The notes under the pieces were generated by a model. It was not told the DNA's origin. It did not search any database and saw nothing but the letters and a program-made list of their open reading frames with translations. Positions 1 through 64,000 of a stretch of DNA of 64,000 nucleotides are shown in pieces (the stretch's first letter is position 1; every line of letters starts with the position of its first letter). Both the position numbers and the translations under genes were made by a program. Origin of the DNA: Capitulum mitella (lineage: Eukaryota; Arthropoda; Thecostraca; Pollicipedomorpha; Pollicipedidae); assembly GCA_030062745.1 (NCBI GenBank), contig CP099849.1:9387767-9451766 (forward strand). Reading direction: 5' to 3'.

Positions 1-110
1 CTGTCACAGTATGCCAAGACATGTATGTTTATTGTTCAGTGTTGTGAAACGTTTTTGTGTAAATAAACATTTTGAAACAATTCTGCGTTAAGTGTCTCAG
101 CATGTGTACA
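1..110 (+). other. 3' untranslated end of a preceding cuticle gene copy (copy 0)
   Basis: The first bases match the 3' UTRs of copies A, B and C, including the stretch around AATAAA at 62-67 and the following GTTAAGTGTCTCAGCATG. The coding exons lie to the left of the window, so the array has at least one more member. This is seen directly by comparison with 6530-6620 and 11,965-12,075. Confidence 0.9.
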
Positions 111-917
111 TCGGTGATTTTCCGGCCAGTACGTTCTCAATGTCTGACGAAAACAAAGCTAACGGAAAATTTTATTCGAGCCAATTTAGGAAACAACGAG
201 ATTTGACTAGACGTGCTTGAATAGGTAAGACCCCATCTTGTGTCGCTGGGGAAGATGCTATCTGGCTAAAAGATGAACACAAATTACTGCTTTGCCGTGT
301 TGCTCATGTGACTGAGTTTAACTCTTCCCGAAAATCACACGTTGGTGCGGAATTTCACGATCATATGTGAATGAATGGTCTGTGACACAAGTTGTGGACA
401 TCATTGGCCGTGACATCACAGCACGTCAGTAAGCAATACGGGCAGATTCAAAAGATATGCATGATAATGTACCAGATACATGTAACGAAAAAAGATGCAT
501 GATGCAAGAAGCAGGTGTGCCATGTTTTGTATTTTCGGTACAACATTAGACACATAGTAGTACTTTTGACGCAGTATTAGGCACATGATAACTACTAACA
601 GGGTTGTTAAATGAGCTGGCAACGTTAAGAGAGCGTGTCTCCTCGTATTGTGTGCGAGGATTGTTGTTGGATCTAGCGGCGAAACGATAAGTGATCGTGA
701 ACGACTGCTTGTGTCGTGAATGAGTGGAGGTAGGATCGACAACGATGAATCTCATGGGAATCGTTTCTGAATACAATATCCATTTGCCTGCTTACCCTAC
801 GACGTGCGTTTTTTGTTCATCTATTTGCATCAGGGCGTAATGGCCGAAAACATGACTTGCTGTGCGTGACACTAATTTGAAGACCCAGCAAAAGATAAAA
901 GACCATTTCGAAACGCG
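68..917. other. Unit-0 spacer, no gene
   Basis: This spacer aligns with 6593-7417, 12,032-12,890, 17,441-18,300, 22,891-23,730, 32,575-33,420 and, weakly, 34,600-35,590. A reading frame on the - strand recurs at the same place in several units, but it changes start, length and frame integrity and looks like no known protein. I see no gene here. Confidence 0.7.
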
Positions 918-2735
918 AGGACATCAATATTCAACTGACGCTGATCGATGCATGAACGCGGCCAGTGAGCGCCCAGAGCGTTACCGCTTGGCCGTCATCC
1001 GTTCATTCATAAAACGAGCATTTAAAAACTGCTCCGACTGGCCCAATAAACACCAGAAACCACAGCACGGAAGCAGATACTTGCAAAGGACGATTATTCT
1101 GATAGTGAAGATCACGTCTGCTCTCGCCTTACTCTTATAGTACTACAAGAGTAAGACCGTCATAGCCTCGTCATGAACAACATGACAGCCAAAATTAAGA
1201 AACTGGAACGTACTGATGTAGCTTATGAATTAACCCGCGCACGACCGTCGGTCGGTTACGATCATGCGCTACTAGGGGGGGGGGGGGTTGGTTTCCAACT
1301 CACGAACGGTTGATCGTACGATAAAAATAAGCACACTGGTGGAAAGCTTGTGACGAGTAGAACTCGAAACTGGTCTCATTTTTAGTTTTAGGTAATATGT
1401 AAGCAATTTACGTCCTATATATGTTTTCTCATATCCGACTGCACGAGACCGAGGAACGGTCTCAATCTCAAGGTCTTTGACTAATAATGCATAGGTAAAG
1501 GTACCAGCGCACAAGTAAAGGTCCGCAAATGCCGATACACATCTAATTTCTCAGATTTGTTCAATATATACGCCGAAACGTTGAGTTAAAGATACGGCAA
1601 TTTTCGCGAGGCTGTCGGCGTGCGCCTCAGCCGTACACCCAATAAGAAATTAACGGGAACTAATTTTATCGTAGCTTTATTTTCGCGGAAAAAGCTTATC
1701 TCTGTAAATTTCATTGATCTTAGTGGTTCTTGTGATAGTTTTTCATGCTTAAGTTTCGGAAAAAATCCGTTAGTTACCAATCTACACAATTGGCGGAGCT
1801 TTATTCTCAAGACCCTGTGTATTTCCCAAATATTCAATTTTTCTCAAACTTTTTGAGGCTCCTGGTATTACTTACGTCTGTGTAAGCCAGTTCTGCCATT
1901 TTCTACCCATTCTGAGTAATTCATCGCTGATTATGACAGTGGTACATTTTGGCTCGCAACAGTTATTCGTGACCTGACCTCAGGTCAATGGCTGGAAGTC
2001 ATTGATGCTTCGCCCAGTGCCGATAACTAGATGTCTGCTTCACTCCACACTAAAAATGTTATGAAATATTCCGTCAATTTCCGGAAAAAAACGACTACGC
2101 CTTAAAAATGGGCTTGACCTTAGGTCAATGACCCGGAAAATTCCGAAAAATCTGAGGTAGCAGATTTGTTGCATCTATCACGATCACTAATCCCTGAAAG
2201 TATTATTGTGATATCTTGTTTTGCGAAAAAGTTACAGGGCGCTAAACGTTTTTGGACATAGGTCCGTTTGACCTGAGCTAGGTCAGGCACCTGACTGGGC
2301 CTGAGGTCATAACTTTGACACAAGGTGTAAAAATGATCATGCAAAAGGTACACAAAGTTTCGTGACTCTGTGTTTGTTTGTTCTCTCGCAATCCTAGAGA
2401 AACCTCAAAGGGGAGGTCAACTGCACCCCCCAGTCGGGGGCGGGTTAAAATGCCCATACGGAGACAGCCGGCTCAGCAACGTAAACTACATTGGAATGAC
2501 TACAGAAACTCTATCGCGTCGCATGATCACGCACCTGCAGAAGGGGGCGCCTGACCAACACGCGCTGAAAGCACACAGCCACAAACTCCTACGTTCTGAC
2601 CTGATTGAGAACACACAAATCATAAAATTCTGCTCCAGCAAACACCGACTACGGTCTTAAAAACGATTGTCGTCAGCGAAAAGATGCCAGAACTCAACGG
2701 GCGGCTGAAGTCTTGCATCATTCTGTACCTTTTTA
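918..2735 (+). mobile_element. Penelope-like retroelement 3' fragment in unit 0, split by X1
   Basis: The left part (about 918-1229) encodes the C-terminal end of a Penelope reverse transcriptase, with TDADRCMNAASERPERYR and the following Trp/His-rich segment. The right part (about 2449-2735) encodes the GIY-YIG-type endonuclease region, with NYIGMTTETLSRRM and a His/Leu-rich continuation. The reverse transcriptase core is missing, so the copy is 5' truncated. The two parts are separated by the X1 element at 1234-2444. Units A, B and C have the same fragment at the same place, so the insertion is older than the duplications. It cannot move by itself. Confidence 0.8.
1230..2448. mobile_element. 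X1: 1.2-kb non-autonomous TTAA element (piggyBac-like ends)
   Basis: The element spans 1234-2444 (1211 bp) and is flanked by direct TTAA at 1230-1233 and 2445-2448. The left end begins CCCGCGCACGACCGTCGG and the right end, read inward on the other strand, begins CCCGCCCCCGACTGG, so the termini are inverted. It contains no long reading frame, but has an 11-12-base G run near 1276 and several AGGTCA/TGACCT half-sites. The empty site GAATTAAAATGC is present in unit A (7732-7735) and unit C (18,626-18,629); in unit B it has mutated to TTGA. TTAA targeting with CCC ends is known for piggyBac; assignment to that superfamily is inferred. Confidence 0.85.
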
Positions 2736-3069
2736 GTTACCCCGTGACAGGGTGACCAGATGTCCGAGATGGAGAGGGAGGAAAAGAGCGGGAGGGGAGC
2801 ATGTTATGTTTTGATGTGATTTTAGCTGTTGTGTTATTTGGACACTGACGGTACTCATCAATCTTCATCTTGAAGTGCGCGCCATTTTTTGTGTAACCTT
2901 GGATGTTTTCTATAGTAAACTCGATCACATTGCTTTGAAAATGAGGAACGGATTCCTTGAAACGTTAGCTGGCAATAAATATCAATGAAGCTTTGCAACC
3001 TTATACACGACTTGCCGAAACCAATGAAAGACATCAACAAAAACATAGAACAAACGCACAAGAATCTCT
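2736..3069. other. Unit-0 spacer between Penelope fragment and Y0
   Basis: Starts after the conserved CCCCGTGACAGGGTGA end of the retroelement fragment. It aligns with 8041-8363, 13,530-13,849 and 18,930-19,257. No gene or RNA is recognisable. Confidence 0.6.
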
Positions 3070-4292
3070 TTAACTCGTCATTGGTGAGGGGATGTTCACC
3101 GTCCCCTTGGCGCATTTCATTTCTTCACATCTCCCAAACAAATAAACGCAGCGTTCTGAAGTTTTCCCTACCTCTTCTTGTGCCAATTCCGAATATACTG
3201 ACAAAGTTTTGGAAACGAGGTCATCTTAGGCCATGTCTTAATGGCGTCACAAAAACGACCACGTTTTGCGATTTGACGTTCAATTTTACTTCACCGTCGT
3301 ATTGCCGATGCTTTTAAAATGTATGGTGGCTGTGGCTTCTGCTATGGCACTGCATATCAGCATGGCCTGTTATTTCAGTATAGAGTTCCTGCGACGTCAT
3401 GCGAGGTCATCCCAGGTCAAATACGCATTTTTTCATTTTCCGGGTCACGTAAGAATACATTTTAGAAAAGGAAGTAAATGAACGTGTTCTTGGATACGGT
3501 CAGATGGATTATGGATTTTTTTGCAACAAATTGCACTTAGAGCCCACACAACAGTTTCTAAGAACATTGCGATATTATTTTCGTAGTCTGACCTTTGGCG
3601 ATTTATGCAGATTTCAGCTTAGCGAGTAAACTCTGCTTCACATTGTGAATGACCAGCGTGGAGATAAAGGCCTTTGCAATGTTGTGCAACATTCCCTGGC
3701 AGATTGCATCAGGGACAAGGTGACTTCAAGGATCATCCAGAGATGTCACACAGAGGTCACTAGCGTGCTCGTGATACTCCGTGTATAGAAATAAAAGATG
3801 TCGCAATGTCGCATGTGGACGATAATTCGGGCCATTTCAATTTTTTTTGTGCCCAGTGCTATTTCAAAGTGTCATTTTATCCGTGCGAAATGGACCAGGA
3901 AATATGTATCGCACTACACGTTACAGCGGAGGTCAAATCTGACCTGGCCTGGGATCATGACCTTGAGTGACCTTGGGTCAGGTGGCACTTGGAATATGAA
4001 ATTAAGTTACCAGGAACATATTATCAAGCAAACTTTAGTTTGGTTAATTTTCATTGTGATCAGGCGACCATGAAGAAAATGGCCTATTCCCCATGTTTGG
4101 CATGACCAATGATGTAATCAGTGACTCCAAAGTCAGAAATGCAATTGTCTCAGGACCACAAGACTCGATGCTATCAATTGTTGATTGAATCAACCGAATC
4201 GGACCATTGGTTCTCAAGAGAGACAGGGGACGTTAAACGTCCGACGCCAGTCAATGGAAGGTGGCGAAATATCCCAGTCAGTGCCGGGTTAA
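3070..4292. mobile_element. Y0: 1.2-kb TTAA-type element in unit 0
   Basis: Bounded by TTAA at 3070-3073 and 4289-4292, giving a 1215-bp element. The right end reads CAGTCAGTGCCGGG before TTAA. The left end is better preserved in units B and C (TTAACCCGCYATCGGCTGGG). No coding capacity is seen. It carries a direct repeat AGGTCA-4-AGGTCA at 3404-3419 and TGACCTTGGGTCA at 3968-3980. Both ends carry a subterminal GGGGACGTTTAACGTCC-type motif in opposite orientations. As all four similar spacers have it at the same position, it predates the array expansion. Confidence 0.7.
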
Positions 4293-5139
4293 ATGTTCAT
4301 ATGCCCTTGCATTTCATAAGCCTTGGAAAAATAAATCTCAAATATCTCTAATGTTTGCGTTTTACAACAACCAGATCATAAGATTGCGTTCATTATAAAC
4401 AAAGGACTGGTGCAAATAGGGCACCAAAGCAGGATAGAACTTATTCGTGTCATTAGCAGCAAAAAATATTGTCCAAGGTCACCACCCTAGCTTGAATCCA
4501 TTTGACCTTGCAAGAGTCAGTGAACGCTGAAAAAGACCAAATGTACCAATGTTGACTATATGCACCGACAGTACGCTAAATGATGCGTTAAGCGTCCTTA
4601 TTTACACCTAAACTACACCAGTACCACGTGAGGCTCGAAATCTGATCAGCAAAGACAAAAAATGACGTCAAAGGTCATGACTTGACATGACCTTGACCCG
4701 AAATTTTCATTTAAGACGTCACATGAGTGGAAAATGTCGTATTCCACGTTTTAACGTTCTAACACTTGCTCTCGTCCCGTTTCGTCACAAAATCCTTACA
4801 GAAGGGCCTAGAAGAGCCCAAAAAGTGTCCAAATTTGAGCTTCTTGACCTCATTTGACATTAAGGATATTGACCTATGGTCGTGAAATGGTCACACCATC
4901 CAACTCTTGATATGCCCACTTCACCTTGAAAACTTTGAGTTTCCAGCTGTTTTCATTTCCGATACTGGCGAGACACAAACATGCCCTCTCCTTCCAGCGA
5001 GCGTTAGGGCGAAACCCCCATCAACAGTGCGTGATGACGATATATCGTATAAAACCAGACATCCCAGTGAAGCACCAGAGGCCGGTCTGACGCGACCTTG
5101 GCGGTCCGCTTGTCCTCAGAAATCGAGAGTAGTGATCGG
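4293..5139 (+). promoter_or_regulatory. Promoter-proximal block of copy A with nuclear-receptor half-sites
   Basis: The block contains AGGTCATGACTT at 4672-4683 (an inverted AGGTCA pair with no spacer, imperfect here) and TGACCTTGA at 4688-4696, which on the other strand is TCAAGGTCA, the FTZ-F1 monomer consensus. The same pair recurs upstream of copies B, C and D. Compared with those, copy A lacks roughly 100 bp just before the GTATAAAACCAGACATC segment (near 5030-5050). Ecdysteroid receptors and FTZ-F1 are known regulators of insect cuticle genes; their role here is inferred. Confidence 0.5.
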
Positions 5140-5207
5140 TATAAAAGGCACCGTCCAGCTGAAGCAGGTATCAGTTCTCCACTGACCAGAACCTCAGCAC
5201 CATCAAC
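5140..5207 (+). promoter_or_regulatory. Core promoter and 5' UTR of copy A
   Basis: TATAAAAG lies at 5140-5147 and an arthropod initiator TCAGTT at 5171-5176. The predicted start base (the A at 5173) is 33 bases after the first T of the TATA box. This leaves a 35-base 5' UTR before ATG at 5208. The spacing is identical in all five copies. Confidence 0.85.
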
Positions 5208-6441
5208 ATGAAGCTGGTGAGTGACATCGGTGACGACAAGGTGCAGAGATCTTTTCAGCCAGAGTTTTGTACGCCGTATGTCTCGTCGAACACAATACGT
5301 TTATTATTTTTTTGCACTGTGTCTGGAGAACATGTCGCACTGTCATCACATGGTTAAAACTTTCCGTACAAATAATGGAATGGTGAACTTGTAAAACAGT
5401 ACACAAATATTGACCTATTTAATGCGATTAGAAAGTAAGCTCAGATTCTAACACCCTCCACTTTGTCCAGTAAAAGGCGAAAACTGTACTGAACTGGATA
5501 TTCCGTTTAAAAAAAAAAAATACTGTCTCACCAGTTTCCTCACTAAAATCTTCACTAGTTTCTGTTGTATACTGCACGTACTGATAATACAAATGTTGAT
5601 AGTTTTGTTCCTTATCCATCCAGGGGCACGCACACGTGCTCTCGTGTTGTTTGAATGTTAAATAAACGTGCGTTGTTTGTAGTATAGCCAAGATCTTCCC
5701 GTCTTTTTTCAGTTCATTATCGCCGCCGTTCTGGCCCTGGCTTCTGCCGCGCCGTCTGATTCCGCCTACGAGCGGGAAATCATCGAAATTCTCAGACAGA
5801 ACATCGACCACAACGACGACCAGTCCTATCAGCAGTCGTAAGCAAATTGTTTGGATGTGACGTCTCAAAACTCTACGATTGCGCATGGCCATAGCGATTT
5901 CCTACAGCATTCCCGTGTCTCCTGCTCGGCGGTATGCTATTTACAGCTGTTGCGTGGCGTCACGAGCGGGAACAAGGCGATGAAAGCTTTGGTCCACAAG
6001 GTCCGTACTGCGTAATGCCGACGGATGACTAAAAAATGCAGTTCTAAATCAAATATCCCACGCCATTGTTGCTCCTTGCATTTCAGTTTTGAGACGGAGA
6101 ACGGCATCTCTGTGTCTGAGTCTGGCCAGCCGGAGGATGACGACAGCTACAGCGTGTCCGGCCAGTTCAGCTACACGGCTCCTGATGGCGTGACCTACAC
6201 CGTTGTGTACACGGCCGGAGAGGACGGCTTCCAGCCGCAGGGTGACCACCTGCCCACCCCTGTGCCGACCGAGTACCCCACCCCCGAGGTGTCGGATGAC
6301 GACGATGACGAGGAAACGTATGAGGCTGCTGCCGAAGAGGAGGAAGAGGAAGAGCAGGAAGAGGAAGAGGAGGAGGTTGCCCCCGTCTACCAGCCGCGTT
6401 ATGAGCGTGTGATCGTCGGTTACAGACCTCGCTACAATTAG
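5208..6441 (+). CDS. RR-1 cuticle protein with acidic tail, copy A
   Basis: Three exons: 5208-5216, 5713-5837 and 6087-6441, giving 162 residues. Residues 1-16 are a signal peptide that is interrupted by intron 1 after MKL, a gene structure usual for arthropod cuticle proteins. Residues 46-101 form the chitin-binding Rebers-Riddiford domain (RR-1 type), with the GQFSYTAPDGVTYTVVYTA core and GFQPQGDHLP end. Then follow a Pro/Thr linker, DDDDD at 115-119, a Glu tract at 128-141 broken by one Gln, and a conserved tail ending RVIVGYRPRYN. The protein should be secreted into the procuticle and bind chitin. The acidic stretch suggests calcium or protein binding, as in acidic RR proteins of calcified crustacean cuticle; that is inference. 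AATAAA lies at 6587-6592. Donors and acceptors are all GT/AG. Confidence 0.92.
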
Positions 6442-6592
6442 CTTTGCCTTTCTCGACTCTCGACATCACAGACTGGTCAGTACTTGTTCAGTGGCGTTGA
6501 AACGTATTTGTTAATCGTCATTTTCCTGTCACAGTATGCCAAGACAGGCATGGTTATTGTTCAGTGATGTGACACGTTTTTATGTAAATAAA

Positions 6593-7417
6593 CATTTTGA
6601 AACAATTCCGCGTTAAGTGTTTCAGGATGTGTACAACGGTGATTTTCCGGAAAGTGCGTTTTCATTATCTGACGAAAACGAGGACAACGGAAATTTTTAT
6701 CGGAGCTGATTTAGAAGACAACGAGGATTGACTAGACGTGTTCAAGTAGGTAAGACGTCCCATATTTCGTCGTTGGGGAATATGCTAACTGGCTAAGAGA
6801 CGATCACAAATTACTGTGCTATCGTGTTGCTCATGTGACTGAGTTTAACTCTTTCACGATCATATGTGAATGCATGGTCCGTGAGAAAAGCTGTGGATAT
6901 CGTTCACAGCGACATCACACATCACATCTGCAAATAATTCGGCTCAGACATAACAGATAATTTATGATGATGTATCAGGTAAATATAACGAAAACAGATA
7001 CATGGTGCACAAAGCAAATGTCCCATACTTTGCACTTTTGACACAGTATTAGAGACATAGTAGTACTTTTGACACAGTATTAAGCACATGATAACTATTA
7101 ACGGGCCTGTTAAACGAGCTGGAGACGGTATGAGAGCGTGTCTCCTCGTACTGTGTGCGAGGATTGTTGTTAGATCGAGCGCCAAAACGATAAGTGACCG
7201 TGAGCGACTGCTTGTGTCTGGATGGGTGGATGTAGGGTCGACAACGGTGAATCTCATGGGAGTCATTTCTGAATGCAATATGCATTTGCCTGTTTACCCT
7301 ACCGCGTGCGTTTCCCTTTACCTATTTGCATGACGGCGTAATAGCCAAAATATAGCATGCTGTGGGTGGCACTAGTTTGGAGATACAACAAAAGATAAAA
7401 GACTATTTCGAAACGCA
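6593..7417. other. Unit-A spacer, no gene
   Basis: Homologous to 68-917. No convincing coding region. Confidence 0.6.
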
Positions 7418-8040
7418 AGGACATTGTAAGCCCACTGACGCTGGTCGATGCATGAACGCGGTCAGCGAATGCCCAGAGCGTTACCGCATGGCCGTCATCC
7501 GTTCATACATACGACGAACACTCAAATACTCCTCCGACTGTCCCAGGACACACCAGGAATAACAGCACTCTAAACAAATCCTTGTTTTGATAGTGAGGTT
7601 GATCAGGCGATCATGTCTGCTCTTGTCTTACTGTTGTAGTACATCAAGAGTAAGACCGTCATAGTCTCGTCATAAGTAACAACATGACAGCCGAAGGTAA
7701 CAAATTGAAACGCGCCAATGTAACATATGAATTAAAATGCCAACGCGGAGACTGCCAGCTCCGCAACATTAACTTCATTCGTATGACTACAACAACTTTA
7801 TCGCGTCACATGATCACGCACTTGCAGGAAGGGGCGCCTGACCAATACATGTGGAAAGCGCAGATCAATATACTCCTACGTTCTGGCCTAACTCAGAACA
7901 CACAAGCCGTAAAATCCTGTTCGAACAAACGCCGACTACAGATCTTAAAAGCGATTGCCATCAGGGAGCAGATGCCAGAACACCACGAGCAGCTGAAGGC
8001 TTGCATCACTCTGGACCCTTTTAGTTACCCCGTGACAGGG
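7418..8040 (+). mobile_element. Penelope-like retroelement 3' fragment, unit A (uninterrupted)
   Basis: The fragment reads through TDAGRCMNAVSECPERYR (reverse transcriptase C-terminus) and, in a second frame, an endonuclease part with ELKCQRGDC and IRMTTTTLSRHM. The TTAA at 7732-7735 corresponds to the X1 insertion point of unit 0 and is empty here. The spacers after D and E lack the fragment; they diverge from this unit just after the shared ACTATTTCGAAAC segment. Confidence 0.78.
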
Positions 8041-8363
8041 TGATCAAATGTCCGAAGATGTACAGAGAGGAAGGAAGAGGGCAGGAGGGAAGCATTTTGT
8101 ATTTTGATGTGATCTTGGCTGATGTATAATCTGGAAACTGATGGCACTTACCAAGCTTTAGTTCGAAGTGCATGCCAATTTTTTGTGTAACCTTGGATGT
8201 ATTTCATATTAAACTCGATCACTTTGCTTTGAAAATGAGGAACGGATTCTTTGAAACGTTAGCTGGCAATGAATATAAATGAAGTTTAGCGGCCTCATGC
8301 ATGACCTGCCGAAACCAACGAAAGACCTCATCCGAAACATAGAACAAACTCTCAAAAAGCTCA

Positions 8364-9584
8364 TTAGCCCGCCATCAGTTGGGGGCAGGGGCGATTAACG
8401 TGTCCCTGGCTATCTTTCAAAGGAATAAATGCAGCATTCTGAAACTTTCCATAACTTTTCCCGCACCAATTTTGCATGTACTGAAAAACTTTTGGAAAAG
8501 AGGTCATCTTAGGTGACGTCATAATGGCGTCAGAAAGATGACCATGTTTTCCGATTTGACGTTCAGTCTTACTTGACCGTCTTATTGTCGGTGCTTTTGC
8601 AATGTCTGGTGGCTGTCGCTTGCGTTGCATATAAGCATGAACCGATACTTCAAAAGAAAGTTTCTGTGACGTCATGCGAGGTCATCCTAGGTCGAACATG
8701 TATTTTTGTTTTCCGGACCCCGTCAGAAAACATTTTAGCAAGAACTGAACGAACTTCCTTTGGATACGGTCAGATGGATTGCTTTTTTTTTCTGCGAAAA
8801 ATTGCACTTAGAACTGAAACAACAGTTTCCAGAAACGTTGCAATATTTTTTCGTGGTGTGACCCTTGACGGTTTTATACAGATTTGAGCTTAGCGAGTGA
8901 ACTGGTGGCGTTTGCTTCACATTGTGGATGACCGGCGTGGGGATATCGGCCTTTGCAATGTTGTGCAACATTCCGTGGATAATTCAGGCAAGGACAGACT
9001 GACTTGTAGGATCATCCAGAGATGTCACATGGAATTCACTAGCGTGCTCGTGTTACTCCATGTATAAAACTACAAGATGTTGCAATATTGCATCAGAAGG
9101 ATGACTGAAGCCATTTTAGTTTTTTTGTGCCCAATGTTCTTTGAAAATGTCATTTTTAGAATCCTTGTGACAAATGGGCCAGGAAACATGTATCGTACAA
9201 CACGTTACAACGGTGGTCAAATCGGATCTGACCTGGGATATAAATCTTGCCTGACTTTGGGTCACGTGGCACTTGAAATATGAAATTAAGCTATCAAGAG
9301 CATTTTACCGAGGAAATTTCAGTTTCGTTAGGCTTATCATTGTGATTAGGCGACCATGAAAAAAACGGACACTTTTCGTGTCTGACTTGACCTGCCATAT
9401 AATCGGTGGCCCGAAATAATAAGATGTGTACGTCACGGAATTATAAGGTTTTGTGCTATCGATTACCGTTTGAATCAGCAGAATCGGACCATAGGTTCTC
9501 GAGATAGACGGGGAAGGAGGGGAGATAAACGCCCGACACCAGTTAATGGAACGCGGCGAAATACTCAAATCAATGCCGGGATAC
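8364..9584. mobile_element. YA: 1.2-kb TTAA-type element in unit A
   Basis: The element is about 8368-9580 (1213 bp). The left target is TTAG followed by CCCGCCATCAGTTGGGGG; the right end is CAATGCCGGG. The target duplication is no longer intact. AGGTCA-4-AGGTCG lies at 8679-8694. No protein is encoded. Confidence 0.6.
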
Positions 9585-10545
9585 AAATGTACAAATGCCC
9601 TGACATTTAATCACACTTGGAAAAATGAATTAAATCTACCTCTAATGTTAACCTTTTACAAACAATCAGATCATGTGATTGGACTCAGTGTAAGGACAGA
9701 ACTTTGGTACGAACAATTTACACAGAGCTTATTCGGGTCAAAAACTTCATCCAGGGTCAATGACATCGCTTCACTTTTTTGGCTTTGCAGAGGTCAGTGA
9801 ACGCTGAAAGTGACCGTATGTACCAAAGTTGTCTATCTGCACCGACAGTACACTGAATGATGCGTTTAGCGTACTTATTTACAATCATCAGCCACATAAA
9901 AATCACGGTTGCCCGAAGTCTGATCTGCAATGGTAGAAAATGACGACATAGGTCATGACCCGACATGACCTTGATCAGAATCCCTCGAAACGTCCATTGA
10001 ATGGGAATTGTCGAATTCCACGTTTTGACGTTCCAACACTTGCCCTTGTCCCACTTCGTCAGAAAATCCGCACAGAAAAACCTGCAAAGACTGAGAAAAT
10101 GTTAAAATTTGGGATTTTTGACCCCATTTGACCTCAGTCATGTTAACTTACGGTCAACAAATGGCCACACCATGCAGCTCTTTATGGCCTCGCTCCAGCT
10201 TGAAAAGTTTTTGTCCAGCTATTTCCGTTTCCGATTTTGGAAGGGGAACAAACGTTTGTATGGAAAGTTCTACGTAGCGTGTAAGAGTAAACGTAACTCT
10301 TCCTTTCAGTGAGTGTTAGCGCGAAACCCCCTTCCATTGCACGTGATGAGGCAGGAAAATGGCGCTGAAGCATTGCTAAAGACCCAACATTAATCAAGTT
10401 TTATCACCAGTAGTAAACCGCAAAAACTAAACTTAGTACGTCCTAAAGTATCCCGTAAAACCAGACATCCAAGTGAAACACCAGACGCCGGTCCGACACG
10501 ACCTTGGCGGTCCGCTTGTCCTCAGAAATCGAGAGCAGTGATCGG
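9585..10545 (+). promoter_or_regulatory. Promoter-proximal block of copy B with nuclear-receptor half-sites
   Basis: AGGTCATGACCC at 9950-9961 and TGACCTTGA at 9966-9974 lie 572-596 bases before the TATA box. The order and spacing match the blocks before A, C and D. No gene is seen in the block. Confidence 0.5.
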
Positions 10546-10613
10546 TATAAAAGGCACCGTCCGGCTGAAACAGGTATCAGTTCTCCACTGACCAGAACCT
10601 CAGCACCATCATC
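10546..10613 (+). promoter_or_regulatory. Core promoter and 5' UTR of copy B
   Basis: TATAAAAG at 10546-10553 and TCAGTT at 10577-10582, with the start A at 10579, 33 bases from the TATA box. The upstream segment between GCGCTGAAGCATTGC and ATAAAACCAGACATC, missing from copy A, is present here. Confidence 0.85.
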
Positions 10614-11880
10614 ATGAAGCTGGTGAGTGGCATTGGCGGCGGCAAGCCACAAGGATTTTTTTGAGATGGGGTTTTGTGTGTCGTATGTCTCGTCGAACAC
10701 ATTGCACTTAGTATGTTTTTTGCTCTGGCTTGGACATCATTGTCACGTTTTTATCATGCGCTTAGAACTTTTTATACAAAATAACGGAGTAATGCATTCG
10801 TAAAACAGTTCATAAAGTTGACCTATTGAAATCGATTAAAAAGTAAGCTGAAATCCTAATACCCTCCGCTTTGTTCAATAAAAGGTGGAAACTGTACTCA
10901 CTTAGACTTCCCGTTTAAAAATTAGAATGTTCGCCTCTTAACTAGTTCTGTTGTGTGCTGCACGTGCCGATAATACAAACGTTGATGGTTTTGTTTCTTA
11001 CCCATCCATGGGCAGGCACACGTGCCCACATGTTGTATGAATGCTAGGTGAACGCGTATTGTTTGAAGCGTAGCCATGACCTGTCCGTTTTTTTCAGTTC
11101 ATTATCGCTGCCGTTCTGGCCCTGGCTTCTGCCGCGCCGTCTGATTCCGCCTACGAGCGTGAGATCATCGAAATTCTCAGACAGAACATCGACCACAACG
11201 ACGACCAGTCCTACCAGCAGTCGTAAGCAAATTGTTTGGATGTGACGTCTCAAAACTCTACGATTGCACATGGCAATAGCGATTTTCCACGGCTTTCCCA
11301 TGTCTCCTGTTCGGCGGTATCTTATTTACAGCTGTTGCGTGGCGTCACGAGCGGGAACAAGGCGATGAAAGCTTTGGTCCACACAGGTCCGTACTGCGTG
11401 GTGCCGACGGATGACATAAAAAGTGTAACTCTCAATTAATGACATTTTTCGCCTCGCAGACATTCCGAGTCGGAGTTGGTAGACATTCCACGCCATTGTT
11501 GCTCCTTGCATTTCAGTTTTGAGACGGAGAACGGCATCTCTGTGTCTGAGTCTGGCCAGCCGGAGGATGACGACAGCTACAGCGTGTCCGGCCAGTTCAG
11601 CTACACGGCTCCTGATGGCGTGACCTACACCGTTGTGTACACGGCCGGAGAGGACGGCTTCCAGCCGCAGGGTGACCACCTGCCCACCCCTGTGCCGACC
11701 GAGTACCCCACCCCCGAGGTGTCGGATGACGACGAGGAGGAGGAAACGTATGAGGCCGCTGCCGAGGAGGAGGGGGAGGAGGAGGAAGGGGAAGAGGAAG
11801 AGGAAGAGGAGGAAGCTGCCCCCGTCTACCAGCCGCGTTATGAGCGTGTGATCGTCGGTTACAGGCCTCGCAATAACTAG
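10614..11880 (+). CDS. RR-1 cuticle protein with acidic tail, copy B
   Basis: Exons 10614-10622, 11098-11222 and 11517-11880 encode 165 residues. Signal peptide and chitin-binding domain are the same as in copy A. The Glu tract (128-144) is 17 residues long and contains two Gly. The tail ends YRPRNN rather than YRPRYN, a change shared only with copy C. The 3' UTR (AATAAA at 12,026-12,031) also matches copy C closely, so B and C are the youngest pair or have been homogenised by gene conversion. A secreted chitin-binding cuticle component is expected. Intron 1 is 475 bp and intron 2 is 294 bp. Confidence 0.92.
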
Positions 11881-12031
11881 TTTTGCCTTTCTCGACTCTG
11901 GGCATCACAGATTGGTCATTACGTGTTCAGTGGTGTTGAAACGTATTTGTTAATCGTCATTTTCCTGTCACAGTATGCCAAGACATGTATGTTTGTTGTT
12001 CAGTGTTGTGAAACGTTTTTGTGTAAATAAA

Positions 12032-12890
12032 CATTTCGAAATAATCCCGCGTTAAGTGTCTCAGCATGCGTACATCGGTGATCATCCGGCAGGTGTATTT
12101 TCATTGTCTGACAGAAACAAGGACAACGGAAAATTTTATCGGAGTTGATTTAGAAAACAACGAGATTTGACTAGACATGTTCGAGTGGGGATGACGCCGC
12201 ATATGTTGTCCCTGGGTAAGATGCTAATTGGCTAAGAGACGATCACAAATTACTGCGCTATCGTGTTGCTCACGTGACTGAATTAACTCTCCCGGGAAAT
12301 CGCACGTTGGTCGGGAATTTCACGATCATATGTGAATGCATGGTCCGTGCGACAAGTTGTGGATATCGTTTACAATGACATCACACATCACATCAACAAA
12401 CAATGCGGCTCAGGTATAAAAGATGATTCATGATGATGTATCAGGTACATATAACGAAAACAAGTACTATTACTACGTGCCCGAAGCAGATGTGTAATAC
12501 TTTGCACCTTTGACACAGTACTGGACACATAGTAGTACTTTTGACACAGTATTAAGCACATGATAACTATTAACGGGCCTGTTAAACGAGCTAGAAACGT
12601 TAAGAGAGCGTGTTTCCTCGTGCTGTGTACGAAGATTGTTGTTAGATCGAGCGCCAAAACGATAAGTGACCGTGAGCGACTGCTTGTGTCTGGATGAGTG
12701 GATGTAGGGTCGACAACGGTGAATCTCATGGGAATCATTTCTGAATACCACATGCATTTGCCTGCTTACCCTACCGCGTGCGTTTCCCTTTACCTATTTG
12801 CATGACGGCGTAATAGCCAAAATATAACATGCTGTGGGTGGCACTAATTTGGAGATACAACAAAAGATAAAAGACTATTTCGAAACGCAA
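12032..12890. other. Unit-B spacer, no gene
   Basis: Nearly identical to 17,441-18,300 and homologous to the other spacers. No convincing coding region. Confidence 0.6.
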
Positions 12891-13529
12891 GGACATTGTA
12901 AGCCCACTGACGCTGGTCGATGCATGAACGCTGCCAGCGAATGCCCAGAGCGTTACCGCATGGCCGTCATCCGTTCATACATACGGCGAACACTCAAATA
13001 CTCCTCCGACTGTCCCAGCACACACCAGGAACAACAGCGCTCTAAACAAATCCTTGTTTTGATAGTGAGGTTGACCAGGCGATCATGTCTGCTCTTGTCT
13101 TACTCTTGTAGTGCAAGAGTAAGACCGTCGGTAGTTTCGTCACGAGCAACAACATGACAGCCGAAAGTAACAATGAAACGTGTCAGAGTAACAATGAAAT
13201 GTACGAATGTAACTTATGAATTGAAATGCCCACACGGAGACTGCTGGCTCAGCAACGTGGACTTTATTGGCATGACTACAACAACTTGATCGCGTCGTAT
13301 GATCATGCACTTGCGGGAGGGAGAGCCTGACAAACATATGCGGAAAGCACACGGCCATAAGCTCCTACGTTCTGGCCTAACTCAGAACACACAAACCATA
13401 AAATGCTCTTCGAACAAACGCCGACTACAGATCTTAAACGCGATTGCCATCAGGGAGCAGATGCCAGAACACTACGAGCAACTGAAGTCTTGCATCACTG
13501 TACCTTTTAGTTACCCCGTGACAGGGTGA
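12891..13529 (+). mobile_element. Penelope-like retroelement 3' fragment, unit B
   Basis: The best-preserved reverse transcriptase end of the four, with TDAGRCMNAASECPERYR followed by an Arg-rich segment and HQEQQRSKQILV. The endonuclease part has ELKCPHGDC but is broken by stop codons and shifts. The position equivalent to the X1 target reads TTGA (13,221-13,224), so the TTAA site has been lost here. Confidence 0.78.
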
Positions 13530-13849
13530 TCAAATGTGCGCAGACAGACAGATAGGGGAGGAAGATGGGGGAGGGATGCATTTGGTGTTTTGATGTGATT
13601 TCGGCTGTTGTGTTATCTGGACACTGGCGGTACTTATCACACTTGATCTAGAAGTGCATGCCAATTTGTTGTGTAACCTTGGATGTTTTCCATAGTAAAC
13701 TCGATCACATCGCTTTGAAAATGAGGAATGGATTCCTTGAAACGTTAGCTTGCAATAAATATAAATGATGTTTTGCTACCTCATATACGACTTACCGAAA
13801 CCAACGAAAGACTTCATCCTTAGTACGGAACAAACGCACAAGCAGTTCA

Positions 13850-15063
13850 TTAACCCGCTATCGGCTGGGGGACGTTTAACGTCCCCCGTGGCGCGTTTCT
13901 TAGATACCTCTCAAACGAATAAACGCAGCGTTCTGAAGCTTTCCAAACCTTGTTTTGTACCAATTCTGCATAAGCTGAAAAACTTTTGGAAGAGGTCATC
14001 TTAGGTGACGTGTTAAAGGAGTCACAAAGACGACCATGTTTTGCGATTTGACGTTCACTGTTATTTCACCGCCATATTGTCGGTGCAATGTCTGGTGGCT
14101 GTGGCTTGTGCTGCATTGAAGCATGACCTGATACTTCAATATAGAGTTCCTGTGACGCCATGCGAGGTCATCCTAGGCCAAATACGTATTTTTATTTTCC
14201 GGATCCTGTGAGAAAACATTTTAGAGGGGAAACTGAGTGAACTTGTTTTGGATACGGTCAGATGGACTGTTTTTTCTTGCGACAAATTGGACATGGAAAT
14301 CAAAGAACAGTTTCCAGGAACATTGCGGTATTTTTTCGTAGTTTGACCTTTGAAGGTTCCATGTAGATTTGAGCTTAGCGAATAAACTGGTGGTGTCTGT
14401 TTCACATTGTGGATGACCGGCGTGGAGATATCGGTCTTTATAATGTTGTGCAACATTCCGTGGCTGATTGCAGCAGGGACAAACTGACTTCAAAGATCAT
14501 CCAGAGATGTCACATAGAGGTCACTAGCGTGCTTGTGGTACTCCGTGTATAAAATTGCAAGATGTTGCAATGATGCCTGTGGACGATGATTGGGGTCATT
14601 TCAAGATTTTTTGTGCCCAATGCTATTTGAAAGTGTCATTTTTGGAATCTCCGTGCCAAATGGGCCAGGAAACATGCATCGCACAACACGTTACAGCGGA
14701 GGTCTAATCTGCCCTGACCTGGGATATTGATCTTGCACGGCCTTGGGTCAGGTGGCACTTGGAATATGAGATTAAGGTACCAGGAGCATATTACCGAGCA
14801 AACTTCGGTTTGGTAAAGGTTGTCATTGTGATCAGGCGACCATGAAGAAAATGACTATTTCCTGTGTTTGACCTGACCAATGTCGTGGTCAGTGACTTCA
14901 AAGTCGAAAATGTATTTGTCTCAGGACCACAAGGTTCGGTCCTATCAGTTGCCGTTTGAATCAGCCGAATCGGGCCATTGGTTCTCGAGATAGGCAGGGG
15001 ACGTTAAACGCCCGACGCCAGTCAAAAGAACGCGGCGAAATACCTCAATCCATGCCGGGTCTG
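13850..15063. mobile_element. YB: 1.2-kb TTAA-type element in unit B
   Basis: TTAA at 13,850-13,853 precedes CCCGCTATCGGCTGGGGG. The right end is CCATGCCGGG at 15,059, where the TTAA has decayed to TCTG, so the element is 1206 bp. Just inside the left end is a perfect 10-base inverted repeat about one central base (13,867-13,887, GGGGGACGTT and its complement). No coding region. Confidence 0.65.
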
Positions 15064-15921
15064 ATGTACGTATGTCCCCTGCATTTAATAACACTTGGAA
15101 AAATAAATTAAAAACTGTATCTCTAATGTTAACTTTCGAGCAACAATCAGATCATATCATTGGGCTCATTGTAAGGAAAGAACTTTGGTGCAAACAGTTT
15201 ACATGGAGCAATTCAGGTCACAAACTTCATCCAGGGTCAATGACATCGCTTGACTTGATTTGACTTTGCAAAGGTCCGTGAACGCTGAAAGTGACCAAAT
15301 GTACCAATGTTGTCCATCTGCACCGACAGTACGCGAAATGATGCGTTTAGCGCACTTATTTACACTCAAACCACATCAAAATCATGTGTTGTTCGAAATC
15401 TAATCTGCAGTGGTAGAAAATGGCAACATAGGTCATGACCTGACTTGACCTTGACCCGAATCACCCAAGACGTCAGATGAATGGGAATTGTCGAATTCCA
15501 CATTTTAGCACTTGCCCTTGTCCCGTTTCGTCGGAAAATCCGCACAGAAGGGCCTGTAAAGGCCCAAAGGGTGTTAAAATTTGTGAGGATATCAACCTAC
15601 GGTCATGAAATGGTCACACCATCTAACCACTCCACCTTGAAAACTTTGTGTCTATTTGTGTCTATTTGCGTGTCCGTTCCAGTGAGCGTTAACGCGAAAC
15701 CCCCTTTCAACGCGCCTAATAACGAGGCAGAAAAGTGGCGCTGAAGCATTGCTGAGGACCCAACATTTATTAAGCTTTATCGTCATTGGTGAATAGCAAA
15801 AATTAAACTTAATAAGTCCTAAGGTATCCGATAAAACCAGACATCTCGGTGAAACACCAGAGGCCGGTCTGACGCGACCTTGGCGGTCCGCTTGTCCTCA
15901 GAAATCGAGAGCAGTGATCGG
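15064..15921 (+). promoter_or_regulatory. Promoter-proximal block of copy C with nuclear-receptor half-sites
   Basis: A perfect palindrome AGGTCATGACCT lies at 15,430-15,441 and TGACCTTGA at 15,446-15,454, about 470-490 bases before the TATA box. No gene is seen. Confidence 0.55.
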
Positions 15922-15989
15922 TATAAAAGGCACCGTCCGGCTGACACAGGTATCAGTTCTCCACTGACCAGAACCTCAGCACCATCAAC
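15922..15989 (+). promoter_or_regulatory. Core promoter and 5' UTR of copy C
   Basis: TATAAAAG at 15,922-15,929 and TCAGTT at 15,953-15,958, with the start A at 15,955 (33 bases downstream of the TATA box). Confidence 0.85.
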
Positions 15990-17289
15990 ATGAAGCTGGT
16001 GAGTGGCATGGGCGGCGGCAAGCTACAGGGAATTTTTGAGATGGGGTTTTGTGTGTCGTATGTCTCGCCGAACAATTTGCGCTTAGAATGTTTTTCGTTC
16101 TGGTTGGACATGTCGCATTTTCATCATACGATTAGAATCTTTCATACAAATAATGGAGTAATGCATTCGTTAAACAAGTCACAAAATTGTTTCAGAATTG
16201 TTTTAAAAATTAAGTCTTAATTTTTCATCGACTAAAAAGCAGGTCGATGAAAAACTAAGCTGAAATCCTGACACCCTCCGCTTTCTTCAATAAAAGGCGA
16301 GAACTGTACTGACTTGGACTTTCCGTTTAAAAGTTGGTAATTCATTTCTAAACTAGTTATGTTCTGTGCTGCACGTGCCGATAACGTGCAAGTGATATTT
16401 TTCTTCCTTATCCATCCATGGGCAGGCACACGTGCCCACGCGTTGTATGAATGCTAGATGAACGCGTATTGTTTGAAGTGTAGCCATGACCTGTCCGTTT
16501 TTTTCAGTTCATTATCGCTGCCGTTCTGGCCCTGGCTTCTGCCGCGCCGTCTGATTCCGCCTACGAGCGTGAGATCATCGAGATTCTCAGACAGAACATC
16601 GACCACAACGACGACCACTCCTACCAGCAGTCGTAAGCAAATTTTTTGGATGTGACGTCTCAAAACTCTACGATTGCGCATGGCCATAGCAATTTTCCAC
16701 GGCTTTCCCATGTCTCCTGTTCGGAGGTATCTTATTTACAGCTGTTGCGTGGCGTCACGAGCGGGAACAAGGCGATGAAAGCTTTGGTCCACACAGGTCC
16801 GTACTGCGTGATGCCGACGGATGACTTAAGAATGTAACTCTCAATTAATGACATTTTTCGCCTCGTAGACATTCCGAGTCCGAGCTGGTAGACATTCCAC
16901 GCCATTGTTGCTCCTTGCATTTCAGTTTTGAGACGGAGAACGGCATCTCTGTGTCTGAGTCTGGCCAGCCGGAGGATGACGACAGCTACAGCGTGTCCGG
17001 CCAGTTCAGCTACACGGCTCCTGATGGCGTGACCTACACCGTTGTGTACACGGCCGGAGAGGACGGCTTCCAGCCGCAGGGTGACCACCTGCCCACCCCT
17101 GTGCCGACCGAGTACCCCACCCCCGAGGTGTCGGATGACGACGAGGAGGAGGAAACGTATGAGGCCGCTGCCGAGGAGGAGGAGGAAGAGGAAGAGGAAG
17201 AGGAGGAAGAGGAAGAGGAGGAAGCTGCCCCCGTCTACCAGCCGCGTTATGAGCGTGTGATCGTCGGTTACAGGCCTCGCAATAACTAG
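15990..17289 (+). CDS. RR-1 cuticle protein with acidic tail, copy C
   Basis: Exons 15,990-15,998, 16,508-16,632 and 16,926-17,289 encode 165 residues. The only notable change in the second exon is His for Gln in the DDHSYQQS segment before the chitin-binding domain. The Glu tract is an uninterrupted run of 17 (128-144), the purest of the five. The tail ends YRPRNN as in copy B. AATAAA lies at 17,435-17,440. Intron 1 is 509 bp; it contains a short inverted duplication around 16,225-16,260 (GACTAAAAAGC and GATGAAAAAC segments) not seen in the other copies. Expected role: secreted chitin-binding cuticle protein. Confidence 0.92.
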
Positions 17290-17440
17290 TTTTGCCTTTC
17301 TCGACTCTGGGCATCACAGATTGGTCATTACGTGTTCAGTGGTGTTGAAACGTATTTGTTAATCGTCATTTTCCTGTCACAGTATGCCAAGACATGTATG
17401 TTTGTTGTTCAGTGTTGTGAAACGTTTTTGTGTAAATAAA

Positions 17441-18300
17441 CATTTCGAAATAATCCCGCGTTAAGTGTCTCAGCATGCGTACATCGGTGATCATCCGGCA
17501 GGTGTATTTTCATTGTCTGACGGAAACAAGGACAACGGAAAATTTTATCGGAGTTGATTTAGAAAACAACGAGATTTGACTAGACATGTTCGAGTGGGGA
17601 TGACGCCGCATGTGTTGTCCCTGGGTAAGATGCTAACTGGCTAAGAGACGATCACAAATTACTGCGCTATCGTGTTGCTCACATGACTGAGTTAACTCTC
17701 CCGGGAAATCGCACGTTGGTCTGGAATTTCACGATCATATGTGAATGCATGGTCCGAGCGACAAGTTGTGGATATTGTTTACAATGACATCACACATCAC
17801 ATCAGCAAACAATTCGGCTCAGGTATAAAAGATGATTCATGATGATGTATCAGATACATATAACGAAAACAGGTACTATTACTACGTGCCGAAAGCAGAT
17901 GTGCAATACTTTGCACCTTTGACACAGTACTAGACAAATAGTAGTACTTTTGACACAGTATTAAGCACATGATAACTATTAACGGGCCTGTTAAACGAGC
18001 TAGAAACGTTAAGAGAGCGTGTTTCCTCGTACTGTGTACGAAGATTGTTGTTGGATCGAGCGCCGAAAACGATAAGTGACCGTGAGCGACTGCTTGTGTC
18101 TGGATGAGTGGATGTAGGGTCGACAACGGTGAATCTCAAGGAAATCATTTCTGAATACCACATGCATTTGCCTGCTAACCCTATCGCATGTGTTTTCCCC
18201 TTTATCTATTTGCATGAGGGCGTAATAGCCAAAATGTAACCTGATGTGGTTACCACTAATTTGGAGATACAATAACACATAAAAGACTATTTCGAAACGC
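17441..18300. other. Unit-C spacer, no gene
   Basis: Very similar to the unit-B spacer. No convincing coding region. Confidence 0.6.
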
Positions 18301-18929
18301 GAGGACATTGCAGCCCAGTGGTCGATGCACGAACGCGGCCAGCGAATGCCCAGAGCGTTACCGCATGGCCGCCATCCGTTCATACATACGGCGAACACTC
18401 AAATACTCCTCCGACTGTCCCAGCACACACCAGGAATAACAGCACTCTTAACAAATCCTTGTTTTGATAGTGAGGTTGACCAGGCGATCATGTCTGCTCT
18501 TGTCTTACTCTTGTAGTACAAGAGTAAGACCGTCGGTAGTCTCGTGACGAGCAACAACATGACAGCCGAAAGTAACAATGAAACGTGTCAGAGTAACAAT
18601 GGAATGTACGATTGTAACTTATGAATTAAAATGCCCACACGGAGACTGCCGGCTCAGCAACGTGAACTACATTGGTATGATTACAACAACTTTATCGCGT
18701 CGTATATCACGCACTTGCAGGAGGGAAAGCCTGACCAAACACATGCGGAAAGCACACGGCCATAAGCTCCTACGTTCTGGCCTAACTCAGAACACACAAA
18801 CCATAACATCCTGTTCGAACAAACGCCGACTACAGATCTTAAAAGCGATTGCCATCGGGGAGCAGATACCAGAACACCAACGAGCAGCTGAAGGCTTGCA
18901 TCACTCTGGACCTTTTTAGTTATCCCGTG
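18301..18929 (+). mobile_element. Penelope-like retroelement 3' fragment, unit C
   Basis: The endonuclease region is recognisable (ELKCPHGDCRLSNVNYIGM), with frameshifts after it. The TTAA at 18,626-18,629 is the empty equivalent of the X1 site. The reverse transcriptase end carries a short deletion near 18,318 (the TDAG part is lost). Confidence 0.75.
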
Positions 18930-19257
18930 ACAGGGTGACCAAATGTCCGGAGACAGACAGGAGGGAAGAAGAGGACTGAAAGGAAGCATTTTGTTTCTGA
19001 TGTGATCTTGACTGATGTATAATCTGGACGCTGACGGTACTTATCAAGCTTCATCTCGAAGTGCACGCCAAGTTGTTGTGTAACCTTGGATGTTTTACTA
19101 TGTTAAACTCGATCACATTGCTTTGAAAATGAGGAACGGACTCCTTGAAACGTTAGCTTGCAATAAATATAAATGAAGTTTTGCGACCTCGTATATGACT
19201 TACCGAAACCAACGAAAGACTTCATCCGTAACATGGAAGAAACGCACAAGCAGCTCA

Positions 19258-20492
19258 TTAACCCGCCATCGGCTGGGGGACGTTTAACGTCCCCGTGGCG
19301 CGTTTCTTAGATACCTCTCAAACGAATAAACGCAGCCTTCTGAAGCTTTCCGTACTTTTTTTGTACCAATTTTGCATAAGCTGAAAAACTTTTGGAAGAG
19401 GTCATCTTAGGTGACGTGTTAATGGCGTCACACAGACGACCATGTTTTGCGATTTGACGTTCACTGTTACTTCACCACCATATTGTCGGTGTTTTTGCAA
19501 TGTCTCGTGGCTGTGGCTTGCGCTGCATTGAAGCATGACCTGATACTTCAATACAGAGTTCCTGTGACGCCATGGGAGGTCATCCTAGGCCAGATATGTA
19601 TTTTTGTTTCCCGGATTCTGTGAGAAAGCATTTCAGAGGAGAAACTGAATGAACTTCTCTTGGATACGGTCAGATGGACTGTTTTTTCTTGCGACAAATT
19701 GCACATGGAAATTAAACAACAGTTTCCAGGAACATTGCAATATTTTTTCGTAGTTTGACCTTTGAAGGTTTCATGCAGATTTGAACTTAGCGAATAAACT
19801 GGTGGTGTGTGCTTCACATTGTGGATGACCGGCGTGGAGTCTTTATAATGTTGTGCGACATTCCGTGGCTGATTGCAACAGGGACAAACTGACTTCAAAG
19901 ATCATCCAGAGATGCCACATAGAGGTCACTAACGTGCTTGTGGTACTCGGTGTATCAAATTAAAAGATGTTGCAATGATGCTTGTGGACGATGATTGGGG
20001 CCATTTCAATATCTTTTTGTGCCCAGTGCTATTTGAAAAGTGTCATTTTTAGAATCTCCGTGCCAAATGGGCCAGGAAACATGTATCGCACAACATGTTA
20101 CAACGGAGGTCTAATCTGACCTGACCTGGGATATTGACCTTGCACGACCTTGGGTCAGGTGGCACTTGGAATATGAGATTAAGCTACCAGGAGCATATTA
20201 CCGAGCAAACTTCAGTTTCGTTAGGCACAATGAACCAAACTTCATTTTGGTTCATTGTGATCAGGCGACCATGAAGAAAATGACTACTTTCAGTGTTTGA
20301 CCTGACCAATACCGTGATCAATGACTTCAAAGTCAAAAATGTATTTGTCTCAGGACTACAAGGTTCGGTGCTATCAGTTGCCGTTTGAATCAGCCGAATC
20401 GGGCCATTGGTTCTGGAGATAGACAGGGGACGTTAAACGCCCGACGCCAGTCAAAAGAACGCGGCGAAATACCTCAATCCATGCCGGGTCTG
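19258..20492. mobile_element. YC: 1.2-kb TTAA-type element in unit C
   Basis: TTAA at 19,258-19,261 precedes CCCGCCATCGGCTGGGGG; the right end is CCATGCCGGG at 20,488 (1227 bp). The palindromic GGGGACGTTTAACGTCCCC lies at 19,276-19,294, and a second, opposite GGGGACGTTAAACG lies near the right end at 20,425. It contains no protein-coding region. Confidence 0.68.
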
Positions 20493-21422
20493 ATGTACGT
20501 ATGCCCCTGCATTTAATAACACTTGGAAAAATATATTGAAAAATGTATCTCTAATGTTAACTTTCGAGCACCAATCAGATCATGTAATTGGGCTAATTGT
20601 GAAGAAAGAACATTGGTGCAAACAGTTTACATAGAGCTTATTTGGGTCAAAAACTTCATCCAGGGTCAATGACATCGCTTGACTTCATTTGACTTTGCAG
20701 AGGTCAGTGAACGCTGAAAGTGACCATATGTACCAATGTTGTCTATCTGCATCGATAGGTCGATAAATGATGCGTTTAGCGCACTTATTTACATTCAAGA
20801 CACATCAAAATCATGTATTGCTCGAAATCTGATCTGCAATGATAGAAAATGACGGCATAGGTCATGACCTGACATGACCTTGACCCAAATCATTCAAGAC
20901 GTCAAATGAATGGGAATTGTCGAATTCGACATTTTAACGTTTTAACACTTGCCTTTGTACCGTTCCGTCGGAAAATCCGCACAGAAGGGCCTGTAAAGGC
21001 CCAAAAGGTTTTAAAATTTGAGCTTTTTGACCTCATTTGACCTTAAGGATATCAACCTACGGTCATGAACTGGTCACATCATCTATTTAGTCCCTATAAG
21101 GTCCCATTTCACCTTTGTGAAAACTTTGTGTCTAGCTATTTCCGCCTCCAATTTTGGAAGGGGCACAAAAGTGCCTCTTCCAGTGAGCGTTAGCGCGAAA
21201 CCCCCTTCCAACGCGCATAGTAACGAGGCAGAAAAATGGTGCTGAAGCATTGCTAAACACCAAACACTAATTAAGTTTTGTCGGCATAAGTGAATCTCAA
21301 AAATTAAACTTATTACGTCCTAAGGTATCCCATAAAACCAAACATCCCGGTGAAACACCAGAGGCCGGCCTGACGCGACCTTGGCGGGCCGCTTGTCCTC
21401 AGAAATCGAGAGCAGTGATCGG
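20489..21422 (+). promoter_or_regulatory. Promoter-proximal block of copy D with nuclear-receptor half-sites
   Basis: A perfect palindrome AGGTCATGACCT lies at 20,859-20,870 and TGACCTTGA at 20,875-20,883, 540-564 bases before the TATA box. No gene is seen. Confidence 0.55.
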
Positions 21423-21490
21423 TATAAAAGGCACCGTCCGGCTGACACAGGTATCAGTGTTCCACTGACCAGAACCTCAGCACCATCAAC
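21423..21490 (+). promoter_or_regulatory. Core promoter and 5' UTR of copy D
   Basis: TATAAAAG at 21,423-21,430; the initiator is TCAGTG (21,454-21,459) instead of TCAGTT, again with A 33 bases from the TATA box. Confidence 0.83.
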
Positions 21491-22809
21491 ATGAAGCTGG
21501 TGAGTGGCATGGGCGGCGGCAAGCTACAGGGAATTTTTTTTAGATGGGGTTTTATGTGTCGTATGTCTCGCCGAACATGTTGCGCTTAGAATGTTTTTCG
21601 TTCTGGTTGGACATGTCGCATTTTCATCATACGATTAGAATCTTCCAGACAAATAATGGAGTAATGCATTCGTAAAACAATTCACAAAATTGATCTTTTT
21701 AAGTGGCTTAAAAAGTAAGCTGAAATCCTAACACCCTTCCCTTTTTTCAATAAAAGGCGAGAACTGTACTGACTTGGACTTTTCGTTTAAAAATTGGTAT
21801 TTCATCTCTTAACTAGTTATGTTGTGTGCTGCACGTGCCGATAACGTGCAAGTGATATTTTTCTGCCTTGTCCAGTCATGGGCAGGCACACGTTCCCACG
21901 CGTTGTATGAATGCTAAATGAACGCGTATTGTTTGAAGTGTAGCCATGACCTGCCCGTTTTTTTCAGCTTATTGTCGCTGCCGTTCTGGCCCTGGCTTCT
22001 GCCGCGCCGTCTGATTCCGCCTACGAGCGTGAGATCATCGAAATTCTCAGACAGAACATCGACCACAACGACGACCAGTCCTACCAGCAGTCGTAAGCAA
22101 ATTTTTTGGATGTGACGTCTCAAAACTCTACGATTGCGCATGGCCATAGCAATTTTCCACGGCTTTCCCATGTCTGCTGTTCGGCGGTATCTTATTTGCA
22201 GCTGTTGCGTGGCGTCACGAGCGGGAACAGGCCGATGAAAGTGTTCGTCCACACAAGTCCGCACTGCGTGATGCCGACGGATGACTTAAGAATGTAACTC
22301 TCAATGAATGACATTTTTCGCCTCGTAGACATTCCGAGTCCGAGCTGGTAGACATTCCACGCCATTTTTGCTCCTTGCATTTCAGTTTTGAGTCGGAGAA
22401 CGGCATCTCCGTGTCTGAGTCTGGCCAGCCGGAGGATGACGACAGCTACAGCGTGTCCGGCCAGTTCAGCTACACGGCTCCTGATGGCGTGACCTACACC
22501 GTTGTGTACACGGCCGGGGAGGACGGCTTCCAGCCGCAGGGTGACCACCTGCCCACCCCTGTGCCGACCGAGTACCCCACCCCCGAGGTGTCGGATGACG
22601 ACGATGACGAGGAGACGTATGAGGCTGCTGCCGAGGAGGAGGAAGAGGAGAGGAAGAGGAGGAGGAGGAATCTGCCCCCGTCTACCAGCCGCGTTATGAG
22701 CGTGTCATCGTCGGCTACAGGCCCCGTTACAACTAGTTTTGCCTTTCTCGACTCTGGACATCACAGGCTAGCCAGAAATTCTCCTGTGACGTTGAAACGT
22801 ATTTGTTAA
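21491..22809 (+). CDS. RR-1 cuticle protein, copy D, with frameshifted C-terminus
   Basis: Exons 21,491-21,499, 21,968-22,092 and 22,386-22,809 as read through. The signal peptide starts MKLLIVAAV (others MKLFIIAAV) and exon 3 starts FESENG (others FETENG). The chitin-binding domain is intact. In the Glu tract, about 22,640-22,670, one base is missing net, so six Glu are followed by RKRRRRN and a 52-residue foreign end stopping at 22,807-22,809 (185 residues in all). The usual tail is still present in the other frame, ending at the old stop 22,734-22,736 (YRPRYN). Either an assembly error in a purine-rich repeat or a real mutation. AATAAA lies at 22,885-22,890. The 3' UTR is of the E type, the upstream flank of the C type. 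Confidence 0.85.
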
Positions 22810-22890
22810 TTGTCGTTTTCCTGTCTCAGCATGCCAAGCCACGCATATTTATTGTTCAATGTTGTGAAACGTTTTCTTGCGTTAAATAAA

Positions 22891-24073
22891 CATGTTGAAA
22901 CAATGCGGTGTTAAGTCTCTCAGCATGTGTCCATTGGCGACTGTCCGGCGTGTGCCTTTGAAAGTCCGATGGAAACAAACACAAAGGAAGACTTTGCCGG
23001 ATTTGTTTATGAAAACAATGAGACATGACAAGACGTGTTCGAGTAGGTAAGGCGCCCAAAACTATGTCCCTGAGGAGATGCCATCTAGCAAAGAGATGAT
23101 CACAAATTACTCAAATTACTGCATTGCCTTGTCGTGTATTTGACCGTGTTCAGCTCTCCCGGGAAATCATACGTTTATCTTGAATTTCGCTATATGTAAA
23201 TGTGTGGTCGTGGGACAACCTGTCGATATCGTTGGCAATGACATTACACATCACATCAGCAAGCAATGTGGCCCAGATACAAAAGATGACGCATGATGAT
23301 GTATCACATACATAAAACATCAGATACGTGATGCAAGAAACGGATGTGCAATGCTTGTATTTTTGACACAGCAATGGACACAGAATAATTACTAACGTTT
23401 GATGCTGACATCGTCCGGCCCTGTGTAACGGGTTGCGACACGAGCTTTCAACGCTGAGAGAGCATAGTTACTCGTACCGTGTGCGAGTATTTTTAGGCCG
23501 AGCAGACGGAACGATAACTGGCTGTGAGCTGACTGCTGTCTGGATGAGTTCATGCATGGCCAACGACGGTGAATCTCAAGGAAGCCATTTCTGAATACCG
23601 CACGCTTTCTACATCCTTATCCTGTACTGCATGTGTTTCCTTTTACCTATTTGCATGAGGGCTGTAATAGCCCAGTCTCCTGAAGGTAGCCCTAATTTGT
23701 GGATAGAACAAAAATGGGGCTATTTCGAAGGTTCCAGGTACCAAACCTAATCATTTACTAAACCTACAAAACAAATTTGTTCACCTTTAAACGTCAGGAC
23801 GGAACAGCACTTCGGGGTAATAGAGTAATAATCATCAAGAACTTTTAAAGTAGCAGTTGCTTTGCTTTTTTGTATGAGGGGAGTTTTCCATGTGGAGATA
23901 CGTTAACACCTTCAAACTCGTATGTATGAGATCGATTCGCACGGAGTTTACAAAACAGTAGGTGTTTCTTGTTCAAACCAATAACAAAAATGTCCAACAA
24001 ACAAGGCAAACGAAGGGAGAAAACGATTTTTATGTGCCTTTTTATTACGGACTTTAGGCACCATTGTGATATA
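22891..24073. other. Unit-D spacer (E type), no gene
   Basis: Aligns with 32,575-33,765 in unit E. It lacks the Penelope fragment: after the ACTATTTCGAA-type segment near 23,725 the sequence continues with a segment (GGTACCAAACCTAATCATT) shared only with E and, weakly, with the relic unit at 35,590. No gene recognised. Confidence 0.65.
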
Positions 24074-25285
24074 TTAACCCTATTCCCGGAGGGCTAGACG
24101 GTATGGCCGATTCCCGGCAGGGGGGGATTCGGCCCCCCCTGAGATCTCGAGAACTACTTGTCCGATGTCATCACAACAAACGGCAATCGATTTGCCGTGA
24201 CGTGAACTACATTTTTATAAAAAAAAATTTTCAAAATTTTGAAATGTGTGGATACAGGGGGGCAAAAATGTCAAAATGGGGGGTACTTTTGGACTTCTTA
24301 TAACTCCGTTGTTTATGGACCGATTTCGATGAAACTGGTATGAATCGAGAGATTATGGATAGGGCTTTTACCATGAGTATGCAAATCTGAAATTTTGAGA
24401 AAATTCATGGGCGTTCACAGGGTTTCAAAAATAGGAGGATTAGTTTTTTAACAACTGAATGAACAAAAGGGGCAAAAACACTTTTTTGGCCTCTGCTAGT
24501 CATGTTATGCTAAAGAAGTACAAATCGCATTACAATGTTTGTATAATGTTAGCATAGGCGGTGCCAGGGACATGAAAAAGGGGGAACTGTCATGGCCACA
24601 CGCTCTTCAGATCAACTTGTGACCTTTGACCTTAAATGACCTCCAGTGACCTTGGGGTCACTTGGAATGATTTCGTGTGCATTCCATATTATATGTAAAC
24701 GTTTTTAATCTTTTGAATTCACTCTATTAAAAAAAAATCATTTTTTGGCTATTGCGATATAGGGTACGCGCACTGACATTTTAAGTCATAGCTTCGTGAC
24801 CCGACCTGATATCAAGCTGAAATTTGGTACACAATTAGAGGGAACCCTTCTACGTCATATATATTCTGGGTTTGGCATTTGAAGAAACGATGCCGAAATT
24901 ATTGCAAAAAAACAAATTTTGACTTTTGACCTTGACCTGACCTTGGAAAGTGACGTCAGATAAACGAAATTTTGTGTGCACCTTGCCCAACTATTTAGCT
25001 ATACATCCATACAAAGTTAAAAGTTCTATCTTAAAAACTCGGTTTTTGGCAGGCATTTTTCTTTTACCCTCAACATGGCCAAAAATAGCCTGAGGTTCCT
25101 CCCAAAAACGTTGCCTGGCTCCGCCCCTGAGCAAAAAAGAATTTTGAAATTTTGTCATGGCACGTAGAAGGAACAGCTAGGAAAAGTCACCAAGTTTCGT
25201 GAAGCTGCGTTAAAAAGCCCGGAATTGGCAGGCAAAAAATCCGAGGGGGGGCGGATTCCTCGCCCCCTGCCGGGAATAGAGATAA
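24074..25285. mobile_element. R1: 1.2-kb element with inverted CTATTCCCGG ends
   Basis: The left end reads TTAACCCTATTCCCGG at 24,074; the right end reads CCGGGAATAGAGATAA at 25,285, so the ends are inverted repeats and the left one has a piggyBac-like TTAA-CCC start. The C/G-rich GGATTCGGCCCCCC motif occurs near both ends. The exact right boundary is uncertain by about 30 bp. Inside are TGACCTTGACCTGACCTTGG at 24,927 and GACCTTGGGGTCACTTGG near 24,648, a segment also found in the Y elements. The spacer of unit E (around 33,763) lacks it. No coding region. Confidence 0.75.
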
Positions 25286-25540
25286 GGTGTAAAAGGTGAA
25301 GGTGTAAAATATATTAGAACAGCGTGTGTTATCACGCGGCGGATTGTTGATTGGCGGCTTCTCGGATGTCTTACAACGTTCCTCTTCATTTCGGAAGATG
25401 AAAGCAGCATATTACACTCCCGTCTCCAGGCAAATCCTAATTCCTCACAAACCTTGATTTGTTTTGTTGTATCCCCGCGTGAATGTGGGTAGAGCCCCAC
25501 GACTTTTCGGCATCCAGCTATGTCTATGGGTAAAGGTATT
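25286..25540. other. Continuation of unit-D spacer
   Basis: Aligns with 33,775-33,990 in unit E (GACTTTTCGGCATCCAGCT against GACTTTTCGGCCATCAGCT). It confirms that R1 is an insertion. Confidence 0.65.
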
Positions 25541-26408
25541 TATTTATTTGTCATCACAGTCCACATCCACACTCTAGAGCAATATTACGTGTGCCAAGTC
25601 GCGCCGTAAGCGTGGAGCTGTTAGTGCAAGACACAGAATCCCATTTGATGACTTTAAATGCTGTGTTGGCAAGCGTTGCATGGGAAGATATCTTCATTCA
25701 GCATTCGCCGAGTGACAAATGGAATGCCTTCATACGCATTTTCACTTCACTCCTTGACGCAGTGGCCCCTGTCAGGTGTCATATTAAACTGCGTGAAGCG
25801 GACGCCCCATCAGTCTCGGCTGAAACGTTGGACATCATGCGGCAGCGCCGCGGGGCCTTAGCGGGCGGCGCTGGCCGGGATGCATACAAAGACCTAAACA
25901 GGCGAGCGCCAGGCGGCTATAAGGCGGGACACCCGCGAGTACATGCGGCGGCGTGCTGGTGAAGTCAGCCGATCTGGACTTTGGCAGTGCTTGAAACCGG
26001 TGGTCGGGGATAAAGTGACGTCACTGGCTCTCCCGAGGTTCATCCTGATGTGCTGAACGGACAGTTTGTGAGCGTTGGCTTTATAACTGCCGCCAGTGTC
26101 AAAGCAGCCAAGAATTTAGCTATACCGGTTGGACTTCCGCATGTTGGCACCTGCTCGTTCCAAGTGCAACCGGTTACAGCGGGTTTGCTTTGGAGTACCC
26201 CGCGCAGCACGAATTCGTCTTACTTGTATGGTGATGACTTTGTCCGCGTCAAGCTCATTCAGAGATGTTTCTTTTCCACTGGCATGTTCTGTTGGAAATC
26301 ATCAACTCTAGTCTTATCATCAGCCTTGTACCGACCACACAGAAGCATCCTTTAAAACACGTCTGCTTAAAACAAGTGACCTTGACGACCCGAACAAAGA
26401 CGGGCCTC

Positions 26409-27060
26409 AGTAGTTCTCGCAATATCGAAAATTATTGAACGTATCGTCCACCACCAGCCTTACTCGTATTTCTTTCGTCATGACTTGTTTTATTCTCCCA
26501 ACATGGTTATCGCACACATCATTCAACCGAGACAGCCTTGACGGACGCGGACGACAGAATTTTACCCTCCATGAACCAAGGTGAAATTGCACTTCTAATC
26601 CTGACTGATCTTTCGAAATGTTTTGATGCAATTGATCACAAGGTACTTCTGACAAAGCTTAGACACTACAACATTGGCACGGAGTGGTTTACAAACTATC
26701 TCCATGGCCATACGCAACAAGTTCGTGTCCGAGACACCAGCGGTTCAGTCACCATCTCGTCCTCGCTCCCTAACGCTATTGATGTTCATCAAGGCACGTC
26801 ATCAGGACCAGTGCTGTTTTCCATCTTTTCAAATGACTTGTCACTTTGCTCTCAGGACGTAACGATTTACCAGTATTCTGACGATACACAGGTTTTGGTC
26901 AGAAGAAAAAAGCAGGACGTATACCAACTCATAGTTATACAGGCGAAGGTACTTAGCAACGTCTCCGACTGGTTCATATCCCATTCTATGAAAATCAATA
27001 CTGCCAGCGTTGGTTTTCACCCATGGCCGCTGCAGGTGACCATGGGATCGCGTGTTATGT
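26409..27060 (+). pseudogene. LINE reverse transcriptase domain, broken
   Basis: Two frames are needed: ISKIIERIVHHQPYSYFF up to a stop near 26,540, then an open frame to 27,197. Visible motifs are DLSKCFDAIDH (palm motif A), a degenerate VHQGTSSGPVLFSIF (motif B region) and YSDDTQVL (motif C, with Ser in place of the usual Ala). After KINTA the similarity fades. It is not a functional gene. Confidence 0.75.
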
Positions 27061-27123
27061 TCGTGAGATACTTTGGTGAAGTTTGTCGCAATGCCTGGTG
27101 GCTGTGCGGTCAACAGAACTCCC

Positions 27124-28418
27124 TTTACCCGCGCCCGACTGTCGGTCGGCGCCATGCACGCCCGACTGGGGGAAGCGGTTGGCCGCCCCCCCTCTAACTC
27201 ACGAACGGTTAATCGCACGATAAAAATAAGCACACCTTTGGAAAGCTCGTGACGAGAAGAGCTCGAAACTGGTCTCATTTTTAGTTTTAGATAATATATA
27301 AACCATTTACGCCCTATATATGTTTTCTCATAACCACCTGCATGAGACCGAGAAGCGACCTAGATCTCAATGGCTGTGAATAATAAAGTCTAGATAAAGG
27401 CACCAGCGGACAGGTAAAAGCCCGCAGATGTTGGTACACGTCTGATTTCTCTGAGTTTAGTATGTACGGAAACGTTGAGTTAAAGACATGGCGGTTTTCT
27501 CACCGCTGCACGGCGGGCGCGACAGACCAACGCGGTATGAAAAAAGGGAGCTAATTTTAGCGTTCTTTTGTTTCCGCGAAATATGCCATTCCAAGTGTCG
27601 TTTTTGATCCTTGTGGTTCCTGCGATAATTTCTCATGTTTAAATTTTGGGCAAAATAATGAGTTATCAATCTTCACAATTAGCGGAACTTTATTCGCAAA
27701 AGTCTGTTTATTCCCCCAAAAATTCGCATTATTTTCAGACGTTTTTAACTTCTTGGTATTAGTCGAAACTGTGTGAGCCATTCCTGCCATTTTTTTGGCC
27801 GATCTGAGTCATTCATCGCCGATTTTGATGACAGTGCATTTTGACTCATAACAGTTATTCGTGACCTGACCTCAGGTCAGTAGTCAAAGGTCATTGAAAC
27901 TTTGTCCATTGACGGAACACTGGGTGTCCGGATCTTCCCACGCTCAAAGCACTATAAAAAATCCGTCAATTTTCGAAACAAAACGACGACTTATGATGCA
28001 AACGGGCTTGGTCTTAGGTCAATGACCCTGACATTTTGGAAAAAACCGAGATAGCAGACTTGCTGCATTTATCAAAATCTCCAACCCTTTGAATTTTTAT
28101 CGTGATATCGTGTTTTGCAAAAAAAGGTACAGGGCGCTGAACTTTTTTAGACATATGTCCACTTGACCTGACCTAGGTTAGACACCTTTCTTGACCTCAG
28201 GTGAAAAAGTTGATACAAGGTGTGGAAATAATCAAGCAAATGGAACACAAAGTTTCGTGGCGCTGCGTTTGTTGTTCTTTTGTTGTTGTTCTCTTTTTGT
28301 TGTTCAACAAGAGAACAAGAACCAGATTTTTGTCTGGGATTGTTCGTTCTCTCGCAATCTCAGAGAAAACCTCAGGAGCTGGTCAACTGCCCCCCCCCCC
28401 CAGTCGGAGGGCGGAATA
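27124..28418. mobile_element. X2: second group-X element, nested in the LINE
   Basis: Starts CCCGCGCCCGACTGTCGGTCGG at about 27,128, after TTTA (a probable decayed TTAA), and ends near CAGTCGGAGGGCGG at 28,414. It aligns along its whole length with X1 (for example GAAACTGGTCTCATTTTTAGTTTTAG in both, near 27,266 and 1367). It is longer than X1 by about 70 bp because of a T/G-rich insertion near 28,274-28,345. No intact target duplication. No coding region. Confidence 0.75.
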
Positions 28419-28822
28419 ATAAGCTATCACCGATGGTACTGGGCGATCTACTCGGCGTTTAATCACATAGCGGCGCAGATGCCTATAAGAGGTTACCTGT
28501 AAAGTTTTATAATATGGGACTAGGCCGATTTAAGGCTCGATGAACCGAAATGATGCTGGCGGAGATGGGCTAAGGTTGGCGGTTGAATGTAGCGTGTCAT
28601 GTTGACTGGATGCGCGTGTTTTTGCTTTCTTGTATCTGTGCCTTGATTTCAGACTCGCTGTTTTACGTCCCTGACTGTTAATCTGTAATAGACATGTCAT
28701 CGTGGAGGAGCTGAATCAATATATGTCCATGTCTACAACGTGCTCAAAATTCGACCGGTATATCTTTCGAAAGTTCCAACTGAATACCCCTGAGAACTGG
28801 GAACAAAATGCTCCAGAGGCTA

Positions 28823-30032
28823 TTATCACTATTCCCGGAGGACTAGACGGTATGGCTGACTCCAAACAGCGGATCCGATTCGCCCCCTCCTGCTAAGATC
28901 TCGAGAACTACACATCCGCTTTTATCGCAGCAAACGGCAATGGATTTACCATGACGTAAACTACGTTTAAAGAAAGAAGTTTCAAAAAATTTTGAAAGGG
29001 GTGGATACGGGGCAAAAATACCAAAATCGGGGGTACTCTTGGACTTCTTATAACTCCATTGCTTATGGACCGATTTCGATGAAATTGGCGTGAATCGAGA
29101 GATTATGAATGGGAATTTTATCATTGGTACACACATTTCAAATTTTGAGAAAATTGGTAGGCGTTCACAGGGTTTTAAAAATAGGAGGATTATTTTACAA
29201 CAGCTGAATGAACAAAAAAGGTAAAAGCACCTTTTTGGCTTCTGCCAATCATGTTATGCTAAAGAAGTACAAATCTTATTACATTGTTTGCTTAATGTTA
29301 GCATAGGCGGTGTCCAAGGACACGAAAAAGGGGGAACTGTCATGGTTATATGCTCTCCAGATCAACTTGTGACCATTGATCTGAAATGACCTCCAGTGAC
29401 CTTGAAGTCATTTGGGATAATCTTGTCTGCATTTAGTATTATCTGCAAACGTTTTCAGTCATTTGAAAGTGCTGTTTCAAAAATTCCATTTTACGGCTAT
29501 TTTAATGTTGGGTACATATACTGGCATTTTAGATCATGGCTCCGTGATCCGACCTGATATCAAGCTGAAACCTAGCACAGTTGTAGAGGGCACTCTTCTA
29601 CGTCATATATATTCCAGCTTTGGCATTTGAAAAGATACCGCCGAAATCATTACTATGAAGACCAAATTTTGATTTTTGACCTTGACCTGACCTTGTCAAG
29701 TGAACTCGGATGAACAAAATTGTACTTGCACATTGCCCAACTACTTGGCTATACATCGATGTAAAGTTTTAAGTTCTATCCTAAAAACGCTATTTTTGGC
29801 AGTCATTTTCCTTTCACCTTTCAAAAGGGCCAAAAATGGCCTGAAGTGCCTCCAAAAACGTTGTCTGGCTCCGCCCCTGAACAAACAGAATTTCAAAATT
29901 GTGTTGCAATACGTGGAAAGAATAGCTAGGAAAAGTCACCAAGTTTCGTGAAGCTGCGTTGAAAATTTTGAATTGGCAGGCAAAAAACCCGAGGGGGGCG
30001 GATTCGGCCCCCCCGCCGGGAAAAATGATTAA
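28823..30032. mobile_element. R2: second group-R element
   Basis: Left end TTATCACTATTCCCGG at 28,823, right end CCGGGAAAAATGATTAA at 30,032, 1.21 kb, colinear with R1 throughout. The unit-E spacer is uninterrupted at the equivalent place (near 34,073, CCAGAGGATGTGGAGTC). TGACCTTGACCTGACCTTG lies at 29,677, so R2 carries the same half-site cluster about 1.5 kb upstream of the copy-E TATA box. No coding region. Confidence 0.75.
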
Positions 30033-30990
30033 GTCCAAGAACACACTTTTCATGACAGCTTCATTCTTTCCCCTGTGACGTGTATATCTGTGCATTCTTG
30101 GACCCACCAAATTTGGAGGGCTTGCGGGACCACAATTTATGCTCATTTAAAACTATGATGTTCTGCAGCTTAGCGCTACAGTGGGCTTTGGCACTTCAGG
30201 CAATACGATGCACACAGCTGCAGCAAACTCTGGACCAGTAGTCAGGCGTTCAAACACATTATTGCCCAACACAAAACCAGAAAGGAGACTTTATTTTTCG
30301 GTCAAAACAAAATTACTTCACGCATCGACACATGAGAAAACAAAACCACAAAAACCAACATTATGTATATCATGGACCTACATTTTACATCTTTTAAGCC
30401 TTAGACCAGTCCCATCGAACCATGCAATGACAATATTTCGACAGGTTTACAGCTCATTCGTGATTTATTCTAGTTTTTATCAGATCATTACGTTCTTCGT
30501 AAGTTTGTTTCACTCAACATTTCTATAAATGAAGTGTTCCTTTGGGTTTCTTTAAGCAGACAGGTTGACTGCATCAAACCCATTACAAGAAATGCATTCA
30601 AATTCTGCGAAAAAAATCTGATGGCAAATCTGGCACATTCTTAGAAAATCCCAGTTAGGCAAAATATGTCAAACTTCCATATCAAAGCTGCGTGATTGTG
30701 GTCATGCTATGTCCTTAAAAAAAGCTGCTGAAGGTGAAAAAAAGCACGTCAACATTTTTGGTTTCCCATTTCCTGCACGTTTTTCTTGGGAATATAAGCT
30801 TCCATTATATATGAGAATATAAGCTTACATTTGTGTCACTTTCATGGTGTGCAGTTTCGTTTTTTTTGTAAGCACGCATGTGACTACGTTCACTACCTTT
30901 ACGCTTTTTTAAGTGAGTTCTCTGAGGTGTTGATAAAATATTCTGTACAGAGTTTTGCCATTTCTCGCGTTTTCACAAATCACAACGTGT
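30033..30990. other. End of unit-D spacer, no gene
   Basis: The stretch 30,040-30,460 aligns with 34,095-34,480 downstream of copy E, so it is part of the E-type spacer. From about 30,540 to 30,990 I see nothing recognisable. From about 30,993 the sequence matches the promoter-proximal DNA of the other copies (GCGCTAAAGCATTGCTGA). Confidence 0.6.
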
Positions 30991-31184
30991 GAAAAAATTG
31001 GCGCTAAAGCATTGCTGAAGACCAGATATTAATTAAGTTTTATTGTCATGAGTGGTTCGCAAAAGCTAGATTTATTACCTGCTAAGGTATCACATAAAAC
31101 CAGGCAGCCGGGTGAAACATCAGAGGCCGGCCCGACGCGACCTTGGCGGTCCGCTTGTCCTCAGAAATCGAGAGCAGTGATCGG

Positions 31185-31252
31185 TATAAAAGGCACCGTC
31201 CGGCTGACACAGGTATCATTTCTCCACTGACCAGCACCTCAGCACCACCGAC
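31185..31252 (+). promoter_or_regulatory. Core promoter and 5' UTR of copy E
   Basis: TATAAAAG at 31,185-31,192; the initiator has become TCATTT (31,216-31,221), with the start A still 33 bases from the TATA box. The AGGTCATGACCT block found upstream of A-D is absent. Confidence 0.8.
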
Positions 31253-32421
31253 ATGAAGCTGGTGAGTGGCATCGACGGGGGACAAGCTACAGCAGCTTTT
31301 CCAGTCGTGGTTTTGTTTGTCGCATGTCACGTTGACCACATTACGCCTATTATGCCTGGATAAAGTGTCGCATATTCATAACACGATTGGAATTTTACGC
31401 ACAGATAATGCTGGTACCTTCCTAAAAAACTAACAACAAATTGACTTAAAGCGATAAGAAGTTAAGCTGAAACTCTAACATTCCCCCTTTGTGTAATGAA
31501 AGGTGAAAAACATATTGTTCTGGATCTGTCTTTAAAGATTACTACTTCATCTCTTAATTAGATGTGTTGTGTGCTGCACTTGCCGATAATGTAAATGTTG
31601 ATCGCTCTATCCCTTGCCCATCAATGAACAGCCTTACATGCCCTTCCCTGATATATGAATTTTGGTCATGAACTGTACGTCTTTTTTTCAGTTCATTATC
31701 GCCGCCGTTCTGGCCCTGGCTTCTGCCGCGCCGTCTGATTCCGCCTACGAGCGTGAGATCGTCGAAATTCTCAGACAAAACATCGACCACAACGACGACC
31801 AGTCCTACCAGCAGTCGTAAGGCAACTGTGGACGACTTGTTTGGATGTGACATCTCAAAAGTCTACAATTGTGCATGGTCATAGCGATTTCCAATGGCTT
31901 TCCCGTGTCTCCTGTTCGGCGGTATCCTATTTACAGCTGCTGCGTGGCGTCACGAGCGGGAGCAAAGCGATGAAGGCATTGATCCGACGACTAAGGAATG
32001 CAGTTTTGAATTAATTGTGCCTTGCCGGAGCTCGCAAACATTCTGTGTCATTTGTTGTTCCTTGCATTTCAGTTTTGAGACGGAGAACGGCATCTCTGTG
32101 TCTGAGTCTGGCCAGCCGGAGGATGACGACAGCTACAGCGTGTCCGGCCAGTTCAGCTACACGGCTCCTGATGGCGTGACCTACACCGTTGTGTACACGG
32201 CCGGAGAGGACGGCTTCCAGCCGCAGGGCGACCACCTGCCCACCCCTGTGCCGACCGAGTACCCCACCCCCGAAGTGTCGGATGACGACGATGACGAGGA
32301 GACGTATGAGGCTGATGTCGAGGAGGAGGAAGAAGAGGAAGAGGAGGAGGAGGAAGCTGCTCCCGTCTACCAGCCGCGTTATGAGCGTGTCATCGTCGGT
32401 TACAGGCCTCGCTACAACTAG
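31253..32421 (+). CDS. RR-1 cuticle protein with acidic tail, copy E
   Basis: Exons 31,253-31,261, 31,692-31,816 and 32,073-32,421 encode 160 residues. Differences from the other copies: Val for Ile in the EREIVEIL segment after the signal peptide, and EADV instead of EAAA before the Glu tract, which is the shortest intact one (12 Glu, 128-139). The tail ends YRPRYN as in A. AATAAA lies at 32,569-32,574. Introns are 430 and 256 bp and differ clearly from the other copies, while exon 3 is almost identical to them even at silent sites. Role as for copy A: secreted, chitin-binding, acidic cuticle protein. Confidence 0.92.
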
Positions 32422-32574
32422 TTTTGCCTTTCTCGACTCTGGACATCACAGACTAGCCAGAAATTCTCCTGTGACGTTGAAACTATTTGTTAATTGTCGT
32501 TTTTCCTGTCTCAGCATGCCAAGCCACGCATATTTATTGTTCAATATTAGGAAACGCTTTCTTGTGTAAATAAA

Positions 32575-34533
32575 CATGTTGAAACAATGCGGTGTTAAGT
32601 CTCTCAGCATGTCTCCATTGGCGGTTATCCGGCGTGTGCCTTTAAAAGTCCGATGGAAACAAAAACAAGGGAAGATTTTTACCGCAATAAGTTTAAGAAA
32701 ACAATGAGACGTGACAGGATATGTTCGAATAGTTAAGGCGTCCAATACTTTGTCCCTGAGGGGGTGCCATCTGGCGAAGAAATGATCTCAATTTACTGCA
32801 CTGCCGTGTTACGCATTTGACTGCGTTCAGCTGTCCCAGGAAATCATACGTTCATCTTGAATTTCACGACATGTGAATGTGTGGTCGTGGGACAAGCTGT
32901 TGATATCGTTGACAGTGGCATTACATATCACATCAGCAAGCAATTCGGCCCAGATACCAAAGATGAAACATGATGGTGCACCAGATACATAAAACTTCAA
33001 ATACATTATGCACGATTATGACGAAGCAGATTTGCAACTTTTGACACAATATTAGGCACGGAATAATTATTAACGTTTGATGTTGACATCGTCAGCCCTG
33101 TGTAACGAGTTGCTAAACGAGTTGGCAACAACGAGAGAGCATAGTTCATCGCACGGTGTGCGAGGATTGTTGTTAGATCTAGCGGCGAAACTATAAGTGA
33201 CCGTGAGCGACTGCTTGTGTCTGGCTGAGTGCATGTATGGTCGATAACGGCGAATCTCAAGGAAATCATTTCTGAATACTACGTGCTTTTACCTGCTTAC
33301 CTTATCGCATGCGTTTGCCTTTACTTATTTGCATGAGGGTCGTTATGGCCAAACCTACTGTGGGTGACACTAATTTGTAGATAGAACGAAAGATACAAGA
33401 CTATTTGAAACTGCGTAAAAGGCTCAAGGTACAAAACCTGATCATCTACTCAGTCTACACATATAGTTTGCCCCACTTTTAGACGGCAGGACGGAGCAGC
33501 ACTTTGGGGCAATAACGCGACAATAATCAAGAACTTTTAAAGTAGCAGACGCTTTGCACTGTTTTTGAGGGGAGTTCTCCGTATGCAGATACGTTGACAC
33601 GTTCATACTCGTACATGTCCGTTCGATTCACACAGAGTTTGAAAAACAGCGCGTATTTCTTGTTCAAACCGATAGCAAAAATACCATAGAAACAAGGTTT
33701 ACAGATGGAGAAAGGGTTGTTACCATACCTTTTTATTATCAGTTTTAGAAGCCGTGGAAAATATGTCAATACACAGTGTGTTATTACCAGACGGACTGTT
33801 GATTTACGGTTTTACGGATGACTTACAACACTATTCTACATTTCGGTGATGAAAGCAGCGGCATATTACACGTCCGTCCCCACGGCTGTCCTAAATCTTT
33901 AGGATCTTTGATTTGTTCTCTTGCATCCTCGCGAGAGAAGTGGATAGTGCCCACGACTTTTCGGCCATCAGCTATGCGTATGGGTAAAGGAGCTGGAAAT
34001 TAGACTTGTATTCTTTCCGAAAATTGAACTGAACTAACCCAGAGAACAGGGAACAAAGTGTTCCAGAGGATGTGGAGTCAAAGAGCATACATATCAAAAC
34101 AGCTTCACTCTCTCCCCTGTGATATTTATTTGTGCATTCTCTGGATATGAGAGCCTCAGGGGACACAAAACGTGCTCATTTATAATCGTGCAGTTATATG
34201 CAACCTAGCGCTGTGCTGAACTTTGGCCCTTTAGGTAATTCGATACATATAGCTACGACAAACCCTTGAGTAGTAGCCAGGCATTCTAGCGTATTGCCTT
34301 ACACAGAACTATAAAGGAAACTTTATTTTTCAGTTAAAACAAAATTACTTCGGGACTCGACACATGAGAAAAGAAAACACGAAACCCAAAGTCGTATACA
34401 AAGGGCCTACATTTCACATCTGTTGAGCCTTACACCAGACTTATCTAACCTTTCGATGACATTGTTTTGAAAGGTTTATGACGATAGTAGTGTCCTTATT
34501 TCTTATGTTTGTTTTGTTCGTTTTGTGCCTTAT
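32575..34533. other. Unit-E spacer, no gene
   Basis: Aligns piecewise with the unit-D spacer (22,891-24,073, 25,286-25,540, 28,742-28,822 and 30,040-30,460), without the R, X and LINE insertions. It is the best empty-site reference in the window. No coding region is convincing. Confidence 0.65.
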
Positions 34534-35760
34534 GTTTTGCCTTTCTCGACTCTGGATGTCACAGGCTGGCCAGTGCTTGTTCACTGATGTTGAAACGTGT
34601 TTGTTTTCGTGTTACGTCTATCAGCATGGTCACACCGGTGGTTACCCGAGGAGCGCATAGTCAATGTCCGACTAAAAGCGAGACATAAGTGGGAACTTTT
34701 ACGAGAGCTTGATTTAGAAAGCATTCGGATTTAACAAGACGTGTTCGGGTTGTTGTTCGAGAGCAAAACGTTCGGTATTTTGGCCTTGGGACTTGACCTT
34801 TGGCCAGGGGCGCAGCCAGGATTTTCTTAAGAAGGAGGGGACAGAGCTCAGGGTGAACTGAAAGCATACGAAAGCCGCCTGCCGGAAAGGCGCTGTGCAG
34901 TGGTTTTAACAAAAAATGCGGGCCTAAGGGGGTCCCGGTCCCCCGGGGCCTCCTTGACTGTGCCTCTGTATCTGGCCAAGAGAAGACCCTATATGACTAA
35001 TATGCTACCATCTCGCTGATGTCAACGAGTTCAACTTTCATATCAGGCGTTGATATGGAATTACGCGACTGGCTGTGGATGCATAGCCCGGGTTACGCTA
35101 GTTCTAATGCTAAACTTCATCTTAGGAAAACATTCCGCTCAGATACAAAAGACTATTAACGAACGAAGGACAGATGCAGTATTTGGTGCAAAACGAAACA
35201 ATGGACTCATGCTATGTTTGTTTATTTTTATGGTTTCTTGTTGAGAGCATCCGCCCTACATAACGGAATATCAGACGAGCTGACAGTCCTGAGAGGGCGT
35301 GGAGCTTCTCATGGTGTCCGAGCATTGTTACTGGATCGACTGGCGTACTGGTAAGTGATTGTGGGTGCCTGTTTGAGCGCCTCTGCGCCTGATTATGTCG
35401 CATGAGTGCATGCAGGATTGGCGACGGTTGGTCTGAATGGAATGCTTTATGTTCCTGCATGACTTCTGTTCATTCTTCTCTTACTCGTGGCTGTTTCGTT
35501 GACTGGGAGCCGCAATAGCCGGAACATTTTCATGGCCTTACGCTGTAAATTCAGTAGATACATAAAAGATCATGTAAGAGATTGATGGCACCAAATTTTA
35601 CCATTTGTTGAATCTGCAAAACAAATTTTCCTCTCCACCACGTGGCAAGACAGAATCACACGTCGCCGTACCTATGCGATAATCGTTAGTTACTTCCAAA
35701 GTAGTATTTTCTTGACATTGATTTTTTTCATGTGGGGGGTTTTCAGCAACCCCGTTTTCG
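34534..35760 (+). pseudogene. Relic unit: 3' UTR and spacer of a lost cuticle gene copy
   Basis: 34,534-34,580 reads GTTTTGCCTTTCTCGACTCTGG and on, matching the bases right after the stop codon in copies A-E, but no exon precedes it. The following DNA aligns weakly with the spacers: GATTTAGAAAGCATTCGGATTT near 34,710, the GAGAGGGCGTGGAGCTTCTC region near 35,292, and TCCAAAGTAGTATTTTC near 35,696. The divergence is much greater than between A-E, so this is the oldest member. A 164-bp short element (34,805-34,968) interrupts it. Confidence 0.65.
34805..34968. mobile_element. Short inverted-repeat element (164 bp)
   Basis: The left end CAGGGGCGCAGCCAGGATTT and the right end, read inward, CAGAGGCACAGTCAAGGAGG are similar to the ends of the element at 45,890-46,290. 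Ends of the CAGGGGCG(G/C)AGCCAGGAT kind are common in animal DNA-transposon derivatives; the superfamily cannot be fixed from this copy. Confidence 0.5.
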
Positions 35761-36440
35761 CTTGCGACGGGTGGGAAGGCATTGTCCCTGCTGGGTTCTC
35801 TCCGGATCGAGACCTCAGGAGCGGATCCCGGCGGCCGACCGTCCATTGCGGCCCCGATACGAAACATGTGCGGTGTACACCTCCGCACCGACGGATGAAC
35901 CCTGGCGGCGCTGAACGATACACTGCAAGGCCCGCCGTTTGTCACGATCGCTGCTCGTCGCCGTGTTCCCTGTCTGAGACCAACCACCCCAGCCGTTGTC
36001 CTCGAGCGTCCCGTTTCCGCTCACTCCCTTGTTTTTAACTCATATTTGCAACGGCGATAAAGACAGCTTGGTCAACAGAATAAAACAAACACTGAAACGA
36101 ATGGTTATGGCAGTCTCACCACGTATCATTCGTAATATAACGGGCAAGAACATATTAATGAGCCTGTGTCTGAACGCATGTGCTTTCAGTTGTGCTTTCC
36201 GATTGTCGTGCGGGTTTCACAGTGATGAGTTTGAATCTCCTACTCCTGCACACAATTACAGCATATATGATGGCTAGGTTTCTGATGTCTGTCCAGGGCA
36301 CGCGCGCACTAGCTCCATTCATAATTCCTCACGCAACCTACTTGTTCAGGAATCGGATGCTCTCCCACGACTTGTGCTTTAGAGCTGTGTCCAGCTCATT
36401 TAGGCAAAATCCCCAAAAGTGCCCAAAAGTGACTTGAATT
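35761..36440. other. GC-rich block and spacer, no assigned gene
   Basis: 35,780-36,030 is GC-rich and open on both strands but resembles no protein I recognise. 36,040-36,440 is plain spacer. Confidence 0.4.
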
Positions 36441-36771
36441 AAGGTCATGACCTTCGATTGTCCGAAATATTCGAAGCATACATGTTGTTACGTTTATTAC
36501 ATTCTATTATTCCTGCAAGTTTCATACAAATTTGTCCAACCCTAGAAATTATTACGGTTGCAATTTTCCTAGATGTCCACCTCTTTGGCCTGACCTCGTC
36601 AATGACCTCACCTACTTGAAGCTTGAATTTTTTGCAAAGGGTGCAAAATAGATAAGAAAAAAGGCGCTGAAAATTTCGCAGCGCTGCGCGTCGCCCTTTT
36701 TGCGCTAGGCTAGGGCAACCTGAGGAAGCGGCGGGTTTCCGCCCTTCCCCCCGGCGCCGCACCGTATTAGT
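36440..36771. mobile_element. Truncated, diverged relative of the group-X right end
   Basis: TTGGCCTGACCTCGTCAATG, GCAAAGGGTGCAAAATAGAT and TTTCGCAGCGCTGCGCG follow the same order as the last 250 bp of X1 and X2 (CTGACCTAGGTTAG, ACAAGGTGTGGAAATAATC and TTTCGTGGCGCTGCG in X2). The left half is missing. The similarity is loose. Confidence 0.4.
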
Positions 36772-36999
36772 GGCGGCCGCGCTCAGGTCATCTCCCGGGT
36801 CACCTTCCCCGAGAGTCGGACGAATACCCCCCGCGCGTCCGGCCCCGCAACGCTGCAGAGGCGGCCGCGCTCAGGTCATCTCCCGGGTCACCGTCCCCGA
36901 GAGTCGGACGAATACCCCCCCGCGCGTCCGGCCCCGCAACGCTGCAGAGGCGGCCGCGCTCAGGTCATCTCCCGGGTCACCTTCCCCGAGAGTCGGACG
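36772..36999. repeat. 88-89-bp GC-rich minisatellite, 2.6 copies
   Basis: Units start at 36,772, 36,860 and 36,949 with GGCGGCCGCGCTCAGGTCAT. The units differ by only a few bases. The + strand is open across the repeat, but the repeats fall in different frames, which argues against a protein. Confidence 0.85.
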
Positions 37000-37859
37000 G
37001 CCACACGCGGTCCAGGCGGCCAGGGAGCCGGGCACGCTGACCTATACCAGTCACAAAATACACTGAGACACGCCGTGTATGGTTTGCGTTTGGGGAGAGG
37101 TATTTATGGAGGGTACCGCGATTTTATTTTCTTTTATTCCAGACTACGTGCAGTTACACCACTTGACTGTGAATGGTCAAAACATATGACAATGCAGGGG
37201 CGCGGGAACTCCTCCATCGTTGGGGTGGGGGATCAAAGAAGCATTTTGGGTCAATCATTTCCAGTCAACGTCCATAGGAACATCGCAGTTTCAAAAGGTC
37301 GGGGGGCTTCTCCCCCCCCCCACCTGCCTCCGCTTTCCGCTCCCTTGTAACAGCGCAATGTCTTAAGCCCGTGAGGGGTTTTGTCCTTCTTGTGGCTTAT
37401 TTGCCATTACAGCTGATCTTCGTATTTATGTCGGGTCAAAATATGAGGTGACCTTACGTGGTGTTGATTTGCATTGTTGTCATTCATGACTTTTTGTATC
37501 GTCCTGTTCATGTCGGATCCGAAAATCTGAGGCTTGATTTTAAAGTGGCTTGTGTTTTCATATTTCGAGTTGTGTAGCTTAATCATTTATCACTGCTAAT
37601 CCAGAAGATGGCCTATGGCATGCCCTCAGGACTTATGACTGAAACGTTCATTCCAAAATGCTAATACCTACATATCTTTTGTACGTAAACCAAAGATTCT
37701 CCCCGCATGAAGAATATTGTCCGTTTCCATAATCATGCCTAAGACCCAAGGGTATATAAAGACCACTTTTAGTTTATAAAGGGATATAATCGCATCTTGA
37801 CTGATATAGTCTTTACTGTCGTAAAGGCTATTTCAGAGGTCATAAGAGTCGAAGTGGTC
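37000..37859. other. No gene seen
   Basis: Ordinary spacer, with a C run near 37,313. Confidence 0.5.
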
Positions 37860-38976
37860 AGAATTGCCCTTCGTCTGTCCTCAGTGGCCTCCGCCTGACC
37901 GTGTGGCCGTCCGTGTTAGTGTGGCAATGGACGGTTCGGCCGGGCCGGCGCCGCAGGGAGCCGCAGCACGGGCGGCCGCGCGAGCCGGCCCGGCCAGCGG
38001 CGCGGCCGTTGGGCCCGTGCCCGTCATCGGTCACCGCCGGCTGCCAGCCGCGCTCCGAGAAAATGAGCCGGAGCATCACCAGCGACACGGAGTCGGCCGC
38101 CTCGACCACCGTCCGACGGTGGGCGAAATGCCTACGATGGCGGCCTCCTCGGCTCGTTCTGGTACCGCAGGCCTGGCTTGTTGCGCGGCGCCGTGGCTGC
38201 CCAGCGGCGTCGCAGCCAAACTCAGCTGCTTGTAGCGGCCGAGAGGTGTCGCTGGCGGCGCGGCGCGACGAACCGAGACCGGCGGCGGTTCGCGGCGGTC
38301 GGAGGTGCCAGCGTAGTTTGTTCGCAGTTCTGCCCGTGACGTTGAAGAGACAACCGCGCCGTTTGTCGCTAAATCTTTCAGTCAGCGGCGCCAGAGCGTC
38401 GGTGCTTGTTTCCCACCGTTTCAGGCTCCGAGTACAACCCACACGATGACGCTCCACTCAGCGAGCGCGCGCAGCTGATCCATGGTCGCCACGCTGACTC
38501 CCATTCCCGCCCCGCTGCGGCCCCGGGGCCGAAGCCCGGGCGACAGCGTGTGCTTGTCGTCCCTCTGGCCGGCCCTCTACAAACCCTGGACGGGGTCCTG
38601 ACCGTGACCGGACGAGGCATTGCCGGACACCCGGCTAAATACAGCCTTACATATCGAGCCGGCCTGTCTCTTTACCCGACGGAAACCGGTGAATGGATTT
38701 CTGCATCGAGTGATCTCAACGGGGCGCTGCAAGACATGAGCGACAGAGCGGAAGGAGTCATCCTGATCCTGATGAGACGGCGTTCGTTTTTTTCCGCTCC
38801 GTTTACGTGCGCCGGCCACGGACAGCAAAACAGTTGAAGAAATGACAAAACGTCTCCAAAAATGACATATACTTCACCACCTATTACGCAGACCCACCAT
38901 ACAATTATCGAACAACACCACACTCATCTCCCAACAGCGTCAAAATACGAGGCACCTATAATCACACAACAGCGCG
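37860..38976. other. CpG-rich island without an assigned gene
   Basis: 37,870-38,620 is strongly GC- and CpG-rich, with long overlapping open frames on both strands, as expected by chance at this composition. One stretch on the + strand looks exon-like, with an acceptor TTTCAG near 38,425 followed by an open frame (GSEYNPHDDAPLSERAQLI), but it matches no family I know. It may be a promoter island or first exons of an unseen gene. Confidence 0.4.
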
Positions 38977-41578
38977 TTATCCGTCCTTCAGCTCCCGCCA
39001 TCGGCGCTCCTGGTCCACCTTCTCCAGAATCGTGTAGAACTCGCTCGCCTCCATGTGCGTGACGAACGCGGCGCAGACGGCGTTCAGCGCGGCCATGATG
39101 CCCAACGGCCGGGCCAGGGGGCGCGAGAGTCGCCGCCAGACCGCCAGCCAGGCGCGGGGGTCCTCCACCAGGGCCGGCAGCGCGTACGTCATTCGCCGCT
39201 CGGCCAGCTGGAACATCGGCCACGTTACAGTGTGTACGTCATCCGCCGCTCGGCCAGCTGGAACATCGGCCACGTTACCGTGTGACGTCATCCGCCGCTC
39301 GGCCAGCTGGAACACCGGCCACTGCACAGTATGGCGTCATCCACCGCTCGGCCAGCTGGAACATCGGCCACGTTACAGCGTGTGACGTCATTCGCCGCTC
39401 GGCCAGCTGGAACATCGGCCACGTCACCGTGTGTGACGTCATCCGCCGCTCGACCAGCTGAAACAACGTCCACGTTACAAAGTCTGATGTCATTCACCGC
39501 TCGGCTACCTCGATCTAGGACGTCGTCAGCCATAGCTCTAACGTACATGGCGTAATGTTGCCCCTGGCCCAGGACAAGTCACGTGGTTTACCGCGTTCAG
39601 ACGGGCTCGTGTGACGTCATGCGTCGCCGGGAGACTGATCAATAGGTGATGCTATCTGCCGTCCAATCCCCCGAGCCGGAGATTGCCGAACGGACGCCTG
39701 GCATACAGACGCATTGGGAGCACACCGTCCCACTACAGGGAAACGTCCCAGCTCCAAATCTGCCCACTCCTCGATCACAAAGGCGTTTTTATATCATCTG
39801 CCGTCTGATCATCCGCCAATCAGCACCGAGCAACCACGCCGGGGTGCTCTGTGCGCCGCACTCAGGAAGGACATTTCCATTAATCGCCCACAATACTGGC
39901 CGCGCCACGGCCCATCCGGCCAGAGTCAGAAAAACTCGAATGGTTTGCAGCGTGTTAGCCAGAGGACAGGGAAGGAAACATCCATAGCACCGGACGACGT
40001 CCCACAGCGATCACGATCAGAACATCGGTGGCCGTGACTCTGACATGAAGTGTGCGGTGGGTCGTCTGCTCGGAAATCGGCCGGCACTGCGTTTTGGTAA
40101 ACCGGTACGACAAGATAAAAGTGCTTCAGCGACCAAAATATGTGAATCTAAGGTATCTCAGCTGTCAAAACCAGCCTAAGCCTCGCAGTTTGTGTGTAAA
40201 TAAGCTACTCAGGGTAAAGGCTGTGCAACATAAGCATAAACGAAGAAAAGCGGGTTATTACAAATCAGGCAAACTACCTTTATCAGAACAGACAAGTACA
40301 CAGTCCGTAATGAGGCCACTTACTCATCTCCGTAACATTAACGACGCACAATCAATCGCCCAAACTATTGGCCAAAGCTTTGATCCTTGCGATTACTTCA
40401 CGAACACGACGCGTCCTACATCCAATGACGCTAAGTAAAGTTCGGCACACCCACATCCACTCTCAATGGGTCCACGATTCCCTTGGTGCTGCACTTACAT
40501 GAAAGTTAGAGATGGTTGCCATGGCTACTGGCAAGCCTAGGGAGAAGCCCAGCTGAATGGCCACTGCTCGCATGTTCACACAAACTGGGCAGGTGGTCTC
40601 GAACACGAGCAGGTCGCGAGTCACAAACTGCAACATACCACAGGCGTCGGTACCGGAACACTGCTCGTTTGCTGAGGAACCAAAGGCCACTGAACAAAAA
40701 TGCCAGATGTGGATTAGGATTTGAATAAAACGTGAAGGTTCACATGTAACTAACACAATCAATAAAACTGCTAGACTCCATTCTTCAGAAAAAAGCCTGG
40801 TAAGATCAATTCAAAATGAAAAAAATCAGTTTCTTGAACTCACGACCAACATAAATATCTCTGAGTTACACCACCAATGAATTCAGGTCCGCAGTCCCGA
40901 AAAAAACCGAGTCGGCACAGCAGACCTCTCCTGGAGAACCCACGTCGACTGAGGCGCGCCCGGGCGCCGCCAGGCTCACCAGCTGGTGCGTGACCCCCAC
41001 GCTGGCCGCCGGGATGGCCATCACTGGCAGGTGTGACGACACCAGGCCGTAGGAGCGCAGCTTCAGCACACTCCGGTAGTGCGAGGTGACCACCATGCCA
41101 CAAGCAGCTGCCAAGGCTGCCAGGCCGATCGTGCCATACCGGAGGAACAGCCTGCAGCATAGAGAAACACCACATCAGGCATCTGACAGCACAACTGACT
41201 GGTGCAAGGGCAGAAAGCAGCTGATTATGTGGCGCTTTGTAAATGGTGACAAACAGATGTCATGCAATGAGATAGCATGAATGAAATTTGAGTTCTGGGC
41301 AGCTCTTGACAACCTTTGCACCATAATTAAAAAAAAAATATTTCTTTAAATATATATCCCCTTCCATCCAACATACTTGTGCATTGGATAACCTGGCTGG
41401 GTCTTTAGTTCCGTTTTGGAATCATTATCAGGAAAATGGGTTCCCTTCAGAACAGATTGATCTGAAAAAGAAAACACAGGGGCCAGGTCAGGGTATGGAG
41501 GTAGTTCAAGTTGAATGTTCCTTCTGCCGGCGGCAATACAGAGTGTGAGCAGGAGCGTGTGGATGCGTTGGTTCCCAA

Positions 41579-41619
<41 letters not shown>

Positions 41620-42357
41620 GGAAAAAATTCAAGAGCCTTAATATCAAAAACACAATGAGTATCACTTTCACTTTCGTCTTCGACTTCCTTGCTTCTTTGG
41701 CCTGGGATAAAATCCTTCACAAAACGAACAGGACTGTAATGAAATATTAATTCACATCTAACTCTCCACTTTATAACCAAAAACAATTCATTCATCAAAT
41801 TCATCAATGAAGATGGTTTTGATGACAAATGGGCAGTTTATCCACCACAGTGACCCTGTTTTTAGACATCTGTGCACATTTCACTTTACTGGACAAAATC
41901 AAAGACAGCTTAGCCAGCTGCCCTAAGCCTCAGGCACAATTAGAAATACAGCAAAACACTCAGTTATGACATCAGACTTGCTTCTTACTGAATAAAGACA
42001 GTCATTTGCTTGCAGAGTTGCAAATTTGTGAACATAGCTATAATGAAGCTTTCTGGTGGGAACACAAGATCAAACTTTTGGAGCATAACATGTTTCCAGA
42101 ACACATATTTGTTGGTATTCTTCAACATCAAAAAAACAACACCTTTTCCAATCCTGGTCTAAAATGAACCTGTCCTAGCAGGACAAGGCCAGATTAGAAG
42201 TATCTTTGTTCATAGCTAAATGGTAATCGTATTCACTACTATTAGTTAAGTCTGTAGCTTACGTGCCAGATTTTGGAGTCCATTCTTCTATCACCTTTAT
42301 TTGGTGCTGATATGCTTCCTCTTCACTAAGCTGGTGAGACTTGTCATTAACATCCAT
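38977..42357 (-). CDS. TMEM126: TMEM126-family mitochondrial membrane protein
   Basis: The exons I can place, on the - strand, are 42,357-42,263 (MDVNDKSHQLSEEEAYQHQ...), 41,461-41,377, 41,151-40,980, 40,627-40,499 and 39,207-38,977 (stop TAA). Exons 2 to 5 join in phase. The first does not join exon 2 in phase, so a small exon is missing or a splice site is misplaced. Family features: a hydrophobic stretch after LFLRYGTIGLAALAAACGM, the LPVMAIPAASVGVTHQL segment, TTCPVCVNMRAVAIQLGF, then LAERRMTYALP and a C-terminal segment with SRPLARPLGIMAALNAVCAA. TMEM126 proteins are inner-membrane factors of respiratory complex I assembly. The last intron ends in tandem copies of its own acceptor. No poly(A) signal was found downstream. 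Confidence 0.8.
39186..39515 (-). repeat. 49-51-bp minisatellite made from a TMEM126 splice acceptor and exon start
   Basis: Unit landmarks (CGCCGCTCGG on the + strand) lie at 39,194, 39,244, 39,293, 39,342, 39,393, 39,444 and 39,495. The lowest one is the true start of the last TMEM126 exon. On the - strand each unit reads TGGCCGATGTTCCAG then CTGGCCGAGCGGCGRATGAC, so it contains about 20 bases of intron end with the acceptor and about 30 bases of exon. The second unit would encode LAERRMTYTL and then a stop. Confidence 0.85.
41581..41618. repeat. Poly(T) run of 38
   Basis: Lies in the first TMEM126 intron region (poly(A) in gene sense). It may be a decayed retroposed tail or a simple repeat. 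Confidence 0.8.
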
Positions 42358-44025
42358 TTTTGAAATTTAGTATTATCTGGGGCACCAGCAATTACATTTG
42401 GAACCTCTTGCATCCAGTCCTGGGCAAAAATAATAGCTGTTTGAACATAATATGTTGTGCTACAACAGCACTGAATGGATGATGACTGTCCTGGTTTTCC
42501 TCATATCCTGTCACCTTCATTAATTGGGCATTGGGCACAAACACAGCACATGTTTCTAAAATGACTGAGCTTATTTGTGACAGCCTATCTGTAATGATAG
42601 GAAAATGATGTAATGCTGCATACAACACCAAATACAATTTAAGGAGATATGCAATCCAATAAAAAAAACAATATTTCCACAGTGCAGAGCTAAGGGCCAA
42701 ATGCACCTGCTCTTTGACATTTTTAATGGAGCAGCAGTGGCCTAAGACCCTGTTATTACTTCATATTCATGTGGATTTTTGTCATGTGGATGCATCATGT
42801 GAATTGTTGTCAAAATATTCACAAAAATTCTGCAGAACAACACAAAATGCCCGGCTTTGAACCATAAAATAAACAGATATGTTGCATCAGCTTTTGCATG
42901 AAAACAGAGTTAAAGATTACATTTGCAGTAATCCATCAAGAGAGTTTGTCTCAAACCACTACTAGTCACTCAAAAAAATTGGGCAGACTGCCTCAACCAG
43001 CAAGTGTGCTGAATATTCTGCTGGTATACATTTAATTCTGCTCCTTAACTGTCCATAAAACACTCTGCATGCCCATCAACAAAATAATAATTTGTTTGAA
43101 ACTGACAGCTGAAAGGATGTGGGGAGGTGCGAACTGGACGAAAATAAGTGAAAACAACTGGTTCCGAAAATGATCCAATAATATCAATTGTGATCACTAT
43201 TCAGCTATGAGTAAACTGCTAGGAACTATTTGTTGCGAGCTAGGACACAAAGCCTCTAGGGTTAAGGCATCCACATCTCGATAATCAGACTTCTGGGGCT
43301 TTGGTTCAATCAGCTGCCCGCGAGTTGCCCGCAGTCAAGAAATGCAACGATGTTCGTGCGCAAGAAATGATCCAGGAGCGCCATAACTGCATTTTGTACT
43401 TAATGGTGTGTTGTATTAATTTTTAGACCACTATTGATAAGTACAAACCGTATTGATTATATCCAAATACGTGCTATCACTATCAAAAAAAACCGCTTTA
43501 AAATAAAATGAACAAAGGTTGTGCATAATTGAAAAATTGTTCCACACATTTGTATAATTTTTACACCTAGATTATCTTGAATTTCAGCGTTGGAAAATAA
43601 AGACTTTCCATTCGCATATTATGCTATCACTTGATTTGTGGAGCGCTGATCGTGGATTTCACAAAGGGATAAGACTGGTAAGACACATCATTTGCAAGCA
43701 GCCTTCCGGTATGTCTTTTGCCTGGTCTCGTTGGTTGATTTCATGAGAAAAAAGAACAAGAAAGGGGTTTTCAGGGAATTACGAGAAAGCCGACCCTAGC
43801 GTCTAGTGTGAAAGAGTGTTTTGTGCTTGTAATCATGAATTTAACTGAGCACTGGCAGCGTAACACGGATGCGAGACAGTCTGACAATCCGTGTGGCTCA
43901 GGAAGACGGGCGAAAAGGGAGTAGGCAGTGAAAATTAATTAAACTGACGCCTCGCGTTAAAATAATTCAAAGTGAGAAGTGTTTCCGGCCAAATTCAGTG
44001 TTTATCGAATCGGACGTGTTCTGTT
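42358..44025. other. No gene seen
   Basis: AT-rich DNA upstream of the first placed TMEM126 exon, with no recognisable coding region or repeat family. Confidence 0.5.
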
Positions 44026-44432
44026 AGGGAATCGTCCATAACTTATGTGAAGCTGGGGGTGGCCAATACGTCACAAAACGTAATCATATAGAGGAATGGG
44101 GTTTGGTACAGCGTTACATAGCATCGAACCGTCACATCAAAGAAGGAAAGAGGCGTATAGCCCCCCCCCCCCCAAAAAAAAACTAAAAAGAGTCGACTCA
44201 TGACAATGTTGTAACTCTGGTTCCTGTTTACCGTCGATAGTAACCTAAAATAAGTGATGTGGCAATCAAAATGCCAGGACCGACAAACAGTGGGGGAGAG
44301 GATTTTGGCCGGGAGTTACGTAATTTTGGGGTTTGGGGTTTGGCTGGCAGCTACGAAACGTTTCGAAAGGTGGATGGCGCGTGGGGATAAAAAACGTCGA
44401 AAACGCGTTACGCAATTTATGGATGACCCCTA
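44025..44432. mobile_element. Short inverted-repeat element (about 405 bp) with TA flanks
   Basis: The left end GGGAATCGTCCATAACTTAT and the right end read inward GGGGTCATCCATAAATTGCG are inverted repeats, each preceded by TA. Inside is an interrupted C run (44,160-44,172). No coding region. It looks like a miniature DNA transposon; the class is not assigned. Confidence 0.55.
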
Positions 44433-45889
44433 GAGATTTCGTGGCCCACCGCTGCAAGACTCTGCGCGGGAAGAACTCCGATCCGAGCAAGTAGGTAAAT
44501 ACCACGAGCTCATCCATGCAGTCAGCTCCGCTATCAGTCGTGACACGCGTCCAGACATAGAGACATTATCAGGGGACGCCAGAACTTTTTCTGGTATTTA
44601 CTAGCCCTCGAGTTTCTGTGGACATTCTCCCCCCCCCGCCCGCATACACAATAGTTCTCAGTCATAACTTCCGAACGATGAAAACTAGGAACCCAAAATT
44701 TTCATGACCCCTACCAGAACAAAACAGATGCCTTTTGTTAAAATTACAAAAAAGATAATTGACCAGGGTCATAAGTTGAATTAAAGGCGTGGTTGCCAGC
44801 AACTGTTAGGACTCTGCTGTACGTCTTTTCCATTTCACATGGCTTGCAAAAAGCTATCATGACAACGCAAGTCAAAAGTGGCCTCAGGTGGAAGTCGGTC
44901 AGCTGCTAGCTTTGCGCAATGTCGATTTAGTCTCTTGTCTGAGGGAAATCTAGCTGTAGTGACCAAGGTATCGCACATACAGAGTAACGAGTAACTACAG
45001 CTTTCCGTTTAATTTTACATCAATAACATGTAAACGATCAAAAATAAAATCATTATGTAATTTGATCTTGCGATCTTTTGATCTTGTGGTTTACTTCTGG
45101 TTACGCTTTTCAGCAAAAGTGTTCTTCATGCAAAATGAGTCCATTTGATGTTTCAAATAGACAATTCCGATCATTTACTCCTTCTTAATCTGCTTTTGAA
45201 ACGGTGGACAAATAACCTCAGTGAGTGCTCGTTGACCAGGCCTGTTATTAAAATAATCCTTTTAAAAAAACAAAAAAATGTCACAGTAACCGGACCAAAA
45301 AGCTCCAAAAACTCGAGCAAAGGTTTGCTTAACTCGACTGCTGATCAACTCAGCAGTCAACTCAGAGTCCTAACTGTTAGGTTTGGCAGTAAAAGCACTG
45401 TTCCACGTTCCCTGCACAACACTCGATTTACTGTGTCGTTTTCCGAAGGCCCATTTCGCTTCTCGATATGCGTAATATATGTGCCGTCATATCCAGCCTC
45501 CAACCAGTGATATCCAACCTTCAGTCAGTGATTTAGATAAGCCGGCCGATATCAGAAGCTGACATCATGAAAACCTACTTGTAAGTATACAGAAGACATG
45601 TCTTGACTTGCACTGAACGGTGGGTTGCGTGCCCATGTGAATTCCCGGTGGATTAAAGAGCTTAGGAAAAAAAACAACAGTTTTGTGAACATTATATTGT
45701 ATCGAGAGGTCAGTCAAGGAATCATGAAGGGGCACCGAGGGAAGGGTGCCCTTTTTGATTCTCATCCTTTATGCACTTTTTCCCCTCTCATCGCCGGCTT
45801 CTTATAGCAGGAAGGTGAGAGGTTCTTATCGTTGTTTTCCTCTTCTCCATATTATATGTAATACATTTGTGTGTACGTCCTGAATGCAC
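44433..45889. other. No gene seen
   Basis: Spacer with short poly-C and poly-A runs; no supported gene. Confidence 0.5.
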
Positions 45890-46290
45890 CAGCGCAGCCA
45901 GAGAGGGGGGCCGGGTTAGGCCCGCCTTTTTAGTGAAAACCATTGCACATTGTCTTCCCGGCGGGCGGTTTTTGTATGATTTTTGTTCTCATTTAATTTC
46001 GACTTTTTCGGACAACACTGAAGCAAGGTCGATCTCGATAAAAAAATCGGATCATATATTTCAGACAATTCAGTCCTTGGACCAGTGTTCAAGGACGGGC
46101 AAAATTGCCTGAAATATATGGTCTGATTTTTTATGGAGATAAACCTTACTTCAGTGTTGTCCGAAAAAGTGGAAGTCACATAAATTAACCTGAAGATAAA
46201 CGAAACAAAATGGCATTGCGTCAACATAGAACCAGTTCTTACTAACCTTCCCTCCCCCACCCCCTAAAGAAAATCCTGGCTGTGCCTCTG
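45890..46290. mobile_element. Fold-back element (about 400 bp)
   Basis: The outer ends CAGCGCAGCCAGAGAGGGGG and, inward from the right, CAGAGGCACAGCCAGGATTT are related to the ends at 34,805-34,968. Internally it has long inverted arms: 45,993-46,079 against 46,090-46,188 (shared TTTTTCGGACAACACTGAAG and CATATATTTCAG). No coding region. Confidence 0.6.
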
Positions 46291-47031
46291 GATGAGTATG
46301 TAGAAAGCCTACAAGAAATGCTTACACGTAGCAAATCAAAGCAGCCATCAGTAACCCCTACGACTTTCTGATGTCTCAGATAAAGATAAATCCAGATCAT
46401 GATTAACTACGGCGCACTTCGTATAATGGGTGACACACGTCTCATATACGTCACCGTGAAAAATAGCCCCGAAAGCAAATCAGTACGTGCTACCTTTTAT
46501 CAAGGACATAAATCCCAATTTACATCAGCGCGAAGTCGTCGTCCGATAGCGTGCGGCCGGTGGCGCGAGCCATGATTTAGTGGCCTCTTTCCTCCCGCTG
46601 CGCGAAACACCTGGGACGCGGACGAACAATCTATGATGCAGGGACGAGACGTTAAACTGCACTGCGCGAGGCTGCCTTTGGTTCGAGGCAGGCGAGCTCG
46701 GGCGATTTGGCGCCTCCGCTTTGAAATGCGACCACGAATGGCGCGCGGGCTACAGGCTATTTATCTGCACGTGGTTGCGACTCGGCGTCTGTCCTCAGGA
46801 AGCCGCGGAGCGAAATCGCACGAAGCCGTGCTGGTGTGTAGTCGAACACAACTGGTGAACAATTGTTGAACGCCTGTAATGCTATTGTTAATTTCTGTGT
46901 TGGCAATGGCGACTTGCTTCCTCGTAACTGCGCTCGACGTCTGCGTTCGCTCTCCACCTCCGCCTGCCTCTCCTTCTCTTCTTGTTGCGTCCGCCTCTGC
47001 CGTCCTCTGTCCACTTCCTCCTGACCTCTGT
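46291..47031. other. No gene assigned
   Basis: 46,560-47,030 is GC-rich. The - strand is open from the palindrome leftwards (LTEEEILNVTDRLELSG, then a Gly/Arg/Glu-rich segment), but without recognised similarity. Confidence 0.4.
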
Positions 47032-47094
47032 CCGCTTAGTTCTAGCCTGTCGGTAACATTAAGTATCTCTTCTTCGGTCAGCTGCATTCGCAGC

Positions 47095-47147
<53 letters not shown>

Positions 47148-47212
47148 TTCGCTGCGAATGCAGCTGACCGAAGAAGAGATACTTAACGTTACCGACATGC
47201 TAGAACTAAGCG

Positions 47213-47213
<1 letters not shown>
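47032..47213. repeat. Near-perfect 65-bp inverted repeat around an AT run
   Basis: Arms are 47,032-47,096 and 47,149-47,213, and match at 63 of 65 positions. The centre (47,097-47,143) is almost pure (AT)n. A second AT run follows at 47,214-47,246. The DNA can form a very stable cruciform. Confidence 0.9.
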
Positions 47214-47246
<33 letters not shown>

Positions 47247-47248
<2 letters not shown>

Positions 47249-50200
47249 AATCTGCGTTAATCCGTATTCAAGTTTTTCCTGCTGCCATCGTAGAAAGACA
47301 GATGTGGCATATATAAGCATGTTTAATTGTTCCCTTTCAATGAATTCAATATAAATATTTTGACTGGCTGCAAGAATTATGTCCAGGTAGCTTCTTTTGG
47401 AATTTAATTGATTTTCAGTCCATGCAATCCGAGTGGCCTGGTAAATTCTGAAGCCCGGTCCAGTCCTAGTCCATATCTTGTTTGAATTTTCTGGTCCGGT
47501 CCAATCCTCCCCCGCGGATTAATCGGCGGTCGACGGATTTATCCAGTCCGTTAACTGCTCTGTTTCTTAACACATTAAAAAATAAATGTAATGTTTCACG
47601 ATCTGTCAGCGACGATTTTGCCTTTTTGAATCCCTGCGAATTTTACTGCTTAACCACGTGACTCAGGGCTGTACAATCACCACTTCATTGGATAGCTCTA
47701 CAATAGTAATACAGTATCCCACAATATGTAAGATGCAATGGTACAAAACCACATAAAATGTAAACGTAATAATAGTTCTCTTCGGATTCTTCAGTCGGAA
47801 AGGAGATGCTTCAAGCGTCAGCAATGCAACGGATTCTTAACGGCAACGTAGCTGTATTTTACCCATACATGTGTACAAACTATTCACAGCTAAATCCTCG
47901 CAAAGTTTCGGCAAAGTTCATCGTCAAACCACGCCCAAACTACCAAGAAGAGGTTGAATTTCTGTGCATCCTCCACGTTTGCTGTCATTTACAAACACCC
48001 TCCACAGTTCCATATCCTGTCAATTCATTCGTAACGCAGGCAATCGAAAGAGGTCGCACGGCCGGAACATACTCCTCTCTCTAAGACTGACCTCTGTCTG
48101 ATCTCTGTCTAAGACTGACCGAATGCGATGATGCACACGTACAGTAAACTATGAAAACGTTACGTCCGTATCCCTAACAGGTTAGCTGTAACAGAGCTCT
48201 AAAAATGATGCAAGCAATAAAGATAATTCGTTGTCGTTTGAACAGATCGCAGCTTCGGATGTTATGAATCATTAGACGTTTAATAAAATCGTGGGACGAT
48301 TACGTTACGGTTTATTCACGACCAGTTGCATTCGTCGTGAACTGTCTGCTCCGTGCCCTTGTACCACCCGACAACAAACCCAAGACGGGTTTGAAACCGG
48401 CTGCGAATAAATCGTAGCCTAATCGTCTCACGATTCTATTAAACGCCTAACGGTAATTCGTTATATTTTACGGGTACTTATGTCCGCCTAACATATTATT
48501 CGGGAAGAGAACCGAGATAAACGGACATGTTTTGCAGACCTCTGACTAAGTCCAACTGATTCGAACTCCTCAACACGTCCAACTGAACGGAAGGGAAGGC
48601 ACCAGTCGTAAGAAACTAAGTTGTCGACTATGACTAATTCAGTCAAACTGATTTCAAATTTGGCATTGTTAAACGTATGCTTCGTTTCCATAAAATGATA
48701 TCAAAGCAGCCTTGAAAGGACATTGATGTAAGCAATTCGGCATTAACTTCATTGATCGGCCCGACAAGCCTAGATGTGTGATCTGTGGCAATCACAAACT
48801 GTTGAACTCTTGTCAATACTACTGGTCTGCAAATAATGAAAAGAAACCATAGCATTAGAGATAAACTCATTTGTTCAAACACCCTTAGCCCTGGTGTGTT
48901 TTTAGCATCAATGGATAAATGTGATATCTGTCCTTCTGGACCAATTGAACGACATGAGCATCGGTAATGAGTCAGAGGAATTGCATTCACACAGGAAAAA
49001 AACTGATTAGGTTTTCTTTGTAATTCTAGGGAAACAAACTAAGTAAAGACGAAGCAAACTTCGCGTGCGTTTTCCTCGTCATGTTGAACAAGGGATTCTT
49101 CATCCTCTATTGAAGACAACATAACACTATGGTAGAATGCCTAGGATAGGACTAATCCTGAGCCAGGACCGAACGAATGTTAAATACCTGACAAATTAAC
49201 ACCTGACGACGGTCGGAGACCAAACTGGCCGAAATGTTGTGTAAATAACAGCACACGAGACGGGGACGATACTCTGAAAAATACCTCCTTTCGCAGAGAC
49301 CATTTGTTATTTTATTCGGGAATGAACATTAAACTGCGCAAGAATACCTCGGAATGCATGTTACGCTGCGCTAGAAATAAGCAGAAAAATCCAAGTGATT
49401 TGTTTCAAGACTCTCACTAGAGCCATCGTCCTGGGTTAATGTTCGCAGTTTGCTGAGGACTTCTTGTCCTTACTCGAGCGCAGCGACTTTGACGTCTGGT
49501 GATGCCTCCGGTTCCAGCTTCACCTTTTGTAAAGTCCGTCCACATCTGAACAATCGAAAAACGTCAAGCGTTATTTGTCCATGTTGAGAACGGTGTTTAA
49601 TGGGTAAAGATATACATCGTGCGGTGGTAGACCATTACAGTTCCAGTTCGGTGCGGCGGGTAAATTCTTCACTCCGGACTCATGTTTCAGCTAACCCGAG
49701 CAGCCCAGGGGATATGCGTCGGAATAAATTGTCCAGAGTGTTTATCCTGATTCGTTGATAAGGAAGCTCTTTTTCCGACGGGTTAGTTTACTTCTTCTAT
49801 CCTGCCTGTAAGCACCAAAAAAAAAACTTACCCTCAAAAGACTACTTGAAAATCGTGTTTTAGTAAACGTATTCCAATGGTTTTACTTGCCAATCGCAAT
49901 GCATGATCTGCCCTACAGTTGACATTACATATCAGGTTTGATGGCCCTGGCTTATATCACTTTCGCTGGCCGCGAGCTTATTGTAAAAAAAAAACAATGT
50001 CCCCGGCCGATCAGGAGGGGGGGGGGGGAGCGAGCACCTCTTCTTCGCATTTCTTTCTCCGTAACTGAGTTACGTGCACGGGAAAATACTATGTTTTACT
50101 TTGAGCACACCCCAAACATACATTTGTGACATTTCTTCCTCGTATCATTTAGTACCTTGAAGACCAGGTCAAATGTAAAATATCGCGGAAAACCAGGCAT

Positions 50201-51456
50201 AGGCAAACTGAATCAGGATATGCACCAAATCTATCCAAAGCTGTGGGGCAAAAAAAAACACCAGGGTGTGTTTTTTTTTATAAATTTGATCCGAGTGGTT
50301 GCTGGGGTGATGATAGGAATCGGAGCCAGCTCTAAGCATAATTTGTTGCACGAACCCCGACCCCTACACCCAATCGAACAATGCCAGGTAACGGCAGATT
50401 TTATGGCGAAAGCTTAACGAGCCGGAAAGGTTGCTGCACGACCGTGTGGTAGTCAATTGACCCCCTAGGCCAATGGCCAGCTGACCCGCGGGCCAAACAC
50501 GAGCGCCGGGGCGACTCGAATATTGCTGTGTTGTGATGCTGACGTTCATGTCGTGTCCATCCACCGACGACTTACATTACCACGTTACTGAAATGAGTGG
50601 CCTTTCACCTGACCTAGCATCACCTGGAAGGTCACCAATATTGGCCGAAGCTAAAAGATGGATGTTATTGGGTAGGTCAAACGTCACGCAAAACACTTGT
50701 TTCTTGTTTTGCGGCTTAACATCGATAAGGAGCAAAATGACAAGCAAATCGATAAGGAGTAAAATCAGTGAAAATAAGTAAGTGCTCTCAGGTATTATTG
50801 ATCAAGCAATACCTAAAAGCAATTACATTCAGCTTCCATATAACGTCTCATCATCCTGAAGATTTAAAAAAGGTCCATATCAACGGTTTTCTTCTGAATA
50901 ACTGATCATGCCCAAAACCTATACAAAAAGGGGAAAATAGATCAAAACCAGGCCCCAAAATGTACCATTCTGCACAGGTTTTGTCCACTTTTGCTGCCAA
51001 CGAATTGCCTACACTCAAAGTTGGCTGCTGAGTACCAAGGTTGGCAGCCAGCCAGCTTAAATTAATTTCAGTCAATGGCTTTGGCCGGGTAAAACCAGCC
51101 GGCGAGAAAGAGGGCGGCAATAAAACGACAACGAATGACAGAAAGTAATGCACTGAAAACTCCATTATGAAGTACATACAGAATATTTTATTCCTTTAAG
51201 GATATTGAGCAGCATGACAACTTTTCCTACTCGCTCAGAGTAAACTGGAAACTAGAACCAGTGGAAATAACTGGTGAAATGTATCCGTATGAATACCTTT
51301 GGCAAAAATTTCACATTTTATGAACATAAAATACTGACTTATCATTCAGGCAACATGTACAAGACAAATACTACGCTAGTGCAGAACATAAAGAACTCAA
51401 AACCATACTAATAAATGCAGTCTTGAAAGATAGTAGTGGTGGTAAAGGGTGTAACA
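47247..51456. other. No supported gene
   Basis: Mixed spacer. A G run occurs near 50,017-50,030, and a short A/T-run inverted pair at 50,250-50,280 (AAAAAAAACACCAGG and GTGTTTTTTTT). I recognise no coding exons or RNA genes. Confidence 0.45.
50851..51177 (-). CDS. Possible small secreted protein, unrecognised
   Basis: An open frame of 108 codons. If the second ATG (51,162) is used, it starts MEFSVHYFLSFVVVLLPPSF, which looks like a signal peptide, and continues with a short region containing only two Cys. No family is recognised and codon-use evidence is lacking. It could equally be chance. Confidence 0.15.
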   Translation of the reverse strand: MYFIMEFSVHYFLSFVVVLLPPSFSPAGFTRPKPLTEINLSWLAANLGTQQPTLSVGNSLAAKVDKTCAEWYILGPGFDLFSPFCIGFGHDQLFRRKPLIWTFFKSSG

Positions 51457-51774
51457 AATGCCTTCTAGTTTTTCTTGTAGTCGTGCGAATTGTGAAATGT
51501 TTTGTGCGGAGCCCCACGCTGTAGCACGTGCCTTATAGTTGTGCGATTTGTAAACGACGTTTGTACAACGACGCCCCACGCTCCCGGCCTCCGCCCACAA
51601 ACATGATCCTCTGTAAATTGTAAAAATCCTTGCCCGTGACAAGCCCGCGACAAGCCGTCCGCCCTTCGCGCCACGCAGCACCGCGCACGCGCTACAGGGC
51701 ACGTGCTACAGCGTGGGGCGCCGTACAAAGCATTCCACAAATCGCACGACTGCAGGGCAAACTAGAAGGCAATT
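51457..51774. mobile_element. Fold-back element with 80-bp inverted arms
   Basis: The left arm from 51,459 (TGCCTTCTAGTTT, then GTCGTGCGA and GCCCCACGCTGTAGCACGTG) matches the complement of the right arm ending at 51,772 at roughly 84% of 80 positions. The left arm also holds an internal direct repeat (GTGCGAATTTGT-type and GCCCCACGCT). No coding region. Confidence 0.65.
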
Positions 51775-52946
51775 GCTACAAGGGCATCCCAAAGCCATAG
51801 CCCTGGTCATTCAGGCAAACAATCAAGACAATCTTTGCAGTGGCCACCATGCCCATATGTCCACATTGGATACAAAATCATGTACGTTGCAAAGTTCTTT
51901 TGACGTTTTAAAGATATGCCACGTTGGTTAAGCTAAATGGTATGTAACCATGACAACGATGCCAAACAGTCCCGCACACTCACGTGTCACAGCTTGCACA
52001 GTACCATCCGCCGGAGGCAACTGACATGTAGTCCAGTTCACACGCACACGCGCATACACACCGCGGGATGTGAGCCCAGCTTTGTGCTTCGACGACATTG
52101 TACTTCGACGACATCTGACATTGTTTTTTCGGCGATCGAGAGGCACAATTACGAGAGTATGATTGTTGTGCGGGGCCCAGAGTTAGTTGTCACGTGGGTA
52201 GTTTATGAATAAACAGACAATCATTACGTATGTCTGGGTTATGGTACAAGACTGCCATTGCGAAGCACAACGAAACATGAGGAAATATGACAGCTGACCG
52301 TTCAGTCGTTACAGCGCAGAATAATAGGAATGCCAGGATCCATACGTTAGAACAAATATCAAATCTCTGTAAATGCTTCGCCGATTTAATTTAGAGTGCA
52401 TTTATTAGCCAGCTTAGGTGCGGTCTTCATGGAAGCCTACTGGATGGACCAACGGCAGGCCAGCCATCAGAAGAGAGCGCGGGATCTCCGTGCCGGACGA
52501 GCACTCAGACATCGTCCCACTGAACTCTCACAGCCGGAGATCGGCGGCATTGATTACTCAGGCGCCGCGGAGTTCCGTCAGAACAGAGCCGTGCTCAGCA
52601 GGCCGGCACGGCGACCGGCCAAACGCTACGTCCCAACCCGGACGTGCTTTTTGCACGGCGCAAACTCGCCTTCCACGCGACGCTGAGCGGAACACTGCGC
52701 CACGTTCTGCGCCTCCGGACGCCCTGTGACGGCCTCTGGAGGTCCGTGACTCTGTCGACCTGGGCCCGCCGTCGGGCGACTGGCGGCGCCCGTGCGGTGG
52801 CGCTATAATTACCGACGGCACGCAGCGTGGGGTGACGTCCAGTCCCGGCGGCCGATTTAGTGGCCACGATCGCCCTGACCGCGCTGACGTCACCAGACGC
52901 GCGGCTCCGGCGGACAGGGAGCCGCTGTCACACGGCGCCGGCGGTA
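51775..52946. other. Spacer and CpG-rich island, no assigned gene
   Basis: 52,430-52,940 is GC- and CpG-rich with overlapping open frames in several registers. No product is recognised. Confidence 0.4.
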
Positions 52947-53193
52947 GACGGAGGGCCACTGTTATACGGCCCCGGTAGACGGAGGGCCACTGTTATACGG
53001 CCCCGACGGACGGAGGGCCGCTGTTATACGGCCCCAACGGATGGAGGGTCACTGTTATACGGCCCCGGTAGACGGAGGGCCGCTGTTATACGGCCCCGGT
53101 AGACGGAGGGCCGCTGTCATACGGCCCCGAGGGACGGAGGGCCACTGTTATACGGCCCCGACGGACGGAGGGCCACTGTTATACGGCCTCGAG
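52947..53193. repeat. 31-bp minisatellite, 8 copies
   Basis: Units start at 52,947, 52,978, 53,009, 53,040, 53,071, 53,102, 53,133 and 53,164, exactly 31 bp apart. The core is GACGGAGGGCC then CTGTTATACGGCCCC. Two + strand frames are open across most of the array, and because 31 is not a multiple of 3 they read as a 31-residue super-repeat. Confidence 0.9.
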
Positions 53194-56100
53194 AACGAGG
53201 CGGAAGGTCAGCTCATAACGATGGCGGACTTTCGAAAATTTTTGCAAGCTTCAAGAAAAATTATCCAGAGGTTGTGGAATGCTTTCCACGTTTTCCCTCG
53301 AAACTGAAAATGAGCTATGACCAGGTCTATGTCGTGATTTCAATACGCAATGAAACAGCGATTAGGATGGCTCGTCTGGAAAAAAAGAGGCGAATGAAAG
53401 TATCTGTTACAATGCTGCTGCTAAAAAGTCGCTGTCATGGCCGCGCGACCGATTTCACCGATTACTTCTCCCCGTATAGGATCATTAGCACAAATACAAG
53501 ATTCTTTTGCATTAGTCACCCAGGAGGAAGTCGGCGGAACAAATTCCTTCATTGGATGACATATTCCAGTTTCATTAGCCACATCATTGAGATGCATAGC
53601 AATCTGAGGCGCAGTTAAGACCCTAAGGGTATCGTGTCGACCAATATATCGTCTAGGACGACAGAGTTTCCCTTACGTTAGCCCAGAAGAACGAGAAAAA
53701 ATACTGGTTAAAGTTGGTTTTAAGTAAGTTATTTCGCATTGCAGAAATTTAGGAAAGGTTCGTGGTTAAGCGAAGATTTTAGGCGTATGTGGATGTAGTT
53801 ATGTGTTTGTACATCTTCGGATTCCACCAGTGTTGCTCCTTTTTCATTTTTGTTCCAGTTTCTCCTACGATAACGAAATATTCGTGGAAGAGAATGATTT
53901 ACTTCACGGTCGTTTTTGGCATTTGATTTGGCCTTGGCTTTGACTGTAGTTACATTCTCTGCCAAGCCATAGTCCTAACGAAAAAATTTCAAAAACTGGG
54001 AAACTGACACTCTCTACAACCCTCCCCTGTAACGCGTTCATTGTTCACGGTATGTTCCTCTCTTAAAGGCGATCGCTGTCCTGCGAAAGGACCGTTAACT
54101 TGAGCTGTAGACTGTCCCGGTTACATGGAAGTATGACGGTGCAGCTCACCACGATCCTCCAGGCAATTTGCACCGGAAGAAATATTTTCGACTTCTGTGT
54201 TCCGACAGCGCTTCTGATTCTACACCTTACGAAACACTCATGTGTTGATCTTGTGCAGATGCTCATCGCGGACACTCAGATCGGAGAGATTACGTTACAG
54301 CGCGTGGCGCGACGTCGTCACTTGATGTCAGGCGAAGCCAATTCAAGACACACGTCCCGTGGATCACAGGGCTCTGTAAAGATGACCCCCCTGTCTCGCC
54401 AAAACTTGCCAAAACTCGCCAAAACAGAGAGACCACGAGTATCCATGATGTCAGAAGGAGCTAGGCCCCATGACAGTAGCAGTTAGCAAGGTGTTTATCT
54501 CTGCGTAGCACATTGCAGCCGTCAAAACTCCGTCAACGATGGCCGGTCCGAAACCTGTCGCGATCAGGACATAACTGTGCTGTGTGTGGACGTGTCAGTT
54601 ACAGAGTTTCTTTTTGCGCGCAAAGTACGGTGTATAAGTCCGAGGACCAACGGAGACGAAAACAAAGATTCTGAAATATCAGTGATAAATGTCTAAAAAT
54701 GTTCGTCTGCGTTTAGCACGAATGGGGGTTTTCATCATTTTTCATCATCATTTGAACGCATATCCAGAACAAGCCCACTCTAGAATAAGTACGAAACAGT
54801 CTGCCACCAGCTTAGGTATTTAACCATCTTCCAGGTACAGGAGGGCATTTTTGCCACATATTCCCCCTCCCGCTCCTATTTCGAGAACGAGTATTCCGAT
54901 GGTTTCGTTGATTCAAACGGCAACCGATAGCCCGGCACCTTGAGCCCCAGGCACATCCTTCGTTGACGTCAGGACCAAAGACGATGTCACAGGCTAACCC
55001 AACCCAGAAATCCAGGCGGCTCTTTGCCGACGGCTTTAGAAGGACATGGACAAGTGAAGAATGGTCGGAACTGGCTAACTGGAACTGGCAAAACGAACTC
55101 GTTTTGCCACTGCAAATCGTACTTCGGAAAACGGGTTCTGGGGTTAACCTAGACCATAAGGTCAAGTCAGGCTATGACCTCATGTGTAACCTTTGCATGT
55201 TACTGGCGTAGAAATTCACCAGAAAAAATAACGGTTGGCCAAACATCCTAGAGTGCCAACCTCAATATTAATACGTTATAAATCTGATTTTCTCTGACAA
55301 TACAGCTGTGCGCTCTATCACATTTCCGGGTAAAAAATCCTTTAGCCGTGACGTATAAATACGGGCACGGCTTCAAGCGTTCTTTCTTTTTTTAGTGTGT
55401 CTGTCCACAACTTCCTCTTCCTCACTGGTGAAGAAGGCGTCTGAGGAAACGTCGTTCGCATGGATGGCCTGGATGAAATGCAATTTAAAAAGGTTGAGCC
55501 AGTGGCGGTCTGGTTAGTAAACGTCTTCTAGAAAAATGGATCCAATCGCCTGCAGAAAACTGCAAACTCAGCTAAACGTCGTCTTTATTCGGAGAAAAGA
55601 CAATGAGGGTGATTTAGTCTGCTAGTTTAGATTCTTACCAACCCTGCCTCCAAGAAACCAGGCACGGAATGCTGGGACACAGCCAAGATTTCGCCAAGGA
55701 TGGGCCCAGGACAAACCTACGTACCCTCTACCTACCCGCAAAAATGCAAATACTCGTAACTTGGATTTTGGTTAAGCCCCTAATTAAATGGCCATTACTT
55801 TCAGTTGTCCTCTATCCTTTCACCGGATTTAGCAGATGCACTCCAACAAAACTAACCGAAACAAGTGCTGCGTATAAAACTACCGAGATATGCTACAGAT
55901 TGCCCAAGAAATTTTATTTTATGGCATTGAGTGATGTATCTGTGTATTTTGTTATAAGCCAGCCTTTTCGTGGCAACAACATACCACAGAAGACTACTGA
56001 TTGCCACTCTTTCCGAGGACATAAAATGACTACCAGACGGAGAAATAATTTTCTAAACAATGAACCAGCGATCAACATATTTTTGACACACGCCATTCTT

Positions 56101-56204
56101 TGTTCATTGCTCGTTGAATAACAAGAAATTCTGCTTTTCCGAGTCCCTGTATCCTTGCGTTTCCTGCAAATACCCACCAACAGTCAGTCGCTCCCAGAAG
56201 GACA
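53194..56204. other. No supported gene
   Basis: Several open frames of 80-150 codons occur, but none shows a recognised domain or a consistent splice structure. Confidence 0.45.
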
Positions 56205-56393
56205 ATGGCCGGAACCATTGGCGGCTCCCACGCGGCCTGCGCGACCACCGGCCGCCGCTGCCGCCGCCGCCGCCGACTTAACCGCAGCGTCGGCCTCGAC
56301 GACCGCCCAGCTCGGCTAGTCGACGCGTCGACGGCAGACGATCGGCGACGACTCACCGTCGACGACGGACGAGCAGTGACCGCCGGTTCTCGG
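56205..56393 (+). CDS. Candidate first coding exon (weak)
   Basis: ATG at 56,205 opens 63 codons (MAGTIGGSHAACATTGRR, then an Arg run) that end exactly in phase at a strong donor CGG|GTAAGT at 56,394, in CpG-rich DNA. No downstream exon was identified and the product is unrecognised, so this is only a candidate. Confidence 0.2.
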
Positions 56394-59300
56394 GTAAGTG
56401 CGCACAGGCGGATAGAGGTTGCACGCACGCAATACGTGATTGCACGCGATTGACTGCCAGGGACTGTGATATTATGTAGAGTTCTTTGCGGCATGGTATG
56501 CCGAATGCATGTGGATGCTTGAGTTTTCAAGGACATAAAAGAGGACAAAGAGTTTATCATTTGGTCAAAATCAGGTCGGCACGGACCTGATCACTTAATC
56601 AATGCAAATGGTCACACATTCCTGAATACTGAACTGCCTAACCTCGCTTGAAAAACACTTTCGTGCCAACAACACTATCACCTTATACTGGTAATTTATG
56701 GAGAAGTTGTTACAGTCACCCCAGATGAATTCCCTTTTGCATGAAATAAAATAAAATAAAGGGGTCCTTCATTATGTTCGCACTATGAAATGTTCCAAGC
56801 GAAACGCACCGCATGACAGCCTACAAGAAAGTATTCTGTATTATTTTATTTATATTCATATTCATTAATGTATATATATATAGAATTATATACATTAATT
56901 CTTATGTATTATACTATATATAAGAACATATTTTGTATTAAAGTATTTTGTATTGTATCAAGTATTCTGACCGGCTAATTTTTTAATTAGCCGGTGAGTC
57001 CTCCGCATATAGTTCTTTTATTCCCACTTTATTTCCTTGTCCTCTCCGTAATTTTGTACCAAACATCCAGGCCTTTGTAATAAGGCCGTTGTTGCATTTT
57101 CCGCCCGAAACCGAAAATCGAGGGCAGAAAATTCAACGACAATCGAGGTCCTGAAAAAAATTTTCGCGCCCAAGGATGGTACGATTTTTGCCATTTGTCG
57201 GTTGGTCGTACGGAAAAGAAAAGGCCGTATTTCCCATATTGTCTGAGTTATGACACTGGTGACCAGGAAGATGACGAGATCGAAAACTTTATACATACTG
57301 CAGAAGGTGTTACCATATATCGTTATACGTTTTTAACATTAGCACGAGCGTGCGGTAAAAGGTTTTCAGCCCTCTGAGATACAATGTTAATTGGTCAAAC
57401 TTTCGGCCCGCCGGGCATTTACATTTTACCAAGCTACTTTTTAACACATTTTCCAAAAATGAGGTACCCGTAACCTATGAAATATTTGGTTCACTTACGC
57501 TAATTTGGTTTACTTAGTTCGAAGACTTCGCAAACCAATGGCCAAGTGTGAACAGTTTAAAAACAAAACTGAAATGCCAACAAGATGCCAAGTGTATTAG
57601 CAACCTTCGCAAGCAAATTCCAAAAATTTCCTGCATCCATGAGCCGTCTTGCTCGAAGCATTCACGTTCTGACAGCTGATTACATGGAACACCAAAGTCG
57701 CTCCGGCTGTGGCCGCCGCTGTCGACGGCGATGCTGCTCCGTCGCTTGTGGTCCCACTAAAGCGGACCCCAGTCATCACGCTCGTGCAGAGTGCCTTTTG
57801 TACGCTATTGTCGGCTACTGAGTAATTTCCGAGGCTGGTCACAGACTTGTAGCCAGTGAGTCGGGCAACATCCTCCCTAGGGCAGCCCGTGTCAAGGCTC
57901 TTTTGACGTAGGATTTGCGCGCCGAGCGGTTGCTTCTTTTGCCCGCGATGCCAGCGTCTTCACATGCTGTCCTTATTTCTCTCATGCAACCAGCAGTGAT
58001 TCGCTGTCAGGAAGAAAGGACTGTCCTTCTGCAGCATCTTGATCGGGTGGCGTGTGGCGAACAGCTTGCACGCCTGCACTTAGGTATCTGCCGAGATTTT
58101 CCTTTTTTGGCAAAGGCCTTTGGCCTGAACGCCCGGCTACCAGAGTAAATTCTACATACTCGGTGAGGTGGGGTCAGCCTTCAGCTGCCCATCACCCCAT
58201 CTCAGCTGGCGGCCCTAGTCAAGGCCCCTGTGGCCGAACAGCACCGTCATCTGCCACCAAAGTGTGCGCTGAAGAGCCTCGGGACTGTTCGACCCAAATT
58301 GACCTGCGTCCTATAGCATCTACTCTTCCTCTTTGCTGACGGCGAGCGCTTGATTTGGACGATTACCCTTCCCCTCAGACTTGAGGAACTTTCGTTTAGC
58401 CTTTTTACATCTCTCAGCTCTTGGTAATCTGCATCTCTCTTAACGTCCCCTTGCCGATCTCCTTAACATACCTGCCAAGAACTGAGACCATTGAATGCAT
58501 AAAGCTTGTCTCGTAATCCCCACCGTCGCTTTTTTCAGCTGCAGTGCATATAAACAGCGCAACTTATGGAGTCCTCCCTTGTCCAAGTGCCCTGGGTCTC
58601 CAGCGTCGATCGTAGCCGCGGCGTCCTTCAGATCTGTAACCCGGTAGCTAGTTTTTCTCTTGGAGGAGCAATATAAAGTGAATGGAGATGTCTGCAAGGT
58701 GACAAAACCACCATTAGGTAAACATTTGGTGATAGGGTCAGTGAACAATTATCACATAATAACATGGTGATATATCAGTAGAAGATCAAACAGAGCGAGG
58801 TATTCTCACTGATATCGATCTCAAGGTTCGAAACATCGTTGAGGCTGTTTTTTTTTCAATATCATCTGGTATCCGTACGGGTGCAAGCGTTGAGCAAATG
58901 CCGTATACTTCGAGAAATGTAAAAAATCACCATCAGTCTCTATTCTAAGTTGGCATAGCCTCATCACACAAGGAGGATCCAGCCAACAGTTTGGCATTGA
59001 CCAAACAGCTTTTGGGAAAAATGAAACATTGGGAAAGATTTTGCTCAAACCGATATTGTTCGCGCCGGGCCGCGTGTCAGAATCGAGTAGACCGACAACA
59101 AAGGGTTTTTTAGGACACAGAAACACAATGCACGTCTAGGGTTAATGTTTGTGAAAAACGATACTGAGCTTATGTGGAAACAGAAACTGGAAGTTCGTAA
59201 TTTTACCTACGAACTTTTTCTGTAAACAGGGAAAAAACGGAAAGAGCAGTTCCAATTATCACCATGGTTAATATTATCTCTATGGAGGGAGGGGGGGGGG

Positions 59301-60110
59301 AACGCAGAGAACGCCCACTGCTCAGTTTTTTTGTCAATAACTCCCGCAATAATAAAGTTACAATGCTGAGTTTATGCTATCTATCTTCCAGCGTTCTCCG
59401 TATATATGCTTTATTATTCAACATCTTGAAGTCGGTCCGCAACTTGTTCCACCACGGCCCGGCAAAGTCGGCCGGCGGATCGCCCGGCCGATCCATCGTC
59501 GGCGGCGAACGGTCGCAAGCGTGTCGGTCGAAGGACGGGCACTATGATGCGAGTGAAACAGCTCGGCAACCAACTGCAACACTTGGCGAGTCAGCCTGTG
59601 TGATAAAATTGCATTCTAAGCAAGGATGGCCTAGGTCAAACCGGTTGAAGCTAACCAAAAATGAAATGATGACCATCAAACGTTCTGTATTTTCGGTCAG
59701 ATCTGTCCATCTGGTCTGAACCACATTTTGTGGGAAATTACTATGCAGGAAGAATGTACTCATTCCGAAGCCTAAGTGGCCTAGCTCAGGTCAAACGGTG
59801 CCAATCTAAGTCAGGTGCTGGAAATACAACATTTTGTAAATGGTACATAATAAAACTTTGTGATGACTTTTACTTCATAAGAAATTCTTATGTCCTAGGG
59901 TACAAGGCGGAAACATGTAGTCAACCCCAAACCAACCGCCAACCAGGGAAAAATTAGGTCAGTCGAGGCAATTTAGTAAAGATGAGCCATTTTGTGTTCT
60001 TCTCTGGATCTCCCCAAAATGGCCTCAATTAGATTCTGCCTGAATGAATTTAGTTGATATATGTTGGCCTCGAATGACCTCAAATGACCCACATAGTTCA
60101 TTTCACTTGA
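56394..60110. other. No supported gene; two short hairpins
   Basis: AT-rich palindrome with 13-bp arms at 56,864-56,876 and 56,887-56,899. A perfect 11-bp stem (ACCGGCTAATT and its complement, 4-base loop) lies at 56,970-56,995. The rest holds no recognisable gene. Confidence 0.5.
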
Positions 60111-60111
60111 A

Positions 60112-60124
60112 GACACACACACAT

Positions 60125-60196
<72 letters not shown>

Positions 60197-60197
60197 C
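60112..60197. repeat. (CA)n-(TA)n microsatellite
   Basis: CA dinucleotides to about 60,169, then TA to 60,197. Confidence 0.95.
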
Positions 60198-61416
60198 TGA
60201 AATTTGGAAAATGGTAATTTAAGAATCGTTTTATCTTTATACGATCTGACATGACCCGACATGACCCTAAATGTATGGGGCTGTTCCAGGACAACGTTAA
60301 ACACTGGAATTCCTTCACCTTGTGTAAGAAATCGTTCATTGTTGATTTCACCACCATGCCGGTATTCTTCCGTAAGCTATGAATGATTACTCACTTGACA
60401 TATGCTGAACTCATACGATTAATTCCACGATGATGTGCAGCTCGTTTTAAAACCTCAGACATGTTGCCTGTTCACTTACGCATAGTACCAACCAAGGTCG
60501 CACAGGTCCCACGTCCCAACCACACAACGTCCAAATATCTCAGAATGCAGCTGCACCTGACAGAACAATTTTCCTTCGATTCGTGCCGCCTGCATTTGCC
60601 ATAGTTAATGGAAAAAGAAGATAAACATTTCAGCTCGACACCAAGGTTTATCAAATCTCTGAATGCCTGTGGCATTTTAAATGCCCCGAATAATAGCAGG
60701 CATAGTTGAAATCCTTTTTCTTCGTGGCGAAATGCAAAAAAAAGATCACGACGGCATTTGAATGCTATTTCAAGAGGTATAGATATGACGTGATGCAGTG
60801 ATATGACATGATAAGGTAGACCGTATTATGAACGAACAAACAAACAAGCAAAAATGAATACGATCAAACTGTTCAGCCCAAACCCAGACTGTTAGTCGTC
60901 GTCCCCTTTCCATGTCGAACCACGGGAACTCACACATTATTTCCATCCAACCATCGCAAAAAAGAAAACGGAACCGACTGTGCTGGTAGTTTTCCGAGCA
61001 GCCATGCTATTGACGGAGGAAGTCCACCAATGATTGTATCCTGGAAACCTAAGTAACCCCATCTTGCGAGGGTTCAAATTTACGCCACGCGCTGGCCCGA
61101 CAAGAAACAGGATCCGAGCTGTGGGGGAGGAGGGAAATCACCCTCGTCCCGCTCCTCAGTTCCGGTTATCCCCAGCGCGGGCGTAGGCACGGCTGGCGTC
61201 CCGGCCTCCGCTCCAGGTGCTGGCCATCTCGTGCGGCGGTCGTGACGCACCACGCCGCCAGGATTGCCCCGGGCGGATATGCAGACAGATAAAATTAATG
61301 GCCCCATTCGGGGGATTAGTCGGCCAGATAGGCGTGCTGATAAGAGCGCGCCGCGCCACGCCTCGCCGCGCCTGACGCCTGACACAGGTGGCCTGACCGA
61401 TCGGGGTCGACGCGTT
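60198..61416. other. No gene seen
   Basis: 61,080-61,400 is GC-rich; nothing is recognised. Confidence 0.45.
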
Positions 61417-61860
61417 CACGTGGTCTGATGGAGAATCATAAACTGGTCAGCTACAGCAGTGCCCACCTGGTGTGATGGGGAGTCATGAAATGGCCGCCTG
61501 TGACGGCGTCCACCTGGTCTAACGGAGAATCGTGAACTGGTCAACGACAGTAGCGTCCACCTGGTGTGATGGGGAATTATGAACTGGCTGACTGTATCGG
61601 GGTCCACCTGGCCTGATGGACAATCATGAACTGGTCAACTGTAGCAGTGTGATGGGGAATGTGATGGGGAATCGTGAACTGACGAACTGTCACGGGTTCC
61701 GCCCGGTGTGATTGGGAATCATAAACCGTTCAACGGACGATGACGGTGACTAACTGAGGTGATGGAAAATCAGACACTGGTTTACTGTAGCAGTTGCTGA
61801 TGGAGAATCACTGAATGGCCAATTGCCACTGGATGTGATAGATGGCGAATCGTGAACTGA
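61417..61860. repeat. 47-bp minisatellite, degenerating to the right
   Basis: Landmarks CACSTGGTSTGATGG lie at 61,417, 61,464, 61,511, 61,558 and 61,605, exactly 47 bp apart. Further units to about 61,860 contain deletions. Unit core: GAATCATGAACTGGTCAACTG. Confidence 0.8.
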
Positions 61861-63310
61861 CAGGCTACTTGCTCTTCCCCAAACCAAGAATGGAAATGAT
61901 GCGACGTGGCTGTAGTGCCATGGTAACATCTTCAGCACGCACACACTCCTACCACGCACCACGGTGCTGGCCGTTCAGTTCGGGGAATGGGGCGGGAATG
62001 AAATTAGGTAGCAGAGGACCACAAGCGGGGAAGGACATTGATTTTAAAAAGAGGAGCAGGAAGGGAAAGTGAGTCAAAGGGGAATCGGTTAAGGCCGGTG
62101 ACCTCTATTGGCCCTAAACGTAAAAGGTCACCCACACCGCAGGGCGGCTGTGCCGTGACTTTGACAAATAAAAGTTTTTCCAGGATCATCCAGACCAGTG
62201 GAATGGACAGCATTACTTCATATTTTGGTACACCTGGGCAACGGGGTCAGGGTCTGCGCAAAACTTCGTTAAGCATGAATTCTGATCTCCCTTCCGGTTG
62301 AAAAAGTTGAGACAAAATTTAATAATTCAGAGACAACTTTGTCTGTCTAGAGCGTCCCTCTGCCAGCCTAGGTTTTTCTCAATAGCCTCCTAAGTTTTTT
62401 GCCAGATAATGCTCTATAAATGAGATTCAAGAGGTGTTGTGCTCCTGTTCTTTCTATATCTACAGGACAAGACATGATGATATGACATAACATGCGATAG
62501 AAACATTGGGGAGATACTCAGTTTGATTTTACTCGAGGTTTGAGACTGATTCGGCGGCTCTGCGGCTCGGATATACACCTGGTGTTTCTCACATCATTTA
62601 CACGCATAATAGTTTCCTTTTATCGGTGACCTGGGATTAGGTTATATTTCATATGGAATTTTCAGATCCGCAACCGAGCATAGTTCTTTGGTTTATAGTC
62701 GGGGAATGTTTACTGGTAGTCCTATGTTTGAATTACTAAAACATGACAAAAATGTCCTTGCCAAGGGTGGCTCAACTCGATTTGACCCAGGCTGACCCGA
62801 TTTGACCTTTTGAAATGTTATGCCTCCTTTCAATGCAAACACACTTTGTATGGCTAGAAATTCAAATAAAAATAAAACAATGGCTTATTGCTACGGACTT
62901 TTGGATAAACAGTTTGGACTGCCACAATCCTCTTATTTTTGGTCGGCAAAATAAAAACCTTGGCGCCGCGAAAATGGCTTCCACTTAATATTAGGTTTTT
63001 GCATCACGGCCGTGCCCGTCACCCGGTGCCTGAATAACTTACGTTAAAAATACTTTTTGGCACTAGCTTCATGACGCAGAAGGACTGTTAGATGACCAGA
63101 TTCCATAGAATTTTTGCTGCATCGTGCCTGATCAATGATAATGTGGCAGATGATGCAACAGACACCAGGGACACCCGACATATTGGCGTCAATACCTTGA
63201 CCTAGTCTGGCCTCGTTTTACTTTAGTATGATAATTGCAGGCTTCATATGCGTGTCAGACACATTTGTCGCGTATTCCACCCAAGACGCGTACTAATACT
63301 AACACGTTCA
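61861..63310. other. No gene seen
   Basis: Spacer; no recognisable coding region. Confidence 0.45.
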
Positions 63311-63360
63311 GAACTAATACGTTCTAATACGAAATAATACGAACTAATACGAACTACTAC
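63311..63360. repeat. 10-bp tandem repeat, 5 copies
   Basis: Five consecutive 10-base units of the form GAACTAATAC. Confidence 0.9.
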
Positions 63361-64000
63361 ATTCAGAAAAAACAAGATTCCTGCGGGCATAAAAAGACCA
63401 TTTTCTTGCCTCCGTTTTTCGCTTTCTTTGGAACGGCCAAGCTCGGCCTCAAGTATCATTTTCCTACCCTCATAGGCAAATCGGACTTTTTTAGTCTTGA
63501 ACCGCTTTGGAACCACGTGGAAACCTGGTTATCAGTTTTCTACCAAAAATGTCAACAGGGTATTTGACCTATGAAGTCCTCTGATGACCCAAACATTAGC
63601 CGTACAAAAAATAGGTGCTTTCTTCTAGTTTTACCAATGGCTTTCCATCGCTGTTTTCCTGTTTCAGTGGGACTTCACCGAGACATTGTGGGTCCATCCA
63701 ACACCACCACCCCTCCATCCCTTTCCTGTCCAGCGGCGGATGGTTCCGGAGAGCAGTGAAAATAACTATGTTCTGCTTGAACTGATGGCGACATATTGGT
63801 TCTAAGTCGAAAGCGGAAATTACATGTTTGTTTTCGGCAAGATATTCATCATTTTGCAACTATGGTCACAAACGTTTGTCACGCCACCCATTGTACCCTG
63901 CTGCCTTCACGGCGTCATTTTTGTCTTTGAACAACACGCATTACGGCGTTAGTCAAATGGTCTGATCATGGGCATACAGGGCTATTAGTTCGCCATCGGG
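63361..64000. other. No gene seen
   Basis: Spacer to the window edge. Confidence 0.45.

Follow-up and report, generated by a model that had tools for sequence, protein, structure and literature searches.

The TMEM126 gene model

Does a minisatellite that adjoins a coding exon, and carries copies of the start of that exon, take part in the splicing of its host gene, or is it merely tolerated there? We asked this question for a 64-kb stretch of the Capitulum mitella genome (the whole stretch of DNA analysed, called the window below), in which six tandem units of 49–51 bp (minus strand, 39507–39208, here numbered U0 to U5) run right up to the acceptor predicted for the final exon of TMEM126.

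The predicted gene is encoded on the minus strand. The last exon, exon 5 (38977–39207), has 76 codons and a stop; it is preceded by exon 4 (40499–40627, ending in CAT followed by gtaagt, phase 0) and exon 3 (40980–41151, ending in CTG followed by gtgagc, phase 0), the boundaries of both being chosen by eye so as to agree with phase and with the match to the family, and by the probable coding part of exon 2 (42263–42357), which has its start codon at 42357 and its donor at 42262. The exon 2 donor was picked by eye among five phase-compatible donors between 41151 and 50000, and its phase is thus not independent evidence. The predicted exons 2–5 joined (208 aa) have an intact reading frame and match the Pfam family TMEM126 (PF07114) over profile positions 12–176 of 181 with 77.5 bits (E = 1.1e-21), above the curated cut-off of 25 bits, which bears out the assignment of the gene to TMEM126 in the original prediction. 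Exons 3–5 joined score 73 bits (E = 2.6e-20), and it is the addition of candidate exon 2 that moves the start of the match from profile position 21 to 12. Exon 5 by itself has no Pfam match at E-values up to 1; the family match appears only when it is joined to exons 3 and 4. Among solved structures there was no TMEM126 match, the one match (E = 0.17) being to a deoxyhypusine synthase.

The start of exon 5 is of particular importance here. The exon opens in phase 0 at CTG GCC. When its first ten residues are removed, the match of exons 3–5 drops from 73 to 54.1 bits, and when nine in-frame upstream residues are added it drops to 58.9 bits (a loss of about 14 bits). What we take to be the human TMEM126A sequence aligns without gaps across the exon 4/5 junction (LAARYQSALLP with LAERRMTYALP). 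Judged from these comparisons, exon 5 most likely begins at CTGGCC, and this start is most likely ancestral to the family. About 19 bits of the family match rest on those ten residues, so the exon start is the source and the repeats are its copies. An error in the gene model or assembly, with the true start of the last exon at another place or the array put together wrongly, seems very improbable to us: the predicted true acceptor is mediocre and the exon boundaries were set by eye, but phase and family match fit the exon 4/5 junction, and the units differ from each other, unlike simple assembly stutter.

The 5' part of the predicted gene also stands out in base composition. In the two 1-kb bins of 41001–43000 the observed/expected ratio of CpG is 0.42 and 0.09 (0.09 in 42001–43000), compared with 0.68–1.31 in the other bins, and no other part of the window is strongly depleted in CpG; ratios of 0.2 or lower were found in two out of 190 1-kb bins of a 190-kb genome sample. 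The depletion suggests a live, germline-methylated gene, and the pattern resembles gene-body methylation that is confined, in the germline, to a small number of genes.

Anatomy of the array

Tandem Repeats Finder (TRF) reports the array at 39178–39505 (period 51, 6.5 copies, 84% matches, score 446), and with six units of 49–51 bp it is a minisatellite in the usual sense (units of roughly 10–100 bp in several copies). On the minus strand, AG dinucleotides end at 39458 (TTTCAG, preceding U1) and at 39407, 39356, 39307, 39258 and 39208 (TTCCAG, preceding U2, U3, U4, U5 and exon 5, respectively), with spacings of 51, 51, 49, 49 and 50; the AG ending at 39208 is the predicted true acceptor of exon 5. 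Each of the full units, i.e. U1 (39407–39457, 51 bp), U2 (39356–39406, 51 bp), U3 (39307–39355, 49 bp; the most diverged of the five), U4 (39258–39306, 49 bp) and U5 (39208–39257, 50 bp, the nearest to the exon), is made up of roughly the first 30 bp of exon 5, joined to some 20 bp from the end of the intron that include TTCCAG. U5 matches exon 5 at 27 of 30 bases without gaps, and U2 at 29 of 30 bases with one inserted base. The homology of both of these best-matching units to the exon stops at 30 bp, and the following intron end of about 20 bp finishes with TTCCAG. Since five units are preceded by CAG/CTGG and the array ends at exon 5, the array can be described as a splice-site minisatellite, with splice-site sequence at an exon edge.

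The first 21 bases of exon 5 occur six times within three mismatches (the exon and five copies), compared with 0.00 expected from 100 shuffles. When the 64-kb window was searched by nhmmer with a profile built from the units, the matches above the inclusion threshold were those six, as follows from the construction of the profile, plus the start of exon 5 (39207–39184, E = 1.9e-5), and there were no others. The original prediction held that six extra units each carry an acceptor and the exon start; five do, but the uppermost unit U0 (39458–39507, placed by nhmmer and alignment) is degenerate, with 38–41 identical positions out of 49–51 aligned to the other units and no CTGG start. The left flank of U0 was ruled out as a further diverged copy of the intron end, as 678 of 2000 shuffled sequences scored at least as high in the local alignment. 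Thirteen of the 51 alignment columns vary among U1–U5, nine of them in columns 22–35, where exon-derived and intron-derived sequence meet within the unit (manual count).

A search of the 477-Mb genome reported one place for the array DNA (one candidate scored, in a search that passes over very common words) and one match for exon 5 (three candidates scored). Because each of them matched one genomic place, the array is unlike a dispersed satellite that landed at TMEM126; such a satellite as supplier of the exon start is thought unlikely, given the one genomic place reported and the match of the exon start to the protein family. The proposal that the array derives from the acceptor and the exon start of its host gene is supported by the alignment of units with the exon and by this family match.

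Tandem repeats are frequent in this genome. TRF gave 18 rows, some of them overlapping, for the 190-kb genome sample (period at least 20, at least three copies), and these take up 2.6% of its bases; the genome is thus minisatellite-rich, and some arrays will touch exon edges by chance. Further minisatellites in the window are found at 36772–36999, 52945–53192 and 61412–61643 (units of 89, 31 and 47 bp, respectively). On a larger scale, a cuticle-protein exon is present in five very similar tandem copies (by eye; 6016–32418, plus strand) with acidic tails of varying length: four plus-strand ORFs out of ten scanned match Chitin_bind_4 with 71.3–72.9 bits, as is indicative of an arthropod, and the fifth similar cuticle-type ORF (16852–17286) was recognized by eye outside the Pfam scan. 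One of the ten ORFs scanned contains a reverse-transcriptase fragment (RVT_1, E = 8.2e-16; 26484–27194, plus strand); the other five are without a match.

The units also contain the motif TGACGTCA, which we take to be the CRE palindrome, and an array of bZIP/CRE sites could serve as an intronic enhancer. The motif is found in three units (U1, U2 and U4) and once more at 39612–39619, and it occurs 11 times in the window (four of them in 39283–39619), compared with 1.35 on average, and 5 at most, in 100 shuffles. It is, however, common in the genome anyway (18 occurrences in the 190-kb sample), absent from the other three units, and different from exon 5's own TGACGTAC by a one-base insertion; we regard an enhancer as very unlikely.

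Predicted products of splicing within the array

Splicing to the acceptors before 39457 (U1), 39406 (U2), 39355 (U3) and 39257 (U5) is predicted to add 60, 43, 26 and 10 residues, respectively, followed by a stop. The U5 product, LAERRMTYTL and a stop, had been given correctly in the original prediction and would truncate the protein. Outcomes are not restricted to full-length or truncated forms as had been envisaged, however: four of the five upstream choices do lead to early stops, but splicing before 39306 (U4) gives an in-frame insertion, with a predicted product that is 33 residues longer, meets no stop and keeps the complete C-terminus. In the truncated forms the final hydrophobic stretch (Kyte–Doolittle; about residues 161–193 of the canonical prediction) is missing. 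Pfam scores are 73 bits for the canonical exons 3–5, 60.5 for the in-frame U4 form (in which the best-scoring stretch stops within the first copy and leaves the C-terminus unjoined to the match), 55.7 and 51.8 for the U5 and U1 forms (the truncated forms covered by this comparison) and 47.6 for exons 3–4 alone.

Nonsense-mediated decay of such transcripts had also been suggested. Under the exon-junction-dependent rule, stops within the last exon do not trigger decay, and because all early stops (from U1, U2, U3 and U5) would fall in the last exon, decay by this route is not expected. The longer 3' UTR of the truncated forms could still have an effect.

Strength of the candidate acceptors

The acceptors were scored with a rough matrix written from consensus values, using as yardsticks the acceptors of TMEM126 exons 3 and 4 alone, as patterns for cuticle-gene acceptors found none. 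The true acceptor scores −0.1 and the five copies −0.2 to 0.7, compared with 5.5 for the exon 3 acceptor and 0.6 for the exon 4 acceptor. On the same matrix the true acceptor is at the 64th percentile of 3364 YAG sites, and the six array acceptors range from the 63rd to the 75th. The highest score of the six belongs to the acceptor before U1 (39457; TTGTTTCAG), which is also the first copy reached from upstream; in a ranking of 62 AGs of intron 4 (from 40 bases past the donor) it comes 6th and the true acceptor 15th. A branch-like motif, GTAAC or GTGAC, is seen roughly 18 bp upstream of five of the six acceptors (by eye, against the branch consensus); the one without it lies at the end of U3 and is the acceptor of the in-frame unit U4. 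RNA structure that masks the upstream acceptors was considered and rejected, the predicted pairing being highest at the true acceptor (0.93), although the array folds somewhat better than its shuffles (z = −1.89, five out of 100 as good).

Because the six acceptors are alike and mediocre, the sequence is silent on which of them is used, and heavy use of decoys would be as compatible with it as none. Unit choice could set the shares of full-length, truncated and +33-aa TMEM126, with unit number tuning dosage. For such a device one may cite that five upstream acceptors share nearly the core of the true site, that four of them give early stops without the last hydrophobic stretch and one an in-frame product, that most acceptors have a branch-like motif, and that the concentration of variable columns at the join inside the unit means that the exon-start and acceptor parts vary less. 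But the units of a minisatellite can also be kept alike by homogenization, the one acceptor that has no branch-like motif is that of the in-frame unit, and the sequence carries no sign of regulation. We consider the device unlikely; regulated unit choice is possible but unsupported, and the switch between full-length and truncated protein proposed originally finds no support in acceptor contexts that are nearly identical and mediocre. Similarly improbable, in our view, is that the decoys are used often and simply lower functional TMEM126 in this allele, the repeat being mildly harmful and drifting or segregating. The acceptor scores, which do not favour the true site, fit this possibility, but the reading frame of the predicted exons 2–5 is intact.

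Origin of the array and comparison with known systems

The explanation we favour, and think moderately probable, is that of an exon-edge minisatellite that is most likely tolerated: the exon-proximal acceptor would make most of the functional mRNA, and the upstream copies would be weak decoys. The array may have begun as a short tandem duplication across the TMEM126 intron 4/exon 5 junction, including about 20 bp of intron end and about 30 bp of exon start. Amplification of this duplication would have produced the six-unit minisatellite, wholly within the intron and ending at an intact exon; this history is one that we infer from the observed anatomy. Placed upstream as they are, the copies leave exon 5 itself and its reading frame undamaged. 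Use of the weak upstream acceptors would presumably be low and unregulated, as noise, and the array itself would be a tolerated by-product of a minisatellite-rich genome.

In tandem (NAGNAG-type) alternative acceptors, several acceptors compete for one exon. The TMEM126 array is alike in having competing acceptors, but these are spaced by about 50 bp and each unit has its own upstream context. The nearest precedent known to us is the splice-donor minisatellite of human IFI6 (6-16, G1P3), reportedly described by Turri, Cuin and Porter in 1995. The IFI6 minisatellite is reported to supply several splice donor sites and to give alternative products (PMC4526556). The likeness is that minisatellite units supply several splice sites; the differences are that IFI6 has donors with reported use in mRNA, whereas the TMEM126 array has acceptors together with an exon start, is known from DNA alone, and leads to an early stop for four of five upstream choices. 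The amplification of exon boundaries had been called rarely described, which holds in part, given this published case of repeated donors. No precedent for a minisatellite of acceptors was found among titles and opening lines of abstracts, mostly of papers outside subscription; PMC3039753 and PMC2915984, in which the term minisatellite appears along with splice-site terms, may bear on the question. Splice-site sequence is also multiplied by tandem duplication in intron gain, in which a duplicated AGGT forms both donor and acceptor (PMC3443670). The TMEM126 array differs in that it makes no new intron: by eye, there is no AGGT within U1–U5 and only one at the left edge of U0.

Implications

The TMEM126 array shows that a minisatellite can arise from the edge of a coding exon without breaking the exon. 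It also offers a clean, naturally occurring example of several near-identical acceptors that follow one another about 50 bp apart with the same flanks, from which one could learn how the spliceosome selects one of several equal sites. A more speculative possibility, to which we give little credence, is that the amplified acceptor copies compete with the original, such that the gain or loss of units of 49–51 bp shifts the chance of truncation and alters which of the units are in frame with the C-terminus, a splicing rheostat set by unit number. If this were true, the isoform output of TMEM126 could evolve quickly through repeat mutation.
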